This document shows, one piece after another, positions 1 through 64,000 of a stretch of DNA of 64,000 nucleotides (position 1 is the stretch's first letter; the number at the start of each line of letters is the position of its first letter). Source of the DNA: Bacteroidia bacterium (GTDB lineage Bacteria; Bacteroidota; Ignavibacteria; SZUA-365); the NCBI GenBank assembly GCA_027493955.1, contig JAOSJT010000001.1:1131131-1195130 (forward strand), in the 5' to 3' direction. Made by a program: the position numbers and the translations under genes. Below the pieces are notes generated by a model, which was given only the letters and a program-made list of their open reading frames with translations, ran no database searches and was not told where the DNA came from.

Positions 1-82
1 TGCCGTCCTCCTCTATCTCGATTTCTGCGATTTCCGACTCGTTGACTATTTTTATCAGTCGTTTGACATACTGAAGATCCAT
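1..82 (-). CDS. accB: AccB, biotin carboxyl carrier protein of acetyl-CoA carboxylase (N-terminal fragment)
   Basis: Only the first 27 codons are in the window; the gene runs off the left edge. The start reads MDLQYVKRLIKIVNESEIAE, followed by an acidic stretch. This is the typical AccB N-terminus, with a short helix before the biotinyl domain. A good ribosome site (AGGAG) lies just upstream of the ATG. The gene begins 29 bases after efp ends, and efp-accB(-accC) is a very common bacterial order. AccB would carry biotin in the first step of fatty-acid synthesis. The biotinyl lysine domain is outside the window, so the call rests on the N-terminus and context. Confidence 0.8.
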   Translation of the reverse strand, partial: MDLQYVKRLIKIVNESEIAEIEIEEDG

Positions 83-111
83 TGCGGCTCCTGTGTGTGA
101 AAGGAGGAGAA

Positions 112-672
112 CTATTTCACTCGTTCGAGGTATGCGCCGGTGCGCGTATCGATTTTCAGTTTTTCGCCCTGTTCGATGAAGAGCGGTACGACCACCGCGG
201 CACCCGTTTCGACGATGGCGCGCTTGCTGCCGCCTTGCGCCGTATCACCGCGCACGCCGGGTTCGGTTTCCGTGACGACAAGTTCTACCGTGATGGGGAG
301 CTCACCGGAAATCGGTGTGTCGCCATCCATGAGTATTTCGCACACTTCTCCTTCACGCAGGAAGCGAACGGAATCACCGAAAGTCACGGCGTCTACGTGT
401 ATCTGCTCGTAATTCTCCTGATCCATGAAGCAGAGATAATCGCCTTCAGGGTAGAGGAACTGGAATTTGCGGCGATCCACACGCACGACATCCACGTTCT
501 CCCCAGGGCGGAAGCGTTGCTCAAAGGCGGAACCGGTACGCATATTGCGCAGCTTGGTGAGAACCATCGCCCCGCCCTTTCCCGGCTTGTGGTGGCGCCA
601 CTCAACAATAGTGTGAAGATCGCCGTTGAAGCGAATGATAAGACCGTTGCGAAAATCAGTCGTAGAACCCAT
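112..672 (-). CDS. efp: Elongation factor P
   Basis: This 186-residue protein matches the usual EF-P length. EF-P binds the ribosome between the P and E sites and relieves stalling at polyproline. The KOW-like N-terminal domain carries the loop HHKPGKGGA, with Lys32 at the position modified in many bacteria (Lys34 in E. coli). Two OB-type domains follow, ending in TRTGAYLERVK, a typical EF-P tail. The start at MGSTTDFRN was chosen because the 25 residues upstream are unlike EF-P. It is probably co-transcribed with accB. No EpmA, EpmB or EarP gene is visible here; a deoxyhypusine-synthase-like gene lies about 53 kb away. Confidence 0.96.
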   Translation of the reverse strand: MGSTTDFRNGLIIRFNGDLHTIVEWRHHKPGKGGAMVLTKLRNMRTGSAFEQRFRPGENVDVVRVDRRKFQFLYPEGDYLCFMDQENYEQIHVDAVTFGDSVRFLREGEVCEILMDGDTPISGELPITVELVVTETEPGVRGDTAQGGSKRAIVETGAAVVVPLFIEQGEKLKIDTRTGAYLERVK

Positions 673-1054
673 ACAAATAGTTACTCTGAACAATGATGAA
701 TATCCGATACAGAACTTTAAGTTAGGCAGGAACAGCCATAAAATCAAGAAATGCAGGTTTTACGGAAACGTGCGGAGATTGCTCCGCGGGTGGACACGGA
801 TGATGACGGTTTGCCGCGAATGATTTCGTTGGTGGTACGTTGATTCCGGGTACACCTTGGGATTCGGAGTTGATCATTCGAGGACGTTGTACACTGCCTG
901 CGCCACGTCTTCCCCGCGCTCCGTCCATCCGCGAAGGACCATGACCTTCCGTATCAACAGCGCGGCGGTCCGCGCCGCAGATCCGCTCCGATCCATGCAA
1001 TCCGCGCAGCGAAACTCAATTTTTCCACGCGGTGAATTTGCATATTTTATCAAA
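673..1054. other. Divergent intergenic region between efp and the lipoprotein operon
   Basis: This 382-base stretch separates two divergently transcribed units, so it should hold both promoters. I see no convincing gene, RNA or long inverted repeat in it. The last part before the plus-strand ATG is AT-rich (TTTGCATATTTTATCAAAATGG), as expected near a promoter, but I cannot fix -33 and -7 boxes. Confidence 0.5.
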
Positions 1055-2065
1055 ATGGACAGAATAGCACGCATCACAGCATTCCCCTTTCTGATCGCAG
1101 CATTGCTCGCGCTCGTCGCAACAGGCTGCGGTAACAATGAGAAGGAAATTCCCAAGGAGGAGCGCGGGGAGCCGAATGTGCTGCCGGAAGAAATCGTGCT
1201 CTACCGCGAAGCGCGTGACGCCTTTCGGGAGTGGGTGCGCGTCTTTGACGCACAGCGTTCCTTTCAATCCGCATTCGGCCTGCTCTCGCGTGTCAGCAGG
1301 TCGCGACTGCGAGAAGAGGGAGTAAACGACGCTGCCGGCTTCGAACGTTGGTTCGTGGAGCGGGCCAATGCGGGTGTGCCGCCCTTCTCCTATACATTCT
1401 CACGTTTCGACATCATCGACATAGAGATGCGCGACAGCAGCGAGGCGCTGCTCACCGGCACCTTCATTGTGCAAGTGCATTCGACGACGTTCGAGAGCGT
1501 CGGCACGTTCCGTCTGCGGCGACAAGGCGGTCGCTGGGTGGTACCGTTCGCGGAAAGCGGTGATTTCGAAGCATCCTGGTGGCAGAAGGAACGACAGTTC
1601 TCCACACGTGTGCGCGAAGAAGGCACATCCACATACACAGCGCAGAAACTCGGACTGTCCGTACGCTACCCCATTACCTGGGATGTCTCCACCCGCGGCA
1701 CGCTCGGCATACCAGGGCACGGAAGCGCAGGCGCAGGCATCGAACTCACGTACATTGATCCGACAACCTTACTCCCGCAGGCCATTATGCGCATCGCGAC
1801 GCTCCCTGTGCCCGTGCCCGACAGCGTCTTTGCACTATCCGGTAATGGCGGATCAACGGATCCGGTCGTCCTGCGCCGTGAGAATGCGACCGTAACGGAA
1901 GGCGGCACACTGTCCGGCAAACTGACGATTCTCGCCGATGTCCTCAACAACAGACAGATCGCCGTGCTTGCGGTCGTTGATGAGAACAGCAGCTTCCAGT
2001 TTTTCGGGCAAACGTTTGAATCCATCCTTTCCTCCATCGCAACCAGTAAGGTCACGCCGCAATGA
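1055..2065 (+). CDS. Predicted lipoprotein of unknown function
   Basis: The product is 336 residues. The start at MDRIARITAF gives a clean lipoprotein signal: basic start, hydrophobic core, then the lipobox ATGC with Cys near residue 25. The ORF is open upstream, but that part is not signal-like. Residues of about 45-170 look alpha+beta and NTF2-like in feel (helix, then strands such as TGTFIVQVHSTTFESVGTF). The second half begins with a segment on the pattern GLSVRYPITWDV, seen in PsbP-like proteins. I do not recognise the family. It is the first gene of a plus-strand operon, and its stop overlaps the next start (ATGA). Confidence 0.85.
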   Translation: MDRIARITAFPFLIAALLALVATGCGNNEKEIPKEERGEPNVLPEEIVLYREARDAFREWVRVFDAQRSFQSAFGLLSRVSRSRLREEGVNDAAGFERWFVERANAGVPPFSYTFSRFDIIDIEMRDSSEALLTGTFIVQVHSTTFESVGTFRLRRQGGRWVVPFAESGDFEASWWQKERQFSTRVREEGTSTYTAQKLGLSVRYPITWDVSTRGTLGIPGHGSAGAGIELTYIDPTTLLPQAIMRIATLPVPVPDSVFALSGNGGSTDPVVLRRENATVTEGGTLSGKLTILADVLNNRQIAVLAVVDENSSFQFFGQTFESILSSIATSKVTPQ

Positions 2066-2976
2066 GATTGCTCTATACTCTGTTATTCTTCTCCATCACA
2101 CTACTGTCCGCCACCGCTTGCGAGCGCGAGGCCGGTACAAAGGACTCCCCTGCTCAGCCCGCTGCCGAAGGCCGTATGGAAGGCCGCGACGCGGTGGATG
2201 ACTCTGTCCACGTCCCGCGTGTCGCGGATCCGAAGCTCAAAGCGGAGCTGCAAAGAGAGTTGAAACAGATTATGGCCGTCCGGAATGCCGCGGATCGTCC
2301 GGACGAGATTCAGAGCATGATCGTCGATTTGCAGGCACTCTTCAAAGTGTTGACGGTGACGGCACGGGCGTTCGACAAGCAGGGGCAGTTCACGAAGGAG
2401 ATTCAGGCGGAAATGGGGCGCTTTCGGAACTCCGACGAGACTGTGAAAGACGATGCCGGACGCATAATGAATGGTCTTACCGGTGTGTACAACATGTATG
2501 CGATACTGGCAAAAATGCGTTTTGTGGGACGCGAAGAGCAACAACGGCAGATTCAGGGCATACACAACGCCACCGTCTCGATGTTCAAGCCGGACATTCA
2601 GGCAGTACGGGCCGCTGCGGCAATCGCCAAAAGCGTGTATATGCTCTGTACCATGATCATGCGAGACATCGATTCCGAGGGACTGTATATCGAGGCGTTC
2701 GAGCAGATTGAAGACCGCTACAAGGAGGGAAACAAGGTATCGAGCATGGATGAGGACAGGTATATCAATGGCGTATTCCGCACCTTTGAGGTCTCGCAAC
2801 TGTGGGCACTCTGGATGAATCCGGCGGAAAGGAGCAAGATATCCGGACTGAGCGGAGAGATCGCCGGCAAAAGCGCGCGTGCCGAGAGTGTCGGTGAGCA
2901 GATGAGCGTTGCCACGGAGTACCTGTACCGCATCAGCTTACACATCGCGGCGGAAACCGTATCGCTCACTCTGTAG
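2062..2976 (+). CDS. Predicted helical lipoprotein of unknown function
   Basis: The product is 304 residues and opens with a signal peptide and lipobox (LSATAC, Cys20). The mature part is rich in Ala, Glu, Gln, Arg and Met with few aromatics, suggesting a mostly helical protein. No known domain is recognised. The ATG overlaps the stop of the previous gene by four bases, so the two lipoproteins are very likely translationally coupled. Ten bases separate it from the acyltransferase gene downstream. It should sit in the inner or outer membrane facing the periplasm. Confidence 0.85.
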   Translation: MRLLYTLLFFSITLLSATACEREAGTKDSPAQPAAEGRMEGRDAVDDSVHVPRVADPKLKAELQRELKQIMAVRNAADRPDEIQSMIVDLQALFKVLTVTARAFDKQGQFTKEIQAEMGRFRNSDETVKDDAGRIMNGLTGVYNMYAILAKMRFVGREEQQRQIQGIHNATVSMFKPDIQAVRAAAAIAKSVYMLCTMIMRDIDSEGLYIEAFEQIEDRYKEGNKVSSMDEDRYINGVFRTFEVSQLWALWMNPAERSKISGLSGEIAGKSARAESVGEQMSVATEYLYRISLHIAAETVSLTL

Positions 2977-2986
2977 GAGCATCGGG

Positions 2987-3973
2987 ATGAGGTTGTGGAT
3001 GGTCGAGACGGCGCGACTTGACGATGCCGGTGCAGAATGGGAAGAACTGCACCGGCGAGCCAAAGGGATTGTGTTTACGTCCGGCGACTGGCTGCGCACC
3101 CTCGCCGATATGTACGGTCGTGAGGCATATTGCGTTCTTGTGGGCGACGGGGAGATGATTCGTGCGGGTATTCCGTTGCTGCTGAAACGAAAGGGAATGC
3201 TACGCTACTCCGGTGCACTGCCGATGAGCCTCTATTCCGGGCTTCTGCACACGCTTGCTCCCGAAGACTATCCCGGAGCCTGTGAGGCGCTGCTGAGCGA
3301 AAGCGAGCAGCTTTGCCATTTCGCCTCTCTGTCCCTCCCGCATGATAATGCGTTGATCTCCATACTTGCTTCCCGCGAATGGGATGTGCAGCACCGTCTG
3401 AGTCTGCGCCTCGACCTCTCGAATCCTGAGCGACTCTGGAACGGATACAGTCAATCCCTGCGTCGGAAAATCCGCAGAGCTTCAGAAGTACCCTTGACGA
3501 TTCGTGACGATGCTCCTGTTGACCTCCTCATCGACTTGTATGAAAAAAGCTATCTGCGCCACGGAATACTCCCTCCCACGCCGCCGCAACAGATGCGCGG
3601 CTGGCTCTCCCGGCTGCGGCAGCAAGGACTGTTGCATTGTTTTGCCGCGTACCGTGCGGACGGTGTGCCGGCAGCTGCCCGCGCGCTCATACGGGATGGC
3701 GATATGGTGTACGACTGGCTTGCCGGTGCCGACCCGGTTGTGGCCCCGTCCGGGTCGCATTCTCTCTTGCACACCATCCTTCTCCGCTACTCCGCGGAGG
3801 GTGCGAAAACGTTTGATTTCATGGGCGCCAACACACCCGGCGTGGTCGAGTTCAAAAGAAGTTTCGGACCGTACGAACATCCGTACGTTGAGGCCTATTG
3901 GTACCGGACACCGCTGGTGAAGACCTTGTTGCGGATACAGAGTGCGCGATTACTGCGCGGGAGACGGCTGTGA
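2987..3973 (+). CDS. FemAB/GNAT-type acyltransferase (Acetyltransf_6-like)
   Basis: This 328-residue cytoplasmic protein has the layout of the BioF2/FemAB-like GNAT group. The N-terminal half includes SGDWLRTLADMYG and SLYSGLLH, a central basic helix SLRRKIRRASE precedes the second GNAT-like half, and it ends with FDFMGANTPGVVEFKRSFGP. This last type of motif (F-[DM]-G-x(3)-xVxxFKxxFG) is characteristic of FemAB-like proteins that attach acyl or aminoacyl groups to cell-envelope molecules. The start at MRLWMVETARL follows the preceding stop by ten bases. Its stop overlaps the GTG start of the barrel gene. The substrate cannot be told from sequence. Confidence 0.82.
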   Translation: MRLWMVETARLDDAGAEWEELHRRAKGIVFTSGDWLRTLADMYGREAYCVLVGDGEMIRAGIPLLLKRKGMLRYSGALPMSLYSGLLHTLAPEDYPGACEALLSESEQLCHFASLSLPHDNALISILASREWDVQHRLSLRLDLSNPERLWNGYSQSLRRKIRRASEVPLTIRDDAPVDLLIDLYEKSYLRHGILPPTPPQQMRGWLSRLRQQGLLHCFAAYRADGVPAAARALIRDGDMVYDWLAGADPVVAPSGSHSLLHTILLRYSAEGAKTFDFMGANTPGVVEFKRSFGPYEHPYVEAYWYRTPLVKTLLRIQSARLLRGRRL

Positions 3974-6051
3974 CACGACTTCTCTTCCTCTTCTCGTGCC
4001 TGCTCATCATCAACACGACGGCCTGGGCACAAATTGACAGCGTCGCGACACCTGATGACACGACATTCGTATCGTCTGCCGCTGATGCGGGAACCTCCCC
4101 TGTCACCGCCCCCTTGTCGCTCGCTCGTCATGGCAGACCGTCACCTGCGCATATCACACTGTCGCGGGACTCCATTCTCCTGCTGTCCTATCACCATGCC
4201 GGCGAGGTTCTCGGCGCCATGGCGGGGATACAGGAGTTCAGTCTCGGGAATTTTGGACAGCCGCTTTGGTTGGGGCGCATGGGATCGGGTCCCCGCCAGT
4301 GGACGATGACGCTGAACGGCAGTGATCTTGCCGGCGCCTTGACGGATGGCCCGGAGATGCATCAAATCCCGATCGAGGACATAGGCACACTCAGCATCTC
4401 CGCACAGTACGACGCATTCTGGCTGGGCGGCCCCGGTGCCGTGCTCGCAGCCGATGTTGTGGAGAAGGAATGGCACGCGCCCCGTCCGGTAACACGGCTT
4501 CGTCATACTGAAGCGGCCAACGAATACCTCTACACCGACGGAATGTTTACCCTGGACGTGTCGGACCGGGAGAATGTGTTCATCGCCGGAACCCGCACCG
4601 TAATCGGTACATCCGGTTCAAACGACGCGGCACGCTTCGCAAACAACAGGCATGAGAGCTGGAATCTGCGATTGCGCTACCGGAATCAGATCAGTACCGC
4701 AGTGAGTGCGCGAGTGGCGCTGCGCTACGACGACGGCATTACCCTGCTCAATGGCGGTGTCGCGCCACCACTGGACGCAGACCTCAATCTCTACCCCTAT
4801 CCGGTGGATGGAACCGAGCCCTTCAGCACGGAGGCCTTCGACGCGAAAGTGGCATCGCTCGTGAATACCACGATGTCCACACAGCGGCAGCGGTATACCG
4901 CCGAAGGCGGCGGCCGGATACAGTGGGACAAGGACAGCGCGCATGTCACGGATGTACGATTCACGGCACAATCCGAGGTGAGCCGCTTTCACGACCGCAT
5001 GCAGGAGCTCCTGGTGGACAGCATCGCCGACCCTCTGCTCAACATCACCGATGCCTGGTCGCGAACTGCAGTGGAGCTTCGCCATACGAACGACCTCGGC
5101 TGGTCCACATTGAACCTGGCGGCATCGGCCTCTCCCTACAGCGCAAAAAAAGGCGGCGAGATGTTTTCACGCAGCGGCCTGAACACCATGCTGCGCGGCA
5201 AATTGGATTTGACCCTGGGAGCACTGCACGCGACAGGAATGGCGCGATTGGATAACATGTACGGCAGGAGCGCGTTGAGTGCGGGAGCGGGGGCTGATGT
5301 TCGCATCGGAGATGCGCTGACGGTGTGGGGAGGCGTATCGTACTCCCCCAGGATATATTCGCTTACCGAGCAATGGTATCGCGAGGGAGCGTCAGCGACG
5401 CTGCCCAAGGAAGCGCCGCTTGAAGATTTGCGCACGACCGAGCTGGGCGCACGGGTGCTGTTGGCCTGGCTGAATGCGGATGTTCGCGTATTCCAGCGCA
5501 GAGCGGAAAACCGACTTCTGCTGCGCAGTACGCCCATGACAGGTACCCTCCCCGGCAGATACAGTCTGGCAGTCACCGAGACAGGAGAAAGCGAAAACCT
5601 TTCCGGAGTGAGCGCCGATATCCGTATCGCGCTGTGGCGCTTTTTCCTCGATCAGCAAGGGACGTTGCTGCAATCGGACAGGACGCAGAGCGTCGCGCGT
5701 TCCCTGCTCGCGCCTGAACGATCGTACCGGGCGGAGCTGTATTATCGGGGATCACTGATCGAAGGGACACTCGATCTGCGCATCGGCGGGTCGTTCAACT
5801 ACAACAGCGCGTATTTGCCGCTGAGCTATCACCCGCTCACGGGGCTCTTCACGTACGCATCTCCGGACAACGCATGGACGTACACCGACATGTGGCGAGT
5901 GGATGCCTTCGTTTTCGCCACCATCAAGGACAGAGCGACCATTCACGTCGTGTTGCACAACGCATTCGACACGCCGTATATCACGACGCAGTTTTATCCG
6001 ATGTTCGACCGCGCCGTACGTATCGGCGTGGATTGGATTTTCTTTGATTGA
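3970..6051 (+). CDS. TonB-dependent-receptor-like outer-membrane protein
   Basis: The product is 693 residues from a GTG start that overlaps the previous stop (GTGA). It opens with a signal peptide (TRLLFLFSCLLIINTTAWA|Q). Residues of about 65-170 resemble a plug domain: an initial strand, then GEVLGAMAGIQEF, a QWTMTLNG turn and IEDIGTLSIS. The remainder is a long series of alternating amphipathic strands ending in RIGVDWIFFD, as in outer-membrane barrels. There is no N-terminal carboxypeptidase-regulatory domain and no clear TonB box, so active TonB-driven import is uncertain. It is the last gene of the four-gene operon. Confidence 0.85.
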   Translation: MTRLLFLFSCLLIINTTAWAQIDSVATPDDTTFVSSAADAGTSPVTAPLSLARHGRPSPAHITLSRDSILLLSYHHAGEVLGAMAGIQEFSLGNFGQPLWLGRMGSGPRQWTMTLNGSDLAGALTDGPEMHQIPIEDIGTLSISAQYDAFWLGGPGAVLAADVVEKEWHAPRPVTRLRHTEAANEYLYTDGMFTLDVSDRENVFIAGTRTVIGTSGSNDAARFANNRHESWNLRLRYRNQISTAVSARVALRYDDGITLLNGGVAPPLDADLNLYPYPVDGTEPFSTEAFDAKVASLVNTTMSTQRQRYTAEGGGRIQWDKDSAHVTDVRFTAQSEVSRFHDRMQELLVDSIADPLLNITDAWSRTAVELRHTNDLGWSTLNLAASASPYSAKKGGEMFSRSGLNTMLRGKLDLTLGALHATGMARLDNMYGRSALSAGAGADVRIGDALTVWGGVSYSPRIYSLTEQWYREGASATLPKEAPLEDLRTTELGARVLLAWLNADVRVFQRRAENRLLLRSTPMTGTLPGRYSLAVTETGESENLSGVSADIRIALWRFFLDQQGTLLQSDRTQSVARSLLAPERSYRAELYYRGSLIEGTLDLRIGGSFNYNSAYLPLSYHPLTGLFTYASPDNAWTYTDMWRVDAFVFATIKDRATIHVVLHNAFDTPYITTQFYPMFDRAVRIGVDWIFFD

Positions 6052-6084
6052 CGTTTTCTCGCATCGGACTATTCAGTATGTTTT

Positions 6085-6151
6085 ATTTCCGGTCCGCAGG
6101 ACCTCGTTCAGAACACTCCTGCGATGCGGGACCTCTTCTCCGACCGGAAAT
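6085..6151 (+). promoter_or_regulatory. Long-range inverted repeat in the leader of the PLP enzyme gene
   Basis: ATTTCCGGTC (6085-6094) is exactly complementary to GACCGGAAAT (6142-6151). A smaller hairpin GGTCC-GCA-GGACC (6091-6103) overlaps the left arm, so the two structures would compete. The element lies 37 bases before the GTG start of the trans-sulfuration-type gene. The arrangement could be a regulatory RNA leader or a DNA-binding site. It does not match the SAM-I or SAH riboswitch consensus as I know them. Confidence 0.35.
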
Positions 6152-6187
6152 GCACCTTTTCCTCTCGTATTATATCGGAGTTCTATC

Positions 6188-7369
6188 GTGAAATCCATTC
6201 GTGACGCAGCCAAAGCAACACAGGCCGTTCATGCCGGCATCGAGGAAGACCGTTTCGGCGCGGTGGTTCCACCCATTTATCAGACGTCGACGTTCAAATT
6301 CGAAAATGTCCAGCACGGGGCGGATCTGTTCGCCGGCAAAGGCGACGGCTACATTTACACCCGCATGCTCAATCCCACTATACAGGCGATGGAAAACGCG
6401 ATCGCGATTCTCGAAGGCGGCTCGCACGGCCTCGGTTGCGGCAGCGGCATGGCGGCGATTCACACCGCGCTGGCAACGCTCCTGAAAGCCGGAGACCATG
6501 TGGTGTGCAGCGAGTCCGTATACGGACCGACCAGCACCCTTCTGAAGAATTACCTCACCGGCTTCGGTATCGAGAGCACCTTCGTCGATTCATCGAGCAC
6601 CGAAGCGGTTGCGGCGGCGGTGAGTCCCGCGACACGTGTCATTTTTATTGAGACACCAGCAAATCCGACACTCGTAATCAGCGACCTCAGGGCAATCGCC
6701 GCCATTGCACAGAACGCGCAGGCGAAACTGGTCGTTGACAATACCTTCATGAATCCCGTAATGCAGCGACCGCTGGAAATGGGCGCCGATGTCGTTGTGC
6801 ACAGTTTGACAAAATCCCTGAACGGGCATGCGGATGTTGTGGGTGGTATCATCGTCGTGAAGGATGAAGAGACCTATACCACCTTCCGCAAGGCGCTGAA
6901 TAATTTCGGCGGTGTGATTGATCCCTTCAACTCCTTCCTCGTGCATCGGGGGCTGAAAACACTGCATCTCCGCACTGAACGTTCCTCCGATAATGCGATG
7001 AAAATCGCACAATGGCTCGAAACACACCCCGCCATCGAATGGGTACGCTATCCCGGTTTGCCCAGTCATCCGCAACATGAACTGGCAACCCAACAGATGG
7101 ACGGATACGGATCAATGATTGCCTGTGAACTGAAGGGCGGTATGGAAGCCGGCATATCGGTCATGAACAGCGTCCAGCTCTTCGCATTGGCGGTCAGTCT
7201 CGGTGGCGTGGAATCTCTGATTCAACATCCCGCCAGCATGACGCATTTCACCATGGGCAAGGAACAACGCGAGCAGGCTCACATTACCGATGGCTTGGTC
7301 CGTATCTCCGTCGGCATAGAAGATGTCGACGAATTGATCACAGACCTGGAGCAAGCGCTCCGAGCGTAA
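6188..7369 (+). CDS. Cys/Met-metabolism PLP enzyme (methionine gamma-lyase / cystathionine gamma-lyase type)
   Basis: The product is 393 residues, the normal size for this fold-type I family. Visible signatures are VHAGIEEDRFGAVVPPIYQTST at the N-terminus (abridged family motif), YTRMLNPT, the cofactor loop GCGSGMAAIH, the aspartate in VVDNTFMNP, the Schiff-base lysine in HSLTKSLNGHAD and SVGIED near the end. Such enzymes split or make cystathionine, or break methionine or homocysteine down. The loop that carries a reactive Cys in methionine gamma-lyase reads SVYGPTST here, without that Cys, so the exact reaction is open. The GTG start was chosen because upstream sequence is not family-like. 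Confidence 0.88.
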   Translation: MKSIRDAAKATQAVHAGIEEDRFGAVVPPIYQTSTFKFENVQHGADLFAGKGDGYIYTRMLNPTIQAMENAIAILEGGSHGLGCGSGMAAIHTALATLLKAGDHVVCSESVYGPTSTLLKNYLTGFGIESTFVDSSSTEAVAAAVSPATRVIFIETPANPTLVISDLRAIAAIAQNAQAKLVVDNTFMNPVMQRPLEMGADVVVHSLTKSLNGHADVVGGIIVVKDEETYTTFRKALNNFGGVIDPFNSFLVHRGLKTLHLRTERSSDNAMKIAQWLETHPAIEWVRYPGLPSHPQHELATQQMDGYGSMIACELKGGMEAGISVMNSVQLFALAVSLGGVESLIQHPASMTHFTMGKEQREQAHITDGLVRISVGIEDVDELITDLEQALRA

Positions 7370-7409
7370 GCGCACAAGTAATCCGTCTCAGGCGGAACGA
7401 CCCAGGATC

Positions 7410-7444
7410 GACGATTTACGATTGAAGATTTTCGATTTGTCGTC
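7410..7444. repeat. Heptad repeat array A (N-ACGATT type)
   Basis: The stretch divides into consecutive 7-mers GACGATT, TACGATT, GAAGATT, TTCGATT, TGTCGTC. Four of the five units end in GATT, with no insertions. It lies just past the PLP enzyme gene. A 12-base core (CGATTTACGATT) recurs exactly in array C on the other side of the MFS gene. Confidence 0.7.
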
Positions 7445-7460
7445 GTATCCGAAGTTGTAG

Positions 7461-7495
7461 CGAAGCGCTGAGAACCCGGCGTTCTCAGATCTTCG
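7461..7495 (+). other. Strong hairpin downstream of the PLP enzyme gene
   Basis: CTGAGAAC (7468-7475) pairs with GTTCTCAG (7481-7488) around a CCGGC loop. The outer CGAAG and CTTCG extend the stem. No T-tract follows, so it is not a standard Rho-independent terminator by itself. It may be a 3' RNA-stabilising structure. Confidence 0.45.
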
Positions 7496-7520
7496 AAGGA
7501 CCGGGATGAACGGCAGAGAG

Positions 7521-7555
7521 AGGGCAGAGTGTTTGCAACTCTGCCCTTCTTCATT
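7521..7555 (+). terminator. Possible Rho-independent terminator after the PLP enzyme gene
   Basis: AGGGCAGAGT (7521-7530) and ACTCTGCCCT (7538-7547) form a 10-bp perfect stem with loop GTTTGCA, followed by TCTTCATT. The T-run is interrupted, so strength is uncertain. It lies between two convergent genes and about 150 bases past the plus-strand stop. Confidence 0.5.
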
Positions 7556-7589
7556 AGCAACACCCGCTTCCTCTTCCTCTCCCCCTTCA

Positions 7590-7659
7590 CTCTTTCCTCT
7601 TTCCTCTTTCCTCTTTCCTCTTTCCTCTTTCCTCTTTCCTCCTCACTCTTTCCTCTTTC
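7590..7659. repeat. Heptad repeat array B (CTCTTTC)
   Basis: Seven perfect head-to-tail copies of CTCTTTC cover 7590-7638. A short interruption follows, then two more perfect copies (7646-7659). The array runs into the 3' end of the MFS gene: the last two copies encode, on the minus strand, part of its basic C-terminal tail, and the stop codon falls in the interruption (7643-7645). A 7-base unit is not a multiple of three, so copy change inside the coding part would shift the frame. Confidence 0.9.
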
Positions 7660-8821
7660 TCCTCACAAACGGGAGCGCAAGCAGCACACAAAGTATCTCC
7701 GTCGCGCCGGCCAGATAGAACGCTTCGGTATATCCGGCGACATCAGCCATAAGCCCCCCGGCAAGCGGACCAAGTGCGAATCCGATCGATCCCATGGCGT
7801 TAAAGCCACCCATGGCGGAGGCCTTTCGTTCCGGTGGAGCAATGGTGGCGATCATCCAGAGACTGGGGGCGTACATCGCGGCCGCAAGAATCCCGCAGCC
7901 AACCATGAGATAGGGCATCTGCTCGGGATGCACATGCCCCGTGAACAACACCAGCACGCCGTACAGCAACGAACCGGCAAGCAGGAGTGTCAGCCCCCCG
8001 ATACGGTCGGTCAGGCGGCCAAAGACATAGGTCAGTAACGAAAACGGCAGGAGAAATCCGGCCAGCATACGTCCCGCCTCTCCCGCTCCCAATGCAAATT
8101 CCTGCGCCACATACAGCGGAAACGTGACCGCGAAAAATCCCACCGTGAATCTGTCAATAAAGGTGAACGCATAAGGAAGAAGTAAAGCACGGTGATCGTG
8201 CACCACCGTCAGCGCATCGCGCAGCGACCGCGCCTGCGCTGTCGGAGTGTCGTCGAGCAGGAAATGCGCCGTCACTGCGCAGGCCAGCAGAATCACGAAG
8301 CCCATCGTGCAAAGCAACACCATGGATTCCGCCCCGATAGCGCCGCCTACAGGAAACGCCAACGTGGTACCGAGGGAAATCGCCCCGCCCATCAATCCCA
8401 TTACCTTGCCCGAGTGTCCTTTGCGGGCGTAATCCGCTGCCAGTGTCATTACCATGGAGAAGCCCAGAATGCTCGTGGATCCCTCAAGGAAGCGCAGTGC
8501 AAGCAGCATCCCATAATCCGGTGCGAAGGGCAATGCGACGTGGAACATCCCCGTCGCCACATAGCCCGCCACAAGAAAGGGCTTCCGCCTCCCGCGCCTG
8601 TCCGACAGCGCCCCCCACACGAACGCGAACACCACGTGCGGTACGAGATACGACACCGCAAACAGCGATGAGGCCGTATCACTCAACACGAAGCGGTCCC
8701 GTACGAATGCGCCGATATTCGGAAACACCACCGCCGTGGAAAAGGTACTTGCAAAGCCCAGCGCCGCGAGCAACATGATCTGCTTCCAGGGCACGGCGTT
8801 TTCAGTTAACGGTAGACTCAC
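7643..8821 (-). CDS. Major facilitator superfamily transporter (DHA1-like)
   Basis: The product is 392 residues with about twelve hydrophobic segments. The typical MFS loop 2-3 motif appears as FVWGALSDRRGRRKP, and its half-repeat in the C-terminal half reads VFGRLTDRIGG. It is probably a drug or metabolite exporter of the inner membrane; the substrate is unknown. I chose the GTG start at VSLPLTENAVPWKQ because the 20 upstream codons are partly heptad-repeat DNA and begin with TTG. The C-terminus (RRKRKE) is encoded by tandem CTCTTTC repeats. Heptad arrays lie on both sides of the gene, which stands alone. Confidence 0.88.
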   Translation of the reverse strand: MSLPLTENAVPWKQIMLLAALGFASTFSTAVVFPNIGAFVRDRFVLSDTASSLFAVSYLVPHVVFAFVWGALSDRRGRRKPFLVAGYVATGMFHVALPFAPDYGMLLALRFLEGSTSILGFSMVMTLAADYARKGHSGKVMGLMGGAISLGTTLAFPVGGAIGAESMVLLCTMGFVILLACAVTAHFLLDDTPTAQARSLRDALTVVHDHRALLLPYAFTFIDRFTVGFFAVTFPLYVAQEFALGAGEAGRMLAGFLLPFSLLTYVFGRLTDRIGGLTLLLAGSLLYGVLVLFTGHVHPEQMPYLMVGCGILAAAMYAPSLWMIATIAPPERKASAMGGFNAMGSIGFALGPLAGGLMADVAGYTEAFYLAGATEILCVLLALPFVRRKRKE

Positions 8822-8822
8822 C

Positions 8823-8857
8823 TTACGATATACGATATGCGATTTACGATTGCAGTC
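8823..8857. repeat. Heptad repeat array C (N-ACGAT type)
   Basis: Consecutive 7-mers TTACGAT, ATACGAT, ATGCGAT, TTACGAT, TGCAGTC lie immediately upstream of the chosen MFS start. Four of five end in CGAT with no phase break. The core CGATTTACGATT is shared with array A, and GATTTACGAT with array I. Confidence 0.75.
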
Positions 8858-8981
8858 GGAATTGGACGTCACCGAATACAATGTACCATATACGACTCCC
8901 CCGACATAGCGGCATTACGGGGAAGTTTTCCTTGATCTGAGGCCAGGAAGTCCCGAAAATGCGAGCACGGATCACGTGCAT

Positions 8982-9026
8982 CGTTACACGTTAAAACGTT
9001 ACAGGTTACGGGTTTAACGTTAAACG
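8982..9026. repeat. Heptad repeat array D (CGTTAAA type)
   Basis: Units CGTTACA, CGTTAAA, (A), CGTTACA, GGTTACG, GGTTTAA, CGTTAAA, CG follow each other with one extra base. The array lies between the 3' end of dinB and the MFS gene. The unit CGTTAAA is the same one that builds arrays G and H more than 52 kb away. Confidence 0.75.
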
Positions 9027-9080
9027 AGGATACTGTATGAAATACCAAATACAATCGGAAATCGCTCCGACTGAGGCGGA

Positions 9081-10277
9081 TCAAGCGTGGCGCAGTTTTT
9101 TCTGGCGTTCTTCCAGCACGCTGCCATAGGTGAGGGCGTCGCGACCGAAGCGCTGGCGGATACTGTCGAGTCCGGCGTAAAGGCGGTCGTATTTTTCCTC
9201 TTTTTCTTCGAAGAGAAACAGTTGACCATAATCCTCGATGAGGTCGGAGGTACTGATGCCGAGCAGACGCACGCGTACGCGCCGCGTGTACAGCGCACGA
9301 AAGCAGCGCTCGGCGAGGGCGAAGATAACGTGATCGGCGTTGCTGTACTCGCAACGCAGGCTTTTGGTGACGGTGACGAAATCCGCGTAGCGGAGCTTGA
9401 GCGTGACACAGGAAGCGAGAAAGCCCTGCTCACGCAAATCGTGTCCGATACGCTGCGAAAGATGCCGCAGCGTTGCGACCATGGTGTCGGGATCGAGCAC
9501 GTCTTCGGAATAGGTGTTTTCGGCACCCAGGGATTTGCGCCGCCGGTACGGGAGAATGGGACTGTGGTCTATGCCGCGGGAATGCTCGTGCAGACTGCGT
9601 CCCGGCTTGCCATACATGTTGGAAAAGAGCTGCAGCGGCAGGGCGGCAATATCGCCAATGCGTGGTATGCCCATGGACAGCAGTTCGCGCTCCATCACGT
9701 CGCCCACGCCCGGCAGCAACGCGATGTGATGCGGCGCGAGGAAGGGCGCCTCTCCCCCGTCCGGTACATGCATATCGCCCGCGCGTTTGCCGACGTTGGT
9801 GGCCACTTTGGCTACAAGCTTGTTGCGCGCGACACCGTAGGTAAGCGGCAAATGCAGTTCGCCCAGGATGGTGCGTTTGACCTTGCTCCCCCACGCTGTT
9901 TCCGGCCCCATCACGCGCGAGCAGCCACTGAGGTCAAGATAGAATTCGTCAATCGAGGCCTTTTCCATGACGGGCACGAAATCTTCGAGTATTTCCGACA
10001 CGCGATCAGAATACTGCGCGTAATGCGTGAAATTCGGATGCAAAAACACTGCTTTGGGGCACAGCTCCCACGCGCGGCGCAGCGGCATGGCCGAGTGTAT
10101 ACCGAACATGCGCGCCTCGCGCGAGCAGCCCGCCACCACGCCACGCTGAAACGGCGTCCCCCCCACCACCACGGGACGCCCGACCAGTGACGGGTCCAGC
10201 AGACGCTCCACGGACACGAAAAACGTGTCCATATCGAGATGCATGCAGCGTGTAGGGGATGCAGCCGCCGCGGACAT
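9081..10277 (-). CDS. dinB: DNA polymerase IV (Y-family, DinB)
   Basis: This 398-residue Y-family polymerase performs translesion synthesis. The first catalytic motif is HLDMDTFFVSVERL, with the metal-binding Asp and the steric-gate aromatic. The second is KASIDEFYLDLSG, with the Asp-Glu pair. Next come the thumb helix-hairpin-helix region (LLPGVGDVMERELLSMGI) and the little-finger domain (SLGAENTYSEDV). The ATG has a clear ribosome site (GAGGAG). Length is slightly above E. coli DinB (351). I see no LexA-type operator of the E. coli kind upstream. The gene stands alone. Confidence 0.95.
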   Translation of the reverse strand: MSAAAASPTRCMHLDMDTFFVSVERLLDPSLVGRPVVVGGTPFQRGVVAGCSREARMFGIHSAMPLRRAWELCPKAVFLHPNFTHYAQYSDRVSEILEDFVPVMEKASIDEFYLDLSGCSRVMGPETAWGSKVKRTILGELHLPLTYGVARNKLVAKVATNVGKRAGDMHVPDGGEAPFLAPHHIALLPGVGDVMERELLSMGIPRIGDIAALPLQLFSNMYGKPGRSLHEHSRGIDHSPILPYRRRKSLGAENTYSEDVLDPDTMVATLRHLSQRIGHDLREQGFLASCVTLKLRYADFVTVTKSLRCEYSNADHVIFALAERCFRALYTRRVRVRLLGISTSDLIEDYGQLFLFEEKEEKYDRLYAGLDSIRQRFGRDALTYGSVLEERQKKLRHA

Positions 10278-10498
10278 GTTTTGTTCTCCTCGGAATTATA
10301 GTTAGACATTCGTCTTATGTATTGTACGAAAATGCCGGAGCAATGTCAACCAGCGTATGAAAAAACCAACGAGCGCAGCAGAAAACAGATGCAGCGGAAT
10401 GTGCGTACCGCGGCGTACTTCACGGGGTCGGTGCGCATCGCAGTCCGCGTCTGCATCCCGCGAACAAAACGTAGTTTGAATTCTGTGGCCAAACACGT

Positions 10499-11143
10499 AT
10501 GTTGAATGATACTGTTGGAACGCCTATTCATTGTATGTATCAGACCCCGGACGAAAGACGAGAACAGTCCCGCATCGAGGACAAGGCCTTGATCGCAGCC
10601 GCGATCGCGGGTCAGCAGGATGCGTACAAGCGGCTGATGAAAAAGTATCACGGTGCCATCGCAAATCTGGTGACACGCATGATAGGCAATCAGGATGACG
10701 TCGAGGATTTGACGCAGGAAGCGTTCATAAAAGCCTTCAATTCCCTCGCTTCCTTCAACGACGAATTCGCGTTTTCCACCTGGCTGTACAAAATCGCCTC
10801 GAACAATTGCATCGATTACATGCGGAAGCGTCGCCTGCGTACGATGTCCATTGATCGTCCCGCTCCCGGTTCCGACGGTGACCAGCAGTACGAAATCCCG
10901 GATTCGTCCAATATCCCCGACCAGCATATTCAGCAGTCGCAGCAGTCGCAGACCATTCAGAAAGCAATCGACAATTTGCCTGACAAGTACCGCACCGTCA
11001 TCATCATGCGGCATCAGGAGGAAAAGAGCTATGACGAAATTGCCGTCGCTCTCGATCTGCCCATTGGTACGGTCAAGGCGCACATTTTCCGCGCCCGTGA
11101 AATGCTGTACAAGCAGCTGCGTGGAAAAGTCGGAAATTACTGA
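10499..11143 (+). CDS. ECF-type RNA polymerase sigma factor (RpoE/SigW-like)
   Basis: The product is 214 residues. Region 2 is clear (DVEDLTQEAFIKAFNSLASF, then FSTWLYKIASNNCIDYMRK), with the -10 recognition helix. After a Gln/Ser-rich linker comes region 4 (LPDKYRTVIIMRHQEEKSYD, then a helix-turn-helix with LPIGTVKAHIFRARE). It should direct polymerase to a stress or envelope regulon. No anti-sigma gene is adjacent, unlike the second ECF factor at 39 kb. MYQTPDERRE (10535) is an equally good start. tRNA-Pro follows at once downstream. Confidence 0.93.
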   Translation: MLNDTVGTPIHCMYQTPDERREQSRIEDKALIAAAIAGQQDAYKRLMKKYHGAIANLVTRMIGNQDDVEDLTQEAFIKAFNSLASFNDEFAFSTWLYKIASNNCIDYMRKRRLRTMSIDRPAPGSDGDQQYEIPDSSNIPDQHIQQSQQSQTIQKAIDNLPDKYRTVIIMRHQEEKSYDEIAVALDLPIGTVKAHIFRAREMLYKQLRGKVGNY

Positions 11144-11203
11144 TTTTTTCCGTCAGGATATTGGAAAAATACCGGATTATGCCTATATTTAAATCTACCG
11201 TTT

Positions 11204-11277
<74 letters not shown>

Positions 11278-11280
11278 CGA

Positions 11281-11310
11281 AAAAAGGAAGTTCCATGAAC
11301 TTCCTTTTTG
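11281..11310. terminator. Rho-independent terminator, likely bidirectional
   Basis: GGAAGTTC (11286-11293) and GAACTTCC (11297-11304) form a perfect stem around CAT. AAAAA precedes and TTTTT follows, so it can stop transcription from both sides: the tRNA on the plus strand and the foldase gene ending at 11358 on the minus strand. Confidence 0.88.
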
Positions 11311-11357
11311 TTTATCGGCGATTCGTGTACTCACCCAGCCTGCGACAGCACTGCGAA

Positions 11358-13193
11358 CTACGGCGGCGACAGTTCCGCACCTCTCGAAAGTCCTTCCATG
11401 ACGGCCTCGTGCAAAGGCATCACCGCGGGTGCGGCGGGGATGCGACCTCCAAAGCCGAGGTGACGGATTGTGAACATCTGCATCGCCGGGACTTCCGTGC
11501 GTTCCAGAACATCTTCGTGCATTCGCAGATTCGCCTTACCCGCGTGCTCTCTGAGCATATCCTCGATTTTCCTGCGTTCGACTCCCTCGCGTGCGCGGGC
11601 AGCAATGGCCCGCCGAAGCGCTGACCAATCCTGTATCCCGGCGTCGAGACGACGTTTCCCCAGAAGTTCGAAATATGACCAGCCATCAGGACCACGGAAA
11701 GGACCAGCTCTCTCCCCGATCGTGAGTCCGAATGCGCCGCGCCCCAGTATGCCCTGCTGCGCGACGCTAAACCACCCGAACACACCGCCCCTCTCCGTCG
11801 CACCATCGCGAAGAGATTCACGACCCGCAATGCTCCGTATATCCTCCCCTGCTTCAACTCTTCGTTTGACCTCGGCGGAAGTCTCCTGATCAGCACTGAG
11901 AACCTCCAGCAGCAGTACTTCGGGAAACGGGCCGAAAAGTTCAGGGTGGGTGATGTAGTATTGCCAGACACTGTCGTCGCTCGCGATGAACTGCTCCCAA
12001 AGTACGTCCGGGAGCATTTGCGCGAGTCCGCTGGAAACCCATCCCGCCATGTCGCGACGCACTTCATTACTCTGTTCCAGCCGCAAGGCGTACCCCAGCC
12101 TCACAAGCATCATGCGGTCCAGCACGTCGCGCACGCGCTGCGCGAATAGCTGTGGAAGTGTCCTTACGTCCTCGCGCTTCAGGCGGAGATCCAGCGCCTC
12201 CAGGCGGTCGAGCACTTCGCCGATAGTACAGAGCGTCTCCTGCCGGACCACCGCAAACGGCTGTTCCAGTTCTTTCGCGAACTGCGCACGGAGTTCCTCG
12301 AATGTTTCGCTCCGCGCGAGGAGCATATCCGCAGTGTCCGCAGCCGCTTGTGCGCGATATTCCCGCAACAGCGCCTCACCGATGCGACGGTATGCGGTTT
12401 CGTTCATGCGGGCAGTATCACCACGCCAGCAGCTTTGAACAAATGCGACGGTGCGAACAGCTTCACGCTCCCTCCGAAGATCCGCCTCGATGCGCCGGCC
12501 CTGCTTCTCCAGTTCATAGCGTGTGCGTATGGGATTGCCATGTTCGCGTTTCCGAAGCAGATACCAGAACCCGTCTATGAGAAGCGGAGCGGACACCGCA
12601 CCGGCTTGCAGCGTAGCGGCAGCGCGTAACAGCGGTGATTCGGTCTCGACAGGCTGTGTGAATCGTAACGAATCCGCCATGCCTGTGTTTTGCTGCTCGA
12701 CAAGAAGTGTGTCGAACGATACACCCGACATGATCAGACGATGTAAATTCCTGATGTTCCCCTCGTCGGGAGAAAGCAGGAATTCCACCTCGATCTCAGA
12801 CTCCTCCTCAAGATACCGGGAAAGGATATCTTCATCCGTGATCCGAACGACAGCGCGCACACTGTCCCGGTACAGTTTGTCGCGCACGAACGCTTCCTCT
12901 GCCAGGCGATAATTCCGCACGAACCTGTCCTCTTCGGCCAGACCGAGACGGCGTGCCTCGGCAGCCAGCAGTCGCTCCGCAACGAGCGCATACAGAAAGT
13001 GCCGTTTGACGATCCCTGTGAGATCCACCCTGTCCTTGAGCGGGAACACCGTCAGTGCGTACCGCGAGCGGAATTCCCCCACGGTAATCGCCTCACCATT
13101 CACGGTGGCAAGGATATCGGAATCAGGTGCCGTCTGCGCTGCGACAACCGTTGAGAGAAGGAGAAAAAGCGATGTGAAGCAGAAGGATTTCAT
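11358..13193 (-). CDS. Periplasmic peptidyl-prolyl isomerase / chaperone (PpiC/SurA-like)
   Basis: The product is 611 residues with a signal peptide (FTSLFLLLSTVVAAQ). Next comes a SurA-type N-terminal segment (ILATVNGEAITVGEFRSRY) in which a long helix leads into the isomerase part. Two parvulin-like regions are suggested, around 110-220 and 390-520. The latter carries the family pattern EVLLLEVLSADQ, ERGGVFGWFS and GPFRGPDGWSYFELLGKR. It should help fold outer-membrane proteins in the periplasm, fitting the many barrels nearby. It stands alone on the minus strand and ends at the terminator shared with the tRNA. Confidence 0.85.
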   Translation of the reverse strand: MKSFCFTSLFLLLSTVVAAQTAPDSDILATVNGEAITVGEFRSRYALTVFPLKDRVDLTGIVKRHFLYALVAERLLAAEARRLGLAEEDRFVRNYRLAEEAFVRDKLYRDSVRAVVRITDEDILSRYLEEESEIEVEFLLSPDEGNIRNLHRLIMSGVSFDTLLVEQQNTGMADSLRFTQPVETESPLLRAAATLQAGAVSAPLLIDGFWYLLRKREHGNPIRTRYELEKQGRRIEADLRREREAVRTVAFVQSCWRGDTARMNETAYRRIGEALLREYRAQAAADTADMLLARSETFEELRAQFAKELEQPFAVVRQETLCTIGEVLDRLEALDLRLKREDVRTLPQLFAQRVRDVLDRMMLVRLGYALRLEQSNEVRRDMAGWVSSGLAQMLPDVLWEQFIASDDSVWQYYITHPELFGPFPEVLLLEVLSADQETSAEVKRRVEAGEDIRSIAGRESLRDGATERGGVFGWFSVAQQGILGRGAFGLTIGERAGPFRGPDGWSYFELLGKRRLDAGIQDWSALRRAIAARAREGVERRKIEDMLREHAGKANLRMHEDVLERTEVPAMQMFTIRHLGFGGRIPAAPAVMPLHEAVMEGLSRGAELSPP

Positions 13194-13329
13194 TCCGGTA
13201 ATATACGATCTGCACGCATGAGTCCTCCCTACGTAAAAGATGCACGGCCACCGTGCTTTGTTGTGTGCAAGGGCAACACATGGCAGGCATGTTCGGATAC
13301 CTTGCAGTCAGGGCGGGCTATGAATGGAA

Positions 13330-13358
13330 GCGCCCCTCGCCGTGGGAGCGAGGGGCGC
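13330..13358 (-). terminator. Hairpin after the PorV-like gene, possible terminator
   Basis: GCGCCCCTCG (13330-13339) pairs perfectly with CGAGGGGCGC (13349-13358). On the minus strand it lies just past the PorV-like stop. The downstream tract (TTCCATT) is weak in T, so termination efficiency is uncertain. Confidence 0.55.
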
Positions 13359-13380
13359 AATACTTCTCTGTTGATCAGTA

Positions 13381-14430
13381 TCAGAAGCCGACTTTCAGAG
13401 CGACGACGTGCTGATCCGAGAATGTTGTCCGGGTGCGGTATGCATAATCGAGGTACAGCTTGACACCGCCCGCCCATTGCTGCAAACCGAAGCCGAAGGC
13501 CGGGCCGTACATGTACCCGTCCTCTCCGTCAATATCGGTCTTCGCTTCATCGGTGATCGCATAGGAGCCACGGAGCGAAAGGAATTTGCTGAACGTATAC
13601 TCCGCGCCGATACGATACTGATCGGTGACGAAGTTGTTGTTCTCAAATGATGTCATGAGCATGATGTCGTGCATCTCATCGAGTGCGCGGCGATAGGCAA
13701 AGCCGATTTCCAGCGAAGTCGGCAGCTGGAAACCCGCAGCGTCGATTTTCAGCAACTGGCCTGTGCGATCGGCACCCACCTCGTCCACCACACGGAAGAG
13801 GCCTGGACCGTCGTATTCCATATTGCCGCCAAGATGACGCAGCGTGACACCCATTTCGAGTCCGTTAATGCCGGCGAGACCACTGTATTGCACACCGACG
13901 TCAAATGCGAGTCCGCTGGTGCTCGCGCGTCCGAGCTCTTCCGAAATAAGGTTCACGGTGATACCGGAACGGATTCTATCCGTGAGCGCGCGTGAATACG
14001 AGAGCCCGAGCGTCAGGAACGTTGGCGAAAACGTGGCGCCCGTACCGTCGGGTTGGCGTTCGTCGGTGATCAGCATATCGCTGAAGGAAAAGGATTTGAC
14101 AGAGAAGGCGATATGGCCGAGGCCTTCCACCAGACTGCCGATGACGAAGTAGCTGATGCCGTCGTTGTCGAGACCGTTCATTTGTGAAAACAGTACTTCG
14201 ACACCATGGGGACTGCCGGAAAGACCGGCGGGATTGTAGTAAATGGCTTCCACGCCGGTAAGTCCGGCCGTGTAGGCGCTGCCGAGCGCGATTCCGCGCG
14301 CCCCGACAGGGATGAGCAGCTGATCGGCGGCAGCGGTGCCCTCCTTATTGCCGCTTTGCGCGAAGGCGGTGGACGCGGTCAGTACGAAGACCAGCAGCGC
14401 CATCGCTATATATCCGAGTCTTATGCGCAT
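13381..14430 (-). CDS. PorV/PorQ-like outer-membrane barrel (UPF0164 family)
   Basis: The product is 349 residues with a signal peptide ending TASTAFAQ. The mature start GTAAADQLLIPVGARGIALG, then AYTAGLTGVEAIYYNPAGLS, is the hallmark of the PorV/UPF0164 group, related to FadL-type barrels. The C-terminus ends VVALKVGF with a terminal Phe. PorV-like proteins form the outer-membrane shuttle of T9SS. The start MRIRLGYI was chosen for its ribosome site (AAGGAG). It is the third gene of a minus-strand set after a TonB receptor and a T9SS cargo, so it may serve that cargo. Confidence 0.87.
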   Translation of the reverse strand: MRIRLGYIAMALLVFVLTASTAFAQSGNKEGTAAADQLLIPVGARGIALGSAYTAGLTGVEAIYYNPAGLSGSPHGVEVLFSQMNGLDNDGISYFVIGSLVEGLGHIAFSVKSFSFSDMLITDERQPDGTGATFSPTFLTLGLSYSRALTDRIRSGITVNLISEELGRASTSGLAFDVGVQYSGLAGINGLEMGVTLRHLGGNMEYDGPGLFRVVDEVGADRTGQLLKIDAAGFQLPTSLEIGFAYRRALDEMHDIMLMTSFENNNFVTDQYRIGAEYTFSKFLSLRGSYAITDEAKTDIDGEDGYMYGPAFGFGLQQWAGGVKLYLDYAYRTRTTFSDQHVVALKVGF

Positions 14431-14495
14431 GAGTGTATCTCCTTTTTCTCGTTCGTTCGTTATTATCTTCTCGTTCAAAATGTCACCTGTACCGA

Positions 14496-17400
14496 TCAGA
14501 TGCGGTCAAGGAACTGCGTTTCGGTGATCACAGCGAGCTTGACGATGCGTTCCACACCCAGATCGGGCATTTCGATGTGGATGTAGTACAAACCGCTGGC
14601 TGCCGGAAGACCATTGTCATTCTGCAGATTCCAGGTGGCGTACTGCGTATTGTCGTTCTTTTCAAACGACGAAACGAGAACACCGGAGAGCGTGTACACT
14701 TTGAACTTCGCGCGCGGCGGAAGATGATTGAACGTAACGAAACGCTGATACTTGTTGCGCTCGCGCTTGTTGGCTCCGTAGTACGGGTTGGGAAATACGC
14801 TGATTTTGCTGATGTCATCCTGCGCGACCGTCTTTGAATAGGACGGCGCGAAGGTCGTAAACACGTATTTGTCGTCACCCGCGAACGGCACTTTAGGAGT
14901 GATGCGATACAGATCACCGTCTCTCCAGGCCTTGGTCACACCGACATACTGCGGCAGAAGCATATACCAGCCCCAGTACATGATCGGCATGGTGTTTCCA
15001 TTCCGCTGCAGGGAGAAATTCGACGCGGACCAATCGGGATTCGGCGTGTCGCTGTACGGGTAATCGAGGATGAACAGCATCTCGCGATCGTCTGCCGAGG
15101 CGGTGGGATTGTATATCCGGTTGTTTCCGGGTCTGTTCACCTGTTCAACCCACGCATAGGATAGCTGGCGATGATTGGCGGGATCCGGATCGGACACGTC
15201 CCAGATTTGAATGGGTGATTCAAAATAACCGATGTACGCGTAGTTGACGGGCGACGTACCACGGTTGAAGAGGTAGCCCTTCGAGGGTTTCTTCGAATCG
15301 AAGCGGATCTCAACGACCTTTTTAATGTCGTACGACTTCAGGCTGCTTCCGAAGTTCGAAGGATTCAGGGTAATGGCCATGGACGTGTTGCCCATCTGCC
15401 AGGAATAGCCACCCGTGCCCTTCGTTGATTCGAAGGCTTCGAATACCTCGGGACCACCATCCCATTCGATGCGCAGAATTTCGTCGTGGTTGGACTTGGG
15501 ATCGCCGGCATCGTAACCGTCCTTGGTGAACTGCTTGTAGTAACCGGTTCCGGATACGCCGATCTTGAAGCCATCAACGATATAGAACTCTTTCTCCAGG
15601 CCTTCCATGGAAGACGAGCGGTTCACGACCACCTTGTTCTTGGTGATGTTCGTCAGCGTCCAGGAAGAATAATTTTCCACAGTCAGGGTCTCGTCCACGA
15701 CACCATCGAGATTATGATCGTACGGAGTTTCCACCTGACCGAGAGGATTGAACGTCACCTCGTAGGTATCGCCTGTCATTTCCAGGGGATCCACGACCAT
15801 GACGTCCACGAAACCAGCCGATTTACCGCTGGTATGCGCGACGGGAAGGTGTTCGTCTATTTTTTCGCCGAAACGCCAGCCCGGATCGTAGTCCTGAGGA
15901 CGCACTTCAAGAATCACCGGCGACGACTCCAACTGACGCGGAGAGGCGTCGGGTGCCTTGTTGAAACCGTACGCTGTCACGGCAAAGTAGTATGGCTGAT
16001 TGTTCACGAGCGGACGATCGGTCAGCACATCCGTGGTAACATCGTACATGCGCTGTACGCCGCCATCATTTCCATACTGCCGCGGCATCTCAAGCACGAG
16101 ACCGGATTTTTCGTCTATGATCTCGTCGAAAATCACGGAGACGCCGTCACTGATGTCGTAGGTTGCGAGTCGTATACCGTCCTCAAGCGGTGAGCTGCCG
16201 GTCGGGAACTGATACACATTGTAGCCCTGGAACTCGAAGCCGCGGTCGTTGTGATTCTCGATGCGGTTGACCAGAGCGGGATCGCCCCAGTGAAGGATCA
16301 CACGCTTCGGAAGCAAGGTGACGTTCACATTCGGCGAAGGAGGTGCCTTGGGAAGATCGAATTGGTTGTCGAACGCGAGCTGCGCGAACTTGTCGTAGAA
16401 TTTGAGCACCTTGATGCTGCTCAATCTGTCCGCACCCTGCGCAACGATGGTGGAAACCACCACTTCCTGCGTGTCGCCTACCGCAAGGGTAAAGGGACCG
16501 GCAGTCATCAGAATACGCCGGTCACCGGGCGCGTTGATGATGCCATCCACCCATCCGTCTCCGGTAAGCGGGTCGCCGGCAAGACACACCGAGACCTCAC
16601 GCCCGGTGGTCGGGTCAATGTACAGACGACCATTCCAGAGACGTCCGATCATGTAATTGTACATGTGCAAGGAGCCCTGCGGATCTTTCAGAGTGGGGTC
16701 GCGATACACGGAGCTGCCGTTGATGTAAAACGCGAACGTGGACACCTTCAGGTTTCTATACCCTTGACGATGTCCGAAGTTGTACACCGCTTCGTCTCCG
16801 GCGCTCGGAACAATGGGTCCCTGGAAGAAGTCGTAGCCGGCTGCCGGCGGAATTCCGTAGGTTTCGTCCTTTGCGTAACCATTGTACACGTAGCCCAGGC
16901 TGAGCAGTGTATCGATGCCCACGAAGTCGTCCATTGCATCCCCGAGGTCAGGGTCGGACCATTTCGAGAAATAAGCATCGGTGAGGTCGTCCGTTCCTTT
17001 ATTGATCACGGTGTACTTTTTGAACACCATGTTCGCGAGCGGACCCGTCTGGGCATAGGCCCACACGAGCGTGTGCAATTCGATGCCGATCGGCTGCACA
17101 CCGTAGAGGTTGAGCGTACGGCGGCTGTCGAGATCGTTGGAGACGAACCACACTGTTTCGTCGCCCGGGAGCAGGGGCGTATCAGACTTGCAGCTGTCAT
17201 ACCCGGCTTCGAGGAATTCCTGAAAATCCGGTTCATAGATGCCGTTACCGTTGCGGTCCCTCCACGGAGCACCGAACTGTACCGGCCACTGGTCGTAGTC
17301 GAGTTTCATCTGCTGTTGGAAGGCCGCTTCCAGGGCCGCATACTGATCGGGATCCACTTTGCGAATCTTGAACAGGCGATGCAAAGGATCGTTGGGATCG

Positions 17401-17765
17401 GCGGCGGTGCCGTCGGGTTTGATGTTTCCGGCCTGCAGACCGGGATTGTAGGTGGCGCCTCCTACACGGACGCTACCCTGCACGCGACCGCCCCAGATGA
17501 TACCATCGGTGAAGATCGCGTATTTCGCCGAACCGTTGGGCCATTCAAAGCCCGAACCGGACGACAAGGGGTTATGCGACATGCGGCCGTTGTTCGACAT
17601 CCACATGAGGCAGTTGTTCACCGAGATGAAATCCCAATGATCGTTTTTCAAATCCTTGGCGAGAGAGGGATCCTGTTTTTTCTCGCCCTCGGGTGAGGTC
17701 GCGTAGGCCGGCAAGGCGAACGAGAGCAACAACAGAGGGATGAGAACATGTGTGAAGTTTTTCAT
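14496..17765 (-). CDS. Large secreted protein with T9SS type A sorting domain
   Basis: The product is 1089 residues. It has a signal peptide (MKNFTHVLIPLLLLSFALPAYA) and a long beta-rich body with Trp/Asp/Asn-rich segments such as WRDRNGNGIYEPDFQEF, a calcium-loop-like DRNGNG. A fibronectin-like section around 505-660 includes PPSPNVNVTLLPKRVILHW. The last about 90 residues form a T9SS type A domain: ISVFPNPYYGA, FKVYTLSGVLVSSF, then LPAASGLYYIHIE. It should be exported across the outer membrane and be surface-bound or released. It lies 54 bases after the receptor gene and 65 bases before the PorV-like gene. Ligand or enzymatic role is unknown. Confidence 0.87.
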   Translation of the reverse strand: MKNFTHVLIPLLLLSFALPAYATSPEGEKKQDPSLAKDLKNDHWDFISVNNCLMWMSNNGRMSHNPLSSGSGFEWPNGSAKYAIFTDGIIWGGRVQGSVRVGGATYNPGLQAGNIKPDGTAADPNDPLHRLFKIRKVDPDQYAALEAAFQQQMKLDYDQWPVQFGAPWRDRNGNGIYEPDFQEFLEAGYDSCKSDTPLLPGDETVWFVSNDLDSRRTLNLYGVQPIGIELHTLVWAYAQTGPLANMVFKKYTVINKGTDDLTDAYFSKWSDPDLGDAMDDFVGIDTLLSLGYVYNGYAKDETYGIPPAAGYDFFQGPIVPSAGDEAVYNFGHRQGYRNLKVSTFAFYINGSSVYRDPTLKDPQGSLHMYNYMIGRLWNGRLYIDPTTGREVSVCLAGDPLTGDGWVDGIINAPGDRRILMTAGPFTLAVGDTQEVVVSTIVAQGADRLSSIKVLKFYDKFAQLAFDNQFDLPKAPPSPNVNVTLLPKRVILHWGDPALVNRIENHNDRGFEFQGYNVYQFPTGSSPLEDGIRLATYDISDGVSVIFDEIIDEKSGLVLEMPRQYGNDGGVQRMYDVTTDVLTDRPLVNNQPYYFAVTAYGFNKAPDASPRQLESSPVILEVRPQDYDPGWRFGEKIDEHLPVAHTSGKSAGFVDVMVVDPLEMTGDTYEVTFNPLGQVETPYDHNLDGVVDETLTVENYSSWTLTNITKNKVVVNRSSSMEGLEKEFYIVDGFKIGVSGTGYYKQFTKDGYDAGDPKSNHDEILRIEWDGGPEVFEAFESTKGTGGYSWQMGNTSMAITLNPSNFGSSLKSYDIKKVVEIRFDSKKPSKGYLFNRGTSPVNYAYIGYFESPIQIWDVSDPDPANHRQLSYAWVEQVNRPGNNRIYNPTASADDREMLFILDYPYSDTPNPDWSASNFSLQRNGNTMPIMYWGWYMLLPQYVGVTKAWRDGDLYRITPKVPFAGDDKYVFTTFAPSYSKTVAQDDISKISVFPNPYYGANKRERNKYQRFVTFNHLPPRAKFKVYTLSGVLVSSFEKNDNTQYATWNLQNDNGLPAASGLYYIHIEMPDLGVERIVKLAVITETQFLDRI

Positions 17766-17819
17766 GTATCTGATCTCCAGTTTTCTGATCCAGTGACGTT
17801 GCGAGTGACTTTCGGCGGG

Positions 17820-20783
17820 TTAGAAATTCACCCGCATGCCCAGCCAGATGCGGCGAGGGGCACCGAAAACGCCGGCGTTCATCAGGGCATTCTGGTAGTA
17901 GAAATCCTGATAGAGCTGCCCGAAAATTTCATCGTACGATGCATAGGTCGCGATCTGCTTCTGGCCGTCATCGGAGGCAAGATAGTTGTTGCTTTCCGCG
18001 CTGCCGGAGGTTGCATATACACCGGTGATGTTCTTGATATTCAGAACGTTCGTGCAACGAATGTAGAAATTCGCGTTGACCGGGCCGATGGGCACGGTTT
18101 TGTCGATATTCATGTCGAGCTGGAACACCCACGGCGTGCGGGAGGAGTTGATTTCCTCTATCGGCACGCGGCGGTCTCCAAAACTGAACTCGTTGACTCG
18201 CGTATATGGTGTGCCACTGTTGAAGGAGAAGAGCAGGTTGATGCCGAAACGTTCGAGGGGTTTGACACCGAACAATTCCGGACCGTCGTCACCACCGAAA
18301 CGGTAGTCCATATTGATGGATCCACGGTGCGTCTGATCGAACGCCAGGGTCATCGGATACTTCGGAAGGAACGGCGTTTCCGTGGGCGACAGCCAGAGTG
18401 CGCGGAAGGACGTGGAGGGGCTCGAGCCGGTTCCGCGGGCATCGGAATACGTGTAATTCGTGGTGAGATAAATACGCTCCGTGCGACGCATCGTCATCTG
18501 TAACGACACACCCATGGTGGTGGCGAAATCGCCGTTCACCCAGGCGTAATACGCGGGATGCTCCGCACCGAATTCGGCGGTCACCATGCGCTGCTGGATC
18601 TGATCACGGATGTCCTTGTAGAAGGCACCGATATCGAACGCGAGGTTGTCACCGAGCTGCTGCCGGAAACCGAAGTCATACTGAATGGTTTTCTCGGGAC
18701 GAAGTCCGAAGCCGACCGGGCTGCTGATGGCATATCCACCTTTGATCTGTGATGCGATGGTCGCATTACCGAGGTAGACGTCGCGCAAACGGGATTGCTG
18801 GACGAAAATACCATACTGGGCGTAGAACACGGTCTGATCGGTTACCGGGAAGGAGAAACCGATACGCGGGCTGACGGTTGCCGAAGGATCCACGTCACGG
18901 AGATTATCCGGGCTTTGATCAATCAACCCTTCGGGCGTGAACTTGATATTGGCCGGATTGACAAACACTTTCGAATTCGTGTTGATGTAGTCGTAGCGCA
19001 GACCGACATTGACGACCAGATCCTCGAATTCCATTTTGTCGAGCAGGTAGAATGCCGCGAACACCGGTGTTTTCGGTCCGTCGGGACCGCTATCCAGGCG
19101 GCGGCCGTAGTAATCATAGCCGTAATTGCTCGTACCGCTGGAACCGGCGATCTCGAGCGCGTTGGCGTCCGGATTCAGGCGCAGAAAGGATGCAAGACCG
19201 AAAGCATCCACACCAAATGAGCGGATCGAATACTGAGTGAATTCACCACCCGTCTTGATTTCGTGCTGGCGTCCAATCTGATGCACAAAGTTGATCTTCG
19301 CCTGCACGGAGTTGAATGCGGACTTGCCATAGCCGGCACCAATGGGATATCCTTCCGGAACAAAGCTGGCGCCGAACGCGGTCACTGCCAACTCGGGAAT
19401 ACCATCGGCAAGAAGATGATACCCGAATGCGGCGTTCGCTACGGAATCGCCGTACTGGAAGATGTTGTGCCTCAAATCGGGATCCATCTGAACGCCGAAA
19501 TTGCCGAAGTAGCCGAGATAAATTTCGTAGAACGTGGACGGACTGAGAAGATGCGTGAATTTGGTGTTGATGCTGTAATCCTCGCTCTCGCTCAAGCTCG
19601 CGCGTTTCTCCGCGAGTTGCGTGGTCAAACCAGCTCCGCCGCGACCGGTGCCGTAGCCGTAGGAACCGTCCACACGCACGTTGATCGGGTTGAGGTCGAA
19701 GGTGAGGTTACCATTCAGCAGGTAGCTCTCGTTCGCTGCGTTCAGGAAGAGCCCACCCGGGAAGCGATAGTCCACTTTTTGGGCGGCGGATCCCAGACGG
19801 GGATCGAAAATACCGACCTTGGCCTGTTCCTCTGGCGGCAGCAGCGCATGCGCTTCGGTCTGACGCAGGAGAGGATCGTACTTCGTCGTGAGATCGTAAT
19901 CCTCGCGCCAGCCGGAGGATGGCGTACGGCTGAAGGAATTCTGTCCTGCGACGAAAAACTTTACCGGTCCGAACAGTGGTCCACCCGCCGTGAGAATATA
20001 GACACTGCTTCCGGTGGAGTAGGTACCCAGAGTTTTTTCGCCGATAGGAGCGTAGTTATCGGTATAGGCCTCGAATTCAAAATTGAGCTTGCGGCCACCG
20101 GTGCGCGTGGTCGTGCTGATGAGACCGGCATTGGCGCCGCCGAATTCGGCCGAGTAACCGCCCGCCTGCAAACTCTGCTCGGCGATGGCGTTGGAGATGA
20201 CCGACAGCGAGCGACCGCCGAACAGCGGGTTGTTGACCGACATGCCGTTGATAACGTAGCCGGTTGCGTCGGCACGGCTGCCGCGGACAAAGATTGTGCC
20301 GCCAATGGAAACAACACCGGCCTGAAGCGCGGTGATGCTTTCGACACCGCGAACGGGAAGGTTCTCGATATCTTCCTGCGTCACCGTGGTCTTGCTGTTG
20401 GTGACGTTTTTGTCGACCAGCGGTTTTTGAGCGACGATAATGACCTCATCCATCTTGTACGACTCCGAGGGGAGTTGCACATCCTTGATCGAGGTCTCAT
20501 TGGAACGCACGAGGATGTTTTCGATGGTGATGGGTTTGTACCCGATATAGCTTGCCTTGAGTGTGGCCTTGCCGATCGGCACATTGAGAATGACGAAGCC
20601 GCCGTTGACGTCCGTCGCGGCGCCGCGGGATGTACCGCCCACTTCGACGATAATGTTCGCCCCGATCAGGGGTTCACCGGTCTCAAGGTCAGTTACTTTT
20701 CCTGACACCTTGCCGGTCTGGGCCAGCAAGACCGCGGGAGCGAGGATCAGGAGAAGCAGAACTGCCAGTAGCGTTTTGTGCAT
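17820..20783 (-). CDS. TonB-dependent outer-membrane receptor with carboxypeptidase-regulatory-like domain
   Basis: The product is 987 residues. The signal peptide ends VLLAQ. The CarboxypepD_reg-like domain spans about 25-110 (GKVSGKVTDLETGEPLIGAN, then DVNGGFVILNVPIG). The plug domain follows at about 115-240 (LPVRGVESITALQAGVV, then FVRGSRADATGYVINGM), then a long barrel ending GAPRRIWLGMRVNF with terminal Phe. The overall layout is that of SusC/RagA-like or CirA-like receptors, but no SusD gene is adjacent. The ATG at MHKTLLAV has a ribosome site (TTTGGAGG). It is the first gene of the receptor-cargo-PorV set. Confidence 0.92.
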   Translation of the reverse strand: MHKTLLAVLLLLILAPAVLLAQTGKVSGKVTDLETGEPLIGANIIVEVGGTSRGAATDVNGGFVILNVPIGKATLKASYIGYKPITIENILVRSNETSIKDVQLPSESYKMDEVIIVAQKPLVDKNVTNSKTTVTQEDIENLPVRGVESITALQAGVVSIGGTIFVRGSRADATGYVINGMSVNNPLFGGRSLSVISNAIAEQSLQAGGYSAEFGGANAGLISTTTRTGGRKLNFEFEAYTDNYAPIGEKTLGTYSTGSSVYILTAGGPLFGPVKFFVAGQNSFSRTPSSGWREDYDLTTKYDPLLRQTEAHALLPPEEQAKVGIFDPRLGSAAQKVDYRFPGGLFLNAANESYLLNGNLTFDLNPINVRVDGSYGYGTGRGGAGLTTQLAEKRASLSESEDYSINTKFTHLLSPSTFYEIYLGYFGNFGVQMDPDLRHNIFQYGDSVANAAFGYHLLADGIPELAVTAFGASFVPEGYPIGAGYGKSAFNSVQAKINFVHQIGRQHEIKTGGEFTQYSIRSFGVDAFGLASFLRLNPDANALEIAGSSGTSNYGYDYYGRRLDSGPDGPKTPVFAAFYLLDKMEFEDLVVNVGLRYDYINTNSKVFVNPANIKFTPEGLIDQSPDNLRDVDPSATVSPRIGFSFPVTDQTVFYAQYGIFVQQSRLRDVYLGNATIASQIKGGYAISSPVGFGLRPEKTIQYDFGFRQQLGDNLAFDIGAFYKDIRDQIQQRMVTAEFGAEHPAYYAWVNGDFATTMGVSLQMTMRRTERIYLTTNYTYSDARGTGSSPSTSFRALWLSPTETPFLPKYPMTLAFDQTHRGSINMDYRFGGDDGPELFGVKPLERFGINLLFSFNSGTPYTRVNEFSFGDRRVPIEEINSSRTPWVFQLDMNIDKTVPIGPVNANFYIRCTNVLNIKNITGVYATSGSAESNNYLASDDGQKQIATYASYDEIFGQLYQDFYYQNALMNAGVFGAPRRIWLGMRVNF

Positions 20784-21466
20784 ACGAGCCTCCAAAGGTT
20801 TCTACGCAGATGACTATCGTTGATGCATTTTCGTTTTCAGTGTCACCGGATGTGCCATGCATCCGGCCGGGGAGTCAATCAGTGTTTGAGAGCTTACGAA
20901 CCAGTTGCGCCAAGCCTCGGGATCGTAACGATGCCAGAGCGATTGTGCGCATATTAGCTAGACACGAATACCGGGAATGCGTTACATGCCTGAACGCCCC
21001 GCCACGGCAGCGCGCGGGCGGAAGTTCGGTGCGGGAAAGGATGGAAGACGAATCGTCGTCGTAGCAAGTGCATCCGGTTCGGTCAACGGTTCATGCCGGC
21101 TGTTCCGGCGAAGGTTCGGCGGCTGCATGTGCATTCGCCGCATCTTCAAATATCAGATTATTCAATCTGCTTTCCAAGCGCTCGCGTTGTTTTTTCAACA
21201 CGGACGTCAGCAGACTCCGGGGTTGGTAGCGCGTGGATCGTTTGAACTTAATGTAATGACTCCCTCATGATTCTGCAACGATTTCCCCGTGCGAGGATAT
21301 CCGTAACGCACCGAAGCAGCACCCCGCCGGTCACAACATCCAGACAAACGCTTCGCTGCTCTTCGGAGAATTCTGTTCTCTCTTCCCGGGGAAAATCGTA
21401 AGTTGCGGACTGTTTCCGCCGCCCGGTCGGGCAGCGATCTTTTCCACACCATCGGAGCGTGTTGCG
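20784..21466. other. 683-base divergent intergenic region before cstA
   Basis: I see no convincing gene here. The region separates the minus-strand receptor set from cstA and must hold both promoters. One hairpin without a T-tract (CCGGATG-tgccatg-CATCCGG, 20846-20866) is visible. The space is unusually long for this compact window, so a leader RNA, small RNA or regulator sites are possible. Confidence 0.45.
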
Positions 21467-23206
21467 ATGCAGGCAATGCTGATCATGATTGGCTCCTTCG
21501 TCGGGTATCTGCTGATGTACCGGTTCTATGGCCGGTATATCGGACGAAGGATTTTTTCTATAAATGACCAGACAGTTCCGCCTTCCGTCGCTCTGCGGGA
21601 TGACATCGATTTCGTTCCGACACGCAAGGAAGTGATTTTCGGACATCATTTCACTTCGATTGCGGGCACGGGACCGATCGTCGGACCGGCGATCGCCATC
21701 ATCTGGGGATGGGCCCCGGCGCTGTTATGGGTGTTTGTCGGAAGCATCGTGATGGGCGCCGTACATGATTTCGGATCACTGATCATCTCGATGCGGAATC
21801 AGGGAAAATCCATATCCGATTACACGTCACGATACGTCAACAGCCGGACCCGCTACCTCTTCTTCATCATCGTGTTTCTCGAACTCTGGATAGTGATTTC
21901 GATTTTCGGGATGGTTATCGCGGTGATTTTTCACATGTTTCCCGAATCCGTCGTCCCGGTCTGGCTGCAGATTCCCATCGCGGTCGCGCTTGGGTACGGC
22001 ATGTACCGTCGCGGCTGGAGTGTCGCGCGCTCCTCATTCGCGGCGGTCGTGCTCATGTATCTGAGCATGGTGCTCGGTGCCTGGATACCTCTTGATTTGC
22101 CGGTCATCGCGGGAATACCACCGACGGGGATGTGGACGCTTGTTCTGCTGGCATACGCCTGGATCGCCTCCACCCTGCCGGTGACCACATTGCTCCAACC
22201 GAGAGATTTCATCAATGCGTATCAGCTCCTCATTGCCATGGGTCTTCTCGTGTTTGGAGCCATAGCGGCAGCGTTGACCATGAATCTTGAAGTGGTCGCA
22301 CCCGCGTTTCAGGCCGCACCCGCCGACACACCACCGCTATGGCCCTTTCTTTTTATCACCATCGCCTGCGGGGCGATCAGCGGATTTCATGCCCTCGTCT
22401 CTTCAGGCACCTCGGCGAAGCAGGTTCGATCGGAGAGTGATTCTCTTTTTGTCGGTTATGGCTCCATGCTCGTTGAGGGCGCCCTCGCCACCGTGGTCAT
22501 CATCGCTGTCGCGGCCGGTATCGGTCTCGGTTTGCAGGATGCGGCCAGTGGCACCGTGTTGACCGGGACGGCGGCATGGAGCAGTCTCTACTCCTCCTGG
22601 GCAGCGGCGCAGGGCATGGGATCGAAGATCACCGCGTTCGTGGACGGATCGGCGAACATGATAGGGGCAATCGGAATACCGCGGGACCTGGCAGTGGTGC
22701 TGATGGGGGTGTTTGTCGCTTCCTTCGCCGGTACGACACTGGACACGGCCACGCGTATACAGCGCTATGTGGTGACCGAGTTGTTTACGGGTCTGCACGT
22801 ACGCGCCTTCGGGAACCGTCAGGTGGCGACAGGTTTCGCGGTCATCACCGCGGCCTTGCTCGCCTTCGCTTCAGGTGCGGATGGACAGGGCGCTCTCAGC
22901 CTCTGGCCTCTGTTTGGAGCGGTGAATCAGACGCTCGCCGCCCTGGCGCTTATCATCGTGACGTTGTATTTGCGGCAGCGGGGCGGCTTGAAATGGATCA
23001 CAGCGGGGATTCCGGCGGTGTTCATGAGCGTCATGACCTTGTGGGCGAGCATTCTGAATCAGTTCGATTACGGCGCATCCAACAACATCCTGCTTCAGAT
23101 CATCAATGCGGTGATCGTTCTGATTGTGGTCTGGATTATCATCGAAGGCGTCCGCGCGTTTCTGCAACCGCAAAAGATGTCCGCAACCATCGCATCGGAA
23201 TCGTGA
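21467..23206 (+). CDS. cstA: CstA-family transporter (pyruvate/peptide, carbon starvation)
   Basis: The product is 579 residues with many transmembrane segments. The family signature is clear: FYGRYIGRRIFSINDQTVPP, then FGHHFTSIAGTGPIVGPAIA, then VGSIVMGAVHDFGSL. A later segment FHALVSSGTSAKQVRSESDS is also typical. CstA proteins import pyruvate or peptides when carbon is scarce. The C-terminal part is shorter than in E. coli CstA (701 residues). GGAG lies nine bases before the ATG. Three short genes and an ArsA-type ATPase follow with almost no spacing, forming a four-gene operon. Confidence 0.93.
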   Translation: MQAMLIMIGSFVGYLLMYRFYGRYIGRRIFSINDQTVPPSVALRDDIDFVPTRKEVIFGHHFTSIAGTGPIVGPAIAIIWGWAPALLWVFVGSIVMGAVHDFGSLIISMRNQGKSISDYTSRYVNSRTRYLFFIIVFLELWIVISIFGMVIAVIFHMFPESVVPVWLQIPIAVALGYGMYRRGWSVARSSFAAVVLMYLSMVLGAWIPLDLPVIAGIPPTGMWTLVLLAYAWIASTLPVTTLLQPRDFINAYQLLIAMGLLVFGAIAAALTMNLEVVAPAFQAAPADTPPLWPFLFITIACGAISGFHALVSSGTSAKQVRSESDSLFVGYGSMLVEGALATVVIIAVAAGIGLGLQDAASGTVLTGTAAWSSLYSSWAAAQGMGSKITAFVDGSANMIGAIGIPRDLAVVLMGVFVASFAGTTLDTATRIQRYVVTELFTGLHVRAFGNRQVATGFAVITAALLAFASGADGQGALSLWPLFGAVNQTLAALALIIVTLYLRQRGGLKWITAGIPAVFMSVMTLWASILNQFDYGASNNILLQIINAVIVLIVVWIIIEGVRAFLQPQKMSATIASES

Positions 23207-23207
23207 T

Positions 23208-23654
23208 ATGCACGAACGCATACGACGACGGTTAATACGGACCTGGAGAGTCGTCATGGCGCTTCCTTTCAGCGCTTCGCTGGTCGCACAGTATCTGCGC
23301 GAGTCGGGTCTGCTTGCACCGTTGCTCCGCGAGGACTCTCCCGCGGTCGCGGTAGTCCTGCTCTGCCTCGCCGCAGCGGGAGGGCTTGCGTTGCCGATGA
23401 TGTACCGCATCTTGTTTTCCCGTGCGCATCGGACGCGGGAAAGCGTGCCGCCGGATGCGTTTTTCCGCTTCGAAAACAATGCCATTGTGCTGGCGTCCTT
23501 TCCCGCATGGTGTTTGCTCGCCGACATTCTCCTCGGACTCTCACTCCTTTTCACGTCCGCCATCCTGCTCATGGCACTGTATGCGGCCTACGCGCATTTT
23601 CCATCCGGCAGGCTGCTGTCCGCGGACGCACACACATTCCGCGTCCGACTATGA
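23208..23654 (+). CDS. Small membrane protein in the cstA operon
   Basis: The product is 148 residues. It has a basic N-terminus (MHERIRRRLIRTWR), a hydrophobic span near 66-85 (VAVVLLCLAAAGGLALP) and a hydrophobic pair near 108-130 (LADILLGLSLLFTSAILLMA). A polar loop with Arg and Glu lies between. The start is one base past the cstA stop. I do not recognise the family. Position suggests a partner or subunit of the CstA transporter, but this is inference from gene order alone. Confidence 0.75.
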   Translation: MHERIRRRLIRTWRVVMALPFSASLVAQYLRESGLLAPLLREDSPAVAVVLLCLAAAGGLALPMMYRILFSRAHRTRESVPPDAFFRFENNAIVLASFPAWCLLADILLGLSLLFTSAILLMALYAAYAHFPSGRLLSADAHTFRVRL

Positions 23655-23938
23655 AATCACTCACAGACATGCTCGATGCATTACGTCAGGCACTTGCGAC
23701 CCTCGACGCGGTGCAGCGCGGGAAGGCGGTGGACATCGTGCAATGGGAATATGAGGAATTGCGTCACATCTTTGCGCTCCTCGTTCTCGGCAGTGCGACT
23801 GGCATGCCGACCCCTCCACCGGAGATCGGTCTCGGCCTTCTGCCGCTCATGGAGGAGGAATTGCGGATGATGCTGGATAGGATGGAAACAGCTCACACGC
23901 CCCTTTCGAAGCTCTTTTCATCGCTTTCGGTGGGATGA
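23651..23938 (+). CDS. Small helical protein in the cstA operon
   Basis: The product is 95 residues, without a signal peptide or membrane span. It reads as two helices joined by a Pro/Gly-rich turn (SATGMPTPPPEIGLGLL). The first helix (MLDALRQALATLDAVQRGKA) and the last (MEEELRMMLDRMETA) are amphipathic. The ATG overlaps the stop of the membrane-protein gene by four bases, and its own stop overlaps the ATPase start. It could link the membrane component and the ATPase. No known family recognised. Confidence 0.72.
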   Translation: MKSLTDMLDALRQALATLDAVQRGKAVDIVQWEYEELRHIFALLVLGSATGMPTPPPEIGLGLLPLMEEELRMMLDRMETAHTPLSKLFSSLSVG

Positions 23939-24819
23939 TGGCTCCGCGTTTGTCTTTTTTTACCGGCAAAGGCGGCGTTGGAAAATCCACGTTGTCGTCG
24001 CTCTACGCCCTCGCGCAGGCAAAGCGCGGCGGACAGGTGCTGCTGATTTCCATGGATCCCGCACACAATCTGGGCGACATTTTTCAACGCGAGCTCGGAG
24101 AAGAAGAAGTTCGCTGCGCGGATGGTCTGCTGGTGTGTGAACCCGACATCCGGGAATGGAGCAAGAGGTATATACACGACATCGAGGAGCAGGTGCGCGC
24201 TTCGTACCGCTATCTGACCGCGCTGAATCTCGATGGGTATTTTTCGGTGCTGCGCCACTCACCCGGACTGGAGGAGTACGCGATGACCCTGATATTTCGC
24301 ACGCTGCTCGAACGGCATTCCGGGCTCGATGCTCTTGTATTCGATATGCCTCCGACGGCACTCACGCTTCGCTTCCTCGCGTCTCCATCCATTTCCCGAA
24401 TCTGGCTCGAACAACTCATCGCACTGCGCAGGGCCATGCTTGAACGGAAGGAGATGATCACCACAGTGACGCTCGGCAGGCGGGTCATTGAGACAGACAG
24501 GATAGTACGTCGTCTCGAAGTCGAGCGTGAAACCGCGCATTCGGCCGAGGCGTTGTTTCGCGATAAGAGAACGACCTTTTTCGTTGTGCGAAATCCCGAT
24601 ACGCTTTCCGCAAAAGAGGCGAAACGGATTCAAGGCGAGATGGCGGCCTTGGACCTCTCCCCCGTCCATTTGCTTCTGAACAAGATGGAAGCCGATGCCG
24701 CCGGGTCTCCCGCCGCAGCAGAGGCATTCGCGGTGTTTCCGTACTCCCCTGCGGAATTGTGCGGACTCCCGGCGCTCGAGAAGTACCTCACGAGTATCAG
24801 CAGCAACTTCGGCGAATGA
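23935..24819 (+). CDS. ArsA/Get3-type ATPase
   Basis: The product is 294 residues. The deviant Walker A P-loop typical of ArsA/Get3/MinD proteins (GKGGVGKST, residues 11-19) begins almost at the N-terminus. Switch I contains SMDPAHNLGDIF, and Walker B/switch II is DALVFDMPPTALTLRFL. The A-loop-like end has LLLNKMEAD. Family members bind ATP as dimers and drive export or membrane-protein delivery. No arsenic genes are near. Its coupling to cstA by overlapping ORFs suggests a role in that transporter's assembly or activity. Confidence 0.87.
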   Translation: MMAPRLSFFTGKGGVGKSTLSSLYALAQAKRGGQVLLISMDPAHNLGDIFQRELGEEEVRCADGLLVCEPDIREWSKRYIHDIEEQVRASYRYLTALNLDGYFSVLRHSPGLEEYAMTLIFRTLLERHSGLDALVFDMPPTALTLRFLASPSISRIWLEQLIALRRAMLERKEMITTVTLGRRVIETDRIVRRLEVERETAHSAEALFRDKRTTFFVVRNPDTLSAKEAKRIQGEMAALDLSPVHLLLNKMEADAAGSPAAAEAFAVFPYSPAELCGLPALEKYLTSISSNFGE

Positions 24820-24843
24820 AGCGGACACTGCTCGTGCGCTGCT

Positions 24844-25740
24844 TCAGCGCTTCGACATGGGATACAGCGTCAATGTCCCATTTTTTTTTCCTTCATCCGC
24901 GATTACGAGCTCTCCACCCCGTAGAAAGGTGATTCCCTCCGGTTGCGGATGCGCCTTTTTCGCCAAGCGTGCGTGTCCGAGGATGGCTCCCTCGGCGGAG
25001 AGCTCCACGAGATACTGTCCCTTGGAGCTGAGCAGAAAAAATGTGCCGCTTTGCGGATTGCGCTCGATTCCGGAAAATCCGTTATCGTTTTTCCCGGTGA
25101 TACGGCCGAGTTGTGAACGGGAAAGCACGAAGCGGGGTGCGGATTTCAATCGTTTGTCGGTTAGGGAAAATGCCCACACCGCTCTGTCCCCCACCGTTCG
25201 GGTACCGGCGTATTCCTTACAGGCAAGCAGGAGTTCGTTTCGTACAGGATCGTAGCAGAGCCCCTCGACATCGTTTCGACGTGAGAGAGCGGTTTTGTAC
25301 ACCGTATACTTCGCGTTTCCCGTTGTGCCCGGATCGCTGAACGCGAAGAGCGTGCCGGCGCTGTTCACAAGCCAGATCTGCTCTCCAGCTACCGCTATTC
25401 CCTCGAAATCCTCGCGTGCAAGCCCCCTTCCAAGATCGAAGCTCCTGATCTGCTTACCGCTCCAGGGTTCCAGCACATAGATGCGCCCCGCTTCATCGTT
25501 GTGCGCATAGAGTTTACCGTCGGAGGTGAGTGCCAGTCCTGAAATTTCGGAAAGCGCAGAAGGGAGTCGTTTAACGGACGCGCTTTTTTCGGACACATCG
25601 AAACGATGCAGCAAAGCTGTTTGGGCGAAGAGAGTCTGTTGCGCGATACCGCCGGAGAGCAGCAGCGAAAGGACGAGCAGCGTCACGTATGACCGATGGG
25701 CTGGTTGAAGCTGCAGAGGGAGCGAATGTTCAATGTGCAT
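24844..25740 (-). CDS. SdiA-regulated-domain-like beta-propeller protein
   Basis: The product is 298 residues with an N-terminal signal ([25 protein letters not shown]). The body is a run of propeller-like blades: [78 protein letters not shown] and [18 protein letters not shown]. This is the pattern of SdiA-regulated / strictosidine-synthase-like propellers with a conserved EGI/V motif. It should be periplasmic. The ligand is unknown. It is transcribed divergently from mdh. Confidence 0.82.
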
Positions 25741-25874
25741 GGGCCTTCACAATTTTTTCCGCGAAAAAAAAGATACGGCACTTGAAATTGAACAAAAAAC
25801 TGAGTAGCATTCATTTCCGATTCCGGAACTCCCAATTATCCATAGTATTTGCACCTGAACACATGAGGTCCCCA

Positions 25875-26858
25875 ATGTCCAACACCGTTTCTGTTGCCGT
25901 AACCGGCGCCGCCGGAGCGATCGGATACGCTCTGCTTCCCCGTATTGCCTCCGGCCAGTTACTTGGTCCCGACACCCGTATATCCTTGCGTCTCCTCGAA
26001 CTTCCAGTCGCCATGGCCTCCCTGGAGGGCGTCGTCATGGAACTCGACGATTGTGCCTTCCCGCTGCTGGACAGCATTCACATTACCGACGACCCCGCCG
26101 TCGCTTTCGAGGGCGTTTCCTGGGCGATGCTTGTCGGCTCCAAACCGCGTACGAAGGGCATGGAGCGCAACGATTTGATCCGTGACAACGGACCGATTTT
26201 CGTCGGTCAGGGGAAAGCCCTGCTGAAAGCCGCCACGGACGTTCGTGCCGTCGTCGTCGGCAATCCCTGCAATACGAACGCGCTGATCGCAATGCACAAC
26301 GCACAGGATATTCCGCGCGATCGCTTTTCGGCGATGACCCGGCTGGACCAGAATCGCGCCGCCGCGCAGCTCGCGAAGAAGGCGGGTGTCGGCGTGGCAG
26401 AAATCACGAACATGACCATCTGGGGGAATCATTCGGCGACGCAGTATCCCGACACCGAAAACGCGAAAATCGGTGGAAAACCTGTACGCGACGTCATTTC
26501 CGACGTGGAGTGGCTTCAGGGGGATATGATCAAGAAAGTACAACAGCGTGGCGCGGAAATCATCAACGCGCGCGGCAGTTCCTCCGCTTTCAGTGCGGCG
26601 AATGCTTCCATTGACCATGTTCGCAGCCTTCGTGCAAAAACACCGGACGGCGACTGGTATTCCGCCGCCATCGTTTCCGACGGAAGTTACGGCATACCCG
26701 AGGGGCTCATCTTCTCCTATCCGCTCGTGAGCGACGGCAGCGGTAACTGGAGTATCGTGCAGGGTCTCGAGCACAGCGATTTCGCCAAGGACAAAGTGGC
26801 GAAAACCGTTGAGGAACTCCTTGCCGAACGCGAGGTGGTCAAGGATCTGCTCTCCTGA
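25875..26858 (+). CDS. mdh: Malate dehydrogenase
   Basis: The product is 327 residues, normal for the cytosolic-type NAD(P) malate dehydrogenases. The Rossmann motif [15 protein letters not shown] opens the protein. [15 protein letters not shown], then [10 protein letters not shown] with the catalytic Asp-Arg region, and the active-site His in [13 protein letters not shown] follow. It interconverts malate and oxaloacetate in the citric-acid cycle. The start MSNTVSVAV was chosen because the Rossmann strand starts at once. It stands alone and ends at a strong terminator. Confidence 0.96.
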
Positions 26859-26890
26859 CAAGCTCCCGGACAATCCTCACCAGAATACAC

Positions 26891-26925
26891 GCAGGTACGT
26901 TTCGACGTACCTGCTTTATTTTTTT
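26891..26925 (+). terminator. Rho-independent terminator of mdh
   Basis: GCAGGTACGT (26891-26900), a TTCG tetraloop and ACGTACCTGC (26905-26914) make a perfect 10-bp stem. TTTATTTTTTT follows. It lies 33 bases past the mdh stop. Confidence 0.95.
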
Positions 26926-27075
26926 CAGCATACGCACGCGGATGAAAACGGATTGGAGCGGATTTTCGCGGGTTTTCACGCCCGCCGCATGGAACTGCAA
27001 GGTGTTTGAACCAGATCGCGGAAACTCCGCATTTGCTGTATGCAGGATGCGTTCAACCCCACTTCAGGTCCGTGA

Positions 27076-28176
27076 TCATTCAGGAACTTCCTCGATCACC
27101 CCTCCTCCGACGACGTCTTCACCGTCATACCACACCGTTGACTGACCTCTCGTAATGGCGCTCTTCGCCTCGTCAAATTCGATACGAATGCGGCCGTTCC
27201 CGAGCGGATACAAGGTCGCCGGCGCTGCAGTATCTTTGTAGCGAATTTTCGCTTCAACACGGACCGGAGCTTCGGGGAAGGGGTACTTCTGCATGGTGAC
27301 GTCCCCCGCGACGCAGCTGCGCCGGAGCAGTTCGTTTTTTCGACCGACGGTGACGGTGTTCGACGCAGCGTCGATACCTGTCACATACAGCGCCTCTCCG
27401 GCAGCCACGTTGAGACCCCTGCGCTGTCCGATGGTATAAAACGGGTAGCCGTCGTGCCGACCAATCTCTTTTCCCTCAAAGAGTACGCTGCCGCCGGCTA
27501 CACGCTGTTCCAGGCCCTTCACATTTTCGCGAAGAAAGCGGGTGTAGTCATTATCGGGAATGAAGCAGATTTCGTAGCTTTCGCGCTTGACGGCGGTCCG
27601 CAAACCACGTGATTCGGCCCATGCACGGGTTTCAGCCTTCGTCCAATCTCCAAGGGGCAACACCGTGCATGCCAGGCTCTCCTGCGACACGGCCCAGAGT
27701 GCGTATGACTGGTCCTTGGCGCTGTCTCTTCCACGTGATATCCACCTGCGTCCGTTCGCGGGATCGAAGCCCAGTCGCGCGTAATGCCCCATGGCCACCA
27801 CATCCGCGCCAATCTCCATCCCCTTGCGAATCAGTTCCTCCCATTTGATCTTCCGGTTGCAGATGACGCACGGATTGGGCGTACTACCTTCCATATAGGT
27901 TGCGATGAAGCGGTCAATGACATTCTCGCGGAATGGCTGCGAAAAATCGAACACATAATGCGGGATGCCGAGTTGCGCACACACTTCCCTGGCGTCATTG
28001 ATACCGTCAAGTGAGCAACAACTAGTATCGTTGGCCGCATTACCGCCTATGTCGTCATAGTTGTACGTTTTTATCGTAACACCGATCACATCATGGCCGG
28101 CTTCGACCAGGATACCCGCCGCAACACTGGAATCTATCCCTCCCGACATACCGACGACGATTCGTTTCTTCTCCAC
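27076..28176 (-). CDS. mnmA: tRNA-specific 2-thiouridylase MnmA
   Basis: The product is 366 residues, the usual length. The PP-loop SGGIDSS (11-17) binds ATP. Catalytic cysteines are Cys103 (NPCVICNRKIKW) and Cys204 (YEICFIPDND), matching Cys102 and Cys199 of E. coli MnmA. The central GHYARL and C-terminal YTIGQRRGL and ARGQSTV-like (TRGQSTVWYDGE) segments are also typical. It adds sulfur to uridine-34 of Lys, Glu and Gln tRNAs. It stands alone on the minus strand and its start lies 103 bases from the divergent acyltransferase gene. Confidence 0.96.
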   Translation of the reverse strand: MEKKRIVVGMSGGIDSSVAAGILVEAGHDVIGVTIKTYNYDDIGGNAANDTSCCSLDGINDAREVCAQLGIPHYVFDFSQPFRENVIDRFIATYMEGSTPNPCVICNRKIKWEELIRKGMEIGADVVAMGHYARLGFDPANGRRWISRGRDSAKDQSYALWAVSQESLACTVLPLGDWTKAETRAWAESRGLRTAVKRESYEICFIPDNDYTRFLRENVKGLEQRVAGGSVLFEGKEIGRHDGYPFYTIGQRRGLNVAAGEALYVTGIDAASNTVTVGRKNELLRRSCVAGDVTMQKYPFPEAPVRVEAKIRYKDTAAPATLYPLGNGRIRIEFDEAKSAITRGQSTVWYDGEDVVGGGVIEEVPE

Positions 28177-28279
28177 TGCATTCCTTTCAGGTTTTTGCGA
28201 GAGCTCGGCGATCCGCTATATTATTGCGGATGCCCACAAGTAATATTGGTAACACAAGAGTTTCCAACAACATTTCCGC

Positions 28280-29041
28280 ATGATCACTGCAAGGAAATCC
28301 GCACTCACAGAGGCCTTCTGGTATCGGTACTTCCGACGGAAATTGCGAAAGCGATTCCGTGCATTGCGTGTGAAAGGAGCCGCCACGGTACCGGGCTGGC
28401 ATGGGAGCACAACGAGTTTGAGAGAAACCCTGCCAATAGTATTCATCGCGAATCATTCCTCGTGGTGGGATGCCGTCGTACCCCTGATTCTTTCGTATGG
28501 GCATTTTCGGCATGATGCCTACGCCATGATGGAAGAAAAGCAGCTTGCGCGGTACAGCTTTTTCCGCGGTGTGGGCTGTTTTTCCGTGCTTCGGGAAGAC
28601 GCGCGGTCGGCGTTGCGCAGTCTTGATTATGCTGCTGAGCTGCTGCATGGCACGGCGCGTGTACTCTGGATGTATCCCCAGGGTTCAATAGTTTCCGTGG
28701 AACAGCGCCCACTCGGATTTTTCAACGGGATTTCGCGCCTGCTCTACGCCCTGCAGGATGCCTATGTCATTCCCGTGGCGTTCCGCTACGAATTCCTTGG
28801 AGAGGAAGCGCCTGAAATCCTCGTCTCTTTCGGTGAACCCTGGCGCATCTATGCCCCCGATTTGCCGGACAGGAGCACCACAACCGCTCAGCTCGAACAA
28901 CGGGTCATCCGCACCATGGATGAACAGCGGGAAAGCGTCATCCGGCGTGATTTCACCGGGTATGCCGTTCTGCATCATGGGACGGTGTCCATCAACCAGC
29001 GATGGGATTCCTTGCGGGGTAAACAGAGCGCGATGGGTTGA
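28280..29041 (+). CDS. PlsC-family lysophospholipid / glycerolipid acyltransferase
   Basis: The product is 253 residues. The acyltransferase box is NHSSWWD (His-x4-Asp); the second conserved box appears as LWMYPQGSIVS, in place of the usual FPEGT-type motif. It ends in an alpha/beta region with VIPVAFRYEFL. Weak hydrophobicity at the N-terminus suggests a peripheral inner-membrane enzyme that transfers acyl chains to a lipid. It is convergent with hpnE. Related acyltransferases often neighbour carotenoid or terpenoid genes, so it may modify a terpenoid lipid, but this is a guess. Confidence 0.83.
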   Translation: MITARKSALTEAFWYRYFRRKLRKRFRALRVKGAATVPGWHGSTTSLRETLPIVFIANHSSWWDAVVPLILSYGHFRHDAYAMMEEKQLARYSFFRGVGCFSVLREDARSALRSLDYAAELLHGTARVLWMYPQGSIVSVEQRPLGFFNGISRLLYALQDAYVIPVAFRYEFLGEEAPEILVSFGEPWRIYAPDLPDRSTTTAQLEQRVIRTMDEQRESVIRRDFTGYAVLHHGTVSINQRWDSLRGKQSAMG

Positions 29042-29078
29042 TGAATTCCTGTCCGCCGGAGCATCACCTACGATCACT

Positions 29079-29110
29079 CCACCGCCGGCCACTCGGAGCG
29101 GAGGCGGTGG
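29079..29110. other. Hairpin between convergent acyltransferase and hpnE genes
   Basis: CCACCGCC (29079-29086) pairs perfectly with GGCGGTGG (29103-29110) around a 16-base loop. No T-tract follows in either direction, so it may be a weak terminator or a 3' stabilising hairpin. Confidence 0.35.
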
Positions 29111-29150
29111 CGAGGTGCGACGCTCGACTCAAGTTCTCAAGTGCGGTCGG

Positions 29151-30500
29151 TTAACGGGAATTTTCTATCAGGGAAAAATCCTGCTGTACAGCGCGGGCGG
29201 CCGCTTCTCCGCTCAAGATCGCACCCTCTATAGTTGCAGGCAGAGACGTCGCCGTCCAGTCGCCGGCCAGATACAAACCTGGTATTTCCGTTCGCGGGAG
29301 CGGGCGATGGGGATCAATTCCCGTTGATGGCAGGAATGTGGCACGCCGTTCGTGCACAGGAAGAATGCGAAGGATATCCTGGGCGGACAAACCCGGGATA
29401 AGCAGTGGCAATTCATGCGCGAGCAAGGCCCGCATGTCGTCCGGATGCTTGTCCTGCAGGGCATCCGAGGCGGATATCGTACACGACACCCTCCAGCGGC
29501 CATCAGCGTCGCGCCCTTTCGGAAAAAGCCACTGAACCGCGGTTCCCAGCGCGCCCGTCATCACCGGGATGGAAGGATCGCGCGCAAGCCATACGTGAAC
29601 GGAAAGGATGGGGGACGGTTCGAACAGCGCGAGGGTACGGCGCAATGTGTCGAATTCCGTAACGTCAGGGAGAAGGCGCGAAAGAGACCATGGCGCAACA
29701 GCGCTCACAATCGCGTCCGCGGACAGCATTTCTCCTCCTTTCAACCGTACAGCAATGGTGTTTCGCCCGGATATTTCCAGGCACTCCGCAGTCTGGTGCA
29801 ATGCGACTCGCGCTCCGCGTTCCACAAGTCGCTCTTCCGCAGACCGGACGAGCAGTTTCGATAAACCGACTTCAGGGAGCAACATATCGGCTGCATCTTT
29901 CCCGGAAAAAAATATCGTACGCAACACGGTGTAGAGATACCCCGCTGATGCTGTTGCGGGGCTGGAATTGAGTGTGGCAAGCACGACCGGAGTCCAAAAG
30001 CACTCCATCGCCCGTTCACTCTGCCCAAGTGACATCAACCACGTGCGGCAGTCCACCTCATGCAGCGCAGCCGCTCTTTCGCTGCTGAAGAAGCGCAGCG
30101 ATGCCATCGTGCGAACAATTCCCAAGCGCTCCCGGAGCGAGAGCAGTCTGTATCGGAGCAGGGCCTGCACCATGCCCAGGGATCCCGGCAATGCCCCGGC
30201 ACCAAGTCGGGCGCTTTCGCCATTCGCGTGTCGAAACGCCAGCGACAGACCGTGCAAACGACGGATCAGAGCCCCGGTGCCGATGCGTTCGACATAGCGT
30301 AACGTGGCAACGTAGCAACCCATCAGTACATGCTGACCGTTGTCTATTTCCTCACCGGAAATCCGGTCCGTGAACGAAAAGGCCCGGCCACCCGCGTGCG
30401 GCCGGGCTTCCAGCAGTGTTACGTCACAGCCGGCATCCACGAGTCCGAGAGACGCCGAGAGTCCGGCAAGGCCGGCACCCAGTACGATGACACGCTTCAT
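29151..30500 (-). CDS. hpnE: Hydroxysqualene dehydroxylase (HpnE)
   Basis: The product is 449 residues. It opens with the FAD-binding fold VIVLGAGLAGLSASLGLVDAG, then EARPHAGGRAFSF. The segment NGQHVLMGCYVATLRYV is the hallmark of HpnE among amine-oxidase/desaturase proteins. The FAD C-terminal motif GLYLAGDWTATSLPATIEGA is intact. HpnE reduces hydroxysqualene to squalene, the last of the three HpnCDE steps from farnesyl diphosphate. Its ATG overlaps the hpnD stop by four bases. It is the third gene of the operon. Confidence 0.94.
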   Translation of the reverse strand: MKRVIVLGAGLAGLSASLGLVDAGCDVTLLEARPHAGGRAFSFTDRISGEEIDNGQHVLMGCYVATLRYVERIGTGALIRRLHGLSLAFRHANGESARLGAGALPGSLGMVQALLRYRLLSLRERLGIVRTMASLRFFSSERAAALHEVDCRTWLMSLGQSERAMECFWTPVVLATLNSSPATASAGYLYTVLRTIFFSGKDAADMLLPEVGLSKLLVRSAEERLVERGARVALHQTAECLEISGRNTIAVRLKGGEMLSADAIVSAVAPWSLSRLLPDVTEFDTLRRTLALFEPSPILSVHVWLARDPSIPVMTGALGTAVQWLFPKGRDADGRWRVSCTISASDALQDKHPDDMRALLAHELPLLIPGLSAQDILRILPVHERRATFLPSTGIDPHRPLPRTEIPGLYLAGDWTATSLPATIEGAILSGEAAARAVQQDFSLIENSR

Positions 30501-31357
30501 ACAGGAGAAGCGTACTGGAGGGGGGCTCGGCTGAAATACTCCGAGGCGGCGATGCGGAATTTTTCAAAGCCCGTCAGTGATACCCGCGTATCAAATACAG
30601 GAAAATTATTGCGTTCGATTTTTTCCAGGATGCGGAAATAGATTTTGTCCATGATGCGGGCGGCAAAAAAAGCGCCGTGATCCTCCTCTGCGAGGGACAC
30701 ACGTGCTTTCGAATAATAGGTCTTTGCTCGCTCCACCTGGAAGCGCATCATGCGAACAAACTCCTCGTTGTATTCGAGACGCAGAAGCTGATCCGTCGTG
30801 TATCCAAAACGATCAAAATCCTCCAGAGGAATGTACACCCGGCCGTTGGCGGCGTCTTCGCGAACATCGCGCACGATATTGGTCAGTTGCAGCGCTATGC
30901 CGAGATCGATGGCGTACTGTCGGGTACGAATGTTCTTGTACCCAAAGATTTCGCTGCACATCAACCCCACTGTGGATGCAACGTGGTAGCAATAGGTGTA
31001 GAGTTCGTCGAACGTGGCGTAGCGATCTTTCTCCAGGTCCATGCGCATGCCGCGCACCAAATCGAAGAAATGCTGCGCGGGGATGTTGAAGCGCGTCGCT
31101 ATCGTATGCAGTTTGTTGAGGAGGGGATGAGTACTCTCACCGAGAAAGCCTCGTTCGAGCTCCATTTTCCAACTCTGGAGATGCGCACTCCTTTCGTCGC
31201 TCGTCCCGCCCTCATCAACGATATCGTCCGTATAGCGACAGAAGGCATACACCGTATGTATCGCTTCGCGTTTTTCCTCCGGCAACATCGCGAAGGAAAG
31301 CATGAAGTTTGTCTTGCTTTTCCGCGTAATATCGGTGGTGATATCGTGTTCAGGCAT
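30497..31357 (-). CDS. hpnD: Presqualene diphosphate synthase (HpnD)
   Basis: The product is 286 residues of the squalene/phytoene synthase fold. The two substrate-binding acidic motifs are visible: YTDDIVDE and NIVRDVREDAANGRVYIP. The order of genes and the second motif assign it as HpnD rather than phytoene synthase. It joins two farnesyl diphosphates into presqualene diphosphate. The start overlaps the end of hpnC by eight bases. It is the second gene of the minus-strand hpnCDE operon. Confidence 0.94.
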   Translation of the reverse strand: MPEHDITTDITRKSKTNFMLSFAMLPEEKREAIHTVYAFCRYTDDIVDEGGTSDERSAHLQSWKMELERGFLGESTHPLLNKLHTIATRFNIPAQHFFDLVRGMRMDLEKDRYATFDELYTYCYHVASTVGLMCSEIFGYKNIRTRQYAIDLGIALQLTNIVRDVREDAANGRVYIPLEDFDRFGYTTDQLLRLEYNEEFVRMMRFQVERAKTYYSKARVSLAEEDHGAFFAARIMDKIYFRILEKIERNNFPVFDTRVSLTGFEKFRIAASEYFSRAPLQYASPV

Positions 31358-32219
31358 GATGCGAATCTTTCAGAAGCGCGTGATACACCATGGAAGTATA
31401 GTCTCCGTAACCGAGTGTGGGACGATGAGAGACGGTAGTATACTCTTGTTTTTTAATTTTTTCAAGAATCCTGTAACCACCATGCCAGACGGCGCGAATC
31501 TCCACACCGAGCCGCCACGGAAGTAAACGGAACAACGGTTGTGCGTCAAGGAAGTATCGTCGTGTCCGATCCACCTGAAACGCAATGCACGCCCGCAATC
31601 CGGTGCTGTCCCTGCCCGCAAGCACATCGGCAGATGCAACGCCGAATCGGGCCAAATCGTCTTTGGGGATGTATATCCTCGGCTTCAGACGATCGACCGA
31701 TACATCCTGCCAGAAATTGGCAAGCTGTAATCCGGTACAGAGACTGTCTGACAGGTGTGCGGTTCGCTCGCTCAAAATACCATTCAGCGCGAGAACAATG
31801 CGCCCCACCGGATTGGCGGAACGCCGGCAGTATTCGAGAACTTGCCCGAAGGTCTCGTATTCTTCTGTCACGGCATCCTGGGTAAATGCATCCAGAAGAT
31901 CATGGAAGAGCTGCACCGGAATATCGAAGCTCCGGATGGTATCGGCCAAAGCCGTAAACACGTGGCCGCTGCCCCTCCCCTGACAGGCTTGTTCGAGCCG
32001 CATCCTCCACTGCGCAAGATCCTCCAGCCGCTGATCGGGTGACGCAGTTCCTTCGTCGGCGAGATCGTCCGCGTGTCGCGCAAAAGCATACACCGCCGCC
32101 ACGTGCGGGCGCAATCTGCGTGGCATCGCAAGGGATGCGACGGGAAAATTCTCATAATGCCGTCTGGCAAGCCGAAGGCAGTAACTGTAGGATTCCTGAA
32201 GAGTTACACGCTCTGTCAT
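31350..32219 (-). CDS. hpnC: Hydroxysqualene synthase (HpnC)
   Basis: The product is 289 residues of the squalene/phytoene synthase fold. Acidic motifs read FARHADDLADEG and LQLANFWQDVSVDRLKPRIY, the second with the QDV-D pattern usual for HpnC. It converts presqualene diphosphate to hydroxysqualene. It is the first gene of the operon, about 150 bases from the divergent barrel gene. Squalene made here could feed hopanoid synthesis, but no squalene-hopene cyclase is present in the window. Confidence 0.94.
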   Translation of the reverse strand: MTERVTLQESYSYCLRLARRHYENFPVASLAMPRRLRPHVAAVYAFARHADDLADEGTASPDQRLEDLAQWRMRLEQACQGRGSGHVFTALADTIRSFDIPVQLFHDLLDAFTQDAVTEEYETFGQVLEYCRRSANPVGRIVLALNGILSERTAHLSDSLCTGLQLANFWQDVSVDRLKPRIYIPKDDLARFGVASADVLAGRDSTGLRACIAFQVDRTRRYFLDAQPLFRLLPWRLGVEIRAVWHGGYRILEKIKKQEYTTVSHRPTLGYGDYTSMVYHALLKDSHHA

Positions 32220-32365
32220 GATGCAAAATGCATCATCGGGTGCTCAGCTCCAATCCCGAAACGAATACTCAGACGTCGGGAATGATGTTCAATCCCGGCC
32301 CTCCCGCCGTTATACCATCCGTGCGTACAGAAAAAGCATTCCTCCTCGGCCTCAGTCATCGTACA

Positions 32366-33181
32366 TTGCAGGATACAGCCCAAGTCACGAAACGGACCGT
32401 TCCTGTGAGTATACCTCTTTCCTTCATCACGCTCTCGCTGCTCCTGTCGATGCAGGCGGTGGCGCAGGTAAACACCGAGAAACTCCGCAGTTCCGACAGC
32501 GGTCGCGGACTGGCCGTTTCCGTATCTGCGGCTACCGGCCTGGTGCGGGGGAATTCCGAGTATTTTTCCTTCACCGCTTCGGGCCGCAGCGATCTCATGC
32601 TGGATGAGAGCTACCATTTCCTCGTCGCCTCGTATGATATGCGTGAAAGTGGTGAAGGAAAAATCAGCAACAAAGGGTTTGCGCATCTCCGCACTATGTG
32701 GAATGTGCGGAAGAACTTGATACTGGAGGGCTTCACGCAGCTCCAATACGATCAGTTCATTCTGCTCAAGCAGCGCACGCTCGCGGGCAGCGGCGTGCGT
32801 CTGGGCATCCCTCTCGCAGGCGATTCGTCCGGCGGTGATGCGCTGCAAATATTCGTTGGAGTGGGTGCGATGTACGAGCATGAGTTGTATGGTGCGGATG
32901 AACGTGATGTGGTATTCCACCGCCTGAGGTCAACAAACTATCTTTCACTCATATACTCGTTGGATACACGTGTTACGTTAAGCACTGTAGCATACGCTCA
33001 GCCGCTGTTCGACGAGCCTGCCAATCACCGCTTCGTCCTGGAAGCCTCGGTCATGGTTCGCTTGACGACCTTTCTCGCGCTGCATGTTGATGTGGCATGG
33101 AATTATAACAGCCACCCCGTCGGAAATATCAGGCGCTACGATCTTGAGTTGAGCAACGGTGTCTCTCTAACCATCAGGTGA
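32366..33181 (+). CDS. Outer-membrane protein, DUF481/YdiY-like
   Basis: The product is about 271 residues. The hydrophobic signal core (SFITLSLLLSMQAVAQ) is followed by repeating amphipathic strands: FSFTASGRSDLMLDESYHFL, then KNLILEGFTQLQYDQFILLK and TVAYAQPLFDE, ending in SNGVSLTIR. This is the pattern of DUF481 barrels. The start is uncertain. TTG 32366 leaves a basic signal N-terminus, GTG 32405 gives a shorter one, and ATG 32228 a longer one. Its 3' end overlaps by 15 bases the convergent Rsm22-type gene. Confidence 0.8.
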   Translation: MQDTAQVTKRTVPVSIPLSFITLSLLLSMQAVAQVNTEKLRSSDSGRGLAVSVSAATGLVRGNSEYFSFTASGRSDLMLDESYHFLVASYDMRESGEGKISNKGFAHLRTMWNVRKNLILEGFTQLQYDQFILLKQRTLAGSGVRLGIPLAGDSSGGDALQIFVGVGAMYEHELYGADERDVVFHRLRSTNYLSLIYSLDTRVTLSTVAYAQPLFDEPANHRFVLEASVMVRLTTFLALHVDVAWNYNSHPVGNIRRYDLELSNGVSLTIR

Positions 33182-34345
33182 TGCGGGCCGTAGTCTGGTG
33201 ACGACCGTTTCCGGCAATACCTGCTGTCCATCCCCGCGTGCTTCCGCATTGTTGACCGAAATGATATCGTAGCGGTTCAGGGTATCCATCGCCGCGTTGC
33301 TCGCGCTGGCGTCGCGGGTGTTCCTGCGCAGACGGACGCGCCCCTGTTCGCCGCAGGCAAAGCACCAGCTCCTCCCTTTTTCCTTTGCCAGCTCGCTCAC
33401 GACGCGGCATGGATTCGCCGTATCGAGCTGTCCGGCCAGTGTCGCGCCGTGGCGGTTCAGAACCAGATAGCTGAATTTCAGGGATAACTTCACCATACCG
33501 AGCATGTGATCTATGGTTCTGATATACTCCGGTCGCTCCCACGCCGCCTCGTGATGACACCAGTCCTGTGGCGCTTCCAGTGCCGGGCAGTGCTGCTGAC
33601 GAAAACACGGCGAGTACACCGTCCAGCCCTCATGCACCAACGTATCCCGAAGCTCCAGCAGTCTCCGCGAAGTGCTTCTCAGGGCGGGCTCGATGAGCAC
33701 CACCCACCCGTTTACCTTGGTCATCTGCCGTAACAGGGCGTTTACACTCCGCGCATTGTCCGGGATCTCATTCAGTGCATTCATCATCAGAACCACATCA
33801 TAGGAAGCAGAATGTGACCGCACGCGGGAGATATCCGCTCGCATCGTCGACAGGTGTAATCCCGGGAGAACGCTTTTCAGGGCGACACCCAAGGTCGCCG
33901 TGAAATCGAGAGCTTGCGGCAGCACATCCAGACCAGTATAGGAGAGATCGCAGTCCGGAGGCAGCCAGGATACCAGTCCCGCGAGTCCGGTACCGGGACC
34001 GCACCCCAGATCGATGACGCTCAAGTCGCTCCTCTCCCGAAATACGCCGGCAAGGGCTATCTCGCCGAGTGGCACGTGGAGTTTGAGCATATTCGCTGTC
34101 ATGTAGTAGAGCGTGTATGCCGCTCTGAGCGCTGGGTCCGAAAGATAGGGTAACGTACGCTGATTCCTGCGCGTTTGAACGTCGTTCAGGTGTGCGGACA
34201 AGCGTTGTACGGCATCCGCCGTGCGCCTGAGCAGAGCGGAGTCACCGGTATCCAAGCCGAAATAGTGCTTCAGCACCACGGGCCACGACTCCGGGATACG
34301 AAGTATCGAGGACTGATCTCCAACATCCATGACGGTTCTATGCAT
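33167..34345 (-). CDS. Rsm22-family ribosomal small-subunit methyltransferase-like protein
   Basis: The product is 392 residues. The SAM-binding motif is VIDLGCGPGTG (110-120), with Asp140 in the second strand. C-terminal cysteines sit in family positions: Cys247 (YSPC), Cys253 (QQHCP), Cys263 (DWCHH), and Cys328/331 (RSWCFACG). This spacing is that of Rsm22/METTL17, where such cysteines bind a 4Fe-4S cluster. It is probably a ribosome small-subunit assembly factor or rRNA methyltransferase. The gene stands alone on the minus strand, 3' overlapping the barrel gene. MDVGDQ (34330) is an alternative start. Confidence 0.85.
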   Translation of the reverse strand: MHRTVMDVGDQSSILRIPESWPVVLKHYFGLDTGDSALLRRTADAVQRLSAHLNDVQTRRNQRTLPYLSDPALRAAYTLYYMTANMLKLHVPLGEIALAGVFRERSDLSVIDLGCGPGTGLAGLVSWLPPDCDLSYTGLDVLPQALDFTATLGVALKSVLPGLHLSTMRADISRVRSHSASYDVVLMMNALNEIPDNARSVNALLRQMTKVNGWVVLIEPALRSTSRRLLELRDTLVHEGWTVYSPCFRQQHCPALEAPQDWCHHEAAWERPEYIRTIDHMLGMVKLSLKFSYLVLNRHGATLAGQLDTANPCRVVSELAKEKGRSWCFACGEQGRVRLRRNTRDASASNAAMDTLNRYDIISVNNAEARGDGQQVLPETVVTRLRPASPDG

Positions 34346-34633
34346 TCTGCAGTTTGCTCACCGATTCTCCACCTCCGCTTTCCACAGACGGTATGCACCG
34401 GAGCAACGCATCTTCTGACGGGAGTAAATAAAAAGGCACAACGGTCTTCATCAGTACAGATAGGAACTGACAAGACCGCTGTGTCAACACTGCTGCCGCA
34501 CCGTCACCGTTTACCCGGTGAGACACGTCTCCATATGCTCGATGTAAACCCTCCGTCGTGGCAGGCGGTCTCAGAAACAACCGTTCCTGACAGCACACCC
34601 ACGAGGGAGTGATGCGACAAGAATGCGTGAGAA

Positions 34634-34885
34634 TCAGTTCTCGTCGTCGTCCTCGCCTTCGCCACCCTCGAGGCTGTCCAGTTCTTCGTTCGCGTCAAGA
34701 ATGATCGCGACGAGATCGATCACCTGTTCGAGTTTGTCCTGGGGAACGAATGTGCCGAGCAGCGCGACGCCCGCATCGAGACGGGCTTCGGCGTCGTCGT
34801 TGTCGAAGATGGCTTCGAGCACCTTGGTCGCTTCCTCTTCGGAAATGTTCAAAAAGCCGGTCTTCATCGCGTCGTCGAAATGCAT
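34634..34885 (-). CDS. Small acidic protein of unknown function
   Basis: The product is 83 residues, strongly acidic, ending in EGGEGEDDDEN. The body is helical with a regular pattern (EEEATKVLEAIFDNDDAEAR, then LDAGVALLGTFVPQDKLEQV) and no signal peptide. A repeat-like helix pair is possible. No family is recognised. Coding is supported by a clean frame, helix-forming composition and AT-rich flanks; the upstream side (TTGAATAAAAAAGAC on the plus strand) looks promoter-like. It stands alone. Confidence 0.6.
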   Translation of the reverse strand: MHFDDAMKTGFLNISEEEATKVLEAIFDNDDAEARLDAGVALLGTFVPQDKLEQVIDLVAIILDANEELDSLEGGEGEDDDEN

Positions 34886-34998
34886 GATTACTCCAAATTG
34901 AATAAAAAAGACTCTCTTCCAATATACACAAAACTCTCATCCGCGCATCCGGAATACCGCGCTTTCGTATATTAGAATTTTACGATGAACGAGATCTC

Positions 34999-35538
34999 AT
35001 GCACGATTCATACAGCACCATTCTCGCACTGTCTCTCCTGATCATCACGACCCATCTGCATGCGTACCGCTGTGAAGCCCAGACAGAGGAGCGCCGGCGT
35101 GCGGGCGATGTCGGCCTGCTCCTGTCCGCCGGGGTCTCCAACGGAGCGCGGATCGGTGTAACGAGTTTTATCCTCGACCAATTTTCCACCGAAGCATCCT
35201 TCGGCCTGGTACGCATAAAGCTGCTGGAGGCGGGAGACGAGGTGAAGCATACTGCGGGATATTCCGCATCGCTCGCGGCATCCTGGTACACACATCGCGA
35301 CGCTCCCGTCAGTCCGCTCATCTTCGTGCAGGGCAGTTGGGTCACTGCCGATGGCGCACGCATCGACCAACAGCGGTGGATCGCATGCGTGGGCATCGGT
35401 ACGGAGTATTCTCCCCTGCCTTCCCTGGGCGTGTTTATGCGATTCGGACCCGCACTGCAGACGATACGGACCCGGGGCAACAGTGCGTCGGAGCTGAGTT
35501 TGCAGTTCGATGCCGGATTAAACCTGTTTCTCCGATGA
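34999..35538 (+). CDS. Small outer-membrane beta-barrel-like protein
   Basis: The product is 179 residues. It has an N-terminal signal (STILALSLLIITTHLHAYRC) and a series of short amphipathic strands such as VGLLLSAGVSNGARIGVTSF, SASLAASWYTH and AGLNLFLR at the end. This looks like an eight-strand-type barrel of the OmpA/OmpW-like kind, though no family is certain. It heads a plus-strand run with two small genes and a peptidase. Confidence 0.68.
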   Translation: MHDSYSTILALSLLIITTHLHAYRCEAQTEERRRAGDVGLLLSAGVSNGARIGVTSFILDQFSTEASFGLVRIKLLEAGDEVKHTAGYSASLAASWYTHRDAPVSPLIFVQGSWVTADGARIDQQRWIACVGIGTEYSPLPSLGVFMRFGPALQTIRTRGNSASELSLQFDAGLNLFLR

Positions 35539-35554
35539 CGGGACCCCTGCGCAG

Positions 35555-35902
35555 ATGAAACACCGACTGACAGAGACAGGCGATACGGATGTATCTGCAG
35601 CGGCGCGCATGCTGCCGGCACTGCTGCGCGAGGCCCCGATACCCGTACGACGCGACTGGTTGCTCGTAAAAGCACGACAATATCTGTTTCTTCGTATTGC
35701 CGCGTTCGCCTTTACCGGCATTTTTTCCGTGATGCTCATTGTACAAATCCTGTTCACACCGGTGCTTCCTGTCGGTACCGTGCTGTTTTCTCTCCCCGCA
35801 ATGATCCTCTCCCTGCTGGTCGCGTCGGCGATGCAGCGGGCACGCCGGCGACACCTCGATGCGGCGCATTTTCTCCACACATTGGAACAACGCAGCGTAT
35901 GA
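35555..35902 (+). CDS. Small membrane protein with two predicted spans
   Basis: The product is 115 residues. Two hydrophobic segments lie near 50-70 (IAAFAFTGIFSVMLIVQILF) and 74-95 (PVGTVLFSLPAMILSLLVAS), flanked by basic ends (RRDWLLVKARQY and RARRRH). No family is recognised. The start follows the barrel gene by 16 bases and its stop overlaps the next ATG by four bases. Confidence 0.7.
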   Translation: MKHRLTETGDTDVSAAARMLPALLREAPIPVRRDWLLVKARQYLFLRIAAFAFTGIFSVMLIVQILFTPVLPVGTVLFSLPAMILSLLVASAMQRARRRHLDAAHFLHTLEQRSV

Positions 35903-36393
35903 AACACGTTGACACCTCCGCAGTGCGAATCACTTCGCTCGCGCACGAGCATGCAGATCATTTTCTCGCGCTCATCGACGCACTGGCCGATTACGAAAAA
36001 CTCGCACGACCCGACGCTGCCGCCAAACAGCGCCTTCTGGAGGATGGGCTCGGCACGAGGCAGCGCTTCGAAGCGTTTCTTGCATGGATCGATGACACGC
36101 CGGTCGGGTACGCAATTACTTTTGAGACGTACTCCAGTTTTCTCGCAAAACCCACACAATATCTCGAAGATATTTTCATCCTTCCCGAGTACCGTAAGCA
36201 GAAAGCCGGACTCGCCTTGTTCCTGCACGTAGCCGGGCTTGCCCGAACGCGTGGCTGCGGACGCATGGAATGGACGGTATTGGACTGGAACACCTCCGCA
36301 CAGAGTTTCTACGACGCGCTGGGCGCCGTACATCTTCGCGAATGGTTCCTCTACCGTTTGACGGAAGAACAACTCGCAACCCTGCCACATTGA
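35899..36393 (+). CDS. GNAT N-acetyltransferase, SSAT-like
   Basis: The product is 164 residues of the GNAT fold. The segment GYAITFETYSSFLAKPTQYL, then EDIFILPEYRKQKAGLALF, carries the acetyl-CoA-binding Q/RxxGxG/A-type loop (RKQKAG). GCGRMEWTVLDWNTSAQSFY and LGAVHLREWFLYRL follow. This pattern is characteristic of spermidine/spermine-type (diamine) acetyltransferases, so a polyamine or similar amine is the likely substrate. It overlaps the upstream small membrane gene by four bases. Confidence 0.88.
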   Translation: MKHVDTSAVRITSLAHEHADHFLALIDALADYEKLARPDAAAKQRLLEDGLGTRQRFEAFLAWIDDTPVGYAITFETYSSFLAKPTQYLEDIFILPEYRKQKAGLALFLHVAGLARTRGCGRMEWTVLDWNTSAQSFYDALGAVHLREWFLYRLTEEQLATLPH

Positions 36394-36433
36394 TATCGAA
36401 CAATCGAAACATGCCAAGTAACATGAGGTTTGC

Positions 36434-38632
36434 ATGACGAAGCTTACAAAAATTGGGACGATGATTGTCCTGTTGGCCGCGCTGCTCCTTGCCGTACCGC
36501 TCACAGCGCAAAAAAAGGCGGTGACCCTGCGTGACGTCTTCGGTAATCCCGCGTTCTCACCACCACGCATGGTCAATCTTCAGTGGATGCAAAACGGCAC
36601 ACAGTACACCTACATCAAATCGGACCGTGAAAGCGGATCGCGCTCCATCATGCGCGTTGATGCGCGAAGTGGTGATGAGCAGGTGCTGTTGAATATTGCT
36701 GACCTTCCCCTGCCCGACAAGAAATTTCAGGCCTACCGTTGGGAGGAAAACGAGCGCTTCATGCTGATTACCGTCGAGGAGCGTCCTATCTGGCGACGTT
36801 CGACGATTGGTGAGTACGCCGTATACGACACGCAGCTGAAAAAACTCATTCCCGTTCCGAAGCACGAATCCGGTGTGATGAATGTCAAAGTCTCACCGGA
36901 TGGTTCATGGGTGGGGTATGTGTACAACGACAATATCTGGATCATGAATCTCGAAACAGGTGAGGAACGGCAGCTGACGAACGACGCACGCGAGGCGGTG
37001 TACAACGGCCGTTTCGGGTGGGTGTACGAGGAGGAGTTCAGCATCGTTGACGGCTGGCGCTGGTCGCCTGACAGCAAGCGCATCGCATTCTGGCAGGAAG
37101 ATGAACGGCAGGTACGTGAGTTCACCATGACGAATTGGATGCCGTTGTATCAGGACCTCATCCGCATCCGTTACCCCAAGCCCGGTGAAAAAAATCCGAT
37201 CGAGAAAATCGGTGTCATCGACATCGCGGACGGCGCAATCCGCTGGATGGACCTTGGGAACGAAACCGACATCTATGTCCCCCGTATCGCCTGGACGCGC
37301 GATGCGAACACACTGTGCCTCTACCGGATGCATCGACTGCAAAACGAGCTCGAATTGCTGTTCGCGGACGTCCGCACCGGCGCAACCCGCGTCGTGCACA
37401 GAGAACAATCCGCCACCGGCTGGATAAACGTGGATGACGCTCACTATCTGAATTTTCTGAAGAAAAGCGACCGCTTCCTCTGGTTATCGGAAAAGGACGG
37501 CTTCAACCATCTCTATCTGTACGACTACAACGGGAAACTGCTCCGGCAAGTCACATCCGGGCAATGGGAAATTACTGAAGTCGCAGGTATCAGTGCCGAC
37601 GAGAAAACGGTGTTTTACGTCTCGACGGAGCCTTCGGCGCTCGAACGTCACCTCTATCGCGTGAACATCGACAACGGGAAACGAAAAAGATTGACGGCAC
37701 AAGCAGGACGACATACCGTTGCGGTCAGTCCCGGTGGCAATTTGTTCATTGACACGTGGTCCAATACGGCCCAGGCAAGCACACGCGCACTGTTCGACGG
37801 CGACGGGAAAGAGCTACGATCCCTCGGCGCGGTGGACATGGCTGTGTTTGATAGCTATGCGTGGAGCAAGAAGGAGTTGTTCACTGTAACCACAGCTGAT
37901 GGACTCACTCTCGACGCGAGCATGATCAAGCCGCCGGATTTCGATCCAAGCAAGAAGTATCCGGTCTTTTTCGATGTCTACGGCGGCCCCGGTACACAGG
38001 CGGTATACAACTCCTGGCCTGGTACCATGCAGCAATGGTATGCGAACGAGGGTTTCATCGTCGTGCAGGTGGACAACCGGGGCAGCGGTGGTCGCGGTAC
38101 CGCTTTCAAGCACGCTGTGTACAAACAGCTCGGGAAGTGGGAAGCCAACGATTATATCGAAACCGCGAAATATCTTTCCACACTTCCGTACGTGGACGGC
38201 AAGCGCATCGGTATCTGGGGCTGGAGTTATGGCGGCTACATGGCGGCACTGACGATGATGCTTGGCGCCGACCATTTTGCCGCCGGAACAGCCATCGCCC
38301 CGGTCGTGGACTGGACATTGTATGACACCATTTATGCGGAGCGCTTCATGCAGCGGCCAGACGACAATCCCGAAGGCTACCGGGTCGGGTCCTGCCTCGA
38401 ACATGCCGATAAGCTCAAGGGAAAGCTGCTCATTATTCACGGCGGATTGGACGACAATGTGCACGTGCAGAACGCAATGAAGCTTGTGGACCTGCTTCTG
38501 GAGGCCGGTACGCAATTCGATATGCGCATTTACCCGAATGGTGATCATGGCGTCGCAGGCGGAATGAAATCGCGCCTTGGCCTGTTCGAATACTACATGC
38601 AGCACATGAAGCGCCATCTCAGCGATTCCTGA
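36434..38632 (+). CDS. Dipeptidyl-peptidase IV-type serine peptidase (S9B)
   Basis: The product is 732 residues. It has a signal peptide (LLAALLLAVPLTAQ), an N-terminal propeller domain (DPPIV_N) and a C-terminal alpha/beta-hydrolase. The catalytic triad is visible as Ser598 in GWSYGGYM, Asp673 in HGGLDDN, and His705 in NGDHGV. The propeller holds the paired-Glu loop (VYEEEF) that binds the substrate amino terminus in DPP-IV. It should cleave dipeptides from peptides in the periplasm or outside. It lies 40 bases after the acetyltransferase gene. Confidence 0.94.
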   Translation: MTKLTKIGTMIVLLAALLLAVPLTAQKKAVTLRDVFGNPAFSPPRMVNLQWMQNGTQYTYIKSDRESGSRSIMRVDARSGDEQVLLNIADLPLPDKKFQAYRWEENERFMLITVEERPIWRRSTIGEYAVYDTQLKKLIPVPKHESGVMNVKVSPDGSWVGYVYNDNIWIMNLETGEERQLTNDAREAVYNGRFGWVYEEEFSIVDGWRWSPDSKRIAFWQEDERQVREFTMTNWMPLYQDLIRIRYPKPGEKNPIEKIGVIDIADGAIRWMDLGNETDIYVPRIAWTRDANTLCLYRMHRLQNELELLFADVRTGATRVVHREQSATGWINVDDAHYLNFLKKSDRFLWLSEKDGFNHLYLYDYNGKLLRQVTSGQWEITEVAGISADEKTVFYVSTEPSALERHLYRVNIDNGKRKRLTAQAGRHTVAVSPGGNLFIDTWSNTAQASTRALFDGDGKELRSLGAVDMAVFDSYAWSKKELFTVTTADGLTLDASMIKPPDFDPSKKYPVFFDVYGGPGTQAVYNSWPGTMQQWYANEGFIVVQVDNRGSGGRGTAFKHAVYKQLGKWEANDYIETAKYLSTLPYVDGKRIGIWGWSYGGYMAALTMMLGADHFAAGTAIAPVVDWTLYDTIYAERFMQRPDDNPEGYRVGSCLEHADKLKGKLLIIHGGLDDNVHVQNAMKLVDLLLEAGTQFDMRIYPNGDHGVAGGMKSRLGLFEYYMQHMKRHLSDS

Positions 38633-38661
38633 TCCTTCTCTGATTGCAGCGGCATTGTACC

Positions 38662-38701
38662 TGGCCGCCATCGGAATTTCTGATGGCGGCCATACTTTTT
38701 T
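38662..38701 (+). terminator. Rho-independent terminator of the peptidase gene
   Basis: TGGCCGCCATC (38662-38672) pairs perfectly with GATGGCGGCCA (38682-38692). A TACTTTTTTT tract follows. It sits about 30 bases past the DPP-IV stop. Confidence 0.93.
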
Positions 38702-39005
38702 AGGCGAACGAAAGCAAAGATCGGCCCGTCGCGGAGATCCCCCGGTTCAGCGAGCACCGATCACAGCAGAATCCGGCCGGAGCAGCAGAGACGCGCCACA
38801 CGATCTGATCGTGTGGCACAGCGTGCAGTCCACGTACAGGAAAGGGCTCACCGCATCGAAACAGAACATCCCGTAGCCGGTGGCCCAGGCGTCACGCCTC
38901 CCGGGCTTGTGATCTGCGATGGATCTGTTATATTCCGCTGACATGAAACAAACGTGACGTTCATGTGTCTATTCCCGATGCGGCCTAAGCCCGCAGCAGA
39001 TACCA
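38702..39005. other. Intergenic region before the sigma/anti-sigma locus
   Basis: About 300 bases without a convincing gene. It should hold the promoter of the ECF sigma operon. I see no clear repeat; the sequence near 38928-38945 (TTATATTCC) is AT-rich. If the sigma factor autoregulates, its own promoter motif should be here. Confidence 0.4.
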
Positions 39006-39608
39006 TTGCCGAAACAGACACGTCATACCGGCACTTCCCGCTTTGTTGATTACACGGATGCACAATTGTATTCGATGACGGCGGATGGAAAGAACGGCGA
39101 AGCCGCTTTCCGTGAGCTGTACGCACGCCTGTCGGGTCAGTTGTACGCCTACTGCAAGTGCCTGGCCTGGCGGAGAGACGAAGGAGACGACCTGTTTCAG
39201 GAAGCGTTCGCGCGCTTGTATGAGAGTGCTCTGCAGCAGCGGCAGATCAGCAATATTTCCGGGTATCTGATAAAAATCGCCAGAAATCTCTGGCTGAACA
39301 TACAGCGTGACCGCAGACCTACGGTCGGACTTGAGCTGGCCGAGAACGCCATGCAGGAACCGCCGCATGAAAAGACGGAGATGTTGGATCTGATCCGAAT
39401 GGCAATGGAATTGCTGCCCGATGATTATCGGGAGGCGTATTACATGCGGGAATTCGCCGATTTGCCCTATGAGGAAATCGCGACGGTTATGGAAACCACT
39501 CCCGGCAACATTCGGATACGTGTCACTCGCGCCCGCGAACGCATTCGGGGCATACTCGAACCCTACATCGCAGAATACGAAAACGATACGCAGCGACAGA
39601 AGCCATGA
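39006..39608 (+). CDS. ECF-type RNA polymerase sigma factor
   Basis: The product is 200 residues from a TTG start, or shorter if MTADGKNGEA (39075) is used. Region 2 is seen as FRELYARLSGQLYAYCKCLA, then GDDLFQEAFARLYESALQQ, and IARNLWLNIQRDRRP. Region 4 is LLPDDYREAYYMREFADLPY, then EEIATVMETTPGNIRIRVTR with its helix-turn-helix. It should be held inactive by the downstream protein, whose ATG overlaps the sigma stop by four bases, the usual arrangement for sigma/anti-sigma pairs. Confidence 0.92.
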   Translation: MPKQTRHTGTSRFVDYTDAQLYSMTADGKNGEAAFRELYARLSGQLYAYCKCLAWRRDEGDDLFQEAFARLYESALQQRQISNISGYLIKIARNLWLNIQRDRRPTVGLELAENAMQEPPHEKTEMLDLIRMAMELLPDDYREAYYMREFADLPYEEIATVMETTPGNIRIRVTRARERIRGILEPYIAEYENDTQRQKP

Positions 39609-40951
39609 ACACGCACAACACACTCTCAGCCGATGATCTCCTGCACGCCTGGATAGACGGCGAACTTCCAACCGAGCAGGAGCCACAGTTCTATTCGTTG
39701 CTCGCCTCCGATTCTGTGTATCGCGAGCGGCTTCGCCAGTTCCAGACCATTCGCAGGCAAGCCCTGCGATACGGCGTACAGGCGACCCCCCCGGCCGAAT
39801 TGGGGACACAGCTTTTCGAGCGACTGGGACTCCCCGCCGACGAACACAGATCATCGCGCACGCGCGTGCTTCCGTTTTTCGCGACGTTCTGGTCGCCAAT
39901 CGCCTCCGCAGCCGCCGCTGCTTTTCTCACTGCCGTGATCATTCTCGGTATACAGAAAAACAACACATCGTTCGAGAACGCTTCTCTCGCCCAACAGTCC
40001 GGAGTCGCGGCACCGACGCCGCAGACACTGGCGGCGGATCCGGCACCGAACACACATCCACCCCGTTCGTTGCCTTCGATGAAATTCGTGGATGCACGGA
40101 CGGCATCCCCGGCATCGCAGGTCCAACCATCACCTGTTCAAGGGGTCTACAACGAAGCCGTTTCGACGGACACTCCGTTGGAAGGAGAGACATCCCCGGA
40201 AAACGGCTCTGTCAGCACTGCGGAAAATCACTCCGTCGAATCCGGCAATGTGCCCACCCCCTTCCGAACCGATGCTCTCGAGACGCCTATCGCAGGCACG
40301 TCCGAAGCACCGGATGAACAAGAGAGCCTGCGACCTGAAGCGCATCCTTCTGAAGGTTTCACCGCAGTGAACGATTTGCCTGTCGCGAGCGGGCAACGGG
40401 ACGAGCTCAGCGGCTATCGCGACGGTCCGGCGCCCTTTCCCCAACAAATGGCGCTTTCCGCCGCGGATATCCTCACTATCGAAATCCGGGGAACGACGGC
40501 CTCCTCCTTCCCAAGAGCCACCATCCCCTCCAATCCTGCTCCCTGGATGGAAAACATGGCCATCGGTGTGTTCTATCCTGACGAGCATACCGATCTTGGT
40601 TTGGAATACGGACAGGAAGCGTTTTCTCAGCATTACAGCGGCATGGAAAACGGGAAATACGTCCGCTATGAGCAAAATCTTCGCTCCTCCTGGCTCATCG
40701 CAACCGTCAGACAGCGCATGGGGCGCATCGAGTCGCTCGCAGGGTTTGAACCCTATGCCTCGATCAGTGCGGGAGCAACGTTCGAACTCTGGCCCCTGCT
40801 GAAAGGCGGGTTCGGATTGATGTACATGCCCGATAATCGCGTCCGCTTCCATATTGGTCTCGAGGGTGCGCTGCTCGCCTTCCCGTATCAGGAGCAATGG
40901 TTCACATCGAAGCGCGCGGGCATCACCTACGGCCTTTCCGTCTTGTTCTGA
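39605..40951 (+). CDS. Anti-sigma protein with an outer-membrane-like C-terminal domain
   Basis: The product is 448 residues. Residues 8-55 (SADDLLHAWIDGELPTEQEP) resemble the N-terminal helices of anti-sigma factors, without the HxxxCxxC zinc motif. One transmembrane span follows at about 94-116. A Pro/Thr/Ser/Glu-rich linker covers about 120-290. The last about 155 residues are beta-strand-rich, with WLIATVRQRMGRIESLAG, YASISAGATFELWPLL and KGGFGLMYM, ending in GITYGLSVLF with terminal Phe, as in barrel strands. A fusion of this kind could place sensing at the outer membrane. Whether the end truly inserts in that membrane is inference. Confidence 0.78.
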   Translation: MNTHNTLSADDLLHAWIDGELPTEQEPQFYSLLASDSVYRERLRQFQTIRRQALRYGVQATPPAELGTQLFERLGLPADEHRSSRTRVLPFFATFWSPIASAAAAAFLTAVIILGIQKNNTSFENASLAQQSGVAAPTPQTLAADPAPNTHPPRSLPSMKFVDARTASPASQVQPSPVQGVYNEAVSTDTPLEGETSPENGSVSTAENHSVESGNVPTPFRTDALETPIAGTSEAPDEQESLRPEAHPSEGFTAVNDLPVASGQRDELSGYRDGPAPFPQQMALSAADILTIEIRGTTASSFPRATIPSNPAPWMENMAIGVFYPDEHTDLGLEYGQEAFSQHYSGMENGKYVRYEQNLRSSWLIATVRQRMGRIESLAGFEPYASISAGATFELWPLLKGGFGLMYMPDNRVRFHIGLEGALLAFPYQEQWFTSKRAGITYGLSVLF

Positions 40952-40973
40952 AACGCCTCTGTACAAACATGCA

Positions 40974-42284
40974 ATGATGACAATGCACGACAATATTGCA
41001 GACAGGAAACAATCGCGCGCACCATCGCCGCTGAACGGCCGGACGACGACGCAGGTCCCGAATCCTTTCCGACCAGTGCATGGGGTCGCGCCAGCCATCG
41101 TGCTCTGTGCCATTGCCGCACTGCTCGTCGGCTGCGCCTCTCCAACCGATCCGGATACGCCGCGGCGGCGCATAGCGGAACCATCGAAATATTTCCTCAA
41201 CACGCTGCATATCAGTGAGTATGACGAGGGTTTCGACGTGTCGGAGCTACCCGACGGGGGATTCATATTCGCGGGACGCACCTGGATGGCGCATACCGCG
41301 TCAATTGACGTCCTGCTTGTCCGTACCGATGCCGAAGGCATCGTTCTCTGGAAAAAAACCTTTGGTGGCGTGTACGAGGATCAGGCCTATTCCGTCGAGC
41401 ATACCTCCGACGGCGGCTTCATCATCGTCGGTACCACCGAGTCCTATACCAATGGCTTCACCGACATCTGGTTGATAAAAACCGACGCGCAGGGAACCAT
41501 GCTCTGGAACCGCTCCTACGGCGGGACGAGTTACGATTACGGCCTGGATGTCCGCGAGTGCTTCAACGGCGGTTACATTGTCGCCGGACAATCTCAGCAG
41601 TCCCTTACCGGCGGCAAATATGCGATGTTGCTGCGTACGGATGAACTAGGCAATGAGATCTGGAATAAGCTCTACGGCGGCAGGGATGGCGACATCGCCG
41701 CGTCGGTGGATCAACTTGCGGACGGCGGCTTTGTGGTGGCCGGCGCAACGACATCCGCAACAACCGGCAGCAGCGCGCTGTGGGTATTCCGAACATCCCC
41801 GAGTGGTGAAATCCTCTGGGACCGGAGCATCAGTGGCGCCCAGAGCAACATCGGTACGCGTCTGCATACGCTTGCTGACGGCAGCGTGGCGGTCATCGGG
41901 TATTCCATGCCACCAAATTCCCAGAACTCCAATATGCTGTTCGTCCGTCTCGACCCGGCGGGTGATGTCACCGTGAATACCATTCTGCACGACAATGCTT
42001 TTGGTACCGGTATAGACGAAGCGGCGGATGGCAACTTTGTCGTATGCGGATATACCAATCCCTACAGCGGCGACGCCTCCGATATCGTGCTCTCCAAGGT
42101 GAGCCGTGACGGGAACGTCCTCTGGACGCGTCTCATTGGCGGCAACAGGCGCGATCGTGCCGCAGCGGTTGTCATCACCAGCGACAACGGTTATCTGCTC
42201 ACGGGCAGTACGCGATCGTACGGTCATGGCGACCTGGATCTTCTGATGCTCAAAACCAACGACATCGGCTTGTACGAGGAATAA
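40974..42284 (+). CDS. Lipoprotein with repeated beta-propeller-like motifs
   Basis: The product is 436 residues. The lipobox is LVGC (ALLVGCASP) after a hydrophobic core. Repeats of about 50 residues follow, each with the pattern DGGFI-(V/F)AG-T and a closing D-G-x-x-LW element: examples are ELPDGGFIFAGRTW, TSDGGFIIVGTTE, LADGGFVVAGATTS, and DGNFVVCGYTNP. This looks like a propeller. The start is 22 bases after the anti-sigma gene, suggesting a single operon, so it could be a periplasmic partner or ligand-binding part. Family not named with certainty. Confidence 0.83.
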   Translation: MMTMHDNIADRKQSRAPSPLNGRTTTQVPNPFRPVHGVAPAIVLCAIAALLVGCASPTDPDTPRRRIAEPSKYFLNTLHISEYDEGFDVSELPDGGFIFAGRTWMAHTASIDVLLVRTDAEGIVLWKKTFGGVYEDQAYSVEHTSDGGFIIVGTTESYTNGFTDIWLIKTDAQGTMLWNRSYGGTSYDYGLDVRECFNGGYIVAGQSQQSLTGGKYAMLLRTDELGNEIWNKLYGGRDGDIAASVDQLADGGFVVAGATTSATTGSSALWVFRTSPSGEILWDRSISGAQSNIGTRLHTLADGSVAVIGYSMPPNSQNSNMLFVRLDPAGDVTVNTILHDNAFGTGIDEAADGNFVVCGYTNPYSGDASDIVLSKVSRDGNVLWTRLIGGNRRDRAAAVVITSDNGYLLTGSTRSYGHGDLDLLMLKTNDIGLYEE

Positions 42285-42323
42285 GCCCTCCCCCCTCCAC
42301 TGCGATTTTCGTATCTTGGGAGA

Positions 42324-43109
42324 ATGAAAACTGCCACGCAAACAGACGGCGCACTTTCCGTTATCATCATTGCCGGCGATGAGGAAAAAAACATCGCTGC
42401 CTGCCTCGAATCCGTATCCTGGGCCCATGAACGCATTGTCGTCTGCTCCTCCCGCGCGGACAGAACTGAAGAAATCGCTCGTTTCTACGCGACCCGAGTG
42501 GAATTCCGGGAGTTTCAGGGGTATGCACCGCAAAAACAGTATGCGTTAGACCTCGCAACCTGTGAATGGGTCTTGAGTCTCGATGCCGACGAACGGGCTA
42601 CATCCGAGCTTCGTGACGAGATTCTCCGTGTCACCACGGATACCGGTGCCTGTGACGGGTACACCATACCGCGGAAAAACTATTTCAACGATATTTGGCT
42701 CCGGCATGGGGGATGGTATCCCGACCGCCAACTCCGCCTGTTTCGCAAATCGGCCACCGTCGTTACAAACCGACTGGTGCATGAGGGCTTCGATGTGCGG
42801 GGCCGTCGCGGAGAACTCCAATCGCCCATGCTCCACTACACCCTTCCGCGTGTCAGGCGGCTCCTGCGAAAAAACCTGGATTACGCTTTGTATGAAGCCC
42901 GGGAAAAGGCCACGCGACGGCGTATCGGTGTTCTGGATTTTCTGCTGCGTCCGCCCATAGAATTTCTGAAAAAATACGTCTTCCAGCGTGGCTTTCTCGA
43001 TGGTTGGGAAGGATATATCGTGGCGCTCATTCATGCCTCGAACAAACTCAACGTCCTGATCTATCTCTGGGAAATGCAGCGGCGCGGCGGTGACGGGAGA
43101 GAGGAGTAA
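42324..43109 (+). CDS. Glycosyltransferase family 2, WaaE/KdtX-like
   Basis: The product is 261 residues. The GT-A start is SVIIIAGDEEKNIAACLESV, then WVLSLDADERATSEL with the metal-binding DAD. The pattern with YFNDIWLRHGGWYPDRQLRL and FRKSATV-like residues is that of the WaaE/KdtX group, which adds a hexose to the LPS core. It ends in a basic, membrane-associated helical tail. It overlaps the following heptosyltransferase gene by one base, so the pair likely works on LPS core sugars. Confidence 0.9.
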   Translation: MKTATQTDGALSVIIIAGDEEKNIAACLESVSWAHERIVVCSSRADRTEEIARFYATRVEFREFQGYAPQKQYALDLATCEWVLSLDADERATSELRDEILRVTTDTGACDGYTIPRKNYFNDIWLRHGGWYPDRQLRLFRKSATVVTNRLVHEGFDVRGRRGELQSPMLHYTLPRVRRLLRKNLDYALYEAREKATRRRIGVLDFLLRPPIEFLKKYVFQRGFLDGWEGYIVALIHASNKLNVLIYLWEMQRRGGDGREE

Positions 43110-44152
43110 TGCCTCGGCGACGTCGTATCCTCGTCGTACGTCCCGACCGCATAGGCGATGTCGCACTGGCAACGCCGACGATCAGGGCGTTGCGCCATCA
43201 CTTTCCCGATGCATTCCTGGCGGTACTTGTCCGTCCGTCTACGGAACCTGTGCTGCGGCACAATCCACATCTCGACGCGATTCTGCTCGACGATTATGAA
43301 AACGAGCATGCCGGCAAAAGAGGATTTTTCGACCGGCTGCGCATGCTGCGAAAACATGATTTCGATACAGCCCTGATGCTGCTCCCATCGGAACGCCATG
43401 CATGGATGACCTTTCTCGCCGGTATACGGACGCGCATCGGGGTTGGAAACAAGCTGTATCAGTACCTTACCTTCACACGCCGCGTCAGCAGGAATAAGTA
43501 TATTCCGCTGCGTCATGAAGCAGATTATTGTCTCGATCTCGCCCGTCGTCTGGGTGTTCGTACGGACGATCTTTCCCTGGAGCTGTATCTGACACAGGAG
43601 GAAAAGGACATTGCCGTCGCGGAACTGAAGGCGACGGGCTGGCGGGAGTCGCACCGACTTGTCGCGCTCCATCCCGAAAGCGGAGGTTCGGCGCCGAACT
43701 GGAAGCCGGAGAACTACGCCGCGCTCGCGGAGCGCGTGCTTCGCGAGACCGACGATACGCAAATCCTCGTGCTGCTTTCGAAGAACGGGAGCGTCCTGCA
43801 ACCCTTGTTTGACGTCCCCGGAAAGGAGCGCGTGCTCATTCCCGCGCCCCGCAATGACCTGCGCTTCGCCATGGCCTGCATCGATGCATCGTCAGTGACC
43901 GTGAGCGCAAGTACGGGGCCCATGCATCTCGCGGCGGGTCTTGGAATTCCGACCGTGAATCTGTTCTGTCCCCTTACAGCCTGCTCGCCGGCACTCTGGG
44001 GGCCCAAAGGGAACCGCGCCGAAATTCTACTCCCCGTTGACGGTTATTGCTCGCAACAGTGTCCGGGCGATCCCAAGCTCTGTACGTTCGAGGGCGGCAT
44101 ATCCGTGGAAGACGCCACCGCCGCCGTAGTCAGACAGTTGGCGACGGTATAG
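43109..44152 (+). CDS. Glycosyltransferase family 9 (heptosyltransferase-like)
   Basis: The product is 347 residues. It has the GT9 start ILVVRPDRIGDVALATPTIR and the C-terminal nucleotide-sugar region ALHPESGGSAPNWKPENYAA, then VTVSASTGPMHLAAGLGIPT. This is the pattern of WaaC/WaaF-type heptosyltransferases acting on LPS inner core in the cytoplasm face of the inner membrane. Residues CSQQCPGDPKLC near the end may bind metal or be structural; many family members have a related cysteine-rich end. It is co-transcribed with the preceding glycosyltransferase. Confidence 0.91.
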   Translation: MPRRRRILVVRPDRIGDVALATPTIRALRHHFPDAFLAVLVRPSTEPVLRHNPHLDAILLDDYENEHAGKRGFFDRLRMLRKHDFDTALMLLPSERHAWMTFLAGIRTRIGVGNKLYQYLTFTRRVSRNKYIPLRHEADYCLDLARRLGVRTDDLSLELYLTQEEKDIAVAELKATGWRESHRLVALHPESGGSAPNWKPENYAALAERVLRETDDTQILVLLSKNGSVLQPLFDVPGKERVLIPAPRNDLRFAMACIDASSVTVSASTGPMHLAAGLGIPTVNLFCPLTACSPALWGPKGNRAEILLPVDGYCSQQCPGDPKLCTFEGGISVEDATAAVVRQLATV

Positions 44153-44221
44153 CGACCTCAAAAACCGGCACGCTCAGTGCCTGTACCGGGGATATGCAGT
44201 GCGAAGCTACGTTCCGCGGCT

Positions 44222-46630
44222 TCAGTGCTTTTTCAGCGGTTTCGAGAGTTCATACAACTTCCGCAGACGTTGCTGAACACGTCCGAACAAGGATCCTTCG
44301 GGATACGTGCCATCCGCATCCGCGGCGCCGGCCGCAACGCCCGTCAGCAACTCGATGCCCTCCCGCACATTGGAGATCGCCCAGATGTGGAAACGGCCCT
44401 CGCGTGCCGCCTGGACGACGGATTCTTTCAGCATGAGATCGCTGACGTTCTGGGCGGGGATAATGACGCCTTCGCAGCCCCGGAGTCCGCGGCGACGGCA
44501 CACGTCGAAGAAACCCTCGATTTTCTCGTTCACCCCTCCTATCGGCTGAATATCCCCTTTCTGATTCATGGATCCCGTGACGGCGATGTACTGCCGGATA
44601 GGGACACCCGAGAGTGCGGAAAGCAGCGCGTAGATCTCCGTCGAAGAAGCGCTGTCGCCATCCACACCGCTGTACGACTGCTCGAAGGAAACGGATGCGG
44701 CGAAGGACAGCGGGTGCTCTTGTGCGAATTGCTCGCGCAGATAGCCTGAGAGAATGAGCACACCTTTGTCATGTGTTCGTCCGCTCAGGCGGGCCTCCCG
44801 CTCGATGTTGATAATGCCGGCCTTTCCGGCACTGACGCTCGCCGTGATGCGCGACGGTTTCCCGAAAGAAAATCGCTCGCCCCCGTACACCGCGAGTCCG
44901 TTGATCTGACCGATTTTTCCGCCTTCCGTATCAATCAGTATCACCGCTTCATCAATCATTTCCTGCAGTTTTTCTTCATAGAGCGCGTGCCGGTTGTAGG
45001 TCTCCTCTATCGCCTTGTCGACGTGTTCCGCAGTGACGTACCGATTACTGTTCTGCATGCACCAGTAGTTCGCTTCGCGTACGATATCGGCAATTTCGCT
45101 GAACTGCGTCGTGACTTTCTTTTTGCTGCTGACGAGACGCGCACCGTACTCGACGATGGAGGAGATCGCGGTCTTGTCGAAATGCTTCAAACTTTCGTCG
45201 GTGATCAGCTTGCGCACCAGGGCCGTGTACTGGCGGACGGCCAGCTCGCTGTTCGGCATTTCGTAATCGAAATCCGCCTTCACTTTGAAAATTTTCTTGA
45301 AATCGCGCTCGTATTCATTCAGCAATCCATAAATCTCGTTGTTTCCGATGAGAATCACTTTGAGATTGACATCGATTGCCTGCGGCTTCATCGCTGACAC
45401 GGACTGCTGCGTGAACATCTCGATACTCTGAATTTCCAGCTTCCGGTACAGGAGTACGCGCTGCAGGTTTTTCCACACGCCCGGTTCCGAGAGTGCATCC
45501 GCCGCGTTGAGCACCAGAAATCCGCCATCGGCGCGAAGCACCGCACCCGGCTTGATCATGGTAAAATCGGAGAAAAAGAATCCGTTGGTATCCTGTTGCC
45601 GCTCGATGGTCCCGAAGAGGTTGCGGAAGGTCGGGGCCGTCTCGATGATGACGGGGCACACGGAGGTTGCGCTGTTGTCGAGCACGAGATTGACCTCGTA
45701 CTCGGAGGGGATGCTCATATCCTCGCGGGATTTGAACTGTTCGAGATTATCGAGCAAGCTTTCCATCACGGAGTTCAGATAATGCTGCACCGAATCATCC
45801 GTATAGCTCGCGAGCAACTCCTGGAACATCGGAACGAGATAAAACGAGGCCGTCTGGCGTTCATGGTCATTGATGATGCGCTGATATTCCCGGTTCAGCA
45901 GCATTCCCTGGCGAAATATTTCCTGCAGGGAATTTCTGTGCTGCCGGTACTTTTCCATCAATCCTTCCGCGTCCTCCTTACTCAGCATGTTCTGCTGCAC
46001 GGCCGCGGGCAGATCGGAGATCATGATGGCTTTGTCCTGCAGGCGAACCAGCAACTCCGGATGTGTCGCCTGCCCCTCCTGCACCCGTCCCAGTAAAAAT
46101 CCATCCGGCTCAATCGTCCGTTCAAATGCCGCGAAAAGTTCTGTTTCCTTCCTGTTGTATTCCTCGACAAAGGCCTGTCGGTTGCGGAGGTACTCCGTCT
46201 CTTCGAAGATTCCGGGGATGCGCTCTCGCACCAGGCGCATTACTTCCGCCATTTCCGAGCGGAAATGGGCCCCCTGGCCGCGATCGAATATCAGTAACAG
46301 CGGCTGATCCGGATCGTCAAAATTGTTGACGTAACACAAATCGCGGGAAGCGCATATCCGCGGCTGTATATGCTCGAGTATGGTTTTGATCGTCGTGGCC
46401 TTCCCTGTGCCGGAGAGACCGCACACGAAGATGTTATAGCCGGGACTGTAGAGTTCCACCCCGAGTTTCAACGCTCTGAGTGCGCGATCCTGCCCGATAA
46501 TGCCTTCAATCGGCTCGACCTCTTCTGTGGTCTCCGCCGGAATGATCTCCTCGGGACAATACCAACGGTAATCCTCGACCGTCAGCTCAGGGTGAATACT
46601 TGCGGGGATGAGGTGCGTATTGTCGTTCAT
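44222..46630 (-). CDS. Lon-like (LonB-type) ATP-dependent protease
   Basis: The product is 802 residues. An N-terminal AAA part (AAA_32-like) has Walker A NIFVCGLSGTGKATTIKTIL. The Walker B/sensor region GAVLRADGGFLVLNAADALS follows. The C-terminal Lon protease domain has the catalytic Ser in DGDSASSTEIYALL and Lys in GGVNEKIEGFFDVC. It is a cytoplasmic ATP-dependent protease, larger than classical archaeal LonB. The usual Walker A GK-T/S is GKA here, yet Thr follows directly. The start MNDNTHLIP was chosen over an upstream hydrophobic extension. It stands alone. Confidence 0.92.
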   Translation of the reverse strand: MNDNTHLIPASIHPELTVEDYRWYCPEEIIPAETTEEVEPIEGIIGQDRALRALKLGVELYSPGYNIFVCGLSGTGKATTIKTILEHIQPRICASRDLCYVNNFDDPDQPLLLIFDRGQGAHFRSEMAEVMRLVRERIPGIFEETEYLRNRQAFVEEYNRKETELFAAFERTIEPDGFLLGRVQEGQATHPELLVRLQDKAIMISDLPAAVQQNMLSKEDAEGLMEKYRQHRNSLQEIFRQGMLLNREYQRIINDHERQTASFYLVPMFQELLASYTDDSVQHYLNSVMESLLDNLEQFKSREDMSIPSEYEVNLVLDNSATSVCPVIIETAPTFRNLFGTIERQQDTNGFFFSDFTMIKPGAVLRADGGFLVLNAADALSEPGVWKNLQRVLLYRKLEIQSIEMFTQQSVSAMKPQAIDVNLKVILIGNNEIYGLLNEYERDFKKIFKVKADFDYEMPNSELAVRQYTALVRKLITDESLKHFDKTAISSIVEYGARLVSSKKKVTTQFSEIADIVREANYWCMQNSNRYVTAEHVDKAIEETYNRHALYEEKLQEMIDEAVILIDTEGGKIGQINGLAVYGGERFSFGKPSRITASVSAGKAGIINIEREARLSGRTHDKGVLILSGYLREQFAQEHPLSFAASVSFEQSYSGVDGDSASSTEIYALLSALSGVPIRQYIAVTGSMNQKGDIQPIGGVNEKIEGFFDVCRRRGLRGCEGVIIPAQNVSDLMLKESVVQAAREGRFHIWAISNVREGIELLTGVAAGAADADGTYPEGSLFGRVQQRLRKLYELSKPLKKH

Positions 46631-46680
46631 GGCGCTTCCAATATTGATAGAGCAGGAAATTAGCCAGAATTGCTGAAAGG

Positions 46681-46716
46681 AAAAAGCCGGCGGCACGAGA
46701 ACGGCCGCCGGCTTTT
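46681..46716. terminator. Rho-independent terminator of the RND efflux operon
   Basis: GCCGGCGGC (46686-46694) and GCCGCCGGC (46704-46712) make a perfect stem. AAAAA flanks one side and TTTT the other. It lies just past the RND pump stop on the minus strand, where the T-run is TTTTT. Confidence 0.92.
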
Positions 46717-46728
46717 CAAAAAGGAAGA

Positions 46729-49700
46729 TTAGTCTTTCGCCGCGTCCATTTGTGGCACCGGTCTGCGGAACACACGCCGTACCCAGGCACCGGCCTGATT
46801 CCCGGCGCTTTCCAGAAGTGCATACACGGTCGGGACGATCACCAGCGTAAGGAAGGTGGAGACGCTCAGTCCTGCGATGATGGCTATACCCAGCGGCCGC
46901 CAGAAATCGCTGGATTCCGCGCCGATCACCAACGTGAACTGCCGCCAGTCGATATCAACACCGGTCGCGAGAGGTACCACGCCAAGAATCGTCGAGATCG
47001 CCGTCAGCACGACCGGACGAAGACGTGTTCTGCCGGCTTCGAGCAGAGCCTGCTCCAACGGCATGCCTTCGCGGATTTTCTCCTTGGCGAAATCCAGCAA
47101 TACGATGGCGTTTTTCACAACAATTCCCGCCAGAGCAATGACACCGACACCAGTCATAATGATGCCGAAGGGCGTCTGTGTCACCAGCAGACCGAGTAAC
47201 ACTCCGATCAGTGACAGCAGCACGGAGATCATAATGACGAAGGGGACCTTCACCGAGTTGAATTCGCTTACCATCAGGAGGAAAATCAGCATGATGGTGA
47301 TAAACAGCGCCTTCATCAGGAAGCTTGCGGCCTCGGCCTGCTCTTCCTGCTGACCGGAAAACTTCACCGAATATCCATCGGGCATGGGAAAGCTCGCGAG
47401 CTCGGTTTTGACATCCTTGAGTACATCGTCCGCCAGTCGCCCTTGCGCATCACCGGTCACAGTGATCACGCGTTTGTAATCCTTGCGACGGATGTCGGTG
47501 ACGCCGGTAGTGCGTACAACGTCGGCAACCGTGCTCAACGGTACGGACATGAGCACGCCTCGTCTGTTCATGAAGGTGATCTCGAGATTTTCGATATCCT
47601 CCACTGTACGCCGTTGTTTCTCTTCCAGGCGAACGGTGATTTTATATTCATCCTCACCGACTCGGAATTTCGCCGCTTCGGCACCATTGATGGCGGATCG
47701 TACGGTACCGCCGATCTGCGCCGTGCTGATCTCGAGCAGAGCGGCTTTTTCCCTGTCCACGATAACCTGGATCTCGGGTTTGCCCGCATCGTAGTCGTCA
47801 TCGAGATCCACCAGACCCGGAACGGTTTTGATCGTCTCGCGAATGCGCTCGGACAAGGCGCGCAGCTGTGTATAATCTTCGCCCGAAATCTCAATACTGA
47901 CTGCCTTGCCGACGGGCGGTCCCATTTGTTCCAGCTCCACTGTGACATCCGCACCCGGAATGTCCTTCACGGTATTGCGAATTTCCTCGACGGTGGTAAA
48001 GGAGTTTTGCCGGCGTTCATGTTTCCCGTAGAAGCTGAGCGCGTAGTTGGCCTTATTGGAAATACTGGAGCCGCCGAAATCGAAGGGATTATTCGATGAG
48101 CCGACATTGGTGACACGGAATTCGATGTCGTCGTATCCTTCGATCTTGCTGATGTTGCGCTCCGCGATTCGGGCGACCTCATTCGTCACCTCCAGCGGAG
48201 TTCCCGGCGGCGTGGATATCATCAAGGTGACGTTACTCGGTTCCGTGTTCGGGAAGAACTCCACACCCGTATTGAATACACCGAACAGAACGAATACGAA
48301 GACAAGCAACCCGAATGAACCGGCAACGGTCTTGCCCTTGTGCTTGAGAGCCCAACGCAACGTGCCGACGTACTGGCGCTGCGCGGTGGGAAAGAATTTT
48401 TCGTCCACCCAATGATAGATCAGGGTGAAGGGATTGTATTTGCGCCACCAGGAGGGATGCTCCAGTGCGCGTTTCGCCTGAGCAATTTCCTTCCGGTAAT
48501 TGATCCACACGGAACCCTGCACAGGACTGATCACGAAAGCCACGACCAGCGACGACAGCATCGTCGCGATCAGGGTTATGGGCAAATAGCTCATGAAATC
48601 GCCGACGATACCGGGCCAGAACAGCAGCGGAAGAAACGCCGATATCGTTGTCAGCGTCGCCGTCGTTACCGGAATGGCTACCTCTTGTGTGGCCTTTTTC
48701 GCGGCGGTGATAAGGTTCTCACCATATTCCTGCTGATGCCGGTAAATGTTTTCAATGACGACGATCGCATCGTCCACCACAATCCCGAGCACGAGCACGA
48801 GCGCAAACAGTACCACGAAATTCAGCGTGATGCCCATGATGGAGAGGATAATGAAGCCCATGAACATCGAGAGCGGAATGGCAGTGCTGATAAGCATCGC
48901 GTTCTTGACACCGAAGAACATGAACAGAACGATGATGACCAGGAACATACCCGTCATGATGCTGTTCTCGAGTTCGTAGACACGCTCCTCGATCATCGTG
49001 GACATGTCGTTGGTGATGGACAGAGTTACGCCCTGCGGAAGCTTTTCATCCATCTCCCGCTCGATTTGCCGGACATCAGCGGCGATACGGACGAGATTCT
49101 CTCCGGCACGTTTCTTCACGGGCAGTGTGATCACCTGCTGCTCGTTGAGACGCGCATAGCTTTTTCGGTCTTCGAAGGAAAACTCGACCGATGCGACGTC
49201 CCTGAGGTAGATCGGTTTGCCATTGCGCATTTTCACAATGATATCTTCTATCGGGCCGGGATTTTTATACTCTCCCGGAATGCGTATCGTGTAATCCGTG
49301 CGCTCGTTCTCCAGCGAACCACCGGGTATGGTGATATGCTCGCCCTGAATGGCTTCGGTGATATCGTTGAAGCTGATCTGATAGCCCTTCATACGATTCA
49401 CATCCACATTGACCTGCACCTCGGGTTCGAGGGCGCCGGTAATGTCGGCGCTGAGCACGCCGGGAATCGCTTCGATCTTGTCCTGCATGTCCTTGGCGAT
49501 CTCTTTGAGCTTCGGGAGTCCGAGAGATCCGCCAATGTTGACATACATGATGGGGAACTCGGAAAAATTGATTTCCGAGATGATCGGTTCAAGAATATCC
49601 GCGGGGAGTTTGGGCCGAGTGGAGTTCACCTTGTCCCGCACGCGGCGCAGGGCTTCGTCCACATCGATACCGGTCTCGAACTCGATGAAAATGGTGGCAA

Positions 49701-49962
49701 GACCTTCTTTGGACGACGAGCTTATCTGCTTTACATCTTTGAGTGTCTTGAATTCCTTTTCCATCGGTTGGGTGATGAGTCCTTCCATATCCGTCGGGCT
49801 CACTCCCACGTACGGGACGGAGACGATGATATAGGGTATCGTAATATCGGGTGCGGCTTCGCGCGGCATCGACATGTAGGACTGGAATCCGATCACCACG
49901 ATGATCAGAATCAGGATGTACACGGCGACGCGATTGTCGACAGCCAGGTTCCAGATTTTCAT
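46729..49962 (-). CDS. RND efflux pump inner-membrane permease (HAE1-like)
   Basis: The product is 1077 residues. It opens with the typical first span DNRVAVYILILIIVVIGF, then MPREAAPDITIPYIIVSVPY. Further pump hallmarks are GIVVDDAIVVIENIYRHQ in the transmembrane region and two large periplasmic porter/docking loops. The second half repeats the layout (TGVGVIALAGIVVKNAIVLL). It uses the proton motive force to export drugs or solutes across both membranes with the adaptor and TolC protein encoded upstream. It is the last gene of a TetR-TolC-MFP-RND operon. Confidence 0.95.
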   Translation of the reverse strand: MKIWNLAVDNRVAVYILILIIVVIGFQSYMSMPREAAPDITIPYIIVSVPYVGVSPTDMEGLITQPMEKEFKTLKDVKQISSSSKEGLATIFIEFETGIDVDEALRRVRDKVNSTRPKLPADILEPIISEINFSEFPIMYVNIGGSLGLPKLKEIAKDMQDKIEAIPGVLSADITGALEPEVQVNVDVNRMKGYQISFNDITEAIQGEHITIPGGSLENERTDYTIRIPGEYKNPGPIEDIIVKMRNGKPIYLRDVASVEFSFEDRKSYARLNEQQVITLPVKKRAGENLVRIAADVRQIEREMDEKLPQGVTLSITNDMSTMIEERVYELENSIMTGMFLVIIVLFMFFGVKNAMLISTAIPLSMFMGFIILSIMGITLNFVVLFALVLVLGIVVDDAIVVIENIYRHQQEYGENLITAAKKATQEVAIPVTTATLTTISAFLPLLFWPGIVGDFMSYLPITLIATMLSSLVVAFVISPVQGSVWINYRKEIAQAKRALEHPSWWRKYNPFTLIYHWVDEKFFPTAQRQYVGTLRWALKHKGKTVAGSFGLLVFVFVLFGVFNTGVEFFPNTEPSNVTLMISTPPGTPLEVTNEVARIAERNISKIEGYDDIEFRVTNVGSSNNPFDFGGSSISNKANYALSFYGKHERRQNSFTTVEEIRNTVKDIPGADVTVELEQMGPPVGKAVSIEISGEDYTQLRALSERIRETIKTVPGLVDLDDDYDAGKPEIQVIVDREKAALLEISTAQIGGTVRSAINGAEAAKFRVGEDEYKITVRLEEKQRRTVEDIENLEITFMNRRGVLMSVPLSTVADVVRTTGVTDIRRKDYKRVITVTGDAQGRLADDVLKDVKTELASFPMPDGYSVKFSGQQEEQAEAASFLMKALFITIMLIFLLMVSEFNSVKVPFVIMISVLLSLIGVLLGLLVTQTPFGIIMTGVGVIALAGIVVKNAIVLLDFAKEKIREGMPLEQALLEAGRTRLRPVVLTAISTILGVVPLATGVDIDWRQFTLVIGAESSDFWRPLGIAIIAGLSVSTFLTLVIVPTVYALLESAGNQAGAWVRRVFRRPVPQMDAAKD

Positions 49963-49990
49963 AACAGTGCTATCCTTCCCTGTCGGGATA

Positions 49991-51052
49991 TCAGTTCTTT
50001 ACAAATACGGGCTGACCATCGGCTACGTTCTGATAGCCGAGCGTGATGAGCTTGTCTCCGGCGTTAAGCCCGGAGGAAATCAATACCTTCCCTCGGCTGG
50101 ATCCGCCGATAGAGATTTTTCTTTCACGAGCCACACCATCCTCGACCACATACACGGAGAATTCGTCAATGTTGGTTTTGGTGATGTAATCGCTCTGGAT
50201 GGCAATCACATCGCGTTGCGCGGCAAGGACGATGTTGAGTGCTGCTATCATTTCCGGTTTGAGTTTTCCCCCGGCGCCGGCAACCAGCACCTCGATGGGA
50301 ATGGTGCGGTTATCCTTGTTCACGGCCGCTGCGACAAAACCGACTGTCCCGTGAAATTTCTGCCCGGGAAGTGCGTCCACGGTGAATGTCACCTTATCGC
50401 CGGAACGGAAATTTCCGGCGAAACGCTCCGGCACACCGGCTTCGATTTTGAGGTTGCCGGTATTCACCACATGCGCTATCGGCAGACCGGGCCCGCTCAT
50501 TTCGCCATTTTCCACGAAGCGTTCGTTCAGGACGCCGTTGATGGGGCTTTTCACTTTCGTACGCTCAAGACGCTCGCGGCTCATGTCCAACTGCGCTTTC
50601 GCGGCGTCGCGCTGGTACTGGAGTGTTTTCAATTGCAGTTCGGAGATGCCCTGTTGTTCGTACACCCGTTTCTGCTTCTCATAGTTGGTCTGTGCGATGT
50701 TGTATTGCGCCAGAGCGGCATCATAGGTCGCCCGCGCAATGGCGCTGTCCAGCACCACGAGTACCTGCCCCTTCCGTACGGATGCGCCGCGCGGAACGAG
50801 CCAGTGAAGAACGCGACCGCCTTCATCCGACGGCACTTTGACGTCGTCGAACGAAGCCACAATACCGGTGAGTTGCAATACCTCGGCGAAGTCACCTGTC
50901 CGAACCTCCATCACACTGACGGTGACCGCGTTTTCAGCGTCCTTTTCCGAGGGCTGCTGCGCGGAGTTCGCCTGCTTGTCTCCACATGCCGACAGCAGGC
51001 CGGCTGCGGTCAGCAGCAGAACGGAGAGCGTTAAAATCATGCGACGTTTCAT
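49991..51052 (-). CDS. RND efflux membrane fusion (adaptor) lipoprotein
   Basis: The product is 353 residues with a lipoprotein signal (LLSAC, Cys23 region). The half-hairpin region contains a coiled coil (YDAALAQYNIAQTNYEKQK, then LKTLQYQRDAAKAQLDMSRE). The lipoyl-like halves read VPRGASVRKGQVLVVLDS and SPINGVLNERFVENGEM. It bridges the RND pump and the TolC channel in the periplasm. It lies 28 bases before the pump gene and 28 bases after the TolC-like gene on the minus strand. Confidence 0.93.
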   Translation of the reverse strand: MKRRMILTLSVLLLTAAGLLSACGDKQANSAQQPSEKDAENAVTVSVMEVRTGDFAEVLQLTGIVASFDDVKVPSDEGGRVLHWLVPRGASVRKGQVLVVLDSAIARATYDAALAQYNIAQTNYEKQKRVYEQQGISELQLKTLQYQRDAAKAQLDMSRERLERTKVKSPINGVLNERFVENGEMSGPGLPIAHVVNTGNLKIEAGVPERFAGNFRSGDKVTFTVDALPGQKFHGTVGFVAAAVNKDNRTIPIEVLVAGAGGKLKPEMIAALNIVLAAQRDVIAIQSDYITKTNIDEFSVYVVEDGVARERKISIGGSSRGKVLISSGLNAGDKLITLGYQNVADGQPVFVKN

Positions 51053-51080
51053 GGGAATTCTCTGTAGATGAAGTAATACT

Positions 51081-52424
51081 TTATTTCGAATCGGGGTGGT
51101 GGAGACTCAGAGCCTGCTCAAGATCGGCGGCGGCCACGAGGTAATCGTACATTGCCTGCACGCGGTTGACCCGTGCGCGCATCAGCGCCAGATCCGCATC
51201 GTTGACTTCGAGCTGTGTGCCCGAACCGTCCTGATACCGTACTGTGGCAATGCTGTAGCCTTTTTCCGCCTGTTCCACCGTGCTTGTCTGAGACTCGATT
51301 CGCTTGCGGGCTTCATCGAGCCGGAAACGAATATTTTGCGTGTTGGTGAGCATGCCATCCTTGGCCATGCTGAGTTGCTGCTGCGTCGTCATCATGTCCA
51401 CGCGCGCCTGATCAACACGCGAACTGGTCTGCAGGCCGTTGAACAGGTTCAGACTGAGCTGCACACCCACCTGCGAGGAACGCACGAAGTCATTCGTCGA
51501 AATGCGTCCGAGATGTTCGTTCTGCGCCTGCCATTGATAGTCGCCGAAGGCCGCGAGCGTGGGCAGGGATTCGGACCGGTAAATTGTCACGAGCTTTTCG
51601 TTGACGCGCATCTGGTCCTCGAGCGCCCGAAGACCCGCGTTATTCTCCACCGCCAGGGTGGACGCGTTATCCAGCAGTACCGGGTCCACGGGTTCGAAGC
51701 GCAACTCGCCCTGCACGTCTATGGGTTCACCGGGCGGCATGCTCAGGAGCATCTTCAGACCGTTGAGCGCGAGCTGGACGTTGCGCTCCGCTTCGATGAC
51801 GGAGGGACGTATATTTTCCGTCTGAACGCGGGCGCGTATCAGGTCGTACTCGGAAACTATACCCTGGTCGAAGAACAATTGCACATTTGCGAGGTTTTTT
51901 TCCGCGTTCGCCAGACTGGCCTGCACCATGCGATGAACATCCTTGACGAAGAGCACGCCGTAAAATGCCTTTTTGACATCGGCGACGGTCTTATTGTACG
52001 TCTCGTTGTAGAGATGCCGTGAGGCATCCTGGTAAATTCTGGCCGTCCCGACTCCGGTAAATACCGCAGCATTGAACAACACCTGCGTCGCCGAGAATCC
52101 GAATTGATACGAATTGTCCGATCCGATTTCGATGGGAATGATTCGGCCGCTTTCAGGATTCTGGAAATCCGGAAGGAAGAACACGGGTTTTTTCAGTGCG
52201 CGAATATAGGTACCGGAAGCCGAGATGGTCGGCAAGGCCGTACCGACTGCTTCGCCGACCTGATAATCGGCTTTTTCCATCCGCAGACGTGCGACTTCGA
52301 GTTCCCGGTTCCGTTCGGTTGCGATCTTCACCGCTTCGTCGAGGGTCAGACCGCGCTGTGCCGTAAGGTTCGGCGAAGCGGTTGCGGCGAGTGCCAGAAT
52401 GATAAAGGCTACTCGTAACTTCAT
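51081..52424 (-). CDS. TolC-family outer-membrane efflux channel
   Basis: The product is 447 residues from MKLRVAFIIL, with signal peptide ending NLTAQ. The OEP domains repeat twice (LTLDEAVKIATERNRELEVA and LNLFNGLQTSSRVDQARVDM), each with long coiled-coil helices. YGVLFVKDVHRMVQASLANA and RVNRVQAMYDYLVAAADLEQ are typical. The start was placed at the clear signal peptide rather than at more upstream in-frame codons. It follows the TetR gene and precedes the adaptor. Confidence 0.93.
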   Translation of the reverse strand: MKLRVAFIILALAATASPNLTAQRGLTLDEAVKIATERNRELEVARLRMEKADYQVGEAVGTALPTISASGTYIRALKKPVFFLPDFQNPESGRIIPIEIGSDNSYQFGFSATQVLFNAAVFTGVGTARIYQDASRHLYNETYNKTVADVKKAFYGVLFVKDVHRMVQASLANAEKNLANVQLFFDQGIVSEYDLIRARVQTENIRPSVIEAERNVQLALNGLKMLLSMPPGEPIDVQGELRFEPVDPVLLDNASTLAVENNAGLRALEDQMRVNEKLVTIYRSESLPTLAAFGDYQWQAQNEHLGRISTNDFVRSSQVGVQLSLNLFNGLQTSSRVDQARVDMMTTQQQLSMAKDGMLTNTQNIRFRLDEARKRIESQTSTVEQAEKGYSIATVRYQDGSGTQLEVNDADLALMRARVNRVQAMYDYLVAAADLEQALSLHHPDSK

Positions 52425-52459
52425 TGTTACTCCCATGCGGTTGATACATGTCGTTGATT

Positions 52460-53158
52460 TCATCGGCGTCGTCCCGCTTTTCCGTTTTTCCGACAGAGGA
52501 CACCGTAAAAATAGGTTCGTTCTATGAGCGCAAGCCCGTCTTCGATCAGCGTCTGCGTTTCCTCTTCGGAGATGTTCATCGCGACGAATCCATCGTAACA
52601 CATTTGATGAAAATGGATGTGCACGACGGATTTGAAGACGGAGAATACGGTGGTGAGATAGATAAACGCGGCCTGCGTTTCAGGCAGGGGCAAAGGATCG
52701 ATCTCGCCGGTGACGCTTGCCCGACGGAGCGGTTCTTCGAGAATGAGCAAAAGATTCGGCAGCATGGCCGCGAGATGCGGATGGTGATCCATTCGGTGCA
52801 TTTCGCGCATGAGCAAATTATACATCGCCACGTTGCTGAAGAGGTGCGAAAGCAATTGCCGCGCAAACGCGAGGTAGCTCTCCTTGAGTGTTTGTCCCGG
52901 ATGGACGCAGGTGTTGACGGCGATTTCCAGAATCTCGTCGAGCACGTCCGCAATGACCGTCTCGAACAGTTCTTCCTTGCTCTGGAAGTAGTTGTACAGC
53001 GTCCCCTTTCCGAATTCCGCTTTCTCGGCAATTTCATCCAACGTCGCCGCGGAGAATCCCCGGGCTGAGAAAACCGCTCGTGCGGCATTCACGATTTCCT
53101 GCCGCTTGAACAGTTTTTCCCGTTCTTTTCGACTGAGTTTTTGAACTTCCTGTTGCAT
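52460..53158 (-). CDS. TetR/AcrR-family transcriptional regulator
   Basis: The product is 232 residues. The helix-turn-helix reads AARAVFSARGFSAATLDEIA, then EKAEFGKGTLYNYFQSKEEL, which is canonical for TetR. The C-terminal ligand-binding part is helical and rich in His/Met (MREMHRMDHHPHLAAMLPNL). It is the first gene of the efflux operon and likely represses it until an inducer binds. In the upstream region GACCGTATAGTC (53220-53231) is a weak palindrome that might be an operator. Confidence 0.92.
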   Translation of the reverse strand: MQQEVQKLSRKEREKLFKRQEIVNAARAVFSARGFSAATLDEIAEKAEFGKGTLYNYFQSKEELFETVIADVLDEILEIAVNTCVHPGQTLKESYLAFARQLLSHLFSNVAMYNLLMREMHRMDHHPHLAAMLPNLLLILEEPLRRASVTGEIDPLPLPETQAAFIYLTTVFSVFKSVVHIHFHQMCYDGFVAMNISEEETQTLIEDGLALIERTYFYGVLCRKNGKAGRRR

Positions 53159-53810
53159 GAGGTATCAACACATAAAATATACTGCTCGGTTCCATCTGTG
53201 ACCACGCAGTCGTTTTTTCGACCGTATAGTCACATTACGAGCAAACTATGTGTTTGTTGCATACGCCGCAAGTGAGAAATTCATGAGCGATAGCGATCAG
53301 GCGTGTCGCCGGGGATCGTTCCCGGCATCAATACTATCATTGACATTGCTCCGATGCTGACATTGTTCATGATACGGAACTCGCCGTCGGGAGTTGCAAC
53401 GGAGGGAGGAGCGACGGTCTCCGCCCAAGACTGGGTTCCATGAACCGCGCTCTTGTGCGGAAATTTGCGGTCGATGTCCGCAGATATGACGACGCGGCCG
53501 GCAGGCACCGCTGGCCCCGGGTCTTCTCCTGTGTATTGCTGACATCAGAGAAAAGCGAATCCCACTGCGCGTCACGCCATGATGACGGTACATGCGGCGA
53601 AGCGGCTCCGTACGCAGATATCCGCTGCGGAAAACACCCTTAAGCGATTGTATGGAAGCGGCGTGACGCGGCTCAGGCAACGCAGAAAGCAGTGGAACCC
53701 GACGACATCCCCGAAGGAGCGCAGCGCAGCCGGCCGCACCCCGGCAGGCGCGCTTTCAGCATGTATGTTTCCGACTCTTTACTCTTTATTTTTCCTGCCG
53801 GAACTCCGCC
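53159..53810. other. 652-base intergenic region upstream of the TetR gene
   Basis: It holds the promoter of the efflux operon and the 3' end of the DHS-like gene. No convincing gene is seen; the ORFs here have odd composition. An exact 8-bp inverted repeat AACACATA (53167-53174) / TATGTGTT (53247-53254) and a partial palindrome at 53220-53231 lie within 100 bases of the TetR start. Confidence 0.4.
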
Positions 53811-54788
53811 TTACCAGCCGAGCACATACGCGAAAATCAACGGAGCCACGATGGTGGCATCGGATTCAATGATGTACTTCGGTGTATCCACGCCGAGTTT
53901 GCCCCAGGTGATTTTTTCGTTCGGTACAGCGCCCGAGTAGGAGCCAAAGCTGGTCGTGGAGTCGCTGATCTGGCAGAAATAGGCCCATAGCGGTACATCT
54001 TCGCGTTGCAGGTCCTGATGCAGCATGGGAACCACGCAAATGGGGAAATCGCCCGCGATGCCGCCGCCGATCTGGAAAAAGCCCAACGGCCGCTCGGCTG
54101 TGAATGCCTGGAAAAAATCCGCGAGCCTGATCATGTACTCGATACCTGTGCGTACGGTGTGCACATTTTTGACATCACCGGAAATACAGTGACCCGCATA
54201 CATGTTTCCAAGCGTGGAATCTTCCCAGCCGGGCACGATGATGGGAAGGTTTTTCTCCGCCGCCGCCATCAGCCAGCTGTCCTTCGGGTCGATCTGATAG
54301 TACTCCTTCAGCTTTCCCTTGAGCAGGATGCGGTAGAAGAATTCATGCGGGAAATAGCGCTCACCCCTGCTGTCTGCGTCCATCCACTCCTCCAGTACCG
54401 CGCGCTCGAGTCGCCGCATCGCTTCTTCTTCCGGAATGCAGGTATCGGTGACGCGGTTCATGTGCCTGTCGAGCAACGCCTTCTCCATTTCCGGCGTGAG
54501 GTCGCGGTAGTTCGGAATTCGTTCGTAGAAATCATGCGCGACGAGATTAAAGATGTCTTCTTCCAGATTCGCGCCTGTGCAGGTGATGATCTGCACCTTG
54601 TCCTGCCGAATCATCTCCGCGAGAGAGAGACCGAGCTCCGCGGTGCTCATGGCTCCTGCGAGGGTAACCATCATGCCTCCGCCCTCCTCGATCAGTTGCC
54701 TGTACCCCATTGCTGCATCAACCAACGCCGCGGCATTGAAATGTCTGTAGTGATAGGTGATGAAATCGCTGATACTGTGGTGGCTCAT
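53811..54788 (-). CDS. Deoxyhypusine-synthase-like protein
   Basis: The product is 325 residues of the deoxyhypusine synthase fold. The NAD-binding core appears as GGGMMVTLAGAMSTAELGLS, then TCTGANLEEDIFNLVAHD. The catalytic lysine region is NEKITWGK, with Lys297 in the position of the human enzyme Lys329. FQIGGGIAGDFPICVVPML is also characteristic. Bacteria lack eIF5A; homologues like this have been linked to polyamine (homospermidine-type) synthesis. Its role here is therefore uncertain. It stands alone, flanked by heptad arrays. Confidence 0.88.
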   Translation of the reverse strand: MSHHSISDFITYHYRHFNAAALVDAAMGYRQLIEEGGGMMVTLAGAMSTAELGLSLAEMIRQDKVQIITCTGANLEEDIFNLVAHDFYERIPNYRDLTPEMEKALLDRHMNRVTDTCIPEEEAMRRLERAVLEEWMDADSRGERYFPHEFFYRILLKGKLKEYYQIDPKDSWLMAAAEKNLPIIVPGWEDSTLGNMYAGHCISGDVKNVHTVRTGIEYMIRLADFFQAFTAERPLGFFQIGGGIAGDFPICVVPMLHQDLQREDVPLWAYFCQISDSTTSFGSYSGAVPNEKITWGKLGVDTPKYIIESDATIVAPLIFAYVLGW

Positions 54789-54968
54789 TGCAGATGTCTC
54801 AATTTGATGATACGAACAGAAAACAGAATAGCAGTTTGCGGAAACAGAAACAAGACGACGTACGATGTACTACGCATAAATACGACGGAATCTCTGTCGT
54901 ACCGACATGTGCCTCGCTTCCAAGGTCGCGGCTTCGCCGGCACCGAGGTCAGATGCGCGATTGACAAT

Positions 54969-54997
54969 CGTTTATCGGTTTAACGTTTCCCGATTCC
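54969..54997. repeat. Heptad repeat array E (CGTTTNN/CGATTCC mixed)
   Basis: The stretch reads CGTTTAT, CGGTTTAA (8), CGTTTCC, CGATTCC. Most units start with CG and have a 7-base step. It leads into CTCCG, which also follows a CGATTCC unit further on (55059). Confidence 0.55.
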
Positions 54998-55082
54998 CTC
55001 CGCGCCGAAGCATCGTAGGTACATGGCACGATCGTCGGTGTATAAGAGCGAAGGCGGGACGATTCCCTCCGCCCAGGCGGAC

Positions 55083-55117
55083 CGATTCCCGATTAACGAT
55101 TCCCGATTCCCGACTGT
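55083..55117. repeat. Heptad repeat array F (CGATTCC)
   Basis: Units CGATTCC, CGATTAA, CGATTCC, CGATTCC, CGACTGT run head to tail without phase breaks. It lies close to the 3' end of the Nudix gene. CGATTCC is a close relative of the CGATTTA-type units of arrays A and C. Confidence 0.75.
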
Positions 55118-55128
55118 CTCCCACATCT

Positions 55129-55719
55129 CTACGGCTTCGCCAATAAATCGAGGAGGTTCCTAATAATAAGCGCTGTCGCGCCCCAGATGATTTCACCGTC
55201 CCAATGGTGATAGAGCACCTCGCGTGCGACGCCTTCGTGCTGCAGGATGCGTCGTTCAACGTTGGCTTCGTCGGCAAAGAAACAGAACGGCACAGTGAAG
55301 ATGCGGGCCACCTCTGCGGGATTGGGCTCAAAAAGCGCGTCCGCGCTCACAATGCCCACCACCGGAGTGATGATGAAACCGGATGGCGTCCAGATGTCGT
55401 TGTGACAACCGAGCAGGGTGACGTGCTCGGGCAGGAGACCTATTTCTTCGTGCGTTTCACGCAGTGCGGCTTGCTCCACGGTCTCCCCGACATCCACACT
55501 GCCTCCGGGAAAAGCGATCTGTCCCTGATGATGCGGCAGATCGGAATTCCTGCGCGTCAGAATGATACGCCACTCCCCCGCGTCTTCCATCAACGGTACG
55601 AGGACGGAAGCGTAGCGATAACCCTCTTTGCGCAAGGACTGACGCGTATGGCGATCGAGTCGCGTGCGAATGTCTTCCGCGGTGAGTGTGCATGCTCCGG
55701 TAATGGTGGCTCCCGACAT
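55129..55719 (-). CDS. Nudix hydrolase, CoA-pyrophosphatase-like
   Basis: The product is 196 residues. The segment RRNSDLPHHQGQIAFPGGSV is the NUDT7/YeaB-type signature. The Nudix box is complete (GGSVDVGE, then LRETHEEIGL). Such enzymes cleave CoA or its derivatives to phosphopantetheine and adenosine diphosphate. It is the last gene of the ctp-DUF3108-gamma-CA-nadC-Nudix operon, and its start overlaps the nadC stop. Confidence 0.92.
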   Translation of the reverse strand: MSGATITGACTLTAEDIRTRLDRHTRQSLRKEGYRYASVLVPLMEDAGEWRIILTRRNSDLPHHQGQIAFPGGSVDVGETVEQAALRETHEEIGLLPEHVTLLGCHNDIWTPSGFIITPVVGIVSADALFEPNPAEVARIFTVPFCFFADEANVERRILQHEGVAREVLYHHWDGEIIWGATALIIRNLLDLLAKP

Positions 55720-56588
55720 CAGTCCTGCACAATATCGAAGGAAATGTCCAGCGCTTTGACGGAGTGTGTCAAGCCACCGACGGAAATCATATCTACGCCG
55801 GTCTCCGCGATGGCGCGCACGGTGTGTTCGTTCACATTGCCAGAGGCCTCGATTTTGATTTCCGGCTTGCGGGAGCGGATGAGCTTTACGGCAGTGGTCA
55901 TTTCGTCGAGGGAGAAATTGTCCAGCATGATCACGTCCAGTCGGTCACAGCTCAACGCTTCGATCACCTCGTTCAGCGAGCCCGTCTCCACTTCGATGCG
56001 CATGGCAGCATCTGCCGGAATGCGGGCCGCCGCGAGTTCCACCGCACTGCGCAATCCCCCCGCCGCGGCGATGTGATTGTCCTTGATCAGAACCATATCG
56101 TCGAGCCCGAAACGGTGATTGGTGCCGCGTCCATGCTTCACCGCCAGTTTGTCGAAGGCGCGCAGTCCGGGTACGGTTTTTCTGGTATCCATGATGCTGA
56201 CGCCGGTGCCCTCCACCAGTTTCAGGTACGATGCAGCGGCGGTGGCGATGCCGGACATGCGTTGCAGGAAATTCAGGGCCACACGCTCCGCCGTGAGCAT
56301 GGATGCGAGGGATCCGCGCACCGTGGCGATGGTCGAGCCCCGAAGCACGGGCATACCGTCCATGATCTGCGCTTCGATGACGAGACTGTCATCCACGATA
56401 TGCAGGACGGTGGCTGCGACTTCGAGGCCGGACAGCACGCCGTTGGCCTTGGCGAGAAATTTTCCGCTGCCAGGGAGATCGAGCGGGACGGTGCATTGCG
56501 TGGTGATGTCGCCCGTCCCGATGTCTTCACGCAGCGCAAGTTCGATACGCTGCAACATGGCGCTGTCGTGGAGGATGGAGAGTTTCAT
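55719..56588 (-). CDS. nadC: Nicotinate-nucleotide pyrophosphorylase (carboxylating)
   Basis: The product is 289 residues, normal for NadC. Typical regions are REDIGTGDIT near the N-terminus, NFLQRMSGIATAAASY and the active-site run MDTRKTVPGLRAFDKLAVKH, then NHRFGLDDMVLIKDNHI. It converts quinolinate and PRPP to nicotinate mononucleotide in NAD synthesis. No nadA or nadB is in the window. The ATG overlaps the carbonic anhydrase stop by four bases. Confidence 0.95.
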   Translation of the reverse strand: MKLSILHDSAMLQRIELALREDIGTGDITTQCTVPLDLPGSGKFLAKANGVLSGLEVAATVLHIVDDSLVIEAQIMDGMPVLRGSTIATVRGSLASMLTAERVALNFLQRMSGIATAAASYLKLVEGTGVSIMDTRKTVPGLRAFDKLAVKHGRGTNHRFGLDDMVLIKDNHIAAAGGLRSAVELAAARIPADAAMRIEVETGSLNEVIEALSCDRLDVIMLDNFSLDEMTTAVKLIRSRKPEIKIEASGNVNEHTVRAIAETGVDMISVGGLTHSVKALDISFDIVQD

Positions 56589-57157
56589 ATCCTTCCGCTC
56601 TTTTTGTATTCGAAATAGGAATGCAGATCCAGGCCTCGTTCGAGATCGCGATGCGTACGGTATTGCGAGACGTAATGCAGATAATTCTGCGCCGATTTCC
56701 GCAGGCGCTCACGTTCCTCGTCGCGGAGTTCCCTCACCACGGTCGCGGGCACTCCCGCAACCAGCGAACCTTCGGGCACACGGTATCCCTCGCGCACCAC
56801 CGCACCAGCCGCGACGAGACTCTCACGCCCGATCACCGCATTGTCCAGCACTTTCGCCCCCATGCCGATAAGACAGGCGTCTTCGATGGTGCAGGCGTGC
56901 AGTATCGCGCCATGCCCGACGGTCACATCCGCGCCGATAACCAGCGGGTATTTCTGCCAGGTCTCATGCAGCGTACAGTTGTCCTGAATATTCGTGCGCG
57001 GACCGATGGTGACGCGGTGTACATCGCCGCGAATAACAGTGCCGAACCAGATGCTCACATCCTCCGCGATATGCACGTCGCCGACGATAACGACATCATC
57101 GGTAATGAAAGCGGATGGATGGATTTCCGGGTACCGTCCCTCGTAGGGAAAAATCAT
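56585..57157 (-). CDS. Gamma-carbonic anhydrase family protein (YrdA-like)
   Basis: The product is 190 residues. The left-handed beta-helix hexapeptide pattern is seen throughout: IHPSAFITDDVVIVGDVHIA and VSIWFGTVIRGDVHRVTIG. Zinc-binding histidines appear in CTLHETW, VGHGAILHACTI. A C-terminal helix follows. Members are metal-dependent hydratases or relatives; several act as carbonic anhydrases, others are not tested. The start MIFPYEGRYP has a ribosome site (GGAGAAC). Confidence 0.92.
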   Translation of the reverse strand: MIFPYEGRYPEIHPSAFITDDVVIVGDVHIAEDVSIWFGTVIRGDVHRVTIGPRTNIQDNCTLHETWQKYPLVIGADVTVGHGAILHACTIEDACLIGMGAKVLDNAVIGRESLVAAGAVVREGYRVPEGSLVAGVPATVVRELRDEERERLRKSAQNYLHYVSQYRTHRDLERGLDLHSYFEYKKSGRI

Positions 57158-57173
57158 ATGTTCTCCATGAATG

Positions 57174-58055
57174 TCACGAATCGTAGCGCGGAGGCCGCCA
57201 GCCCTTGCGCTTCCACTTGATAAGTTCGATACGCACACTGCCAATGAGCACGTGCATTTTCGCGGTGATGGGAATCGCGGCGCTGTCGTCGCTGAACCAC
57301 CCTTCGAAGCCGCCGGTTAGTCCGAAAATACCGGTGAATCCCGTTTCTCCCTCGAGTTTTCTGGTACGCACGTCGTACTTCAGCGCGTCAATTTCAATAT
57401 TGTCCCTGCCGCTTCCGAAGTGGATTTTTGTCGTTGCCTTGCTGCGATACATGAGCACAGGCACGTGATGCGTACATTTCGCGTGAGCAAAGGCACGGGC
57501 GTAAAACAGCAGAGACAGGCCGTCCTGCCATTTTTTTCCTTCGAGATCCAGAGTATCCCGTTTTTCGGTTCCGGCATGGTTCTCGATGTACTCGTTGATA
57601 TACACGACATCGAGGCGTGGCTTGTACACGTACTCGATATGCTTGAACGCGGAATCCTCGACGATGTACTCCTTGTTCCGAAAGCCCACCGAGGCGAGAG
57701 AATCCCCAATGCGGGTCTGAAACAGCGTGTTGAGTGTGACGAAGGGCACGCCGCGGTAGGTGCGAATCAGTCCCTCGGCGCTGACGCGAATCCCGTCGGG
57801 CATGCTGTCCACCGCGACGATACGCGACGTGATGGTCCCCAAGCCGATGCCGAGATAACTGACTTCATAGGTGAGTTCTTCGCCTGCCTGAAACATGGCC
57901 ATGTTGGGACTGCATCCCGGCGTCCAGCGCTGCTGGGCATGTGTCGGAACCGCCAAAACGAGAACGAGGTACAGAAGCACTCTCGAGACCCGCGACCATG
58001 GAATCCGATAAAATGGAACGTGGCTCCGGGAGAAGCCACGTTCACCTATGCGCAT
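57174..58055 (-). CDS. DUF3108-family secreted protein
   Basis: The product is 293 residues. A hydrophobic signal (VSRVLLYLVLVLAVPTHAQ) is followed by FQAGEELTYEVSYLGIGLGT and LFYARAFAHAK, features of DUF3108. It is mostly beta-strands, ending in MHVLIGSVRIELIKWK. The function of the family is not established; members are periplasmic or secreted. The start follows the ctp stop by 21 bases, and GTG 58067 is an alternative start. Confidence 0.83.
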   Translation of the reverse strand: MRIGERGFSRSHVPFYRIPWSRVSRVLLYLVLVLAVPTHAQQRWTPGCSPNMAMFQAGEELTYEVSYLGIGLGTITSRIVAVDSMPDGIRVSAEGLIRTYRGVPFVTLNTLFQTRIGDSLASVGFRNKEYIVEDSAFKHIEYVYKPRLDVVYINEYIENHAGTEKRDTLDLEGKKWQDGLSLLFYARAFAHAKCTHHVPVLMYRSKATTKIHFGSGRDNIEIDALKYDVRTRKLEGETGFTGIFGLTGGFEGWFSDDSAAIPITAKMHVLIGSVRIELIKWKRKGWRPPRYDS

Positions 58056-58076
58056 CACGGTTGACACGTCAGAATC

Positions 58077-59678
58077 TCAGCGCAGTCCGGCGATTTTTTT
58101 TGCTTCCGGGAACAAGGTCATCGCTTTGCGGAACTGCGGATCGACGTCGAGGATGACGCGGAACTGCCCTTCGTTGCCGTACAGCGTGCGGGCCACCTGC
58201 GCCTTGAGCTGGGCCTTGAGCCAATCCTTGTCCACGTCATACTCCTTCTGATCGAAGACCACGCCCTTCGACGAACCGAAATCAATAAAGTCCTTCATCA
58301 TGCTTTCCGGGATGTCGAAGTCGCGTACGAATTGCGCAGCGGTAGAGCCGTCGAATTTTTTCCGCAGGGAAGCGCCGTTTTTATCGAGGTAAATCGTCAT
58401 GAAGTCGAACACGTGCACGCGCATTTTCGCGGCATACGTTTTGAGGTTCTCGTACTTGACGATGTAATCCGGTGTGATGCCACCGCCGCCGTACACGGTT
58501 CTGCCACCTGCCGTTTTGTGTTGCGGGCGTGTGGAATCCGCTTCTTCGATGTGTTCGACGTTGTCGCTGTCTTCCTCGTCGCGCTCGTAGGCGCCACGGA
58601 AATACTCCTCGTCGCCTTCCTTGTAGGGACGTTGGATGATGCGTCCGCTGGGCGTGTAGTAGCGCGCGGTGGTCAGACGGAAGGCGCTGCCGTCCTGCAG
58701 GTCGAACTGGCGCTGAACGAGGCCTTTGCCGAAGGATGTTTCGCCCACGATGAGGCCGCGATCATGATCCTGCACGGCGCCCGCCACGATTTCACTGGCC
58801 GAAGCGCTGCCGTTGCTGAGCATGATGATGAGAGGCAGATCCTGGAACTCGCCGCCGCCCGTCGCCACGAAGTTTTCGTCGAAGTCTGCGCGGCGCCCCT
58901 TTGTGTAAACGATTTTCTGGCCCTTTTTCAGGAATTCATTCGCCATGCGGAAGGACTGCTCGAGATAGCCGCCGGGATTGCCGCGCAGATCGAGGATCAT
59001 GTTCTTCATGCCCTTGCTCTTCATCTCGCGCAGTCCTGCGATGAACTCGTCGTAGGTATTGGCGGCATAGCGGTTGATGCTCATGTAGCCCGTGCCGTCC
59101 TCGGTGAGGAAATAGGTGTTCACGCTGTAGAGCGGAATCTTGTCACGCACGATGGTAAAAGCGATGGGATCGCTCACGCCGGAGCGGATAACGCGCACTT
59201 TGACCTGCGTTCCCTTCTCGCCGCGGAGCTTCTTCTGCACGTCTTCGTTCTTGAGCTTTACGCTGCTCTCGTCGCCGATCTCCACGATCTTGTCTCCGGC
59301 GAGCAGACCGACCTTTTCGCTGGGTCCGCCAAAGATAACATTCGCCACCGTAATGGTGTCGTTGACGATGCGAAACTCGATGCCCACCCCTTCGAAGCTG
59401 CCCTTGAAGTCTTCCTGCACTTTCTCGAGCTGCTTGGGACTGATGTACACACTGTGCGGGTCGAGCGACTTGAGCATGCCCTCGATGGCGTGTGTTACGA
59501 GATCGGAGACCTTCACCTCGTCAACATAGTATTTTTGAGCGTAATTAAGGACGTCTTTGAACTTATTGAACTGCTCGTAGATGTTGTCCTCGGATATGGC
59601 GCGGATTTGCGTGCCCATGAAAATGCCGAAGACGAGGAGCAGAAACACACTGACGGCGGAGAACTTTTTGCGCAACAT
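58077..59678 (-). CDS. C-terminal processing peptidase (S41 family, Ctp)
   Basis: The product is 533 residues. An N-terminal membrane anchor (VSVFLLLVFGIFMGTQIRA) precedes a PDZ domain at about 95-175 and the S41 protease core. The catalytic pair is Ser293 in SNGSASASEI and Lys318 in GETSFGKGL, 25 residues apart as in known Ctp enzymes. The C-terminal extension after about 380 is rich in acidic residues and then helical. It should degrade or trim periplasmic proteins. It is the first gene of the operon. Confidence 0.95.
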   Translation of the reverse strand: MLRKKFSAVSVFLLLVFGIFMGTQIRAISEDNIYEQFNKFKDVLNYAQKYYVDEVKVSDLVTHAIEGMLKSLDPHSVYISPKQLEKVQEDFKGSFEGVGIEFRIVNDTITVANVIFGGPSEKVGLLAGDKIVEIGDESSVKLKNEDVQKKLRGEKGTQVKVRVIRSGVSDPIAFTIVRDKIPLYSVNTYFLTEDGTGYMSINRYAANTYDEFIAGLREMKSKGMKNMILDLRGNPGGYLEQSFRMANEFLKKGQKIVYTKGRRADFDENFVATGGGEFQDLPLIIMLSNGSASASEIVAGAVQDHDRGLIVGETSFGKGLVQRQFDLQDGSAFRLTTARYYTPSGRIIQRPYKEGDEEYFRGAYERDEEDSDNVEHIEEADSTRPQHKTAGGRTVYGGGGITPDYIVKYENLKTYAAKMRVHVFDFMTIYLDKNGASLRKKFDGSTAAQFVRDFDIPESMMKDFIDFGSSKGVVFDQKEYDVDKDWLKAQLKAQVARTLYGNEGQFRVILDVDPQFRKAMTLFPEAKKIAGLR

Positions 59679-59833
59679 GGAATTCCTCTATATCAAGGGT
59701 GAGGGTGCGATTGCGGAAAATACCAAACATTGAATTCTAGCGAAACCTGCGCTTTAATGCAATGCCGAATTTTGCCCCATACGGACAGGGCACATCAAAG
59801 GTAAATGCGTGGTCAGGCGAAATCGTTCCGGGC

Positions 59834-60670
59834 TCAGCCCTGTTTTCGTACGATCCGAAAACCGATGTCTATACTGCGGAATGCCGGCCGCAACATCGAC
59901 CGGAAGGACACGCGATGCCCGTAGTAATACACGAACCATGATCCTCCGCGGCACACTTTTTCCTGTCCGGAGGCGGGGCCCGTCGGATTGTCGTTGATTC
60001 CTTCTCCGTAGTAATCGACCTTGTACCAATCCCAACACCACTCGAAGACGTTGCCGTGCATGTCGTGCAATCCCCATGCGTTGGCTTCGAGCTTGGCGAC
60101 CTCATTCGGCTTACCGCTGCTGTTCCCGGAATTCCAGGAACAGCGATTGAGATCCGCTGTGGAATTACCGCAGTGATAATCTGTGGTAGTACCGGCACGA
60201 CAGGCGTACTCCCATTCCGCCTCCGTGGGAAGACGGTAGCCATTCGCGTTGAAGTCACAGGTGACGCTGTTGGGAATACCGCTGTAGCAGGGTGTGCGTC
60301 CTTCCTTTTCGCTGAGCTTGTTGCAGAACTCGAGAGCCTCGTACCAACTGAGACTCTCGACGGGAAGCCTGTCTCCCACAGCTTTGCTGGGATTATTGCC
60401 CATGATATCGCGGTACTGCTGCTGCGTGATTTCCGTCTTGCTCATCATGAACGCCTTGACGGCGACAGTGCGGGCAGGTCGCTCATTCTGCTCATACTTG
60501 TTCGCCGCATCGCCCATGGTGAAGCTGCCGCCGGGAATGGCCAGCATCTCTACGCCTATAGCGGTACCCGGATCGTCATCGTCACTGCAGGAAACGAACA
60601 ATATCGGGATTAATATGGCTACTATCAGGGCACAATCTGTGCATCGGAAAGATCGTAACATTGTTAGCAT
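59834..60670 (-). CDS. FGE-sulfatase-fold lipoprotein (SUMF1-like)
   Basis: The product is 278 residues. It has a lipoprotein signal (LIPILFVSC) and the FGE-sulfatase domain: MLAIPGGSFTMGDAANKYEQ, then EITQQQYRDIMGNNPSKAV, YRLPTEAEWEYACRAG, and MHGNVFEWCWDWY, ending CRGGSWFVYYYGHRVSFRS. The two Cys residues of true formylglycine-generating enzymes after RGGS are absent, so it is unlikely to activate sulfatases. It may bind a ligand or serve as structural protein. The start is MLTMLRSF; MLRSF is an alternative. Confidence 0.9.
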   Translation of the reverse strand: MLTMLRSFRCTDCALIVAILIPILFVSCSDDDDPGTAIGVEMLAIPGGSFTMGDAANKYEQNERPARTVAVKAFMMSKTEITQQQYRDIMGNNPSKAVGDRLPVESLSWYEALEFCNKLSEKEGRTPCYSGIPNSVTCDFNANGYRLPTEAEWEYACRAGTTTDYHCGNSTADLNRCSWNSGNSSGKPNEVAKLEANAWGLHDMHGNVFEWCWDWYKVDYYGEGINDNPTGPASGQEKVCRGGSWFVYYYGHRVSFRSMLRPAFRSIDIGFRIVRKQG

Positions 60671-60724
60671 CTTATAAAATGGTACACCGGTACTATTGCT
60701 CCACAAATATACGATATTCTCTCC

Positions 60725-61447
60725 CTATCTCACAGCTTCCCATTCTTCGGAAGACGATGAATTTCTGAAGATCACAGCCAACGCGTTACGTGTCCAGCCC
60801 CAGACGATATGTGTGTAGCCGTATTTGCGGAAGCGCCGGGGTGACTCATAGATCACCACTTCGGGCAGCATGACGATGCGTCCGTGTTTTCGAACCCTGC
60901 GGAACAAATCGTAGTCCTCCCCCGCAACCATGGCCGGATTGTATCCGCCGACGCGCTCGAACATCTCGCGCGTCAACGCCTGGCACTCGCCACGGCCCAT
61001 TCCTTCACCGATGGCATTGAGAAAGCGCACATAGGCATTATGCCAGAGGTGAAACACACGGTCGGAGAACCTCTCTTCTTCGGGAAACACCTGCACTTCC
61101 GCAGTTGCCCCGGATATCCCATCGGTGTTCAGAGCCTGGCGCACTCTCCGGAAGAACAGCGCCATGTCGCTGACGCGTACGTCGGCGTTGAGAAATACCA
61201 GCACATCCCCTTTCGCGGCGGATGCACCGACGTTTCGTCCTTCCGCGATTGTCTGCCTCCGCGGTTCTGCATGCTGAATCACCACCGCACCCCATTCCCG
61301 GGCGATACGCACGGTATCGTCCGTACTACCGCCATCGCTGATCACCACCTCCACGTTGTGCCGCTCCAGCAACTCGCGATCGAATTGCCCGAGAAACGAC
61401 GGGAGAAGCTTTTCTTCCTGAAGCGTGGGGATGATGAGGCTGATCAA
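60725..61447 (-). CDS. Glycosyltransferase family 2
   Basis: The product is 240 residues of the GT-A fold. The start MISLIIPTLQEEKLLPSFL is followed by VVISDGGSTDDTVRIAREWG and the metal motif LVFLNADVR. VAGEDYDLFRRVRKHG near the middle is typical of TIGR04283-type/RfbG-like transferases. It is a soluble enzyme likely adding a sugar to a lipid or glycan. The gene stands 55 bases from the FGE-fold gene and is preceded upstream by heptad array G. Confidence 0.88.
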   Translation of the reverse strand: MISLIIPTLQEEKLLPSFLGQFDRELLERHNVEVVISDGGSTDDTVRIAREWGAVVIQHAEPRRQTIAEGRNVGASAAKGDVLVFLNADVRVSDMALFFRRVRQALNTDGISGATAEVQVFPEEERFSDRVFHLWHNAYVRFLNAIGEGMGRGECQALTREMFERVGGYNPAMVAGEDYDLFRRVRKHGRIVMLPEVVIYESPRRFRKYGYTHIVWGWTRNALAVIFRNSSSSEEWEAVR

Positions 61448-61451
61448 GATT

Positions 61452-61521
61452 GGTTAAACGTTAAAGGTTAAACGTTAAAGGTTAAACGTTAAAGGTTAAA
61501 CGTTAAAGGTTAAACGTTAAA
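61452..61521. repeat. Heptad repeat array G (GGTTAAA-CGTTAAA, five perfect copies)
   Basis: A 14-base unit GGTTAAACGTTAAA, itself two heptads, repeats perfectly five times. It ends in CG and ACGAT. The array begins five bases before the GT2 start codon (on its upstream side) and could touch its promoter or leader. Confidence 0.92.
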
Positions 61522-61617
61522 CGATAGGATGGAAGGATTGACTAGGGTGAATAGATGTAGAGGATGAGTCCAAAGATACAAGCTGTTGTCATTATACACT
61601 TTACAGACATTCGTGTA

Positions 61618-61654
61618 ACTTTTAACTTTTAACGTTTAACGTTTAACGTTTGAC
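61618..61654. repeat. Heptad repeat array H (TTTAACN, inverse of array G)
   Basis: Units run as CTTTTAAC, TTTTAAC, GTTTAAC, GTTTAAC, GTTTGAC, G. The unit is the reverse complement of CGTTAAA. Arrays G and H are thus inverted copies separated by about 97 bases, and H ends just before the stop of the DUF2279 gene. Confidence 0.88.
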
Positions 61655-61658
61655 GGCG

Positions 61659-62654
61659 TTAGAAGTACAGTCCATAGGCCACATAATTCGGCGAAATGCG
61701 TATGGCCGGGGCCGGGAAGCGAATGTAGTTCAGCGCCTGCTTCAGGGTATGCATAAACCAATTGTCGCCGGGTATGACTTTGGTCATGTCATAGTCGAGT
61801 GCGAGAATCACGTTCCGCTCTTTGATCTCATGCACTTCCATGTTGCGGACACTCACACCGACGGCAAGGGCCAACCAATCCGGCCAGTACGGCTTCCAGC
61901 TTCGCGGCAGCAACCCCTCCACATGCAGACTCATCCAGTAGGTCTGTCCCTCGTAGTCGTCTATGGCATTGCCTTTATGCGTACCGTTGCGCATTGCACT
62001 GGATGGCCAATAGGAAAACTTTGGCTGCAGGTGTTCGACACCCGGAACATACTCCTGCATGACGGGCCAGAATGCCCCGACAACGTCGGCGTAGGCGTCT
62101 CCGGGGCTGAATCCCCAATCTTTGGCGAAGCCGTCTTCGAATTCCACATACAGTTCGAAAAGCGCCCCCATGGCGAAACCGCCCCAAACGGATGCATCCC
62201 GTGAGAATCCCGACCATTCCAGTGATTTCTGTCCCAGGAAAGAGCCGAAGGCCCCGCCCAAAAAATGTCCGGCTTTGTCGACGTTCAACGCATAAATCGG
62301 ATCATCCTGAAAATGGAAACTGGTGCGCTGATCGCTCCACCAGGCATTCCGCTGATAAATATGAATTCCCGTGACCAGGGCGCCGAGCGTACCGCCCACA
62401 ATGGCCGCCCTGCCCCAGCGCACATCGGTGTGATTCGGGTCATAGCCCTCGAACGGGAGAGGTTTTGGCGTCTCCTCACCGGAGATCACCTCGCCAGTCT
62501 CGCCGGTGCCGAGCGAGTCACCGCCGCTTTCCGGGAGCTCGATTCTGGAAGTGAGGCCAAGCGAATCCTTCGGCGATTGCGCGATGCCGGGGCAAGTAAC
62601 CGCAGTGAGGAGTATCAGGAAAAGCAGGGTCTGGTGGGCGCGACGAAGGGGCAT
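61659..62654 (-). CDS. DUF2279-family membrane/secreted protein
   Basis: The product is 331 residues with a signal peptide (TLLFLILLTAVTCPGIAQ). The core NVDKAGHFLGGAFGSFLGQK, then GFAMGALFELYVEFEDGFAK, WGFSPGDAYADVVGAFWPVM is the DUF2279 pattern, with His and Asp residues that look like a membrane enzyme or carrier. Function is unknown. The start MPLRRAHQ fits the signal. The gene is isolated between heptad arrays H and I. Confidence 0.85.
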   Translation of the reverse strand: MPLRRAHQTLLFLILLTAVTCPGIAQSPKDSLGLTSRIELPESGGDSLGTGETGEVISGEETPKPLPFEGYDPNHTDVRWGRAAIVGGTLGALVTGIHIYQRNAWWSDQRTSFHFQDDPIYALNVDKAGHFLGGAFGSFLGQKSLEWSGFSRDASVWGGFAMGALFELYVEFEDGFAKDWGFSPGDAYADVVGAFWPVMQEYVPGVEHLQPKFSYWPSSAMRNGTHKGNAIDDYEGQTYWMSLHVEGLLPRSWKPYWPDWLALAVGVSVRNMEVHEIKERNVILALDYDMTKVIPGDNWFMHTLKQALNYIRFPAPAIRISPNYVAYGLYF

Positions 62655-62716
62655 GCATACATCCGGTTGCACAGAATATCAAGGTAAGATAGTGCTCTGT
62701 GCGGCGAAGAACAATG

Positions 62717-62758
62717 GATTTGCGATTGACGAAGTACGATTTACGATATACGAGTTGA
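62717..62758. repeat. Heptad repeat array I (GANNNNC)
   Basis: Six consecutive heptads read GATTTGC, GATTGAC, GAAGTAC, GATTTAC, GATATAC, GAGTTGA. All begin with GA, with no phase break, though the interior varies. GATTTACGAT is shared with array C over 53 kb away. Confidence 0.8.
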
Positions 62759-62874
62759 CAAATTATCTGCAGCGGTACACGTTTGCTTTTGCGCAGCTTA
62801 GCGCACGTATGGATCTCCCGGGATGCGTTCGCTACGCTCTCCGCCCTACGCCCTTCGCTCTCTGTCCCGAGTCG

Positions 62875-64000
62875 TTATCGCAGCAGCAGCATCCTGTCTG
62901 TTGTGCGTCCGTTTCCCATGAGACGAAGCAGATACACGCCCGCCGCCACGCGGCGGCCGGTTTGTGACGTCAGATCCCAGTTCAGCACTGTGCCTGATTC
63001 AATACCATCAAAGCGCTTCAGCTCGCGGCCAAGGAGATCGGTGACGAGCAGCAGCGCGGGAGGGGCGTCCGTATTGGTGACGTGTATGCTCACGTGATCG
63101 GCTGCGGGATTGGGCCAGACGCTGAGCGCCGCGCTGTTGGGGACGGACGCGAGCTCGACCCCGGCGATATCCGAGTACGCGGTACTGCCGTCGAAGTCGA
63201 GCTGTCGGAGTCGGTACTTCAACCGCTCCCCGGCGGGCAGTGATGCGGCGGTGACGTCCGTGTACTCGTAGTCCGCGCCCGCATGCTCAGCTGCGCGGGC
63301 GCGGATGAAATGCAGGTCGTCCCAGCTTTCGCTCTCTCCAGCAATCTGCCGTTGCACGGTGAAGCCGGCGTTTTGCACCTCGGCCTCCGTGCGCCAACGC
63401 AGGTGGACCTGATTATCCGGCAGCGGCGTTGCAGTGAAAGAACGAAAGGTGACAGGCCAGTAGTCAACGCCGTTTATGCGGGCATGATAGAGATAGGAGA
63501 TGCGCCCAAGATTGTTCATGTAATACCGCCCCAGTCCCTCGGCATAGCGGTAGTGGAAATGAAACGCCCCTCCCCCCCATACTCTTCGGGGCCGCTTGAA
63601 GTTGACATACAGCTCCCCTATGACGTCGGATGGCAGCGAGTCAATTCTCCAGGGTGCCATTGGAAATGTGTCCCCGCATCGAAAATACAGACTGTCGTTA
63701 CGGATGGAGAGGTTCAATTCCTCATATTCCGTCGTATCCGGGCAATACGCGGAAGCGTTGTGCGGGCCGCGATACCCGTACACGACGCCTGTCGTGCTGT
63801 CCACGCGCAGTGTGGTATTGTTGCTGAACACGAAGTAGCGTTTCCCGTTCGGGAAAAGCGAATCCTTGACGATGCGCACCTCATTCCAGCCTGAAAAGCG
63901 CTCTCCTTGCGGCGTCCAGTCGTAGACCTTGTACAGCCAGATATTGCCGTTGTGCAGAGGTAAATAGGAAAGATCGGTGGCGGTGGGCTGGGCTACCGCC
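62875..64000 (-). CDS. Secreted protein with T9SS type A sorting domain (5' end outside window)
   Basis: The frame stays open to the right edge, so the start is outside the window. The last residues before the edge (from the gene's side) read AVAQPTATDLSYLPL, which look like a signal-peptide cleavage region. The body is beta-rich. A fibronectin-like segment has VHLRWRTEAEVQNAGFTVQR. The C-terminus is a T9SS type A domain (LSVWPNPAADHVSIHVT, then VAAGVYLLRLMG). It should be secreted through T9SS; function is unknown. Confidence 0.87.
   Translation of the reverse strand, partial: AVAQPTATDLSYLPLHNGNIWLYKVYDWTPQGERFSGWNEVRIVKDSLFPNGKRYFVFSNNTTLRVDSTTGVVYGYRGPHNASAYCPDTTEYEELNLSIRNDSLYFRCGDTFPMAPWRIDSLPSDVIGELYVNFKRPRRVWGGGAFHFHYRYAEGLGRYYMNNLGRISYLYHARINGVDYWPVTFRSFTATPLPDNQVHLRWRTEAEVQNAGFTVQRQIAGESESWDDLHFIRARAAEHAGADYEYTDVTAASLPAGERLKYRLRQLDFDGSTAYSDIAGVELASVPNSAALSVWPNPAADHVSIHVTNTDAPPALLLVTDLLGRELKRFDGIESGTVLNWDLTSQTGRRVAAGVYLLRLMGNGRTTDRMLLLR

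Follow-up and report, generated by a model that had tools for sequence, protein, structure and literature searches.

The closest described relatives of the locus analysed here, as far as domain order is concerned, are the Dma proteins of Bacteroides thetaiotaomicron. According to PMC13088901 (citing Pardue et al. 2024), they share the order of domains found in the anti-sigma protein described below and are encoded beside ECF21 sigma factors; expression of das2 and the downstream genes goes up when dma2 is deleted (PMC13088901). The Reo protein of Phocaeicola and Bacteroides fragilis, described as one that "spans all five bacterial compartments", is said to respond to outer-membrane stress (PMC9308784, PMC13114119). 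Loss of the anti-sigma factor in Phocaeicola results in a longer O-antigen, and the regulon includes a glycosyltransferase gene of the LPS region (PMC9308784). Complexes of RcsF with outer-membrane proteins in E. coli provide a precedent for a sensor composed of a lipoprotein and a barrel (PMC4942254).

The locus discussed here lies in a stretch of 64,000 nucleotides (hereafter the window) of contig JAOSJT010000001.1, from a bacterium that GTDB places in Ignavibacteria, SZUA-365. We estimate the probability that its operon as a whole is best explained as a Dma-type envelope-signalling system at about 0.7. The genes are as follows.

39006..39608, + strand: ECF sigma factor gene (Pfam Sigma70_r2, 35.4 bits, and Sigma70_r4_2, 55.7 bits, both above cut-offs)
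39605..40951, + strand: Dma-type anti-sigma factor gene, 448 aa (18 full-length homologues, AlphaFold model)
40974..42284, + strand: gene of a lipoprotein with delta-60/SBBP-type propeller repeats (syntenic in the family; starts at ATG 40974 or shortly after)
42324..43109, + strand: glycosyltransferase family 2 (GT2) gene (Pfam PF00535, E 5e-10; same place in orthologous loci)
43109..44152, + strand: glycosyltransferase family 9 (GT9, heptosyltransferase family) gene (Pfam PF01075, E 2.6e-15; syntenic)

Operon layout, putative promoter and distribution

The sigma gene starts with TTG, at a position that matches its orthologues in the alignment, and the overlap with the anti-sigma gene noted in the initial annotation amounts to 4 nt, with both genes at the coordinates above. 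The best NCBIfam subfamily match of the sigma factor is GFO_1088/PG0214 (87 bits, below the cut-off of 130), and the GT9 product scores 89 bits, also below cut-off, against TIGR02195. The next gene had been annotated as a lipoprotein with propeller-like repeats, and its product indeed matches NCBIfam delta_60_rpt (E 3.5e-15) and the SBBP propeller lipoprotein family (E 5.5e-6), both below the curated cut-offs. The gene order sigma factor, Dma, propeller lipoprotein, GT2, GT9 is kept in those family genomes in which the contig is long enough. All factual statements of the initial annotation hold; it overlooked the conserved box of the lipoprotein (see below), both glycosyltransferase genes and a promoter ahead of the sigma gene:

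38944..38970, + strand: putative ECF promoter TGAAACAAA-N12-GTGTCT, located 35 nt ahead of the start of the sigma gene

The same pattern is found upstream of the sigma gene in all eight orthologous loci with zero to two mismatches, and the gap between TGAAAC and GTGTCT is a constant 15 nt in each of them. An exact match occurs once in the entire 5.24-Mb window genome, at the operon; across 12 family genomes there are seven exact matches (first A or C allowed), all at the operon, and the reversed pattern, used as control in the same 12 genomes, has none. At the level of sequence, one exact site per genome is the pattern to be expected of an ECF operon that regulates itself and has a narrow regulon. 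Synteny of the sigma, Dma, lipoprotein, GT2 and GT9 genes, taken together with the near-unique promoter, points to an autoregulated envelope-glycan operon, and we consider autoregulation quite likely. The two glycosyltransferases would act on LPS, judging by the families to which they belong and by the longer O-antigen of the Phocaeicola mutant (PMC9308784). Two one-mismatch sites in the window genome (684303- and 2982237-) precede genes of secreted or outer-membrane proteins; they were not taken as a sign of a wider regulon, since chance alone would produce about one such site and one also turns up with the reversed control.

Four Dma-type genes, each beside an ECF sigma gene, are present in the window genome (5.24 Mb, one contig), and 10 of the 11 other family genomes have a match. 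The initial annotation had proposed looking for the same fusion in related genomes; 18 homologues align over their full length, all of them immediately preceded by an ECF sigma gene, and the gene order is kept across the family, which argues that it is more than a chance association. A profile search of 395 genomes of the phylum found, within the same class, long proteins with a barrel (at least about 360 aa) from many families; in other classes, among the matches listed, there were short frames with the N-terminal domain only. The search of plasmids gave no match, and neither did the search of genome contigs with the single anti-sigma protein; with the alignment of orthologues, the latter collection yielded six named loci. 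Records of the relatives carry the names "Bacteroidetes bacterium" and "uncultured Ignavibacteria bacterium". NCBI taxonomy places Ignavibacteria in Ignavibacteriota, and Dma has been published as restricted to Bacteroidota.

Lipoproteins adjacent to Dma-type genes

Of 67 non-redundant Dma loci, at least 59 have a lipoprotein gene in the next position when a strict rule is applied, with gaps from -50 to +124 nt. Among the eight misses, L106 and L121 at least are failures of detection, since the profile described below places a box beside those Dma genes. A few Dma genes have no adjoining lipoprotein. The bodies of these 59 lipoproteins, with the box removed, fall into about 20 sequence clusters, and include the propeller type seen in the window, von Willebrand A (vWA) domains and a serpin (PF00079, E 6e-104). 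What most of them share is a short segment immediately after the lipidated cysteine, C-x-S-P-[LT]-D-x-D-T-P-R, represented in the window by

41133..41165, + strand: lipobox Cys (codon 41133-41135) and SPxDxDTPR box, CASPTDPDTPR (box profile E 3.9e-10)

Counting from the cysteine, the conserved positions are +3 Ser, +4 Pro (43/59), +6 Asp or Glu (41/59), +8 Asp, +9 Thr, +10 Pro and +11 Arg (39/59). Codons at these positions vary synonymously, which indicates selection on the peptide; a cause at the level of DNA or RNA was rejected on this ground. In some pairs the box is degenerate or absent, as in the serpin type (CSEQATQPDEPTPIR) and the CADPSGITDP type.

A single regular expression for the box matches 36 of 51 Dma-adjacent lipoproteins and 0 of 35 other lipoproteins encoded in the same DNA. 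One protein counted among the latter, L051, is itself Dma-adjacent, lying behind a truncated Dma gene. We also built, from the Dma-adjacent lipoproteins, a profile of 23 positions comprising the cysteine and the box; it recovers such lipoproteins by construction, and the informative result is that almost nothing else in the genomes matches it. In 12 whole family genomes, 20 of 21 matches (E up to 0.006) are directly behind Dma genes: all 19 with E <= 4e-7 are Dma-adjacent, and one more has E 0.006. In 198 genomes of the phylum, all 16 matches with E < 1e-3, from 13 genomes, lie immediately behind Dma genes that were located independently. The remaining match in the 12 family genomes, with E 1e-4 (G204:C78), was dismissed as chance, being a short 88-codon frame inside coding DNA in a locus that lacks Dma. 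In one relative, no Dma lies within 1.5 kb of a box-like lipoprotein (L163, E 0.009).

On the most economical reading, the box would contact Dma, the partner beside which it is always encoded, at either the barrel or the tether below it, so that lipoprotein and barrel together would form the outer-membrane end of the sensor; RcsF offers a precedent (PMC4942254). The odds that the lipoprotein docks on the barrel by means of the box appear to us about even. Another possibility, which we regard as less likely than not, is that the lipoprotein is simply an output of the regulon and that its box is a signal for sorting or surface export which does not dock on Dma. Acidic export signals exist in lipoproteins of Bacteroides and Capnocytophaga; the SPxDxDTPR box occupies exactly the position of lipoprotein sorting or export signals and has two acidic residues, and the outputs of EcfO and Das1 include NigD surface lipoproteins (PMC13114119, PMC13088901). 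A general sorting signal, however, would be expected on many lipoproteins, whereas the box profile finds essentially only the neighbors of Dma, and the box is missing from the other lipoproteins encoded in this DNA; an export signal peculiar to the Dma-adjacent class would still be compatible with this. We would tentatively suggest, at somewhat less than even odds, that the Dma-type anti-sigma factors of this lineage are modular sensors of three parts: each Dma barrel takes the SPxDxDTPR peptide of its own lipoprotein, and the body of that lipoprotein (propeller, vWA, serpin or another type) can be exchanged and determines the input to a common sigma/anti-sigma chassis. The initial annotation envisaged direct sensing of the envelope state by the anti-sigma protein; the sensing part may be the lipoprotein rather than the barrel alone.

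Domain architecture of the anti-sigma protein

The anti-sigma protein has no N-terminal signal peptide, and can be divided into the following parts.

39629..39826, + strand: N-terminal helical domain, putatively sigma-binding, residues 9-74 (AlphaFold helices 9-17, 26-34, 37-55, 64-74)
39896..39952, + strand: transmembrane helix, residues 98-116 (hydropathy; within predicted helix 84-128)
39953..40474, + strand: disordered periplasmic linker, residues 117-290 (pLDDT < 50 over 115-288 in the full-length AlphaFold model)
40475..40948, + strand: outer-membrane-type beta-barrel domain, residues 291-448 (8 predicted strands)
40925..40948, + strand: C-terminal beta-signal TYGLSVLF (pattern PoxGxxHyxHy)

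The N-terminal domain resembles the NCBIfam anti-sigma family NF052375 (E 7e-6, below cut-off), and homologues have weak matches to RseA_N and zf-HC2. Pfam FecR has no match in this protein or its 18 homologues. A reading in terms of FecR and TonB was rejected, since the FecR domain is absent and the genes scanned around the operon (GNAT, DPP-IV, GT2, GT9, Lon-like and RND) include no TonB-dependent receptor. As initially annotated, the protein has one membrane span: residues 98-116 form a single hydrophobic helix (Kyte-Doolittle mean 2.19), found at the same position in the 18 homologues.

The linker, annotated at first as a disordered Pro/Ser/Thr/Glu stretch of about 170 residues, has 174 residues, of which 41% are Pro, Ser, Thr or Glu; it is an acidic, low-complexity region rich in P, S, T, E and A, and contains neither Trp nor Cys. 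When fully extended it would measure about 61 nm, so that the concern that it might be too short for the periplasm does not apply. Its length is hypervariable in homologues (100-255 aa). Such rapid change in both length and sequence would also suit a processing region, at which early cleavage of the new protein would separate the barrel from the anti-sigma part, each then working as a protein of its own, and processing of partner proteins does occur in cell-surface signalling, where the signalling domain of FoxA is cleaved (PMC11637429). We think this improbable: the fusion is encoded by one gene in all homologues found, linkers always have at least about 100 residues, and no split version of the Dma gene was seen among the full-length matches.

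AlphaFold models were built on 7 sequences, with a mean pLDDT of 54 for the full-length protein and 71 for the barrel; the latter was modelled with AlphaFold2 from residues 276-448 and seven related sequences. Pfam has no barrel family matching the C-terminal domain of this protein or of its homologues. The model is an eight-stranded fold, and a Foldseek comparison with solved structures retrieved mostly outer-membrane barrels. In VIA-align, Z is 14.4 for PagL and NspA, 13.7 for OprF and 13.3 for the OmpA barrel, and the highest Z, 15.4, belongs to a modelled barrel of the Legionella Dot/Icm machine; soluble barrels of the PsbO and avidin types match as well (Z 9-10), and with PsbO scoring about 10 the fold alone is no proof of membrane insertion. 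Hydrophobicity of the strands alternates between inside and outside beyond what is seen in shuffled strands (p = 0.0002). The statement that the protein ends in an aromatic residue was correct (the last residue is Phe) and understated, in that the whole terminal octapeptide fits the beta-signal PoxGxxHyxHy, as do the last eight residues in 18 of 18 homologues, 15 of which have an aromatic end.

Structure prediction, which the initial annotation had named as a check, did not return a soluble fold unlike outer-membrane domains, and the barrel would insert into the outer membrane. That the domain is a soluble, lipocalin-like periplasmic barrel of an ordinary one-membrane anti-sigma factor is very improbable: the PsbO- and avidin-type matches and the lack of an N-terminal signal peptide are in its favor, but the best matches are outer-membrane barrels (Z 13-15), the strand alternation and the conserved beta-signal point the same way, the long disordered tether would be needless, and an outer-membrane barrel is predicted for the Bacteroidales proteins whose domains come in this order (PMC9308784, PMC13088901). 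The barrel-type fold and the length of the linker make the initial suggestion, that one polypeptide reaches from the cytoplasm to the outer membrane, the best reading, and a well-supported one. The architecture of the protein is very probably of the Dma type.

Proposed mechanism and comparison with known systems

In the mechanism that we propose, the N-terminal domain would hold the ECF sigma factor at the inner membrane, which the anti-sigma protein would cross once, its disordered tether running over the periplasm and its C-terminus forming a small outer-membrane barrel. A dedicated outer-membrane lipoprotein would engage this barrel by its N-terminal SPxDxDTPR box and present a variable domain, which in the window is a propeller. 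When the complex of barrel and lipoprotein is disturbed or left unassembled, the sigma factor would be released, possibly by proteolysis or through failure of barrel assembly, and would transcribe its own operon from TGAAACAAA-N12-GTGTCT. The output would be more anti-sigma protein, more lipoprotein and two envelope glycosyltransferases, that is, repair with negative feedback.

The cytoplasm-to-outer-membrane architecture of the anti-sigma factor is not new, having been described for Dma and Reo. The likeness to Dma of Bacteroides, one of domain order, lies in a putative N-terminal anti-sigma domain, one transmembrane helix, a long disordered tether, a predicted C-terminal barrel, an adjacent ECF sigma factor and, probably, an own operon as a main target. 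The window lineage, an uncultured one of Bacteroidetes/Ignavibacteria, differs in lying outside Bacteroidales, in having a box lipoprotein behind nearly every Dma copy, and in the presence of GT2 and GT9 in the operon, neither of the last two features being mentioned in PMC13088901. In EcfO-Reo of B. fragilis and Phocaeicola vulgatus (PMC9308784, PMC13114119), the anti-sigma factor is likewise predicted to extend from the cytoplasm to the surface with an outer-membrane barrel and has been proposed to sense outer-membrane stress, with surface lipoproteins and an LPS glycosyltransferase in the regulon; there, however, NigD lipoproteins are regulon members, and an adjacent box lipoprotein is not reported.

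FecI-FecR-FecA and FoxI-FoxR-FoxA (PMC11637429) also link an outer-membrane barrel, an anti-sigma factor and an ECF sigma factor in one chain. In those systems, however, a TonB-dependent receptor, a protein of its own that carries a signalling domain, provides the barrel, whereas in the window the barrel has 8 strands, is one polypeptide with the anti-sigma factor, and is encoded with no adjoining TonB receptor gene. RcsF with its outer-membrane partners (PMC4942254) is an analogy only: the N-terminal segment of a lipoprotein associates with a beta-barrel and reports on the state of LPS, but RcsF uses a periplasmic domain of its own to signal to a phosphorelay, involves no sigma factor, and has no sequence relationship to the proteins studied here.

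What looks new, in comparison with these systems, is the box-bearing adjacent lipoprotein and the glycan operon with its promoter. The near-confinement of the box to Dma-adjacent lipoproteins offers a concrete candidate for the input of Dma/Reo sensing, and the Dma-type architecture is extended beyond Bacteroidales and tied, by a conserved operon and promoter, to envelope glycosyltransferases.

Lipoproteins encoded beside the other Dma genes

The other three Dma anti-sigma genes of this genome each have a lipoprotein gene behind them; the relevant features, by extracted locus, are:

L068 (G000:C1:2484000-2499000), 6858-8246, (-), second Dma, serpin lipoprotein downstream
L066:7847-9934, (+), von Willebrand A lipoprotein behind the third Dma, box CDSPLGIDTPR
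L067:5541-6209, (-), lipoprotein of 223 aa behind the fourth Dma, CAPPDDKDPSNIIGTDPCVDP

The serpin lipoprotein matches PF00079 with an E-value of 6e-104 and carries a divergent form of the box, CSEQATQPDEPTPIR; the same pairing of Dma and serpin lipoprotein recurs in locus L084. The von Willebrand A lipoprotein follows its Dma and precedes another secreted protein, vWA-like in sequence. The 223-aa lipoprotein produced no matches in a Pfam scan, and its body is related to that of the lipoprotein at the equivalent position in locus L083.

Surroundings of the sigma gene and the putative promoter

In relatives (L071:7151-7930, L069 and L074), the DPP-IV-like and sigma genes are separated by an Amidase_3 gene (PF01520); none is readable in the shorter gap of the window (38633-38943). 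Single-mismatch copies of the putative promoter motif, whose count in the genome is close to chance, are located upstream of two genes, the first outer-membrane-protein-like (460 aa) and the second encoding a secreted protein:

G000:C1:684303-684329, (-), promoter-motif copy
G000:C1:2982237-2982263, (-), promoter-motif copy

The sole Rfam match in the window is a tRNA:

window 11204-11277, (+), tRNA gene

Box-like segments elsewhere

An isolated lipoprotein in another genome (L163, G203:C1:438301) starts with CDSPTEPDNR, similar to the box, and has no Dma within 1.5 kb; it is the only plausible exception to the rule that box-bearing lipoproteins are encoded beside Dma genes. The segment VDTRQYFP, found in anti-sigma orthologues directly before the barrel (residues ~272-280 of the window protein), resembles the lipoprotein segment DTPRRRITEPSRYF, a likeness that could be due to chance or to a common binding site.
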